DNA of 32,693 nt from a virus: IMG/VR virus record IMGVR_UViG_3300042556_003028, positions 1 to 32,693 of that record; one strand, 5' to 3'. The position numbers were made by a program, and so were the translations under genes. Positions 1-32,693 of this stretch are shown piece after piece. Every line of letters begins with the position of its first letter. The stretch's first letter is position 1. The notes beneath the pieces were generated by a model, which was not told where the DNA came from, searched no databases, and saw only the letters and a list, made by a program, of their open reading frames with translations.

Positions 1-3000
1 GTTCCATTGGTTGCAGTCAAACCATGGGTAAGAGACATTGAACTTGCTTGTATCTGACCAGCAGTCAAACCATGGACAAGAGACATTGAAAAACCAGTAA
101 TGTGTTTATCAAATACTGCAACACCCGTTGATCTAAATGTGCCTGTAGTAATACCCTGACTAACAACAGATGTTGATGTAATACCTCCAATGACAGCATA
201 CGGACCTGCCATATTATCGAAGAAGAAATTACTCGCTGTCAGAGTTGATACAAATGCTCTACTTGCTGTGATTCCCGCAGTTGATGTAATTGGTCCAAAA
301 ATATCTACGGATGAACCTGATGCGAATGTGAATTTGGAACTGTTAAATGTGACACCACCGTCAGAACCATCACCAAGTGTTTTTGAATTAGTCCTGAAAA
401 GATTTCTATTTGTGACTCCAAGACTTTGTGCCATATCATAACGAATATAGCGGTCATCGTGTTGATGTCCAGTCAAAATTCTGGCTCTCATTCCACGCAA
501 ACCACGAATGATCCAATTTACAGACAAATAATCTGGCATCGAATCAAAGGGCTGTCCTTGTGCCCCAACTGGACCCTCTGCGGTAAATATATTATCTGCA
601 CCAGAATCAGTTTGAGTGTCAGTTAAATATCCCCCTGCTGCGGTAATTCCACCTGTTATCTGAAGAGAACCGATTGGTCCACTAGTTGTTCCTAATCCAG
701 ACAATTTTCTCAACCTATGGGAGTGTGCTGGAATATTATTTTCAATAAGTGTCTTAAGATTCGATCCTCCAAAATCCCCAATCTTTATATTTGGGTATAG
801 AGAATTTAGCGATGTGGAGGTTAGTCCCCTCGTAGATCCAACAAGAACTCTTCTACGAATATCGGGAAGGAAGAATGTGCTTGTGAAAGTTGCATCTGTT
901 CTTCCGGTGACAATAAATCCAGTTGCCCCAGTTCCACCCACAAAGTTCTTGAATGTCACTATATTGTTCTGAACTGCACTGACATAAGTATCAACAGAAG
1001 CGTTTGTAAGACCGCTAGAAACAGACTGAACCCGAACTGCGTCATTTACAGATAAATTTCTTGTTCCGCCATCCATGCTTACCTGGATATCTCTCAATCC
1101 ACCAGTAAGTGCATTTGATGTCACCCCCTGTGCATAAAACTCCTGACCAATGATATTGTACAAATCTGTCCAGTCTGTTACCTTCAATCTATTGCCATCA
1201 CAAAGTAACCAACCAGTAGGAATTTGCGCTGTGGGGCCAACAAACGGAGAAATCACACCAACAGGTTGGAAACCATCAATGTCGATCATATCTGTTGGTT
1301 CAAACAGAATCTCCCCTTGATATGCTCTCACATATCCATTGTCACTACCGAGTGCTTGGAAAATTGGCTTTCTTACCCCGTTGATTGGAATTTGATTTGG
1401 TCCTGGACTATCAGGATCAAGAACTAATCTACCGGCACTTCCAGTTGCACTTAGATAATAGGTACTTCCGGTGACAAGAGGAAGAAGTGAAGCAATTGAT
1501 CCCGTAGATCCTGCAAGCCCGCTGATGAATCCCTCTGTGACTACACAGAAATTATTTGGATCATTTACGACACTAACCATTCCGATTGCTTCTGCATTTG
1601 CAGGGGTATCGGCTTTTGCACCAGTAAATCCAATCGAACCAGAACCAATTGTACGAATTACGTCACCAACTCTAAGTCCATGGTTGGTTATCGTATAGCA
1701 CTTAACAATTGATTGAGTTTCAATCCAATCACTACTGATCTTTCCAGATGCAAGTGCGACTGGAATTTGCCATGGAGTGGACGCTGTAACAGCATGTGCA
1801 CCATCAACCATGTCAACATTCAATCCTTGGGCAAAATTAAAAACCGTGTTATTGGATGATGCCGACCCAGTAACTGAAACTGTAGTGTATGAAGATCCCG
1901 ACGCAGACGGCCAAACAATGAATTGTGTTCTTGCCGGACCTGTTCTACCGTGTGGTTTAAATCCAAACTCAAGAGGTTGATATTGACCTGTACCGCCTAG
2001 ATCCTGTGAGTTTCTTTTTGTTATGCTCCAATACCCATGCTGTTCATTGAGATTTGTTGAAAATGATGTTTGGCCGAGACCACCAATTCGTATCGTTGCC
2101 TCCCCTGTTTGACCAACAAAATGAAACTTGTTGTTAAATTCATTGACTGTAGAAGAAGAAGGATATCCATACGAAAAGAATTTCGAAGAAACAACACCAG
2201 CAGTTGATCCGCTTACACCAAGGTTTACTGGAAATCCTGAAGGTCCAAGCGATATAAATGCATTATATGCAGAATCCCAAACGAAAAATTTATCACTTTG
2301 CGATCCACGAATCCGAATACCAGATTGGTCAAGTTGAGTGTCCGGTAGGAATGCTTCTGCAATTGTCGGTTGAGAAACAATACTGAAGTCAAAATTGGTT
2401 CCAGTCAGACTGATTCTACCGAGAATGTCAATGTCCGATGCTCCACCGAGTGTGAAGTTGTGAAGGTTCAGAGATGATGTAAGTCCTCCATATGTAATAG
2501 AACTAATCTTACCTCTAGTCGTAAAACCAGCAGTATTCCCTTCACCTGGGTTATAGTAGAAAAAATCTTTTCCTTGGTAAAACGATTCCAATTGACCATA
2601 AGTTGTGCCTGTAACGGAAACACCAACAAGCCTAGCATATGACAATTCAATTAGTCTATCTTCGATTCTCAAGTCATTTGAATCTAGATTTGATGCTGTA
2701 CCTGCGATAATAAAATTACCATTAACTGTGATGTCGCCATTGAAAGAAAATCCATTTGGCAAATAAACCGTGGGTGGTAGAATTCGATCTGCCGAAATTT
2801 TCTTTGGGGTTCCTGCTCCGGTATTGAGTGTTGTATCTGAATTATCACTAACTACAATCCAATCATCGTTTGCCAAAAAGGATGCACTTGGTCTTGATGA
2901 TACAATAGCATTATCATATCCCGACGGATCGACAGTCGGAAGAGAGGACATATCAACTTGAACAGTTCCACGATTATAGTTAATACTCCCAACACCTATA

Positions 3001-3203
3001 CCTGGACCAGGAACAACTCTGATATTAAAAATTCCTGATGTGCAACTCGGAGTAAATCCCGTGAGTCCACTTGTGGTTCCAAGGGAAATATCATAAATTT
3101 GAACTGGATTAATAGCACTGATGATTTGATTCGTTCTGTCGTACCAGGTATAAAATGTGTCTGACAGAATAAGTGATTGTATATTAACTAAATTACAGGA
3201 CAT
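1..3203 (-). CDS. tail fibre protein with phage tail collar domain (3' end outside window)
   Basis: I read this frame directly: it is open from an ATG at 3203 to the left edge (about 1067 codons), so the C-terminus is missing. The N-terminal third is Gly/Ser/Thr-rich beta sequence and contains a segment like FNGDITVNGNFIIAGT, typical of phage long-fibre shafts. Around residues 655-790 there is a tail-collar type domain (PF07484 family pattern), with IPTGWLLCDGNRL followed about 110 residues later by FFLPDIRRRVLVG. This family forms trimeric distal fibres that contact the host surface. The start overlaps the stop of the upstream 65-aa gene (TAATG), and AGGA lies 10 nt before the ATG. The gene is last in the baseplate/fibre block, where host-recognition genes usually sit. 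A 48-nt repeat lies near the left edge. The family assignment is good; the receptor and exact T4 equivalent are unknown. Confidence 0.85.
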   Translation of the reverse strand, partial: MSCNLVNIQSLILSDTFYTWYDRTNQIISAINPVQIYDISLGTTSGLTGFTPSCTSGIFNIRVVPGPGIGVGSINYNRGTVQVDMSSLPTVDPSGYDNAIVSSRPSASFLANDDWIVVSDNSDTTLNTGAGTPKKISADRILPPTVYLPNGFSFNGDITVNGNFIIAGTASNLDSNDLRIEDRLIELSYARLVGVSVTGTTYGQLESFYQGKDFFYYNPGEGNTAGFTTRGKISSITYGGLTSSLNLHNFTLGGASDIDILGRISLTGTNFDFSIVSQPTIAEAFLPDTQLDQSGIRIRGSQSDKFFVWDSAYNAFISLGPSGFPVNLGVSGSTAGVVSSKFFSYGYPSSSTVNEFNNKFHFVGQTGEATIRIGGLGQTSFSTNLNEQHGYWSITKRNSQDLGGTGQYQPLEFGFKPHGRTGPARTQFIVWPSASGSSYTTVSVTGSASSNNTVFNFAQGLNVDMVDGAHAVTASTPWQIPVALASGKISSDWIETQSIVKCYTITNHGLRVGDVIRTIGSGSIGFTGAKADTPANAEAIGMVSVVNDPNNFCVVTEGFISGLAGSTGSIASLLPLVTGSTYYLSATGSAGRLVLDPDSPGPNQIPINGVRKPIFQALGSDNGYVRAYQGEILFEPTDMIDIDGFQPVGVISPFVGPTAQIPTGWLLCDGNRLKVTDWTDLYNIIGQEFYAQGVTSNALTGGLRDIQVSMDGGTRNLSVNDAVRVQSVSSGLTNASVDTYVSAVQNNIVTFKNFVGGTGATGFIVTGRTDATFTSTFFLPDIRRRVLVGSTRGLTSTSLNSLYPNIKIGDFGGSNLKTLIENNIPAHSHRLRKLSGLGTTSGPIGSLQITGGITAAGGYLTDTQTDSGADNIFTAEGPVGAQGQPFDSMPDYLSVNWIIRGLRGMRARILTGHQHDDRYIRYDMAQSLGVTNRNLFRTNSKTLGDGSDGGVTFNSSKFTFASGSSVDIFGPITSTAGITASRAFVSTLTASNFFFDNMAGPYAVIGGITSTSVVSQGITTGTFRSTGVAVFDKHITGFSMSLVHGLTAGQIQASSMSLTHGLTATNG
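13..90 (-). repeat. 48-nt spaced repeat in the tail fibre gene
   Basis: A 30-nt block beginning GCAGTCAAACCATGG occurs at 13 and again at 61 (period 48 nt, 16 codons), with two mismatches inside the block. On the coding strand it encodes the motif SMSLxHGLTA twice. The rest of each 48-nt period has diverged. The array may continue beyond the left edge. Confidence 0.7.
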
Positions 3204-3400
3204 TATTGTCTTTTCCTAAGTTCATCGATTACTGATCGGAGTTCAGATACTTCAAGTTCTAGCCTATTTAGTCGGTTTTTTTCTATTTCTTTTCGCCTCT
3301 TTTTTTCCTCATATTCTTTTATAGCAATTATGTCAGTTGACAATATTGCTCCCGTTTTAGTATCACGAACGAGTTTGCTGTTCTTTACAGGAATTTTCAT
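3203..3400 (-). CDS. small coiled-coil protein between the giant structural protein and the fibre
   Basis: This is a 65-aa protein. Residues 1-25 are a short beta-like head (MKIPVKNSKLVRDTKTG). Residues 28-65 are a highly charged helix rich in Lys, Arg and Glu, with a heptad-like run of Leu/Val (LELEVSELRSVIDEL), so a coiled coil is likely. The start ATG overlaps the stop of the 1651-aa gene (ATGA) and the stop overlaps the ATG of the fibre gene (TAATG). It therefore looks translationally coupled to both, and has no Shine-Dalgarno of its own. A role as a small virion or fibre-assembly component is inferred only from position; I do not recognise a named family. Confidence 0.75.
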   Translation of the reverse strand: MKIPVKNSKLVRDTKTGAILSTDIIAIKEYEEKKRRKEIEKNRLNRLELEVSELRSVIDELRKRQ

Positions 3401-6400
3401 GTGGCAACCATTCTGAGGTTCTTGATTCTTGGAAGTACTCTCTGATCATTTGAGTACATAACAATTTTTAATGAGAAGGCTCTGAATTGTGATAATCCAA
3501 GACCGACACTTGTATATGTAACCTCACGGAAATCATTTTCATTCTGTGAATATGCAGAATCTGTAGTTGTAAGTTGAGTATATCCAATATTTCCAAATAC
3601 GCCCTCACCTACAGGTAGAGGCCGGACAAAAACCTGAATTCTAGAGTCATAAGGATTGCAGAGAGAAAGTTGAACATGCAAATTGTTTGCTTCAAATCCA
3701 CTCTCAAGTACTACTTGTTTCGTGATATATCTCGATTCACTTGGAGCAGTCGCACCATAATTTGTTGAAAGCAATTCATTATTCTGTGAGAGTGTGTAGT
3801 TGTTGTTTATTTTGTTACCAACAATAAGATAGTGTGAAGTTTCAGCGTCAAACAATGGAGACACATAGGCATTTCCTATCATATCAACTTTAATTTCTGA
3901 GAATTTTCCCACACCTTTAGACCTTGTAGAAATATTTAAAGGTCTATCGATATTCTTGTTTGGCTGTGTGGAGATAAACGAACTACTAAGATCTGATAGC
4001 AAACCCTTCTCACTAAAAGAGATTGATGTGTTTGATGGATTTATGTAATTCATCTGTAGTCGCATCAAATCAAAGTTCGTTGCTGTCCCATAGTTTTCAG
4101 TTTTGTTCTGTAATTTAATATATCCAGAATTAGGAGAGAACTTGCAAAGATAAACAGAGAACTTTATGCAATCTGTATCTTTTTTCGTTATACTTCCTGT
4201 ATTTTGTGGCTGAAACAAACTGTTTATTGAAGGTTGCTTGGTTGCCTTTCTAATCGGATCGAATTCCTCAACACGGATAATATCTTCCCCAATTGTAGAT
4301 CCAAATACAGCATATTGACTACTATTTGTACTCAAAGAAATTGCATATTCATTTCCTGGTAGCAAGTAAATTGGACTTGAGAAAGAAAACTGCGTTTCAT
4401 TTGAACCATCAGAACTAGTTGTTATGTCAGAGGGATACAAAGTTTTCGTCCCAAAGGGGATGACCTTTGAAGGATGGGGGTATCCGTTTTGTGTTGGTTT
4501 CAACATTAGAGTGATCGGAGTGTTGTTATCGTCTGAGTGTTTACTCAAGAAAGAAACACCAATATTTTTTACAAATACTCCATCTGGATACTTAACTGGA
4601 TCTACGAAGAATGTTTGACTTAATGGTTCAGTATAACCAAAGAAATCAGTTGACAATAATTCAGTTAAACTAGATTGTATTTTGTTGGTCTTTACAGATC
4701 TTCTACGAACTATTGCGGGGCGAGTTGATAGTAAATTATCATCAGATAGTGTATCAATAGTTCCGGATACATTAAAGATTGCATCTGCTCCCATAGTTGC
4801 ATCTGTTACCGAGTTCGATTGACTGTCTGTGATTCTAAACAAACGACGGCCTGTAAGGAAATTTTGTCTTGGATCTTGATCCATGATATATCTAAGATTA
4901 TTCACTTCACCATTTGGCGATGTCAATTGTGAATCGCCCGTGCAATATGCAGTAATGTCTATGTCATCCACAAACACATAGAACTTGGTATTTGGTTTGA
5001 GACCTTTCGCATTAAGACGAATTTCATTATCTCTTGTGTAAGGAACAATATCTTTACGGATCACACGGGTGTTGGTTCTCCTACGAATACCCTCAGGGAC
5101 ACTGGATTTAAATGTATTTCCAAGATTAAAACCTCTAATACCAGCGACCAATGAATTTTTCGTATCTATTAGATTTTGTTTTGTTGTCACTTCATTTGAA
5201 GTTTCACGACCATACCAAATAGATTCCCAGAAATTCCATTGACTATTAAATCCTATACCCTCTTGCCAAGAGTCGTTTTCACCACCAACATTAACCTTAA
5301 CTGATGGGGTTAGACCTGTACTGAACCAGAAATCATTTGACGGCGAAAGTTCAAGAGTTCCGAGATAGTTGAAAACACTCGATGGATTCACAACGAATGA
5401 ACGAGTTGCAAGAGGTTGAACTATCTCAGCCGATGTTGTATAATCAAGTGTAATTATACCGTTTGGTGAAACAACAACTCCAGAAGACTCAATTGGTCCC
5501 GTAACACCAAAAACTCTTGACTCAAATGTTGGTCGCAGTTCGTTATTTTCAAAATCAATCGATGCAGCGTACATGGGATCAACCACATCACTGATGTTAT
5601 GACCTTTAAATTGATCGACCAAAATTCCTTTCTTAGGAATCTCGATATCGTTTTCATCTACAATTGATATCGCCTTTGCTTCTTGCTCAAGAAGTGAGAG
5701 TGTAGTATAATACTCTACTGCTTCCATTCTCTTCTCAATCTCTCCTATATCTCTCATAGTGTAGCGTTTGTTTTCAATAAAACGAACTGATAAATCCTTA
5801 TTGTTAATTGTAAATGGATTGACAGTCACAGAGTAGAGAGTCATAGCATTAGGATTATCTGAAGGATATTGCCCATCGATTGTTGGAGTTCCTTTGATGA
5901 CTCGGAACTTTCTATCTCTATCTAATACTATTTTGTCTGTCCTTGAAAGATAGTGCTTATATGTAAACAATTGATCATTTGCTGCTGTATTAACCGGAAA
6001 CCAAGGAAAACCAACAACTCCAGCCGTAACGCCAGTAGTTCCACGATCAGGACGGAAATCAATTGTATCTCGCAAATCGTACAATTCTCCTGTGGTTTTG
6101 CTCACATAACTTGGTATATCACTATAGTTCAAAGAAGAATATGAATCGACAGTAAATGGTCCTCGATTTGAAGATCTCTCAAATCTCTTAATTGTGGCTG
6201 AGTATGGTCCTGTTATACCTGATACCCCTTTACGAAGAATCATTCTAGACCAATCATAAATATTGTCTCTCTGTCCATCATCGAATGTAAAAAATTGCTT
6301 AATTTGTTGATTTGCAGATCCATCTTTGGTTCCGGTTAGAGAAATTACATCAAAAACATCTACTCTACCAGCAAGATAAAGGACGTTATTTCCATAGATG

Positions 6401-8352
6401 TCACTTGTAATTCCCGAATACTGCGTTGTAAAACCTCCAAGAGTCGGTCCAATATTTTCTGTAATAACAGTCTTTGATCTTCGAAGATTAGTTATCTCCT
6501 GAATATCAATACTAGTCACAACACTAATTGGCGTTGAAGCAGTTGTTCCAAAAAGAGTTAAGTCTATTTGTGAAGTTCCGATTCTCGCAGCAGTCCCACC
6601 TAATGGTCTACCATGAATATCAAATGCGGTTATATCATTGTTTGGAAGTGTAATTATTTGTGTTGGGATTGAGAATGCTACATCGGTTGTCGTGGTTGTG
6701 TAATCGGATACATTTATAGTTCCTCTGGAAGAACCGTTGGCAGTATTCACACTAAAATTTTGTCCAGGTACGGAACTAGGCACTACATTGAAAAATCCAG
6801 CAATAGCATAGTTAGCATCATCAACACTTTTACCTCTAGTGCCTGTTGGGAATTTGTAAAGTAGGTTCCCATCCTTAATATTAATGAGACCATTAGAACC
6901 TTCTACGACAAAAGCAGAAGTTGGACCGGTGGCTGACGCATGTATACGAGTTACCTCTGTAAATGCTGCTGTAGATCCCATCTCAACATTATAAAGATAT
7001 AGGTTATAAACCCCTGAACCTACATCATAAGGCTCTACCCACCGAACCCTTGCTGTACCTACTGCATTTTGCGCTTGTCCGCTCGTCCCCTTCCCCAAAT
7101 AAACTAAATTCTGTTGCTTAAAATCAAATATATTTGCAAATCCAGAACCAGTTGCACCAGAGAACTTGACCCTAACATATGGGCCTACTGATCTATTAAA
7201 GTACTTATCAGTAACAGTTCTAACATGATCTGTATCACGGGCTGCATCTATAGGAATCCTCGTTAATCCTTGAGTTTCAAACTCATATCCAAAAATATAT
7301 GCTTTTCCTGGCTCAAGATCTGCGAATAGATTTCCTGTTGGTCCGCCGTTTGATATGCCGGGTCCGTCTTGAATACTAAGTTCAAATGGTCTTACTGTGT
7401 AGTTACCTGACTCATCATATGTACGACGAGCCATATTGTCTTCTAGTGATGCGTAGTCTGGATATTTCTCTATCTTGACAGGAACACCATTCACTATTCT
7501 CAAGAACTCTATAAAGTCTTTTCTTGAAAAATTGTCCGTGCTACTTGTATCACTTGCAGTAAATCCGTTTTGAGTAATCAACAGATCTATCTTAAATCTG
7601 TCTGCACCTGGAGCATTGTAATTATAAGATCCAAAAGCAGGATCATTTAGAGTTAAATCGTCTTCTGATTGAACAAATGTCTTGTTAACTGAAAAACCTA
7701 TTCTTGAAGTGGGATTATCATATATTCTAATTTGATTCCCCGCTGGACCTGATAATGAGTACGCTCCAACCGATTGAAAATCGTTTAAAACAAAGTATCC
7801 CTCTGTAAATCTGACCCCACGATCAACTGAAACCACTAAAGCATTTCCTGTTGGGGGTATAGTGAATGACGTTCCCGTTACACTTGCAGAAATACGAACT
7901 CCACTATTTCCTGTTCCGGAAAGAAAATCTCCCTTTGCAAAAGAGGTTCCCCCTTCGATATACTCAAAGAATACTACAGGAAATGCATCAACTGATGATC
8001 CCGTATATCCTCCTTCAGCATGAACAATTTTTGCCTTTGCTCTTGGGGTATTTGATGACGATATCGTTGAACCTATGAAGTCTTGTATGTTATTTGTTCC
8101 GGATAAGCCAGATACCCGTGCAAATCTTAGGCTATTGACTGTAATCTTACCATCAAGAACCATACTCCCTTCTTCAAAGACATGACTCCCAAATCTTTCA
8201 ATTTGATTCTGTAGTATAGTCTGAATTTGCGTTAGTTCTCTAGCCTGAACTCCAAAACCAGGCCGGAACATGATTCTGAGAAACTTTTTGTCCTCATTAA
8301 AGTCATCATAGTAGGGGTCGTTGTTAAAAAGTTCTGTAGTATATGATGGCAT
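3397..8352 (-). CDS. giant virion structural protein, DUF4815-type
   Basis: This 1651-aa protein begins with a segment (FLRIMFRPGFGVQARELTQ, residues about 24-42) that matches the N-terminal pattern of DUF4815 proteins, large structural proteins of T4-like cyanophages. The middle has a conserved-looking helical stretch (YTMRDIGEIEKRMEAVEYY), and the C-terminal third has the pattern LSQTFFVDPVKYPDGVF and NGYPHPSKVIPFG, also typical of this family. The rest is mostly beta-rich Gly/Ser/Thr sequence. It sits directly downstream of gp8, where T4 encodes gp9, gp10, gp11 and gp12, so it may form the peripheral baseplate or a fibre-attachment structure. AAAGG lies about 9 nt before the ATG. Its family membership is well supported by pattern memory; its precise position in the virion is inference. 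Confidence 0.8.
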   Translation of the reverse strand: MPSYTTELFNNDPYYDDFNEDKKFLRIMFRPGFGVQARELTQIQTILQNQIERFGSHVFEEGSMVLDGKITVNSLRFARVSGLSGTNNIQDFIGSTISSSNTPRAKAKIVHAEGGYTGSSVDAFPVVFFEYIEGGTSFAKGDFLSGTGNSGVRISASVTGTSFTIPPTGNALVVSVDRGVRFTEGYFVLNDFQSVGAYSLSGPAGNQIRIYDNPTSRIGFSVNKTFVQSEDDLTLNDPAFGSYNYNAPGADRFKIDLLITQNGFTASDTSSTDNFSRKDFIEFLRIVNGVPVKIEKYPDYASLEDNMARRTYDESGNYTVRPFELSIQDGPGISNGGPTGNLFADLEPGKAYIFGYEFETQGLTRIPIDAARDTDHVRTVTDKYFNRSVGPYVRVKFSGATGSGFANIFDFKQQNLVYLGKGTSGQAQNAVGTARVRWVEPYDVGSGVYNLYLYNVEMGSTAAFTEVTRIHASATGPTSAFVVEGSNGLINIKDGNLLYKFPTGTRGKSVDDANYAIAGFFNVVPSSVPGQNFSVNTANGSSRGTINVSDYTTTTTDVAFSIPTQIITLPNNDITAFDIHGRPLGGTAARIGTSQIDLTLFGTTASTPISVVTSIDIQEITNLRRSKTVITENIGPTLGGFTTQYSGITSDIYGNNVLYLAGRVDVFDVISLTGTKDGSANQQIKQFFTFDDGQRDNIYDWSRMILRKGVSGITGPYSATIKRFERSSNRGPFTVDSYSSLNYSDIPSYVSKTTGELYDLRDTIDFRPDRGTTGVTAGVVGFPWFPVNTAANDQLFTYKHYLSRTDKIVLDRDRKFRVIKGTPTIDGQYPSDNPNAMTLYSVTVNPFTINNKDLSVRFIENKRYTMRDIGEIEKRMEAVEYYTTLSLLEQEAKAISIVDENDIEIPKKGILVDQFKGHNISDVVDPMYAASIDFENNELRPTFESRVFGVTGPIESSGVVVSPNGIITLDYTTSAEIVQPLATRSFVVNPSSVFNYLGTLELSPSNDFWFSTGLTPSVKVNVGGENDSWQEGIGFNSQWNFWESIWYGRETSNEVTTKQNLIDTKNSLVAGIRGFNLGNTFKSSVPEGIRRRTNTRVIRKDIVPYTRDNEIRLNAKGLKPNTKFYVFVDDIDITAYCTGDSQLTSPNGEVNNLRYIMDQDPRQNFLTGRRLFRITDSQSNSVTDATMGADAIFNVSGTIDTLSDDNLLSTRPAIVRRRSVKTNKIQSSLTELLSTDFFGYTEPLSQTFFVDPVKYPDGVFVKNIGVSFLSKHSDDNNTPITLMLKPTQNGYPHPSKVIPFGTKTLYPSDITTSSDGSNETQFSFSSPIYLLPGNEYAISLSTNSSQYAVFGSTIGEDIIRVEEFDPIRKATKQPSINSLFQPQNTGSITKKDTDCIKFSVYLCKFSPNSGYIKLQNKTENYGTATNFDLMRLQMNYINPSNTSISFSEKGLLSDLSSSFISTQPNKNIDRPLNISTRSKGVGKFSEIKVDMIGNAYVSPLFDAETSHYLIVGNKINNNYTLSQNNELLSTNYGATAPSESRYITKQVVLESGFEANNLHVQLSLCNPYDSRIQVFVRPLPVGEGVFGNIGYTQLTTTDSAYSQNENDFREVTYTSVGLGLSQFRAFSLKIVMYSNDQRVLPRIKNLRMVAT

Positions 8353-8364
8353 AGTTTTTTACCT

Positions 8365-10698
8365 TTAAAACTCCACTATGAGTTTCATCTCTTCTCTTTG
8401 CTCTAGATTTCTAGTGATAGGTTTGATATTCTGTATGTATAGAACTTCTCCAGACATGTATCTAAGATCACTTAAGTGATTTACACTATTTACAACTCCA
8501 TTTACTATCACATCGGTTCCGGATGCACCGATTCCTGCATAATCAAATGATTGACCAACCGCAACTTTTCCCTGCACTCCTACTAATTTAAGTTCACCTG
8601 TGCTTCCTGTAACATGAATCCAGTCAACAATATAACCATTTCCAGAAGTGTTTCCGATTGCAAAAGAGATGAATGTGTCTTTATTGAATGTTGTAGTGGT
8701 GAAATTTGCTCCACTTATGGTCAAATTTGTGGTTAAATCGTATGTGGAAGGTACTGATACCAATTCAGTTTCCGAAGAAAATATTTTAGCGGGACCAGTG
8801 ATCCCATTTGAACCATCAAATAGCGGTTTTGTTTGTAGAACAATTTCATTGGTATTGAATAAACCACAAGAATTCTCAAGCCTCAATCTTCCAACCAAAA
8901 ATGTTCCAGGCAAAATATCCCATCCATATATTTCACCGGTAGATCTCGATTGTGGAATATTTGCCTCCCGATTTCCGACTCCATGGGCATAGTTACCAAT
9001 TTCATACTCACCGCCGAAGAAGGATCCTGTTACTGGAACTAATGTAAAATTAAGTAGATGTCTACCTTCAGTTCCTGCTACAATACGGTTATCAACATTG
9101 AATATTGATAGACCTCCAACATCCATTGTACCACCGGCAGAAAATGTTCCCCCGACAATATTTGTGAGAACCAGTTCATTTGTAGCAGTTTGACCTAACC
9201 TGCCATTCCTCCAAGAAACGACAGTTCCTATAGGTCCATTAATTTGTCCTGCTGTTCCACCAACAATAAATGATCCTGAAGCACCAGCCTGAACAAATTT
9301 CAACCTCGCTTGATTATTTGTCAATATTGGATTTTTTAATATTCCAATTTGTCTAAAATCATTATTGACACTAATCAAACCTCCTTCACTACGATCAAAA
9401 TCTTTAACTATCATGTAGGTGGAAGCACCAAGTTCACGAACAGAGTTGGCACCATGTCCACCTACAGGTGGGATAACAGCATTAATTACATTCTTTAAAT
9501 TTGAGTACTCAAGTGGAGTATTTGTTGGGAATAGTGTAGTTAGTCCCTTTGTGATGTTCAGTTCAGCAAATGTATAATTCTGTCCACCATCAACAACCTC
9601 AATACTTTGGATATATCTTGGTGACAATATGTTACAACTTCCAGTAACATCAGCAGTACCTCCAAAATTAATTCTGAAATCTGCCGTTTTTATCGTTGGA
9701 TTATTTATATTGTTATACGAAGAACCATCACCATTTACAGTTATCTTCGGCTGAATGCTGAATGTGGTCTGTTTTGTTGGATCTGATGATCCAGAAACGC
9801 CTATGACTAGAGGATCTATCGTTATTTTTGCAGTTGATCCGAGCCATTCATATGAATTAATTATTCTCCTTTGACCTTGTCCAGCACCGCTGTCAAAAGA
9901 AATTACCATATCCGTATAAAATGAAGAATTCGGTGTCAACTCGGGAGATGAAACTATCACGCTAGTTGCACCAGGACCATTACTCGTCAAAATTACATTC
10001 GAACTTGATGGTAATACACATGATGGGGTAGTCACCCAATATGCTCTTGCCGCCTCCTGAATGTAAGCAAATTCCATTTTGCCATTCACAGAAGATTGCT
10101 GAACATTCCATTGTAAAATTCTGTCATCATTTGGCTTCAAAAACTGAACATATTCAACAGGCATGTAACCTATAGAACCAACACGACTTTTGGTTAAGAA
10201 CTTCCTCTTGCTTTCAGGTATATTGTATAAAAATTTCCATCGATATCCATCTGCTAATTTTCGCACGACTGAATCTGTATGGGTTGGTGGTGTAAGCGAA
10301 GCAGAACCAAGATTATTATCAATACAGACATACACTCTTTCCTCATCCACTAATGCATAAAAATTTGCCGGACTAACATCATCAAATAAATCTATAGTGT
10401 TTCTGTATGCGGTGTAAACTTCTCCCACGGTCCAATCTATTCTAGGTACAACTAATGAAACATCATCCCTATTAATTCGTTTTGCAGCAATAAGCCCTCG
10501 CCAAAAATCGATGTCATTCGTAACTGTATCGAGTGCAGAGACCGGAGTATCTCCAGTTCCTCTAACACCACCCCAAGAGGTTATTTTTCCAATGCATAAG
10601 TAGAAATTCTGGTTAGAGATATCACTGAATTGATCCAGAACAGTATCTGCTATGAATCTTCTATGACTTTGACGAAATGGGTCGCAACTTGATGACAT
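8365..10698 (-). CDS. gp8: baseplate wedge protein gp8, expanded
   Basis: The N-terminal 190 residues fit the gp8 family: FYLCIGKITSW, then VVPRIDWTVGEVYTAYR, VYVCIDNNLGS and DGYRWKFLYNIP. The last 35 residues (SGEVLYIQNIKPITRN, ending KLIVEF) align with the T4 gp8 C-terminus (SGEMIYMENRPPIIMA, ending NILFTF). gp8 is part of the baseplate wedge and binds gp7 and gp10 in T4. T4 gp8 is 334 aa; this one is 777 aa, with the extra roughly 400 aa as a beta-rich, Gly/Ser/Thr-rich insert in the middle. AGGAGAG lies 4 nt before the ATG, and a CTAAATA box lies just upstream of that. Order 6-7-8 is as in T4. Confidence 0.85.
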   Translation of the reverse strand: MSSSCDPFRQSHRRFIADTVLDQFSDISNQNFYLCIGKITSWGGVRGTGDTPVSALDTVTNDIDFWRGLIAAKRINRDDVSLVVPRIDWTVGEVYTAYRNTIDLFDDVSPANFYALVDEERVYVCIDNNLGSASLTPPTHTDSVVRKLADGYRWKFLYNIPESKRKFLTKSRVGSIGYMPVEYVQFLKPNDDRILQWNVQQSSVNGKMEFAYIQEAARAYWVTTPSCVLPSSSNVILTSNGPGATSVIVSSPELTPNSSFYTDMVISFDSGAGQGQRRIINSYEWLGSTAKITIDPLVIGVSGSSDPTKQTTFSIQPKITVNGDGSSYNNINNPTIKTADFRINFGGTADVTGSCNILSPRYIQSIEVVDGGQNYTFAELNITKGLTTLFPTNTPLEYSNLKNVINAVIPPVGGHGANSVRELGASTYMIVKDFDRSEGGLISVNNDFRQIGILKNPILTNNQARLKFVQAGASGSFIVGGTAGQINGPIGTVVSWRNGRLGQTATNELVLTNIVGGTFSAGGTMDVGGLSIFNVDNRIVAGTEGRHLLNFTLVPVTGSFFGGEYEIGNYAHGVGNREANIPQSRSTGEIYGWDILPGTFLVGRLRLENSCGLFNTNEIVLQTKPLFDGSNGITGPAKIFSSETELVSVPSTYDLTTNLTISGANFTTTTFNKDTFISFAIGNTSGNGYIVDWIHVTGSTGELKLVGVQGKVAVGQSFDYAGIGASGTDVIVNGVVNSVNHLSDLRYMSGEVLYIQNIKPITRNLEQREEMKLIVEF

Positions 10699-10706
10699 AT
10701 CTCTCC

Positions 10707-10713
10707 TATTTAG
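10707..10713 (-). promoter_or_regulatory. possible late-promoter box upstream of gp8
   Basis: CTAAATA on the minus strand, 8 nt before the gp8 ATG. It resembles the T4/cyanophage late -10 element (TATAAATA/CTAAATA). The gp8 Shine-Dalgarno lies between box and ATG and would be only partly transcribed from this promoter, so the box may be a chance match in an AT-rich gap. Confidence 0.35.
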
Positions 10714-10730
10714 ACTGGTTTATACTGCTA

Positions 10731-12923
10731 TTAAGATCCGGGTGGGGCTGAGTAAGCACAAACTATACGATCTCCTATGCCCTGAATTACTTTTCCGCTA
10801 CCATTAACAATATCTACACTTATATTAAAATTGCCATTTCCCACATTTGAAAATTGAGTTGTTGTTGAATTTAGGTTGACTAACTGAACAACACCACCAT
10901 CAGGATTGTTAGCGGCCAATACACCTGACAATCTAACTCTAATTTTAGACAACCCATCAACACCAAACCTAATAAGGTTTTCATAATTTGCTATCGTCCA
11001 GTTAACTGTCAATTTTTTGCCGCCCGAAATAGTTCCAACGACTGAAGATGAATTTAGAGGAGAAGTTATGTTTATAACTGGCGTAGCGTATGCAGTTGCT
11101 GATTCTGTTCTACAATCGAATTCATCCCCAATTGGAACATTGAAAAAAGATCTCGCTGTTATTTTGAAGAACTGTGTATTTCCTGAATACCTAAGAAATG
11201 CAAGTTTAGAATCTACTGGATTAGTCTCATCATAAAAATCCGCAGTCCAACCCTGCGGAGGGCTACCTCCAGTTGAGGATATCCATTCATTCCAGTATTG
11301 AAATTGAAGCCAATTTCGATAACCAACAGGTGAACTTATATGTGGAGCACTTACTGTGAGTTGAGACTTTTCTATTCTGGCTAAAACTGCATCCCTTATT
11401 CTTCTATTTGGATGTTCATATATTATCCAAAACGGATCTGCACCAGAAAATCCTGTAAGACCGACCGGAGGATTGGCTTCGGTCGCTGAAACAAATAACT
11501 GTGTGTTCGATATTGGGTTTCCGGCTGTTGAATATGCTAAATTATAATATATGCTATTTACATCTGTTACATTACTATAATCTAGTGTTGTTCTAATTTT
11601 AGCGTCATGTATTGATCTTGAATACCCCGCCTTAACATTAGTACCAATTTCATCGCCAGCGGTTCCAGGAACTTGAAACCAATCATACAAATTATCATGT
11701 GTATTAAAGGTGTAAGGTAAGTAGTGTCCGATCAAGGGGACTTCATATCTAATCAAAGTTGTTGCGTTTTTGAGGTCACCACGGGAACATCTTTTAATTA
11801 GGACTTGCCCAAACATTGCGGTTCCTGCCGGATGAATTAAGCGACGAATAGTTTCTTTATATTGATCAAGGACTATTTCTGCTTTAAGAACATACGAGTA
11901 CTCTTGATAGTAATGGTTGTCCTGTAGAACCTTATTTGTACTTATTCTACCGTCAAAATTTAGATAATATCCATCCGCACTACACACAGTTGAAATATTT
12001 GCTGTCCCCGAAAATCCTGATCCCCCTAAAGAAAAAACCTTTACCGACGGGGTACTTTCGTAGTTTATTCCAAAGTTATCTATTTTAATTTTACGAATAC
12101 TGCCTGAACTTGTAACCGATGAAACTGATCCTTTTGCACCTTGACCGCTATCACCTGGAGCAGATGTAATTAAAACTTCGTCACCAACTGAATAACCTGA
12201 TCCCCCATTATTAACTGTAATCGATCCGAGAACATTGTAGACTTTTTGCTCTCTGTAAATGTTTTCACCCGATCTAAATTCTAGTCCTATAATTCCAGAT
12301 AGAAATGTTCCATTCTTACCAGATATCGTTAGTTCTGCAATTTCATACTGTCCCTGTTGATAGACACTCACATCTAAAACCTTGGCCGATGCAATTATTT
12401 TTCCATTCGAATCTCTCTGATAAACAAGATTTCCAATTGAGTTAAATATATCATTACCGATTGTATTTGATATCAGTAAAGAGGTTTTTTGAAACCATTT
12501 ACCATCAGATGTACGAAGAATGTCCCTTTTAGGATAGTAAAATTCTACTCCGACATCAAATAAAATTCTGAACAAGAACTCGTATGATTTCTCTGTTCCT
12601 TTTGCACGATAAAAAGACTTAATGTTCTTTATTAATTTTTTAACATCAAGAGGTGTTCCTGTTGATGTTGTAGCCAATTGCTCAGGGAAATCGTGCAAAT
12701 ACTCCTTCTTAAAATGTGTTATAAAATCGCCAATACTTTGATCAATATCAGTGACATCTTGGAGTACCATTGGGCTGACTATCTGCCCTCCTCTCTCTGT
12801 CCTTTGCAACCACTCATAGTAAGCAGACAAAAAGGCAACTAATGTCGGATGATCTACCCTAACAAATTCAGGCAATCTACCCGATACTAGACTCGAAAGT
12901 TGATTTGGTTTGCTGTAATCCAT
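10731..12923 (-). CDS. gp7: baseplate wedge protein, gp7-like
   Basis: This 730-aa protein lies between gp6 and gp8, the position of gp7 in T4. Two short regions match my recollection of the C-terminal part of T4 gp7: FYRAKGTEKSYEFLFRILF (residues about 110-130; T4 has FYSTKGIEASYKFLFKVLY) and RRLIHPAGTAMFG near residue 360 (T4 has IRFVHPVGFGF). The N-terminus (FVRVDHPTLVAFLSAYYEWL) also fits T4 gp7's FEAFCEAYIQYL region. T4 gp7 is 1032 aa and carries large N-terminal domains absent here; instead there is a C-terminal beta-sandwich-like domain (about residues 610-730). gp7 joins gp6, gp8, gp10 and gp53 in the wedge. There is no Shine-Dalgarno; the gene follows gp6 after 9 nt. This is a remote match and could be annotated only as a virion structural protein. 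Confidence 0.7.
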   Translation of the reverse strand: MDYSKPNQLSSLVSGRLPEFVRVDHPTLVAFLSAYYEWLQRTERGGQIVSPMVLQDVTDIDQSIGDFITHFKKEYLHDFPEQLATTSTGTPLDVKKLIKNIKSFYRAKGTEKSYEFLFRILFDVGVEFYYPKRDILRTSDGKWFQKTSLLISNTIGNDIFNSIGNLVYQRDSNGKIIASAKVLDVSVYQQGQYEIAELTISGKNGTFLSGIIGLEFRSGENIYREQKVYNVLGSITVNNGGSGYSVGDEVLITSAPGDSGQGAKGSVSSVTSSGSIRKIKIDNFGINYESTPSVKVFSLGGSGFSGTANISTVCSADGYYLNFDGRISTNKVLQDNHYYQEYSYVLKAEIVLDQYKETIRRLIHPAGTAMFGQVLIKRCSRGDLKNATTLIRYEVPLIGHYLPYTFNTHDNLYDWFQVPGTAGDEIGTNVKAGYSRSIHDAKIRTTLDYSNVTDVNSIYYNLAYSTAGNPISNTQLFVSATEANPPVGLTGFSGADPFWIIYEHPNRRIRDAVLARIEKSQLTVSAPHISSPVGYRNWLQFQYWNEWISSTGGSPPQGWTADFYDETNPVDSKLAFLRYSGNTQFFKITARSFFNVPIGDEFDCRTESATAYATPVINITSPLNSSSVVGTISGGKKLTVNWTIANYENLIRFGVDGLSKIRVRLSGVLAANNPDGGVVQLVNLNSTTTQFSNVGNGNFNISVDIVNGSGKVIQGIGDRIVCAYSAPPGS

Positions 12924-12932
12924 TTACATTAC

Positions 12933-14846
12933 TTATGAAGTTCTATATGGGAAGTTTGCATCACTTGCATTTTTATCAATTACAGTAGATTCAGGAACAA
13001 CTGTTATATCAATTTCATTATCATTGATTAATAGGACTTGATTTCTTCTAACAAATATATCGTTTCTTTCCGGAATCAAAGAAATCTTAATTTCAACATT
13101 ACCATCCGGTATTCCTAAAGGAGCAAAAGATTTCAATTCAACCAGTCCAGTTGAATAATTTATTGTTCCAGCATTTCTCTTTATGTAGATCCTTTCTTGA
13201 CCCACAAGTTTATAGATTCTTACATTCCCATACCCATCATCATCGAGATACGCTGCAACAGATCCGTTCGTATCTGTAAAGAAGAATGGTGACGAACTAA
13301 GTACAGGAGTATAGCCATCAATTGGATGGTTTATAGCGTTGTCAAATTTGATTGTATATGGAAGAGATTTTCCAAATTGTGGCTCTAATCTTTTCTCAAT
13401 GACAATAGATGTTCTATTGCTATTGATAGATGGATCAAGGCCATCTATGTAAGAACTGAACTTCGATTGTCTGAAATTTTTACCAAACTGATCTAGATTC
13501 TCGTTGCCGTATTGAAGAATCTTATTTCTAATTCCCTGAGATAAAACATCTGGTGATGCAGTTGTTTTTCTTTGGTCATAGTAAACAACTACTTTCGTAT
13601 TGATATAAGTTAGATCGGGATCTACGACTTCAGGAGTAACTGTCAACATACTGATGGGGGATAGGATATTTCTTGATATTGACTGTTTTTCTTGTATAGA
13701 AAGTTTCGATGCATTTTTAGGCTTAACTGAAATAAATACCTTTCCATATTGAGGAGGGTCGTTTTCCTCTCCCCCCCAAACAAGAAATGATTCTGATCTT
13801 ATGGAATAGTTTTTTGCCAAAGCAGTTAGATAGTCATTTGCAGTTACCGCTCTATCTTGTGCTTGAAAATTCTTAGGAGCATAATACTTTATAGAATCAA
13901 TACTTTCAGAATCTGACCCACCAAATGAAGATTGAACTACATTATTGATACGATTCACAGATACAATATATGTGGATGTTGATGTGTTTTCGGTGGTAAA
14001 AGCGGGAGACTGCGGAGTATCTGTACTTCCTATTCCATTACCAGATACACCATTCGTCCTTAAATATACCACACTAATTAGATTACCATTTTCGACTGAC
14101 TTGCCCAAGATGCCATCACCAAAGTAAATCTCCCACTTGTTTCCCTCTGATTCTTGAACAAAAAAAACTGTTGTGTCCCCATTTAAACGATTGGTATCAT
14201 TAACTCTCGTCCAAACCTCATCCAAACCCTGTGAATCGGTTACGGACCTTTGCACTCTGACAACCAATGAATCTATATCAATATTTTCATCCTCTATTAT
14301 AAACTTTTGGTTTGCGTCTTTTCTATTAACTATGAATGAAGTTGTTTGTAAACTACCTTCATATAAAAAAACATCTGAAACAAAAAACCTGTTGTTGATG
14401 ACTCTGAATGTATAATTCTCAAGTGTGACAAAGTTGATAGATCTTCCGTTTGCATCTCGGGCGGTAAATGTCTTACCAATAGGAAGAATTTCTTTGTTTG
14501 CTGCCACAGTTATAACAGCCGGTGCATCTCTTGCGCCTTCAATCGGTATTAATTCAACGGAGACATTTACTCTTGATGCTTTCTTTGATCTTGGTGTATA
14601 GTTGAGTTGTTTTGCAAGCGATACAACAGAGTTTCGTATCAATGCTGAATCTAGAAATGCCTCATTAGCAACCATGTTTGCATAAAAGGCTTGGTAATGT
14701 GTATTATATGCAAGCAGATCGAGAAGGATATTCATAGTCGATCCCTCAAAATCATAGTCTTGAAATTGTTCTTGTCCTCTAAGGTAATCTTTGAGACTGT
14801 TTTTGATCTGATCAAAATCTAGATCACGAATGGGTGTATCTGCCAT
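12933..14846 (-). CDS. gp6: baseplate wedge protein gp6
   Basis: At 637 aa, its length is close to T4 gp6 (660 aa). The N-terminal region is typical: a helical segment DFDQIKNSLKDYLR, then FEGSTMNILLDLLAYN and NMVANEAFLDSALIRNSV, which is the signature of the gp6/Mu gp47-type baseplate J family. Later there is AVTANDYLTALAKNY, another hallmark of this family. gp6 dimers form the ring that connects the wedges of the baseplate. The start overlaps the gp25 stop by one base, and AGAGGA lies upstream, so the two genes are coupled. The call is firm. Confidence 0.93.
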   Translation of the reverse strand: MADTPIRDLDFDQIKNSLKDYLRGQEQFQDYDFEGSTMNILLDLLAYNTHYQAFYANMVANEAFLDSALIRNSVVSLAKQLNYTPRSKKASRVNVSVELIPIEGARDAPAVITVAANKEILPIGKTFTARDANGRSINFVTLENYTFRVINNRFFVSDVFLYEGSLQTTSFIVNRKDANQKFIIEDENIDIDSLVVRVQRSVTDSQGLDEVWTRVNDTNRLNGDTTVFFVQESEGNKWEIYFGDGILGKSVENGNLISVVYLRTNGVSGNGIGSTDTPQSPAFTTENTSTSTYIVSVNRINNVVQSSFGGSDSESIDSIKYYAPKNFQAQDRAVTANDYLTALAKNYSIRSESFLVWGGEENDPPQYGKVFISVKPKNASKLSIQEKQSISRNILSPISMLTVTPEVVDPDLTYINTKVVVYYDQRKTTASPDVLSQGIRNKILQYGNENLDQFGKNFRQSKFSSYIDGLDPSINSNRTSIVIEKRLEPQFGKSLPYTIKFDNAINHPIDGYTPVLSSSPFFFTDTNGSVAAYLDDDGYGNVRIYKLVGQERIYIKRNAGTINYSTGLVELKSFAPLGIPDGNVEIKISLIPERNDIFVRRNQVLLINDNEIDITVVPESTVIDKNASDANFPYRTS

Positions 14847-15244
14847 TATCTTGTCCTCTGTAGTGTCAATGATGTTGTGAATACTTTACGGACATTCTTT
14901 ATCGTGTACAAAACCTTGACATTGACCGTATTTCTATCAATATTGTACTCAAGTTCAACTTTTGTCTGTGCAACTCTAGGCTCATACACCTTGATCACTT
15001 TCATAATTCTTCTCTTGATCTCTTCCATCACAATTGGATTGGCATTTTCAAATAATAAATCAAATATGCCTGTGTTTATTTCTGGATGAAATGGCTTTTC
15101 ATTTCCCTTAAGTAAAACTAGACTCTTGATTGCTCTTCGAATAGCATCATCACCAGTTTTGACATTAACATCGTTTGTGAATATGTTTCTCTCAAAATTA
15201 ATGTCGAGATCGGATGAGTTATTTGTTGGTTGGGGAGTTGTCAT
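14846..15244 (-). CDS. gp25: baseplate wedge protein gp25
   Basis: At 132 aa it has the length of T4 gp25. It has the family pattern of an N-terminal DINFERNIFTNDV segment, then AIRRAIKSLVLLKGNEKPFHPEINTGI with the strongly conserved tract around GEKPF, FENANPIVMEEI and a beta-rich end (VEYNID-like, VKVLYTIKN). The fold is lysozyme-like without catalytic function, as in GpW/gp25-family sheath-initiator proteins. It links the wedge ring to the first sheath disc. It lies between PAAR and gp6, a typical neighbourhood, and is coupled to gp6. Confidence 0.93.
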   Translation of the reverse strand: MTTPQPTNNSSDLDINFERNIFTNDVNVKTGDDAIRRAIKSLVLLKGNEKPFHPEINTGIFDLLFENANPIVMEEIKRRIMKVIKVYEPRVAQTKVELEYNIDRNTVNVKVLYTIKNVRKVFTTSLTLQRTR

Positions 15245-15274
15245 TTTTACTTTAATTCCGAGAGTTGATTGGAA

Positions 15275-15565
15275 TCATCCTCCACAGTAAACATTATTTG
15301 ATCCTGTTCCGCAAGCAGATCCACATGCGACGGGATCACCTATTCTTGCCGCTGGCTTGCTATTTACAAATACGCTAGATGATCCGGCGGCTGTTTTTGA
15401 GTTCTTATGACACGGTTTACCACAACAATGTGTCGCCCATTTATCGGTTTTTCTATGCCACCCACGACTATTTACAACTACATTTGAGGATGCTGATAGA
15501 TTCTTCCTTGGAGGGAAGCATGCATGTCCTGTACATATGTCGCCTAATCTCGTTACTGCTGGCAT
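15275..15565 (-). CDS. PAAR-domain spike tip protein (gp5.4-like)
   Basis: This 96-aa protein has the PAAR pattern: RLGDICTGHACFPPR at the start, VVVNSRGW, a central Cys/His cluster (HCCGKPCH), then SSSVFVNSKPAARIGDPVACGS and a final NNVYCGG. PAAR proteins are cone-shaped, metal-binding tips that cap the gp5 trimer spike; T4 gp5.4 is the equivalent. The ligands are probably among C11, H14, C16 and the HCC/CxxxC cluster. The gene is close to gp5 and gp25, as expected, and GAGG is placed 4 nt before the ATG. Confidence 0.92.
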   Translation of the reverse strand: MPAVTRLGDICTGHACFPPRKNLSASSNVVVNSRGWHRKTDKWATHCCGKPCHKNSKTAAGSSSVFVNSKPAARIGDPVACGSACGTGSNNVYCGG

Positions 15566-15571
15566 TTTTCC

Positions 15572-16240
15572 TCACTCACAACCTGGTCCTGGATAAAATC
15601 CTTTATCTTTCATGCCATTTATGTATTCACGATTCGTAACAGGATATCCATTCAGATAAAACTGATTCTCGATATTTAGGATGAATTTATCCCTCCTAGA
15701 ACTCCAATTTGTTTGTACATAAAGTGTGAAATTTTTGTCTGAATATGCGGCTGTATTTCCAGAGTCAAAAGCACGGATTGTATAATAAATTTCCCCGCCA
15801 GGTTTTGCTCCCTGAAGATAGTTTGTCTCGTTGAACTTAAAATCTATTCCACCAAACCTCTCTGGTGCAATATCCATAAGATTATCAACTATGCCACATA
15901 TATTTCCTGTGTCTATATTCAAATATAAACTCGGAGGGAACTCACCCGCAACTACTGCATATTTAATTGGTCCAATCGGGTCATAACTACAGAAAAAAGT
16001 ATCTTGATCTTGGTCTGGATCTTGGTCTGGTTGATTTGCGGAAGTTCTGACTCTATAGTTCGCACGAACGGCCAAAGATCCACACTCACATAATCTCTGC
16101 ATTTCATATATCTCATTGAATCTATTAATTTCAATATCGTCAGGCATCCAAACAAAAGAACAGGCAGACGCACCCCCAAATAAAATACCAAATCCATTAG
16201 GATAATAAGTTTCTATGGGCAACGATCCCGTCATTGGCAT
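15572..16240 (-). CDS. Ig-like (putative-Ig/cadherin-like) domain protein of the baseplate region
   Basis: This is a 222-aa protein. Residues about 105-185 follow the pattern of the putative Ig fold family (He_PIG type): GEFPPSLYLNIDTGNICGIV, then a strand with YYTIRAFDSGNTAAYSDKNF. Before it is an acidic Gln/Asp tract (PDQDPDQDQD) that looks like a linker. The end is Gly/Pro/Cys-rich. The gene sits between the spike gene gp5 and PAAR, so it is likely a structural or decorating component of the central spike or hub. It starts at a TAATG overlap with the previous gene, with GGGGGAG upstream. A second in-frame ATG lies two codons in. Confidence 0.75.
   Translation of the reverse strand: MPMTGSLPIETYYPNGFGILFGGASACSFVWMPDDIEINRFNEIYEMQRLCECGSLAVRANYRVRTSANQPDQDPDQDQDTFFCSYDPIGPIKYAVVAGEFPPSLYLNIDTGNICGIVDNLMDIAPERFGGIDFKFNETNYLQGAKPGGEIYYTIRAFDSGNTAAYSDKNFTLYVQTNWSSRRDKFILNIENQFYLNGYPVTNREYINGMKDKGFYPGPGCE
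16006..16029 (-). repeat. 12-bp tandem repeat in the acidic linker
   Basis: GATCTTGGTCTG occurs twice in tandem. On the coding strand it encodes the DPDQ-type acidic linker of the Ig-like protein. The unit is in frame (4 codons), so copy-number change would lengthen or shorten the linker without a frameshift. Confidence 0.6.
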
Positions 16241-16854
16241 TAAAAATCTCCCCCATCAATCACTATTGGTATTTCAGGTATTTGAAGAACTGGAAGATCA
16301 TCTACAACCTGTGTATCTAAATTTTCATCAGGAAACTGCGTCGAAAGGATTTCACTAATCAATTCCTGTTGTTGTGTTTGATATGCAAGTTTAGTACCGA
16401 GTTCAAAAGTTTCACTCGATGTGCCATTAACATCCGTGGCTGAAGAAAATACAGTATTTTGTAATAGAACGGCGGTTTCGTCTTTGTCAAGAGCGGACTC
16501 TTGCGCTTTCTCAATTTCTATTGAACTCATTTGTCCGTAGTTACCACCAAAAGCAAGTTTATCAGTTTCACTTGGTGGCGAAACTCCATAGGATACAAAT
16601 TCTTTAGATCCATTAGTAGGAAATACCGACACAGTATTTGCTTCCACCAATTCCGGATTATCCAGAAGTTGGTCGTTTATGATCGCATCATCAAAAGTCG
16701 AAGGAACACGGATATTTGGTGACTCAGCAAGACCTATAAACTCAGGCATCTTCACATTCAATTCAGAAGGAACTTCAACTCCATTCACCTTAAGTTTCGG
16801 AGTTTCATCTTTCGTTTGAGGTTTAGGCTTTTTATATGGGACTGGACCAATCAT
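16240..16854 (-). CDS. unrecognised 204-aa acidic protein in the hub/spike cluster
   Basis: I do not recognise a family. The protein starts with a basic Pro/Lys stretch (PVPYKKPKPQTKD). It is then mainly acidic and polar, with many short Pro-containing segments and a hydrophobic/acidic end (LPVLQIPEIPIVIDGGDF). It has no clear signal peptide or membrane segment and no Cys. AGGA lies 7 nt before the ATG, and its stop overlaps the next ATG (TAATG), so it is a real coupled gene of the late operon. Its position between gp5 and the Ig-like and PAAR proteins suggests a spike or hub accessory, by inference only. Confidence 0.7.
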   Translation of the reverse strand: MIGPVPYKKPKPQTKDETPKLKVNGVEVPSELNVKMPEFIGLAESPNIRVPSTFDDAIINDQLLDNPELVEANTVSVFPTNGSKEFVSYGVSPPSETDKLAFGGNYGQMSSIEIEKAQESALDKDETAVLLQNTVFSSATDVNGTSSETFELGTKLAYQTQQQELISEILSTQFPDENLDTQVVDDLPVLQIPEIPIVIDGGDF

Positions 16855-16856
16855 GT

Positions 16857-17960
16857 TTAATTCCTACTGAATACTTTTTTAACCGTACTTCTTAATTTTG
16901 CAAGAAGTGTCTTGATTCTACCGGCTGATGCGCCTTGCGGATTTAAATCTATTCTTGGTGCAACAAAAAGCATCTTTCCGTCGCTGGCAACTGTGTATTT
17001 TCCATTCACCTTATGAAGAAAGTTACCTTGAGTCTCCATGACCGTATTTCCTTTCACAAGAACACGCATCTCGCCCTCTGTCTCTATCTCTAGATCCTTA
17101 CCGACACGGATCTTGAGTAATTTATCAGAATTTAATGTGGTATTTCCCCGAACAAGAATCAATCTATCATTTAGGGTTATGTTCCACTCATTTCCAACTA
17201 CCTTATGTACCTCACTACCATTAGGATGAACTTCATTGAATGTACCTGACTTATGATAATTATGTATCCGTTCTGCTCCAGGAGTATCGTCTACCTCAAA
17301 CACATGTCCCGATTTTGTCTCTGTCACATGGTTATTAGGATAAACTGCGGCATAAGGTGTTATAGGCTCTTGCCAATATCCATATAGCGCAGTATCACAC
17401 TCAACAACTTCATCTTTCTTTTTTTTGACAATAGTCCACTCAACATTTTCGTTTCTAACTAATCTGTTCGTGTCTGGTTCATTCATTCTTCCTTCAATAG
17501 GATAGAACCCATTCGGATCCCTAAATCCAGCAGAATTATTCATAAGACTATTCTTCTTTGGCCCCATACCAAGGTCGTTGTATGGAACATCCGGCAAAGA
17601 AGATTGAGATTGACTGTTGTTTTTTAATACATCTGGTTTTTGTATTCCCCCATATGAACCTAGAACAAATGGCTGTTGTGCATTTTTTCCGTCTAAGAAG
17701 AATCCTATAACCCAAGAACCCGGAAGTATTCCGGTTGGTGAAGTTCCTATTCCTGTCATCGCAGCACTTGTAATAGGCTGTAAAACCATTGCCCAAGGAA
17801 GATCATTCGTGGGAATTCCATATTCAGTTTTATTGTCCGTGTGCCATCCAAGCACACGCACACGAACACGACCCATTTTTTGGGGGTCGTTCACATCTTC
17901 GATTACACCATGCCACCAAACAAACTTATCCAAACCAACATAATCATGTGTATCGCTCAT
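16857..17960 (-). CDS. gp5: baseplate central spike/hub protein gp5 (no lysozyme domain)
   Basis: Residues about 12-115 form the gp5/VgrG-type OB fold: VWWHGVIEDVNDPQKMGRVRVR, DLPWAMVLQPITSAAM, GTSPTGILPGSWVIGFF and PFVLGSYGG. Residues about 195-345 are a beta-helix of short repeating strands (GTFNEVHPNGSEVHKVV, then DLEIETEGEMRVLVKGN), the needle of the spike. T4 gp5 is 575 aa with a lysozyme domain between these parts; here that space (about residues 120-195) is a short linker with no lysozyme motifs. The product trimerises on the gp27-like hub and is tipped by PAAR. It overlaps the preceding gene by 4 nt. Confidence 0.9.
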   Translation of the reverse strand: MSDTHDYVGLDKFVWWHGVIEDVNDPQKMGRVRVRVLGWHTDNKTEYGIPTNDLPWAMVLQPITSAAMTGIGTSPTGILPGSWVIGFFLDGKNAQQPFVLGSYGGIQKPDVLKNNSQSQSSLPDVPYNDLGMGPKKNSLMNNSAGFRDPNGFYPIEGRMNEPDTNRLVRNENVEWTIVKKKKDEVVECDTALYGYWQEPITPYAAVYPNNHVTETKSGHVFEVDDTPGAERIHNYHKSGTFNEVHPNGSEVHKVVGNEWNITLNDRLILVRGNTTLNSDKLLKIRVGKDLEIETEGEMRVLVKGNTVMETQGNFLHKVNGKYTVASDGKMLFVAPRIDLNPQGASAGRIKTLLAKLRSTVKKVFSRN

Positions 17961-19264
17961 TTTAAAGTCTTCTCTTTCTTATCTGGTAACTCTTCATTGT
18001 AAGTGTCACGGGCAATAGTTACTCTCATGGTGTGTATTCCATCTGTTACATTGTGCATGATTGCAGTCACCATATACTTACCCGACAAATACCTATCGAG
18101 ATAATCATCCTTGTTTTTGCTATATTCCTGTGTAAAGAACTCTAAGTCTACCATCTGACCAACTCTCATAGTTGAGTCTCCGTAGACATCTATCGTCATA
18201 GTCATAGAATTCATCTGATTTAGTAAAGATTGTCTATACGGTGACTTATCAATAAATGATGAATCGTCTAAATTATCATAAACAAAATAAGACTTATCAT
18301 AGTACTTAAGGTAAGAGTTTGGTGTGCTTTGGGTTTTACTATCGTAGGGTATCATTCTCCCTTTATTCATATGAGGTGTATCATTAAATGCATCTCTGTA
18401 TGAAAAATTGTTTGAGTAATATGATTTAGTTGTAACTTCATGTACAAGTATATTAGATGAATACACACCAAGTCTACTCTCTCGTATTTTATCTCCCATA
18501 TCACGAATGCTGTAAGAACTGATGTTTCTTAGTTCTGATTCTATCATCCGATCTCCACTTTTTGCTCGGAATCCGCTTGGTGCGGATTTATATGTGCAAA
18601 CTGCTGGTGCTTGTTTCAAAGCAGAAATAGGTGTAAAGTTGAAACCATCTAGAGTTTCATAAAATAAGTAGTCGCATATCTGTCTATTACTTGGTGATAC
18701 GGACCTATTTGCAAACCAATTAATAGCATACAAAGGAGACCAATTGGTCAGCAATACTGTTGTTTTACCATAAGTATCATTTATACTGATTGGTGGTAGA
18801 GAGGGATCAATTTTTGTCAAATCTCCATGTAGAGTATTCACCATCTCAGAAAATTTCATATTTCTCATAACACGATTGAATTTTAATTGTGACGATAGTT
18901 CAGCGATGTGACTTATAAATTCTAATCGTATCGCCACAGTTATACTTCCCTCGCCTCGGATGTATGATGATACCTTGTACACTTTAAATCTAACCCTTCT
19001 AGGTTTATCATCTAATCCAGGAGTATAAAATGTGATATACAAATCTTCTTGACCAATAATTGGAAAATTTTTCACCAGGTTCATTGAATCCGGAAATACC
19101 AAAGACCCCGATAAACAATTTGAATAAATGTCTTCATATATGGTGAAGTCACCAACTATTTTTCGCAAGTCCAATTCAAATCCCGTATATGATACAAGTT
19201 TGATCTCATCTACAATGACATCTCCTGCATTCATCAATTTATCGGGCGATTTACTTTTACTCAC
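17957..19264 (-). CDS. baseplate hub protein, gp27-like
   Basis: I choose a GTG start at 19264: GGAGGG lies 6 nt upstream, and the GTG overlaps the gp53 stop (GGTGAGTAA). An ATG at 19291 in the same frame lies inside gp53 with no Shine-Dalgarno. The product (435 aa from the GTG) has an N-terminal beta domain with DFTIYEDIYSNCLSGSLVFPD, FPIIGQEDLYITFYTPG and a C-terminal segment LSGKYMVTAIMHNVTDGIHTM. This matches the general pattern of phage hub proteins of the gp27/tail-tube-extension type that bind the gp5 trimer. The gene is directly upstream of gp5, as hub and spike genes normally are. The exact T4 name is inferred, since identity to T4 gp27 (391 aa) is too low to judge by eye. Confidence 0.68.
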   Translation of the reverse strand: MSKSKSPDKLMNAGDVIVDEIKLVSYTGFELDLRKIVGDFTIYEDIYSNCLSGSLVFPDSMNLVKNFPIIGQEDLYITFYTPGLDDKPRRVRFKVYKVSSYIRGEGSITVAIRLEFISHIAELSSQLKFNRVMRNMKFSEMVNTLHGDLTKIDPSLPPISINDTYGKTTVLLTNWSPLYAINWFANRSVSPSNRQICDYLFYETLDGFNFTPISALKQAPAVCTYKSAPSGFRAKSGDRMIESELRNISSYSIRDMGDKIRESRLGVYSSNILVHEVTTKSYYSNNFSYRDAFNDTPHMNKGRMIPYDSKTQSTPNSYLKYYDKSYFVYDNLDDSSFIDKSPYRQSLLNQMNSMTMTIDVYGDSTMRVGQMVDLEFFTQEYSKNKDDYLDRYLSGKYMVTAIMHNVTDGIHTMRVTIARDTYNEELPDKKEKTLK

Positions 19265-20150
19265 CAAAAACCCTCCGCATATCCTTAACAACTATATCCA
19301 GCATCTCGGGCCTTAGCATTTTAATAGTTCTCAGGCTCTCGTTTCTTCTAACCTCATGCTCATAGTTAGTTACTACCCTAATTGTACTCCCTGCAAGAGA
19401 GAAAACATCTATTCCTTTTGTGGCATATCGATCAAGAATACTAGTTTGAATTAGTTCTCCTGATTCCGAAGATAACAGCGAGTGATGGTCAACCATCATA
19501 CCATCATCAACATTTTCAAAATGATGAACAGCATTCACATTATCGCTAATATATCTGCCTAGTGGAGCATATATGTAAACACCGTCACTTCTTCCGTGTA
19601 TAAGATCTCTAGTTTCATTTGTGACGCTATCAACATTTTCTGTTGGTGTGAATGATTCTCCTGTAATATTTTCCTCAATAACAATTTTGTATAAATCAGG
19701 ATCCCAAGATTTAACGATACCGACAACACCATCTTTAACCAATGTTTGTCCCGGTTCGTACCACAATTCTTCGTTGGCTTGTGCTGCTGGTCCAACTGAA
19801 CTTCCATAATAAGTTCTTTTGCTGTCTATAATGAGAGTTCTTCCCTTGTATTTTTCTTGAACAACTCTCTGTAAATCTTGCGATGAGATCGGCCACTCAA
19901 ATAACGGATTAATTATCTCATTGAACAAAAGTATTATCCAATGTAAATCAGATCTACCATATACACGATTAGCCAATGTATCTGGTCTCTCCCCATCTCT
20001 TATGACATAAGTCAAATATGAAGACTGTGTGTTTTTTACATATTCAAGAAACTTAGCCCTAACCAATATGTTTTTTGCATTCACAACCTTTGTCTTTCCA
20101 TTGACCTTTATTGGATAATTGATAACTGGCATGTTTGCGAAATAAGACAT
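19257..20150 (-). CDS. gp53: baseplate wedge protein gp53
   Basis: This 297-aa protein has the gp53 pattern near the N-terminus: FANMPVINYPI, then a LysM-like region TYVIRDGERPDTLANRVYG followed by DLHWIILLFNEIINPLFEWP. The last part (NEIINP, typically NNIxDP in relatives) is a hallmark. T4 gp53 is 196 aa; the extra C-terminal 100 residues end with a helical KMLRPEMLDIVVKDMRRVF. gp53 completes the wedge by clamping gp6, gp7 and gp25. The ATG has AGGGGG about 9 nt upstream and lies 3 nt after the gp48-like gene. Confidence 0.88.
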   Translation of the reverse strand: MSYFANMPVINYPIKVNGKTKVVNAKNILVRAKFLEYVKNTQSSYLTYVIRDGERPDTLANRVYGRSDLHWIILLFNEIINPLFEWPISSQDLQRVVQEKYKGRTLIIDSKRTYYGSSVGPAAQANEELWYEPGQTLVKDGVVGIVKSWDPDLYKIVIEENITGESFTPTENVDSVTNETRDLIHGRSDGVYIYAPLGRYISDNVNAVHHFENVDDGMMVDHHSLLSSESGELIQTSILDRYATKGIDVFSLAGSTIRVVTNYEHEVRRNESLRTIKMLRPEMLDIVVKDMRRVFGE

Positions 20151-20153
20151 CTA

Positions 20154-21308
20154 TTATGCCCCCTGTTCAGTTATACTTTGCTGAGTCAAAAGTTCAAGTT
20201 CGCTAAACTCAAGATCAAGAATAATTTTTGTCGGTGATATTTTACCCTGTGAATCCTTGATTGTTCCAGTGAAAACACTTTCGCCGTAAGATAAATTGAT
20301 TGATGTTAATGCACACTTTCTTATTTTAGGAATTCTTAGGTTGTCATTGCCGCCATGAAGAAATGCAATGTCGAACTCGGCAGGAAAATCTAAAAATCTC
20401 CCACCCTCTGATCTTTTTGGGTGACCATACTTTCTAAATGTGGTAACAATATTTTCTATAGTTTGGGCTTCTTTTTCCGACTTTGGAATCATGGTGAATG
20501 AGAAACTAAATGTTCTTCTTCCAACTCCCTTGAACAAATGAACTACGAATGGATTTGTTACTTGTCTATCCATTGCCTGTTGATTTTTTGTGAATACATC
20601 CCTACCACCTACTAATTCAAGAACATCTTCACCGACTTTGATTGCGGACATCCCCATTTTTCTGGCAATTTCCGCTTGTGCTACAGAACCTGATCCTGTT
20701 TGTGTTTCTGTTAGGCTTCTCAATCCCCTTAGAATATCAAGTGAAGTAAGATCAGCATCTTCATATTCAAATCTATGCTTAATTGAAATATTTCCTGGCA
20801 AATACATGTAAACGCTAGCCTCATATTCCGTAAGATTTGAAAGTCCTGTGGTTTCCTCCACGAAAGAGTCTCTAGTTCTACCTTGCTGTCCAGTATTCGG
20901 TATACCGCTTCCGTTATACCCACCAAAGGCTGATGTCGCAGTTCCTAATATGGCCTCTCCAGCAGATCCAGCAAGGCTCACGAATTGACCCACACTCAGG
21001 CTTCCACCGGCATCTACGACGCTTTGTTGAACTGCCGAATAGAGAGCGTTTTGTCTACTTCTCTGTTGCGATAAAGTTGCTCCTCCAGTGATATAGATAT
21101 CAAATCTAATCATAAACTGATGTTCTGGATTTTCACCTAGATCGATTGGATAGCACAACAAGGGGGGAGATGTTCTTTCTGTGCTATTCAAAGTTCTTTC
21201 GAATACATCTCTATCCGTAGAGAATGAAAGGTCGCTACTTATGCTGTTGGCATCAAAATTACCAAACGCTTCATTGTAACTTATTGAGGGTGGTTGATAG
21301 ATAGGCAT
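20154..21308 (-). CDS. gp48: baseplate tail-tube cap, gp48-like
   Basis: I choose the ATG at 21308 (product starts MPIYQPPSISYNEAFG, 384 aa). The frame is open to an ATG at 21335, but the extra nine codons overlap a late-promoter-like CTAAATAA box. The protein has QFMIRFDIYITGG, a Gly/Ala-rich middle, YMYLPGNISIKHRFEYED, and a C-terminal region with FSFSFTMIPKSEKEAQTIENI, GRFLDFPAEFDIAFL and IPKIRKCALTSI. This is the pattern of T4-type baseplate-tube junction proteins (gp48/gp54 group), which start the tail tube on the hub. T4 gp48 is 364 aa. Choice of gp48 over gp54 rests on length and on the presence of a separate tube-like gene at 22437. Confidence 0.7.
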   Translation of the reverse strand: MPIYQPPSISYNEAFGNFDANSISSDLSFSTDRDVFERTLNSTERTSPPLLCYPIDLGENPEHQFMIRFDIYITGGATLSQQRSRQNALYSAVQQSVVDAGGSLSVGQFVSLAGSAGEAILGTATSAFGGYNGSGIPNTGQQGRTRDSFVEETTGLSNLTEYEASVYMYLPGNISIKHRFEYEDADLTSLDILRGLRSLTETQTGSGSVAQAEIARKMGMSAIKVGEDVLELVGGRDVFTKNQQAMDRQVTNPFVVHLFKGVGRRTFSFSFTMIPKSEKEAQTIENIVTTFRKYGHPKRSEGGRFLDFPAEFDIAFLHGGNDNLRIPKIRKCALTSINLSYGESVFTGTIKDSQGKISPTKIILDLEFSELELLTQQSITEQGA

Positions 21309-21312
21309 ATGC

Positions 21313-21320
21313 TTATTTAG
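21313..21320 (-). promoter_or_regulatory. late-type promoter box for the minus-strand baseplate operon
   Basis: CTAAATAA on the minus strand, with 5 nt between the TAAATA core and the gp48 ATG at 21308. In T4 the start point lies about 6 nt after the TATAAATA box, so transcription would begin at or beside the ATG. It faces away from the plus-strand box at 21333, with 12 nt between the two. Confidence 0.6.
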
Positions 21321-21332
21321 TGGGAAAGTAAT

Positions 21333-21340
21333 CATAAATA
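21333..21340 (+). promoter_or_regulatory. late-type promoter box for the plus-strand tail/head operon
   Basis: CATAAATA, one base off the T4 late consensus TATAAATA, 7 nt before the gp4 ATG. There is no Shine-Dalgarno between box and ATG. Together with the minus-strand box at 21313-21320 it makes a compact divergent late promoter pair. Confidence 0.6.
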
Positions 21341-21347
21341 ACTAATA

Positions 21348-21836
21348 ATGAAGGGGGATAAAATTCGTCGCTCTAACTCAAGTTACAAAGGACTCTATAG
21401 GCCAAAAAATACTCACAAATACCGAGGTGATGTAACTGCTTGCTTCTATCGGTCTTTGTGGGAAAGGAGGTTCATGGTTTTTTGCGATGAAAACTCATCT
21501 GTGATCGAGTGGTCTTCAGAGGAAGTGATAGTTCCATACGTTTCTCCAATCGACGGAAAATTCCACAGGTATTTTGTAGATTTTTATGTAAAAGTGAAAT
21601 CTACAGATGAAAAGACCAAAGTCTACTTAATAGAAGTTAAACCCAAATCTCAGACTAAACAACCAGAACCCCCAAAAACAAAGAAAACATCTAAATCGAA
21701 GATAGCGGAGATGCGTAACTGGATTATCAACAACGCTAAATGGTCGGCGGCGAGGTCATTGTGTGAGGATAAGGGGTGGGAATTTAAAATTCTGACAGAA
21801 GAAAATCTATTTTCGGGTTCAGGAGAAGGATTATGA
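21348..21836 (+). CDS. gp4: head completion nuclease-fold protein gp4
   Basis: This 162-aa protein matches the T4 gp4 (50/65) pattern closely: YRPKNTHKYRGD, then FYRSLWERRFMVFCDE, VIEWSSEEVIVPYVSP, GKFHRYFVDFYVKV and YLIEVKPKSQ. The arrangement of SEE, a D in YFVDF and E-x-K in IEVKP is the PD-(D/E)XK/TnsA-N-like nuclease core. In T4 the protein acts with gp50 at head completion, before tail joining. It is the first gene of the plus-strand late operon. It has no Shine-Dalgarno and only 7 nt separate it from a late-type box. It overlaps the next gene by 4 nt (ATGA). Confidence 0.92.
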   Translation: MKGDKIRRSNSSYKGLYRPKNTHKYRGDVTACFYRSLWERRFMVFCDENSSVIEWSSEEVIVPYVSPIDGKFHRYFVDFYVKVKSTDEKTKVYLIEVKPKSQTKQPEPPKTKKTSKSKIAEMRNWIINNAKWSAARSLCEDKGWEFKILTEENLFSGSGEGL

Positions 21837-22435
21837 GTAAAAAAGAAGTCCAAAAGGTACTAAACCAGTTTAGAAAAAGTGGAAAAGACATACAGTCTGA
21901 CCAAGCAACGAGGTGGCTAGCGCAAAACCTCGGAAAAATTCAGACTCAAATGAGGTCTGAAAACTTTAATCGTGACAACCCGTCTGTAAAAAAACCCGGA
22001 AATATAAAAGAAGGATCCATGATATTTTTCGGATATGATCCGAAAACAAAAGCAACTCTGCCCTTTTGGGATGCGTTCCCACTTGCAGTTTTAATAGACA
22101 AAAGTAAAGATAGTTTATTAGGGCTAAACTTGCACTATCTCAGTCCAAATATTAGATGGGTCTTCTTGAATCAACTTCTACGATTCACCAACAATCCAGA
22201 ATATGCAAAAACCCCACCGGCAAATTTTACAATAGACTATCCTCAACTTAAAGCAATAAAGTCCTTTAAACCGTTTAGGGCAGCGATCAAACGATACTAC
22301 ATCAAATCTATAATGACAGAGATCAACGTAATTCCATCGAACGAGTGGAAATATACAACATTCATGCCCTTAGATAAATTCAAAGGGGCAAGTAGAGAAG
22401 AAGTTTGGAAATGGTCGAATAAATACTCTAGTTAA
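21833..22435 (+). CDS. conserved T4-type virion-associated protein (possible DNA end protector, unproven)
   Basis: This 200-aa protein has a basic N-terminal helix region, then GSMIFFGYDPKTKATLPFWD, FPLAVLIDKS and LLGLNLHYLSPNIRWVFL, a pattern I associate with a conserved protein of distant T4-like phages. The C-terminal half is basic and helical (FRAAIKRYYIKSIMTEIN). It overlaps gp4, and AGGAGAAGG lies just before the ATG. In T4 the neighbour of gene 4 is gene 2, the DNA end protector, and this location makes that the best guess, but I cannot confirm homology by eye. It is clearly a real gene. Confidence 0.7.
   Translation: MSKKEVQKVLNQFRKSGKDIQSDQATRWLAQNLGKIQTQMRSENFNRDNPSVKKPGNIKEGSMIFFGYDPKTKATLPFWDAFPLAVLIDKSKDSLLGLNLHYLSPNIRWVFLNQLLRFTNNPEYAKTPPANFTIDYPQLKAIKSFKPFRAAIKRYYIKSIMTEINVIPSNEWKYTTFMPLDKFKGASREEVWKWSNKYSS
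22418..22425 (+). promoter_or_regulatory. possible late-type promoter box inside the end of the 200-aa gene
   Basis: AATAAATA, 11 nt before the ATG at 22437, a gene that lacks a Shine-Dalgarno. The spacing is longer than at gp4 and uvsW, so this is weaker. Confidence 0.35.
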
Positions 22436-22436
22436 C

Positions 22437-23174
22437 ATGCCTGAAAGAAACTTCATAGACAATCTAATTGGACAAATGCGAGTAAAGGGTTTCGCCAGAC
22501 CCAACCGCTGGATTGTTATAATCGATCTTGATGCGAATCTTGCAACAAATCTGGGATTTTCCAAAGCGGCTATAGTTAGGAGACTAGCAACGACTTGCAA
22601 CTCTGTTTCTATTCCCAATAAGTCTTTCTACACACATGAGTTGAATGTATCTTATCCATCTACTCTGATTCCTTACGCAGTATCAACAAATAACCAAAGC
22701 GGTGCATCAATTGAGTTTAATGTTTTAGCAGATATGTTTGAGAAAGATGTGTTTGAAAATTGGCAAAATCAAATCATAGATCCTATTACCAAACAAGTTA
22801 ATTTCTACGACAAATATGCAAAGAATTCCTCTGTTGTGATAGTTGAGTTACCCAATTCCATCAAGGATCTTGAAGAGGGGATTGGTTATTCATACAACCA
22901 AAACGCATCTGGAATAAGACTCACAGAGATATATCCATACAATCTGAGCGTCAATAATGGAACACAGTCATATGATCAAACAACAGATGCATTAAAGATA
23001 AAAGTAGACTTCATGTATAGAGAAATCACAAAAATATCTCAACCAAGAATCAGCAATATAAACGAAGGTTTATATCTTGTCGATGAAAACGGAAATAACA
23101 TGGAAATACGAAGACTATTAACACAAGGATTAACTTTTATATCTCAAGGACAAGGGTTCCTTGGACAACTGTGA
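22437..23174 (+). CDS. tail tube-fold protein, gp54/gp19-like
   Basis: This 245-aa protein has the layout of the T4 tail tube family. An N-terminal helix is followed by KGFARPNRWIVIIDL (T4 gp19 has SGDFARPNLFQVEI), a Cys/Pro turn (TTCNSVSIPNKSF), a middle FENWQNQIIDPITKQV (gp19 has KFVDWQSI) and an end LTEIYPYNLSVNN followed by KIKVDFMYREI. T4 gp19 is 163 aa; the longer length and the place beside other baseplate genes suggest the tube initiator gp54 rather than the main tube protein. It starts 1 nt after the preceding stop without a Shine-Dalgarno. Confidence 0.7.
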   Translation: MPERNFIDNLIGQMRVKGFARPNRWIVIIDLDANLATNLGFSKAAIVRRLATTCNSVSIPNKSFYTHELNVSYPSTLIPYAVSTNNQSGASIEFNVLADMFEKDVFENWQNQIIDPITKQVNFYDKYAKNSSVVIVELPNSIKDLEEGIGYSYNQNASGIRLTEIYPYNLSVNNGTQSYDQTTDALKIKVDFMYREITKISQPRISNINEGLYLVDENGNNMEIRRLLTQGLTFISQGQGFLGQL

Positions 23175-23200
23175 AACCGAACTAAGGAGAATGAATTGAC

Positions 23201-23911
23201 ATGGGAAATTTAACGAATCTAATATCAACCACACCGACATATGAAACTGTTCTTCCGACTAGTAAACAAAGAATTTCATACCGTCCGTTTCTAGTCAAAG
23301 AAGAAAAAATACTTCTAATCGCATCAGAATCAAAAAACGAAAAAGAAATATCTAGAGCGATGAATGATGTTGTGAGTGCATGTACCTTCGGAAAGGTTAA
23401 TATGCAAGACTCTTCCATCATTGATATCGAATATCTATTTTTACAGATAAGAAGTAAATCGGTTGGCGAAACCACTAAACCTATGGTCAAGTGTAAAAAG
23501 TGCGAGGCAACCAACGAAATTCAAATCGACTTGACAAAAATTCATCCCGTTACGAATTCAAATCACAACAGTAAAATTCAATTAACCGATAGTGTTATTG
23601 TTGAAATGAGATATCCAAAATTTTCCGATATAGAAAAGTTACAAGACGCCAATACCGAGACACAAAAGTTGTTTACATTAATGTCATTATGCATTGATAA
23701 AATACACACAAAAAAGGGCACATTCAATTCAATTGATCTTGAAGAAAGTGAGATTATTGACTTTATAGATAATTTAACGCAAAATCAATTTAGAAAAATG
23801 ACTGAGTTTTTTGAAACAATGCCGCAAATGAAATATGATGTGGATTACTCATGTGGTAAATGTGGAAACCGAGAAACCTTAAGTCTAAAAGGTGCCCAAG
23901 ATTTTTTCTAA
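23201..23911 (+). CDS. gp26: baseplate hub assembly protein gp26 (short, zero-frame product)
   Basis: This 236-aa protein has the T4 gp26-family start: TYETVLPTSKQRISYRPFLV and KEEKILLIASESK. Two CxxC pairs, C98/C101 (KCKKCEA) and C218/C221 (CGKCGNRE), probably bind zinc. The family acts in assembly of the baseplate hub around the tape measure. AAGGAG lies 11-12 nt before the ATG. The frame ends DFF-stop exactly on a slippery T TTT TTC heptamer, and a -1 slip continues into the extension at 23908-24099 to give a 299-aa fusion. The short product would be the major form if frameshifting is partial, as for lambda gpG. Confidence 0.85.
   Translation: MGNLTNLISTTPTYETVLPTSKQRISYRPFLVKEEKILLIASESKNEKEISRAMNDVVSACTFGKVNMQDSSIIDIEYLFLQIRSKSVGETTKPMVKCKKCEATNEIQIDLTKIHPVTNSNHNSKIQLTDSVIVEMRYPKFSDIEKLQDANTETQKLFTLMSLCIDKIHTKKGTFNSIDLEESEIIDFIDNLTQNQFRKMTEFFETMPQMKYDVDYSCGKCGNRETLSLKGAQDFF
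23887..23908 (+). promoter_or_regulatory. candidate programmed -1 frameshift site
   Basis: T TTT TTC at 23902-23908 fits X XXY YYZ in the gp26 frame (codons GAT TTT TTC TAA). The stop codon follows the heptamer directly. AAAAGGTG at 23887-23894 resembles a Shine-Dalgarno, with its GG 10 nt upstream of the slip site, the position of known stimulators in bacterial -1 frameshifts. A downstream stem is weak: GACC (23916-23919) with GGTC (23934-23937). Confidence 0.75.
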
Positions 23912-24099
23912 TTTCGACCTCCCATGATAGTCTGGTCAACTACTACGAAACTAACTTCGCTATGATTCAACACCACAAGTACTCACTTTCAGAATTAGAA
24001 TCAATGATGCCGTGGGAGCGTCGAATTTACATAGAACTTCTAATACAACACCTAAAGGATGAAAAAGAAAGAATGGAAAATGAAAGTCGGAATAGATAA
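23908..24099 (+). CDS. -1 frame extension of gp26 (tail chaperone-type, gp51-like)
   Basis: There are 63 codons after a -1 slip at 23902-23908, starting LISTSHDSLVNYYETNF and continuing HHKYSLSELESMMPWER, with a charged helical end (LKDEKERMENESRNR). The conserved-looking part starts right at the slip. The only ATG upstream in this frame (23860) lies within gp26, has no Shine-Dalgarno, and would give an N-terminus (MWKPRNLKSKRCPRFF) that looks like an out-of-frame reading of the zinc ribbon. The next ATG is inside the motif. A separate start is therefore unlikely, and fusion to gp26 explains it better. Some T4-like phages annotate a short similar ORF as a hub assembly protein; T4 gp51 itself is longer, so that name is uncertain. 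The tape measure gene follows after 26 nt. Confidence 0.72.
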   Translation, partial: LISTSHDSLVNYYETNFAMIQHHKYSLSELESMMPWERRIYIELLIQHLKDEKERMENESRNR

Positions 24100-24125
24100 C
24101 TTGACAAGTCAGTAGGAATCCCCAG

Positions 24126-27100
24126 ATGAAAGACCCAAACGAGATCAATCCCAAAAATACATTTGCACCTGAGAGTGACAATATCTCCAATAAACTCAAA
24201 TCTAATTCTCTCAGTGATACAGATAAAACTAGTATTGTTAATGATCTCCTTGACAAACTGAGAATTAGAGAAACTAAGTCTAATCTTGGTAATGTAACTG
24301 TCACAATAGTGGATGGATCCAAAAAGCCACGATCTCCATCAGGAATTTTTCCGCCGTCAACATCGGGATCTTCTTTCATATCGACCACAACAAATCTTGT
24401 GGTGAACTCCTCACCAAAAAATCAAACCAATACTAATTCTTCTCTAACTGGAGAAACCGCAAATCAAACCAAAAAAGAAGAGAAAAAAGAACCCGTTATA
24501 GAAAATAGTATGCGGGTAGGTTTTGAAAAACTTTTAGAGTCTCAAGATAGTTTGTTCAAAAAATTTGAGGTTGCCTCATCAAAAATGGAGCAGAGTTGGA
24601 AGGAAATCAGTAGTCTCAAGGCTGAAATATTTAAGATCGAAGAAACCGGTGAAGGAATAGACCAAATTGAAAAACTTCGCCTTCAACTTGATCGTGCAGT
24701 TCTCCTTAATAAATTAAGTAGTGACGAAGCCAATGCGATTCAATCCGAAATAAAAGATCGCCAAACAGAAATAGAAACATCCTTAACAACTATATCTGAA
24801 CAGTCATCTATAAATGCTGATGTTGCTCGTAAACTTCTTGGAGTAACAAAAAATGCAAGTGAAGAGTCATTAGAAAAACTTCGGGAAATCGATGATCGTA
24901 TAAACGACGATAACAAAAAGTTCGAATCGTTTATGATGCAGTTCAAATATGAAAATGAACTGACACGAAAGGTCGAAGACGAAATTAACTCTCGTCTAGA
25001 CAAATCGATATCCGATGCCGTGGAAAATTTCCAACTATTTACAAATCAAGATACATTAGTTGAAATATCGAAAAAAACAGGTCTTAATCTTGAAACTTTG
25101 GCTCTTATTCAAGAAGAAATTGCAAACAGTATTAACTCGGCTGGCGATAAAGTAGATCTATCTGATAAAAAAGAAGTAGAGAGATTCAAACAACAAATTA
25201 TAACCGAAACTAAATTCAAAAACGATATTGTAAAGGAACTAATAAAGAGCCGAGAAAAAATTGATACTGAAAGTGTCAAAAAAGAACTAAAATATCAGTA
25301 TGAAAGATCTGGTCTACCCGCAGCATTTGCAACAATAAAAGCAAAACAAAATGCAGAGCAAGAAGCGAATTTAAGAAGGAAGGCCATAGATGAGCAAATT
25401 CAAATACTGAAAACTCAAAACGAAACTGAAAAAAAGCAACTAGATCAAAGTTTATTCCAATCATCTCTGATTGAAGAAGACATCAGATATCGTCTTGAGA
25501 AAGAAAAAGAAGATTCCGGACTTCCTAAATGGTATCGTGAACTGAGAGAAAAACTTGAACCAATAAAAACAGTTCTTGATGATATGCTAGAAGCATACAA
25601 AAGTCAGGGGATATTGACTAAAATTTTGATGGCTCTTGGTCTTGTTGGAGGGATAATTGCAGGAGTAATTTCCGCTGCTATTTCTAAAGTTTTCTCAACA
25701 CTTGCAGGAGCATTCGGTGTATTTTCAAGACTGTTCCCTAACATTGCAAAGGGTATAACATCGTTCCTAGAAATATTGTCAAAAAGTGGAACGATTGGGA
25801 GTAAAATTATAAGTCCAATAATTAAAATGGTCAAACCTGTTATCACGGCTATGAAGTTCGTTATGAATTATCTTGGAATGTTGATAAAACCATTAGGTGC
25901 AATTTTCAACTCTTTTAAAGTTGGAGTATACCTTGGTAAAGAATTGGCGAAGGGTTTAAAGTATTTTATTGGGATACTAGGCAAACTGGCTTTGCCAATA
26001 ACAGTCTTATTGACAGCAATTGATGCTGTTATAGGAGGGTTTAAAGGATATAGCAAAGAGGGAGTGTCTGGAATAATCAAAGGAGCATTGTCGGGAATTA
26101 TAAGTGGTCTAACTTTCGGATTGATAGATTTCGAATCCATATTCAAGTTTTTTGGTGATACAATTCAACCAATATTTGATTCGATCAGCGATGCTGTTGC
26201 TCCATTTGCAGATTGGTTGACATCAACATATCGAATATTCAAAAAGGCTTTTGATGATATATCAGAAACATTTCAAGGTGGTGGGTCTCTAATCTACAAG
26301 ATATTCAAATCTTTTGGTCACTTGGCGGTCCTAGGGCTTGAGTACATTAAAAACAACATAATGTTAATTGTCAAAGGACTGTTTCAACTTGCAGTAGCCT
26401 TACCATTCAAAATTGGTGTGTTTTTAGGTGAAACATTAATTCACATATCAAAAGTGATACGAGATACTATCGATATGGCTATCAATTGGTTTATAAACTG
26501 GATAAGTAGCGGACAATGGCTAGGTGATATGAGGAATTTCGGTAATTGGATATGGAATGAATTAGTTGGTGTATTAGAAGATGCGATTAAAGGTCTTGCG
26601 GATGGTCTAGGTGAACTCCCGATAGTTGGAGAATATATCAAACAGGCTATAGGTGGGGGATCTAAATCTGCTCCCCCGATGACACAAGAAGAAATGCTGT
26701 CAGGTGAAGAAACAGGGATAGAAAGAACTTCAACTGAGATACTAGCAAGTAAAGATGCAGAGGCACAAAGAACTTCAACTGAGATACTAGCAAGTAAAGA
26801 TGCAGAGGCACAAAGAACTTCAACTGAGATACTAGCAAGTAAAGATGCAGAGGCACAAAGAACTTCAACTGAGATAGCCAAAGAGTTTGGTGAAAAATTA
26901 AATGAAGATCAAAAACGCAGAGATACTGCTGCTGTTATCACTTTAAATAAACTAATTGGAAACGCACAATCAAGTGAAGAAACCTTGTCGAAAATTAACA
27001 ATATTTCATCTACTACGGAGAGAATGGCGAGTTCATATGCCGCCGAAAATAGAAAAATGATGACGCATGAGGCCATGATTTTTAGATCATTCAATGCAAT

Positions 27101-27365
27101 ATCTAATACATCATCTAAAAATAGTTCTGCTATCAGTATTGAAGACTCCACAAAAATCAAAAACATATCAAAAGAATTGGTCCGTGAAGTGAAAACAAGT
27201 GAGAATTTTAATGCAAGTAAAGGTAATTTGACAAGCGTAAATACGACTATGGTGAATAATAATACTTCTCCAGCACCACAGCCTGCTCTTATAGCACCTC
27301 AGCCACCGAGAAATACTGAGCCGACATATAGAAATATGATGTTTGCAGAAAATCCAGGATTCTGA
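24126..27365 (+). CDS. tail tape measure protein (gp29-equivalent)
   Basis: This is a 1079-aa protein. Residues 1-120 are polar and Ser/Asn/Thr-rich. Residues about 120-480 are long charged helices and coiled coils rich in Glu, Lys and Ile. Residues about 495-760 contain many hydrophobic Gly/Ala/Ile segments (ILMALGLVGGIIAGVISAAI), the membrane-active type seen in tape measures. Residues 867-911 are three identical 15-residue repeats. The end is Pro/Gln/Asn-rich. Length, composition and position directly after the gp26/-1 frame pair identify it as the tape measure that sets tail length and is threaded through the tube. AGGA lies 8 nt before the ATG. T4 gp29 is 590 aa, so a tail longer than that of T4 is expected. 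Confidence 0.85.
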   Translation: MKDPNEINPKNTFAPESDNISNKLKSNSLSDTDKTSIVNDLLDKLRIRETKSNLGNVTVTIVDGSKKPRSPSGIFPPSTSGSSFISTTTNLVVNSSPKNQTNTNSSLTGETANQTKKEEKKEPVIENSMRVGFEKLLESQDSLFKKFEVASSKMEQSWKEISSLKAEIFKIEETGEGIDQIEKLRLQLDRAVLLNKLSSDEANAIQSEIKDRQTEIETSLTTISEQSSINADVARKLLGVTKNASEESLEKLREIDDRINDDNKKFESFMMQFKYENELTRKVEDEINSRLDKSISDAVENFQLFTNQDTLVEISKKTGLNLETLALIQEEIANSINSAGDKVDLSDKKEVERFKQQIITETKFKNDIVKELIKSREKIDTESVKKELKYQYERSGLPAAFATIKAKQNAEQEANLRRKAIDEQIQILKTQNETEKKQLDQSLFQSSLIEEDIRYRLEKEKEDSGLPKWYRELREKLEPIKTVLDDMLEAYKSQGILTKILMALGLVGGIIAGVISAAISKVFSTLAGAFGVFSRLFPNIAKGITSFLEILSKSGTIGSKIISPIIKMVKPVITAMKFVMNYLGMLIKPLGAIFNSFKVGVYLGKELAKGLKYFIGILGKLALPITVLLTAIDAVIGGFKGYSKEGVSGIIKGALSGIISGLTFGLIDFESIFKFFGDTIQPIFDSISDAVAPFADWLTSTYRIFKKAFDDISETFQGGGSLIYKIFKSFGHLAVLGLEYIKNNIMLIVKGLFQLAVALPFKIGVFLGETLIHISKVIRDTIDMAINWFINWISSGQWLGDMRNFGNWIWNELVGVLEDAIKGLADGLGELPIVGEYIKQAIGGGSKSAPPMTQEEMLSGEETGIERTSTEILASKDAEAQRTSTEILASKDAEAQRTSTEILASKDAEAQRTSTEIAKEFGEKLNEDQKRRDTAAVITLNKLIGNAQSSEETLSKINNISSTTERMASSYAAENRKMMTHEAMIFRSFNAISNTSSKNSSAISIEDSTKIKNISKELVREVKTSENFNASKGNLTSVNTTMVNNNTSPAPQPALIAPQPPRNTEPTYRNMMFAENPGF
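26724..26876 (+). repeat. 45-bp perfect tandem repeat in the tape measure gene
   Basis: Three identical copies start at 26724, 26769 and 26814, each beginning AGAACTTCAACTGAGATACT and encoding RTSTEILASKDAEAQ. A fourth partial copy (RTSTEI) starts at 26859. The copies show no base differences, which points to recent duplication. The unit is 15 codons, so the frame is kept. Confidence 0.95.
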
Positions 27366-27390
27366 CATCATACATCCTAAAGGAAAAGAA

Positions 27391-27412
27391 ACAGCCCCCT
27401 TTCGGGGGCTGT
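27391..27412 (-). terminator. rho-independent terminator after gp32 (possibly bidirectional)
   Basis: A 9-bp perfect stem, ACAGCCCCC with GGGGGCTGT, closes a 4-base loop. On the minus strand the loop is GAAA and the stem is followed by TTCTTTT, a good intrinsic terminator for the gp32 operon. On the plus strand no T-run follows, but the hairpin also lies just after the tape measure stop and could end or stabilise that transcript. Confidence 0.88.
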
Positions 27413-27453
27413 CGGACCAAAGATGCGATCTTTAGTGGGGTTATGAGTATTTA

Positions 27454-28377
27454 TCACTCATCATCTTCCGCTAACTTACGGAAGTATGAAAGTGCCTCAG
27501 ATTCATCATCGTCATCAACAACATTCTTCTTTGCAGTAGTCTTCTTGGAAGACGATTCGGCAATCTGATTAGCCTTTCCCATCTTACTGCGGAAGTCCTC
27601 TGGCTCTGAATCTTCTGCCTTTACAGATGCAGCAGAAGATGCCTTCGAAACCTGTGTAAATCTTGTCGAAAGTTCTTCATAAGATTTAAACTGATCTTCC
27701 GCAACAAATTCCTTAAGAGCGTATTCCTTCTTCCACAATGCTTCCAACTTAGAATCATCTCCCTCAAAGAGTGGAGCAGGAGCAGAGAAGCCACTCTTTT
27801 CGTAGGAAACATACCCTGAATCAATATGTGCCTTCAACTTAAAGTTGGCTCCCTTCCAAAAATCAAAAGGATTAAACTTAGGCTCATCGGGATCAGAGGG
27901 ATTCATGGCTTCCTGCAACTTATCGAAGATCTTCTTACCATACTTAAAAAGAAAGACCTTTCCTTCATTGTCACGATTTGCGGGATCCGAAACAACAAGA
28001 ATGTTGCTGATATAAGATAACTTGCGTTTACGATCACGGGCAATCTTCTTGTTGGATTCGATGCCACTATTCCAAAGTTCATTGTTTGCCTCACAAACAG
28101 GACATTTGCGGCCAAGTGTCGTTGGACAATTTTCGATGAACCATCCCCCCTTGCCTTGGAATCCATGACTAAAAACCCGAATCATGGGAATCTCTTCGCC
28201 ATCGGCTGCCGGAAGAAAACGAATCACAGCCATACCATTTCCACTCTTGTCTCGCTCAAGCGACCAGAAGCGATCATCCTTTTGGTAACCACCTTCCTTA
28301 CCGCCCTGCTTTTCCATTTCCTTCTGTAGTCTATCTAAACCAGTCTGTGCGCTCTTTTTTAGATTTGCAAATGACAT
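27454..28377 (-). CDS. gp32: single-stranded DNA-binding protein gp32
   Basis: At 307 aa it is close to T4 gp32 (301 aa). The N-terminal basic LAST-type region includes LKKSAQTGLDRLQKEM. The core has FWSLERDKSGNGMAVIRFLP. The zinc site is H71, C84, C92 and C95, spaced like H64, C77, C87 and C90 of T4. The C-terminus is the usual acidic protein-interaction tail (DDDDESEALSYF, ending AEDDE). It coats single-stranded DNA in replication, recombination and repair. AAGGAG lies 6 nt before the ATG. A promoter-like element at 28416-28443 gives it its own transcript, besides read-through from the early operon, and the hairpin at 27391 ends it. Confidence 0.95.
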   Translation of the reverse strand: MSFANLKKSAQTGLDRLQKEMEKQGGKEGGYQKDDRFWSLERDKSGNGMAVIRFLPAADGEEIPMIRVFSHGFQGKGGWFIENCPTTLGRKCPVCEANNELWNSGIESNKKIARDRKRKLSYISNILVVSDPANRDNEGKVFLFKYGKKIFDKLQEAMNPSDPDEPKFNPFDFWKGANFKLKAHIDSGYVSYEKSGFSAPAPLFEGDDSKLEALWKKEYALKEFVAEDQFKSYEELSTRFTQVSKASSAASVKAEDSEPEDFRSKMGKANQIAESSSKKTTAKKNVVDDDDESEALSYFRKLAEDDE

Positions 28378-28415
28378 TGTATCTCCTTGTATTTTAAGTG
28401 TAACGATGTGTTTGA

Positions 28416-28443
28416 ATTGTAACTACGATATCACATTAGTCAA
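28416..28443 (-). promoter_or_regulatory. sigma70-like promoter for gp32
   Basis: On the minus strand TTGACT (28443-28438), a 16-nt spacer, and TACAAT (28421-28416). The predicted start near 28409 gives a leader of about 31 nt carrying the gp32 Shine-Dalgarno. The -35 overlaps the end of gp33. Confidence 0.65.
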
Positions 28444-28675
28444 GAGGTAACTTCGTGGTTTTTCTTTTCCCACGAACCATGTTCAATAATTCAAATTCAC
28501 TTTTAAGTTTCTCACGAATCGGCTTCGATAACAACTTCGCTGCTGATTCAGGTTCAATACCATACTTCTCACATAAATCGATAATTGATTCCATATACTT
28601 TCCACTCATTCTTGATCGAGTGAGTAACTCCACTTCCTTTGAAAAATCGTGGTCGATGTTCATTATTGATCCCAT
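28436..28675 (-). CDS. gp33: late transcription coactivator gp33
   Basis: This 79-aa protein has a helical core: MSGKYMESIIDLCEKYGI, then EPESAAKLLSKPIREKLKSE and ELLNMV. It matches the layout of cyanophage gp33 proteins, in which such a helix bundle binds the RNA polymerase beta-flap and couples the sliding clamp to late promoter recognition with gp55. It precedes gp32, close to the T4 order (33, 59, 32). GGAGG lies 7-8 nt before the ATG, and the start directly abuts the previous stop (TGAATG). The family call is by pattern and context; gp33 is short and divergent. Confidence 0.72.
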   Translation of the reverse strand: MGSIMNIDHDFSKEVELLTRSRMSGKYMESIIDLCEKYGIEPESAAKLLSKPIREKLKSEFELLNMVRGKRKTTKLPLD

Positions 28676-28888
28676 TCAGATTCCTCCTTCCTCTTGAATA
28701 TCTTCCTGTATGGGCATAGTTTCGATTTTCTGAACCCACCGAAAAACTCCCTTTTCAAATTCCTCATGTGTCAAAAGAAGACCAAGTTGCTCCCCTTTCT
28801 CGGTCATAAATCTAACACAATGATACTTTTCCATCTTTGGTGGCGGTGATGGTTCAATTGATTTGAACAGTCGCTTTATGAATTTCAT
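28676..28888 (-). CDS. unrecognised 70-aa protein in the early operon
   Basis: I do not recognise a family. The protein has a basic N-terminus with a Pro run (FKSIEPSPPPKM), then a compact beta/alpha-looking core (YHCVRFMTEKGEQLGLLLTHEEFEKGVFRW) and an acidic end. An excellent AGGAG sits 7 nt before the ATG. It overlaps the end of the exonuclease gene by 35 nt and abuts gp33, so it is translated as part of this operon. Its function is unknown. Confidence 0.72.
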   Translation of the reverse strand: MKFIKRLFKSIEPSPPPKMEKYHCVRFMTEKGEQLGLLLTHEEFEKGVFRWVQKIETMPIQEDIQEEGGI

Positions 28889-29534
28889 TTGCTATCTCCT
28901 GCACATCTTTAAATGAGTATTTATCCCAATAAGTCTTGATCACTTCGAACATGGACTTTTTATAGTCCAATGGATCTTCAACAAACTCTTGCAATGTTCC
29001 ATCGTCAGTAACAATCAAAACGACAACCCTCTCAATCAAATCCTCTTTCTCATGAGATTGATTCCACATATATGCATATGCAGTTGTCTGATGAAAATAA
29101 TTAAGAATCTGATCTTTAGTCTTGTCTTTGCCTGCTGTTTTAAAATCAACTACAGCCAACTTGCCATCGTATTCTGCAATACAATCTACTCTTCCTGCAA
29201 GGAGAATATTGTCCGACCACATTGGAATTTCGATTGCTCGGATGCTAGTAATTTTATCTAGACAAGGCTTCAGTAAATCAAACTTCATCCTATCAAATGG
29301 ATCTTTTGGTACTATCTTCTCACCAAGATAATCTTCCATCACTTGATGTAGACGATTACCTCTTGCTAATGCTTTTTTTGAAATGGCAAGATTTTGCGGA
29401 TTTTTCCTCCACTCTCGCCAAAAGTCTTCCATTTCATGGTTGACAACTGTGGTAACCGATGGATACCAACGAAGAGTTGTTGGGGATTGATAGTATCTAC
29501 CTTTACCCTCTAATTCGACAGATTTCAACTTCAT
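28854..29534 (-). CDS. PD-(D/E)XK exonuclease (RecB/Cas4/MGME1-like)
   Basis: This 226-aa protein has the nuclease motifs in order: GNRLHQVMEDYL with H63, ILLAGRVDCIAEY with D117, LAVVDFKTA with D130 and K132 (the D-x-K core), and a Gln/Tyr motif FHQTTAYAYMW with Q149. This is the pattern of single-strand DNA exonucleases related to RecB and MGME1, common in T4-like cyanophages. It would trim DNA ends in replication or recombination, matching its operon partners gp32 and gp33. It starts 3 nt after the zinc-ribbon gene without a Shine-Dalgarno. The N-terminal segment YYQSPTTLRWYPSVTTVV is also typical of this group. Confidence 0.85.
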   Translation of the reverse strand: MKLKSVELEGKGRYYQSPTTLRWYPSVTTVVNHEMEDFWREWRKNPQNLAISKKALARGNRLHQVMEDYLGEKIVPKDPFDRMKFDLLKPCLDKITSIRAIEIPMWSDNILLAGRVDCIAEYDGKLAVVDFKTAGKDKTKDQILNYFHQTTAYAYMWNQSHEKEDLIERVVVLIVTDDGTLQEFVEDPLDYKKSMFEVIKTYWDKYSFKDVQEIANEIHKATVQIN

Positions 29535-29537
29535 TGC

Positions 29538-29795
29538 TTAATAGTCACGCATTTTATGCCGTGGGTGCGCTTTCTTTATTTTAGATAAAACTTCCTTGAA
29601 ACCGTTATCCACCTTGCCTACGCTACCAACCCGAATAGGGTCGCAAGCAGATGGAGCCTCTTTAATGATCTGTTCTACTTTCTTCTGACCACATTTTTCA
29701 CAAGGCTTTTTGGTTGGCTTCTTGCGATCATCAATACGAAGCATCTCTTCGAATTCATGGTTGCAAGCCCTACAGATGTAGTCATAGAATGGCAT
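29538..29795 (-). CDS. FmdB-type zinc ribbon protein
   Basis: This 85-aa protein starts MPFYDYICRACNHEFEEML, the FmdB/CxxC_CxxC_SSSS-type zinc ribbon opening, followed by a second pair in KPCEKCGQKKVEQII. The Cys pairs C8/C11 and C32/C35 should bind one zinc. The C-terminal 40 residues are basic (KKAHPRHKMRDY). Such proteins occur widely in phages; many are called regulatory but the function is not known. There is no Shine-Dalgarno; a CTAAATA box lies 11 nt before the ATG. Confidence 0.85.
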   Translation of the reverse strand: MPFYDYICRACNHEFEEMLRIDDRKKPTKKPCEKCGQKKVEQIIKEAPSACDPIRVGSVGKVDNGFKEVLSKIKKAHPRHKMRDY

Positions 29796-29806
29796 AGTAC
29801 TAGTTG

Positions 29807-29813
29807 TATTTAG
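29807..29813 (-). promoter_or_regulatory. possible late-type promoter box before the zinc ribbon gene
   Basis: CTAAATA on the minus strand, overlapping the stop of the 76-aa gene and 11 nt before the zinc-ribbon ATG. Its function is uncertain, as it sits within an early operon. Confidence 0.3.
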
Positions 29814-30040
29814 TCAACATCTGAATCGGAATTTGATGGACTTCCCTTAGCCGTCGTAATCGGTTGAACATCACTACTCTTAACCCAAAAGAATTCCGGC
29901 CCCCACTCTCGGGAATAAGTGCTAACGAAATACTGCGTCCCCCAAACGGGGTCTTCTTCGACCTTGCGAACGGTCGCAACCTTATCCAGCGAGTTAACAT
30001 AAACCTTCTGAGGAACAACGCCCTGATGATTCTTAGACAT
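29810..30040 (-). CDS. unrecognised 76-aa protein, first gene of the minus early operon
   Basis: I do not recognise a family. The protein has a basic N-terminal part with beta-looking sequence (QKVYVNSLDKVATVRKVEED), an aromatic-rich core (WGTQYFVSTYSREWGPEFFWV), and a Ser/Asp tail (NSDSDVD). AGGA lies 6-7 nt before the ATG. An overlapping frame starting at 30018 gives an Arg-rich sequence with no such features and was not chosen. It is the first gene after the promoter at 30105-30133. Confidence 0.65.
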   Translation of the reverse strand: MSKNHQGVVPQKVYVNSLDKVATVRKVEEDPVWGTQYFVSTYSREWGPEFFWVKSSDVQPITTAKGSPSNSDSDVD

Positions 30041-30075
30041 TTTCTATCCTATTTTCTATCTTGAAACTTTACGAC

Positions 30076-30097
30076 ATCCCAACATCCAAATTGGGAT
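30076..30097 (-). promoter_or_regulatory. 5'-terminal hairpin of the minus early transcript
   Basis: ATCCCAA and TTGGGAT pair perfectly (7 bp) around an 8-base loop. The predicted start site for the promoter at 30105-30133 is about 30098, so the hairpin would be at the very 5' end of the mRNA, some 35 nt before the first ATG. Confidence 0.55.
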
Positions 30098-30104
30098 TTC
30101 ATGT

Positions 30105-30133
30105 AATATACACCCATATTTAATCCTTGTCAA
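30105..30133 (-). promoter_or_regulatory. sigma70-like early promoter, minus-strand operon
   Basis: Minus strand TTGACA (30133-30128), a 17-nt spacer, and TATATT (30110-30105). It drives the operon from the 76-aa gene to gp32. Confidence 0.72.
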
Positions 30134-30142
30134 GTCTTGACA
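30128..30142. repeat. palindrome joining two divergent -35 elements
   Basis: TGTCAAG-T-CTTGACA, 7-bp arms around one base. Each arm contains the TTGACA -35 hexamer of one of the two divergent promoters. Confidence 0.75.
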
Positions 30143-30164
30143 ACTTAAGTTTTGTCTGTATACT
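30137..30164 (+). promoter_or_regulatory. sigma70-like early promoter for rnh
   Basis: TTGACA (30137-30142), a 16-nt spacer, and TATACT (30159-30164). The rnh ATG begins at 30172 after 7 nt, so the predicted start site is at or one base before the ATG. Confidence 0.75.
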
Positions 30165-30171
30165 ATTCAGT

Positions 30172-31011
30172 ATGATCCTTTTGGACATGAACCAAATCAC
30201 TATTGCCAACTTGATGGCTGAGTCAAAGGGTAAGCCCAATATGGATATTGGTCTTATTCGTCATATGGTGGTCAATAGTATTAGACTTATCAGACTTAGG
30301 TTCTCAAGTGAATACGGTGAACCTGTTTTGTGTTATGACTCCCGTGTACGGGCGTGGCGCAAGGATATCTTTCCACAATACAAGGCCAATCGAAAAAAGG
30401 TTAGGGAAGAGTCCGATATTAACTGGGATCAGTTATGGGACATTCTGCGTCAGATCAAAAAAGAGTTGAAGGATGTCTTCCCCTATAAACTGATGGAAGT
30501 TGATTCGTGTGAAGGTGATGACATCATTGCAGTCCTTTCAAAGAATCTTGAAGGGAAGCATCTGATTGTATCGTCAGACCATGACTTCTTCCAACTACAG
30601 AGCCTGCCGAATGTGAAGCAATGGTGTCCTCGGACGAAAGAATTCATCGTCTGCAAAAATCCTAGAGAGGAACTTATACGCCATATCATGAAGGGAGATA
30701 GTGGCGATGGAGTTCCCAATTTCCTATCGGACGATTCTGTTTTTGTCGAAAGTAAACGACAAAAACCTATTTACGAGAAGAAACTTGTCGAATGGATTCA
30801 GGTTCCGCTAAATACATTCTGCACAGATGAAATGCTTCGCAACTACGAACGCAATAAGACGATGATCGATTTTTCACGAATTCCGGATAGAATTGAAACC
30901 GCAATTATGCGTGAATTCGAAGTCCCCTCTGAAGGCAATCGATCAAAGATATTACCATATATGATAGAAAACAATATGCGTTTGCTTATTGAACACTTAC
31001 AGGAGTTTTAA
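30172..31011 (+). CDS. rnh: RNase H, FEN-type 5'-3' exonuclease
   Basis: This is a 279-aa protein from the ATG at 30172. The frame is open further up, but only with a TTG at 30127 whose codons contain the promoter. The acidic residues of T4 RNase H are all present: D5 in ILLDMNQ (T4 D19), D56 in LCYDSRVRAWR (T4 D71), D117 in CEGDDIIAVL (T4 D132), D136 and D138 in SSDHDFFQL (T4 D155, D157), and D176/D179 in KGDSGDGVPN (T4 D200 region). It removes RNA primers and adjacent DNA on the lagging strand with gp32. The first catalytic Asp is residue 5, so the start cannot be much later. There is no Shine-Dalgarno. Confidence 0.93.
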   Translation: MILLDMNQITIANLMAESKGKPNMDIGLIRHMVVNSIRLIRLRFSSEYGEPVLCYDSRVRAWRKDIFPQYKANRKKVREESDINWDQLWDILRQIKKELKDVFPYKLMEVDSCEGDDIIAVLSKNLEGKHLIVSSDHDFFQLQSLPNVKQWCPRTKEFIVCKNPREELIRHIMKGDSGDGVPNFLSDDSVFVESKRQKPIYEKKLVEWIQVPLNTFCTDEMLRNYERNKTMIDFSRIPDRIETAIMREFEVPSEGNRSKILPYMIENNMRLLIEHLQEF

Positions 31012-31013
31012 AC

Positions 31014-31451
31014 ATGTCAGCGAATTTAACTATTGCAGAAATTCTAATTGATATTAAGAACAAGGCCAAAGGACCGCAAGATATTGTTCGTGGTCTTCAA
31101 GCAAATAACACAATAGCCATGCGAGAACTGTTGAAATATGCATTCGATGGAACTTCTTGGTATAGAAAGACCCTACCGGATTTCACCGAAGACGGCAGTC
31201 CTGATGGATTAGCACCATCTTCGCTTTGGGCTGAAGTTCGAAGACTTTACATTTTCAAAGAAGAATACAACCTTTCCGCTAAACGAAAGGATGAAATCCT
31301 GATTCAGATTCTTGAATCCATTTCCAAAAAGGAAACGGAAATGCTCAAGTCTATGTTTGAGGGATCTTTCAAGTATTCATACGGAATCGATAAAGAAATG
31401 GTTGAAAAGGCTTTCCCTAAAATCTACACAACGAGATCTTTGGCCGTATGA
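31014..31451 (+). CDS. DUF6433-type conserved phage protein
   Basis: This 145-aa protein is mostly helical, with the pattern IAEILIDIKNKAKGPQDIVR, then LLKYAFDGTSWYRKTLPDF and SLWAEVRRLYIF. It matches a family common in T4-like phages (DUF6433), whose function is not known. AGGAG lies 8 nt before the ATG, and the gene follows rnh after 2 nt, so it shares the rnh transcript. Its last 28 bases overlap the convergent ruvC gene. Confidence 0.8.
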   Translation: MSANLTIAEILIDIKNKAKGPQDIVRGLQANNTIAMRELLKYAFDGTSWYRKTLPDFTEDGSPDGLAPSSLWAEVRRLYIFKEEYNLSAKRKDEILIQILESISKKETEMLKSMFEGSFKYSYGIDKEMVEKAFPKIYTTRSLAV

Positions 31452-31993
31452 TTAGCCCATTTGGCTAAGTAAAACGAGTCAACCACATCTGAAACTGGAC
31501 TGATGCAGTCCTTGGCATTAGGGGTCATCTCTTTCATGAGATCGACCCCTGTGTCTTTAATGAAGTGAGCATGCATGATGTCTTTATTAGAATTGCCTTT
31601 ACCTGTAGCAAATTTCTTTAAAGATGTTGGTGCTATTGTCTCAAACTTGAAACCCTCACTCCACAGTTTGTGTTTCAACAAGCCGCAATTTTCTGCTATG
31701 TGGAAAACTTTACCTTTAGACCCCATGGCATAATCCTCTATCACGATTTTAGCACGAACATCATCAATACAAGCCATCGCCCATTCTGAAATATCATGAA
31801 ATCTATGCTCTTGAGTTTTCCATAATTCCTTGTGCGGGTCTCCAACTATACTAATCTTACCCATTAAAGTTTGAAATTGATATTCTTTCACATGTCGTGA
31901 AGATGAAGTCAAGTATCTCACAGACCACTCCTCACCATCAAATAAACAGATGGCTGGAGAAGTCATAGAATAATCTATTCCATAAACTCTCAT
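31424..31993 (-). CDS. RuvC-like Holliday junction resolvase
   Basis: The product (189 aa from the ATG at 31993) has the RuvC/RNase H fold motifs: MRVYGIDYSMTSPAI with the catalytic D7, IVIEDYAMGSKGK with a catalytic Glu, a middle FETIAPTSLKKFATGKG, and SDVVDSFYLAKW with the last acidic residues. D7 from this start is the same position as in E. coli RuvC. The frame is open to an ATG at 32011, which would add six residues and overlap the uvsY -35. Neither start has a Shine-Dalgarno. Such proteins resolve or debranch recombining phage DNA before packaging; T4 uses the unrelated gp49. Its neighbours uvsY and uvsW are recombination genes. Confidence 0.88.
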   Translation of the reverse strand: MRVYGIDYSMTSPAICLFDGEEWSVRYLTSSSRHVKEYQFQTLMGKISIVGDPHKELWKTQEHRFHDISEWAMACIDDVRAKIVIEDYAMGSKGKVFHIAENCGLLKHKLWSEGFKFETIAPTSLKKFATGKGNSNKDIMHAHFIKDTGVDLMKEMTPNAKDCISPVSDVVDSFYLAKWANHTAKDLVV

Positions 31994-32004
31994 ATTATTA
32001 TGTA

Positions 32005-32032
32005 TTGACATTTCAAGATTTTAGGATACAAT
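32005..32032 (+). promoter_or_regulatory. sigma70-like early promoter for uvsY
   Basis: TTGACA (32005-32010), a 16-nt spacer, and TACAAT (32027-32032), then 7 nt to the uvsY ATG at 32040. The geometry is identical to the rnh promoter. Confidence 0.72.
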
Positions 32033-32039
32033 TTACGCA

Positions 32040-32477
32040 ATGAATATTGAAAGAATCCGTGAAATGGCCGAAACCGACCTGAAAATGGACGGAACTGAAC
32101 TTGCAGACGAATCCGTTCGAATTCCTCAACTGCATGGAAAGTATCTCAATATTTTCCACGACGAATCTCTCGTACTGAGAAAGTATGAGGCTGATTACAA
32201 AATTCTTCGAAGACAGAAATGGGAGTACTATTCGGGCAAGATGTCAAAAGACGAACTTACCGCTTTAGATTGGGAGCAGTTTGACCACAGAATTCTTCGG
32301 CAAGATATGGATGTTTATCTTGATTCAGATGCTGATTTGATCAAGATCCAAACGAAAATTGACATGCAAAAACAAAAAGTTGACTATCTAGATTCTATTC
32401 TCAAAGGAATCAACAATCGTCAATGGGTCATTCGCAACGCCATTGAGTGGCGTAAGTTCATGTCTGGTGTAACCTAA
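32040..32477 (+). CDS. uvsY: recombination mediator UvsY
   Basis: At 145 aa it is close to T4 UvsY (137 aa). It has the family layout: an N-terminal IREMAETDLKMDGTEL, then a helical middle KYLNIFHDESLVLRKYEADY and KWEYYSGKMS (T4 has RLDYYSGRG), a DADLIKIQTKIDMQKQKVDYL segment, and the end IRNAIEWRKFMSG (T4 IKHIQDMRAFEAG). It loads UvsX on gp32-coated DNA. It has no Shine-Dalgarno, and its ATG follows the -10 by 7 nt. Confidence 0.9.
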   Translation: MNIERIREMAETDLKMDGTELADESVRIPQLHGKYLNIFHDESLVLRKYEADYKILRRQKWEYYSGKMSKDELTALDWEQFDHRILRQDMDVYLDSDADLIKIQTKIDMQKQKVDYLDSILKGINNRQWVIRNAIEWRKFMSGVT

Positions 32478-32480
32478 ATA
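32474..32480 (+). promoter_or_regulatory. late-type promoter box for uvsW
   Basis: CTAAATA overlapping the uvsY stop, 7 nt before the uvsW ATG at 32488. T4 uvsW is known to be expressed from a late promoter, which agrees. Confidence 0.55.
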
Positions 32481-32487
32481 CGAATGA

Positions 32488-32693
32488 ATGAATGTGATAG
32501 GTGTTCGTCATGTAAACTCTGCGTTTATCCGTGTCCTTGCAGACAATGGAATCGCATATGAGTTGCAAGACTATTTTACTTATGATGTTCCAGGTGCTAA
32601 GTTCACTCCTGCCTTTAAGAACAAGTACTGGGATGGTAAAATCAGGCTATTCAACGCACACTCGGGACTTCTTCCTGCGGGACTAATTGAATA
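32488..32693 (+). CDS. uvsW: UvsW recombination helicase, N-terminal part (runs off the right edge)
   Basis: Read directly: ATG at 32488, open to the window end (68 codons plus 2 bases). The sequence VNSAFIRVLADNGIAYEL, then YFTYDVPGAKFTPAFKN, YWDGKIRLFNA and GLLPAGLIE matches the N-terminal domain of T4 UvsW (HVRIDCEE region, FEADGYRFNPRFR, NWDGRIRLLD, LLPFGL). This domain binds DNA ahead of the helicase core, which lies outside the window. UvsW unwinds branched recombination intermediates and R-loops. ATGs at 32484 and 32492 are out of frame. Confidence 0.9.
   Translation, partial: MNVIGVRHVNSAFIRVLADNGIAYELQDYFTYDVPGAKFTPAFKNKYWDGKIRLFNAHSGLLPAGLIE

Follow-up and report, generated by a model that had tools for sequence, protein, structure and literature searches.

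Predicted −1 frameshifting in a gp26-type gene for a probable tail assembly chaperone and its counterparts among T4-like phages

Introduction

Does the short open frame that follows the gp26-type gene of this virus encode a small protein of its own, or is it the end of a longer form of gp26? A first-pass annotation of the DNA had proposed the second, by way of a −1 slip of the ribosome at the 3' end of gp26. The window, by which we mean the whole stretch of DNA analysed, is a complete virus record of 32,693 nt and contains a single PF12322 gene (Table 1). Comparison of this locus with its relatives leads us to propose that gp26 is very probably a tail assembly chaperone, two forms of which would be made from one gene by slippage into the −1 frame at T TTT TTC.

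Results

The gp26 gene and its slip site

The gp26 product scores 201.1 bits against Pfam PF12322 (T4_baseplate), above the cut-off of 24.5. The 3' end of the gene reads GAT TTT TTC TAA, with the heptamer in the phase T|TTT|TTC. The −1 frame is open from an ATG at 23860 to the TAA at 24097-24099, and the following ORF begins with the ATG at 24126. The gene end, the heptamer at 23902-23908 and the 63-codon extension are exactly as the first-pass annotation had read them, and the predicted junction peptide of the fusion is DFFLISTSHDSLVNYY. The heptamer by itself is no evidence, since the window contains 15 copies of TTTTTTC on its two strands where 18.85 ± 3.88 are expected. The argument for the predicted frameshift is made by comparison among relatives and not by the heptamer alone.

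Table 1. Features of the gp26 locus in the window, and loci of relatives in which the heptamer is absent
Feature	Position	Strand	Basis
Tail tube protein gene, upstream of gp26	22437-23174	+	phrog_45, E 1.8e-13
gp26-type gene, short form (236 aa), PF12322	23201-23911	+	Pfam T4_baseplate, E 2.4e-59; phrog_150, E 2e-62
Shine-Dalgarno-like AAAAGGTG, proposed stimulator, about 10 nt upstream of slip site	23887-23894	+	clade-wide anti-SD minimum
Slippery heptamer T TTT TTC, in gp26 frame	23902-23908	+	sequence reading; kept in 172/177 non-redundant −1 loci
gp26 stop TAA, adjoining the heptamer, bypassed by the predicted −1 slip	23909-23911	+	
−1 extension (63 codons, 23908-24096, and stop TAA, 24097-24099); predicted long form 299 aa	23908-24099	+	phrog_634, E 3.9e-26
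1079-aa ORF in tape-measure position	24126-27365	+	position, length and predicted hydrophobic/helical sequence only
Ackermannviridae-type loci without heptamer	L088 2780-2960; L091 2150-2351; L089, L295, L189, L190, L193-L195		

Conservation of the heptamer and of the extension among relatives

In addition to the window, the survey took in 260 IMG/VR loci and 18 stretches from named phages, 279 loci in all. The sample was capped (the best 80 kept of at least 600 stretches) and was drawn by similarity of the proteins; the heptamer played no part in the choice. A gp26 profile and an extension profile were run across all 279 sequences; gp26 was detected in every one, and 273 also gave a match to the extension. 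Of these, 271 have it in the −1 frame, two (T4 and Aes012) have it fused to gp26, and none has it in the +1 frame. The six loci with no extension match were set aside before the counts. Four of these (L237, L258, L259 and L274) stop no more than about 50 nt past the gp26 match, and in the other two (L085 and L089) a −1 extension missed by the profile is visible by eye. Removal of near-duplicates left 179 loci, 177 with a −1 extension and two fused, among which the window is represented by an identical twin (L001).

T TTT TTN is found in frame at the junction in 172 of the 177 non-redundant −1 loci, which answers a check proposed in the first-pass annotation. Its seventh base is C in 112 loci, T in 42, A in 16 and G in 2. 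Further instances of the heptamer were read in VH7D, S-B68, S-CRM01, IG49, XG4 and four loci of the phiAS5 kind. Conditional on a Phe at the junction and on loci that bear the heptamer, the amino acids and codon usage of each locus would give the NNT TTT form in about 71 of the 172 (log10 joint probability −71), and, with one locus taken per 50%-identity gp26 cluster, in 28 of 75, compared with 75 of 75 observed. Other Phe-Phe and Phe-Leu pairs in the same loci read NNT TTT TTN in 275 of 2130 cases. Judged by codon usage, the conservation of the heptamer exceeds chance beyond the constraint imposed by the amino acids.

Substitution patterns suggest where translation of the −1 frame begins. Across 61 independent pairs of relatives, mismatches at the first, second and third positions of the −1 frame number 140, 91 and 241 in codons 1-13 after the slip, and 369, 134 and 803 beyond codon 13 of the extension. 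The excess at third positions in codons 1-13 indicates that the −1 frame is translated straight from the heptamer.

Start codons and alternative readings

Between 23860 and 24096, the only ATG, GTG or TTG codons in the extension frame are the ATGs at 23860, 23962, 24004, 24007 and 24073. The first sits inside gp26, is preceded by TGTGGATTACTCATGTGGTAA and has no good Shine-Dalgarno; the other four fall within the conserved part of the extension. No upstream ATG occurs in the open extension frame of 163 of the 172 heptamer-bearing loci. The earlier view that the extension has no credible start of its own is borne out by both the window and these relatives. In 124 of the 172 loci an ATG is missing both upstream and over the 11 codons that follow the slip; in 48 it is present in one or the other place, and 86 loci have neither ATG, GTG nor TTG in this range. 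The gp26 stop lies 9-27 nt past the heptamer in 12 of the 172, such that the first conserved residues of the extension (RVALSHDSL and similar) are encoded ahead of that stop; ten of these 12 have no ATG, GTG or TTG between the preceding stop in the extension frame and codon 11.

Under one alternative, termination and reinitiation, a ribosome that has completed gp26 would start again close by in the −1 frame, and the extension would come out as a small protein of its own. An ATG overlaps the gp26 stop in 15 of the 172 heptamer-bearing non-redundant loci, and likewise in BUCT608, RL2RES, VH7D and S-CRM01, and Ackermannviridae-type loci have TAATG and no heptamer. However, the window has TAATT, with no ATG, GTG or TTG in the extension frame from the stop to 23962, and reinitiation after the stop cannot produce the conserved residues that precede it in the 12 loci described above. 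Reinitiation also leaves unexplained why T TTT TTN is conserved and why a Shine-Dalgarno-like element stands about 10 nt ahead of it, and we consider this alternative very unlikely.

It is highly improbable that the extension is an independent gene starting at ATG 23860 or ATG 23962, as might be supposed from records in which a separate ORF is annotated (for example, gp51 of P-SSM2 and S-PM2). Neither ATG has a Shine-Dalgarno, a start at 23962 would lose the conserved first 18 residues, and the starts annotated in relatives are scattered, some overlapping the gp26 stop and others lying as far as about 50 nt beyond it, in a frame that mostly lacks an upstream ATG.

Transcriptional slippage, in which a U would be added at the T run and part of the mRNA would encode the fusion, usually needs runs longer than six Ts. 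The site is indeed a T run, and seven Ts are present in 21 of the 172 loci and eight in another 21. Just six are found in 130, however, and the seventh base varies among C, T, A and G while the codon phase is fixed, which makes this reading hardly credible. An error of sequencing or assembly that divided one gene into two is of negligible probability; a T6 run is error-prone, but the same break recurs in 271 of the 279 loci, in independent records that include published phage genomes.

Stimulatory elements and proposed mechanism

In the clade mean, the energy of pairing with the anti-Shine-Dalgarno sequence reaches its minimum 6-8 nt before the heptamer, with −5.84 kcal/mol for 10-mers that end 6 nt before it. 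The upstream anti-SD energy is −5.87 kcal/mol, compared with −4.50 kcal/mol in synonymous shuffles, and was reached by none of 40 shuffles. At the place of the Shine-Dalgarno-like element, GAG accounts for 57 of 86 Glu codons against 21.7 expected. The element that the first-pass annotation had noticed at stimulator distance is therefore clade-wide and exceeds the expectation from codon usage. Averaged over the clade, downstream RNA folds more stably than its synonymous shuffles do (z −1.33 in the mean, with 29% of the 172 loci below −2). For the window itself, downstream RNA structure was rejected as a stimulator (z 0.13; other estimates −0.23 to 0.20).

We infer that slippage on the heptamer takes place in cells, at a rate that would favor the short form. 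The majority of ribosomes would end at the TAA at 23909 and release the 236-aa protein. A minority would pause, aided by pairing of AAAAGGTG with 16S rRNA, slip by −1 on T TTT TTC and read 63 more codons, giving a 299-aa form whose C-terminal domain would be helical. If lambda gpG and gpGT are a guide, the tape measure protein would be coated by the part common to both forms, with the extension bringing in the tail tube protein, and the short and long forms of gp26 may thereby act in tube assembly.

Relation to T4 gp26 and gp51

Residues 5-61 of the extension match positions 61-117 of phrog_634, ‘baseplate hub assembly catalyst’, and the extension also matches the end of phrog_150 (positions 236-282, E 1.9e-5). 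T4 has a gp26 of 208 aa and a gp51 of 249 aa encoded on the opposite strand, which score 215.6 and 177.5 bits, respectively, against PF12322. T4 gp51 covers positions 13-280 of the 282 in phrog_150 and T4 gp26 only 14-235; the coverage of gp51 is not independent evidence, as phrog_150 probably contains gp51 members. A gp26 profile built without T4 matches T4 gp51 (E 7.6e-10), and the extension profile matches its C-terminus (residues 206-241, E 1.1e-8), whereas T4 gp26 is matched by the gp26 profile only. The long form is homologous to T4 gp51 and the short form to T4 gp26. By these profile comparisons, T4 gp51 is a gp26-like domain and the extension in one frame, and the extension is the counterpart both of the C-terminal end of T4 gp51 and of the protein annotated in cyanophages as a small ‘gp51’. 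T4 thus holds as two genes what the window would make from one.

The distribution of PF12322 genes follows the same division. In searches of whole records, T4 and Aes012 yielded two such genes apiece and 16 other phages a single one; among these 16, the heptamer is present in 13 and absent in 3 (Marshall, K386 and BX-1). No T TTT TTN was found in any of seven T4-type gp26 genes (T4, L280, L284, L285, L287, L288 and L289). In one of these T4-type records (L288, 2501-3246), the gp51 homologue is broken: its first frame stops after 126 codons and similarity to T4 gp51 continues to residue 247, reflecting a genuine frameshift or a sequencing error.

The ‘gp51 hub assembly catalyst’ of cyanophages and their relatives is most likely the frameshift tail of gp26 and not a gene of its own. 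The first-pass annotation had named such a mis-annotation of the small hub assembly ORF as the consequence if the frameshift were general in distant T4-like phages. The identity of the extension with the C-terminal part of T4 gp51 and the heptamer in 172 of 177 loci speak for it; its generality does not hold, as Ackermannviridae-type loci have no heptamer and T4 uses two genes. Sullivan et al. (2010) describe a cyanophage gp51 only about 20% of the T4 length and similar to its C-terminus (PMC3037559), and a frameshift tail would explain this short protein. In the accessible part of that paper, no mention of frameshifting was found alongside the short gp51.

Annotated records treat the locus unevenly. 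None of 22 annotated phage records (24 stretches fetched) has a joined CDS here. The extension is unannotated in VH7D (L290, 1486-1700), in L096 and L097 (about 1490-1690) and in L088 (2798-2959), and other records annotate it as a small ORF with scattered starts.

Neighboring genes

The first-pass annotation had compared the gene order to that of lambda. The short ORF, the −1 extension and, by its phrog_45 match, a tail tube gene upstream are in place; the tape measure is assigned by position. The 1079-aa ORF has no match in PHROGs, Pfam or NCBIfam, unlike its well-matched neighbors, and tblastn against 50,697 phage records gave one weak match (E 3e-3). HTVC008M has a ‘putative tail tape measure’ after the same gene pair, with one 110-aa ORF between. 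Place, size and this comparison suggest that the 1079-aa ORF encodes the tape measure protein.

Within this ORF, a 15-residue unit, TSTEILASKDAEAQR, recurs in tandem: positions 26722-26876 hold 3.4 copies of a 45-nt period, with 100% matches. Elsewhere in the window, a PAAR-type protein (15278-15565) and a 367-aa hub/lysozyme-like protein (16860-17960, minus strand) are encoded; the latter matches phrog_430 and is much shorter than the 868-position profile.

Predicted fold of gp26

The AlphaFold2 model of gp26 has a pLDDT of 93.8 and a pTM of 0.86. Among 994 chains re-aligned with VIA-align, the top match is 2ob9 (HK97 gp13, a tail assembly chaperone; Z 7.8), followed by 3fgx (RBSTP2171, Z 7.7) and 3klu (YqbN, Z 6.9), and then by 5ir0 (Z 5.2). 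The first three all cover the N-terminal domain of gp26 (residues 1-98), and HK97 gp13, RBSTP2171 and YqbN are called phage tail assembly chaperones in a published account (PMC9603447). Foldseek returned nothing at E ≤ 0.001 for the gp26 model (HK97 match, E 0.53), and a search for sequence relatives in the PDB gave none that was credible (best E 0.36). For a gp51-type model (9 sequences, pLDDT 87.5), the best VIA-align match was C1QBP (Z 5.0), and no chaperone was listed. With Z under 8, a Foldseek E of 0.53 and no chaperones listed for the gp51-type model, the modeled resemblance of the gp26 N-terminal domain to the three solved chaperones is suggestive only.

Loci without the heptamer

The five non-redundant −1 loci that lack the heptamer, corresponding to 20 of the 271 −1 loci, are all Ackermannviridae-type. 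They keep the −1 extension with its MPWH/APWQ core, and at the place of the heptamer have the codons ATT TTC, CTT TTC, CTT TTT or GTT TTT. Their extension mostly begins at TAATG, in which stop and start overlap; Marshall, L189 and L190 have TAATT, with no standard start. The part corresponding to T may be a separate protein in these phages, or may use an unknown shift.

We tentatively suggest, giving it rather less than even credence, that one chaperone locus is decoded in three ways across the T4-like superfamily. The first would be programmed −1 slippage in a single gene, as predicted for no fewer than 75 lineages (at 50% identity) and for the window. The second would be one short and one fused gene with the heptamer lost (T4 group), and the third the Ackermannviridae type, with the slip site replaced by TAATG, or in some by TAATT with no standard start. 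If this were true, the need for a covalent G-T fusion could be asked directly.

Comparison with known systems

Lambda-type G/GT frameshifting is classical. The gp26 locus shares with it the order of short ORF, −1 slip near the 3' end, extension and tape-measure gene, the last assigned here by position. No sequence relation of gp26 to lambda was found, the slip site T TTT TTC differs from that of lambda, and gp26, unlike lambda G, has extra domains with CxxC pairs and belongs to a contractile tail. A 2016 review describes the role of G and GT and gives the frameshift as conserved in long-tailed phages ‘except T4’ (PMC5009743). The internal Shine-Dalgarno upstream of the slip site has a counterpart of the same arrangement in dnaX, in which it aids −1 slippage (PMC5600365). 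The tail assembly chaperone (TAC) locus of Vandenendeviridae and Andersonviridae likewise has a conserved −1 extension before the tape measure that is routinely annotated as hypothetical; its motif is GTTTTT, in other phage families (PMC12846349).

For T4-like phages themselves, Vladimirov, Gautam and Davidson reportedly treated the tail assembly chaperones in 2022 (Virology 566:9-15). Papers that cite this work credit it with poly-T slippery signals in T4-like TAC-N genes (PMC12846349) and with the finding that, in place of the frameshift, certain T4-like phages possess a short gene together with a longer, fused one (PMC10885494). Compared through these citing papers, the gp26 locus is such a TAC-N gene, and the principle of chaperone frameshifting in T4-like phages is already in print. 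A search of the literature outside subscription papers found no description of the cyanophage gp26/gp51 heptamer itself. The value of the present analysis therefore lies mainly in the annotation, the breadth of evidence and the Ackermannviridae exception. T4 gp26 and gp51, which are listed as hub assembly chaperones (PMC3004832, Table 2), are the homologues of the short and long forms, respectively; in T4 each has a gene of its own, the two genes lie on opposite strands and both have lost the heptamer, where the window has one gene that retains it.
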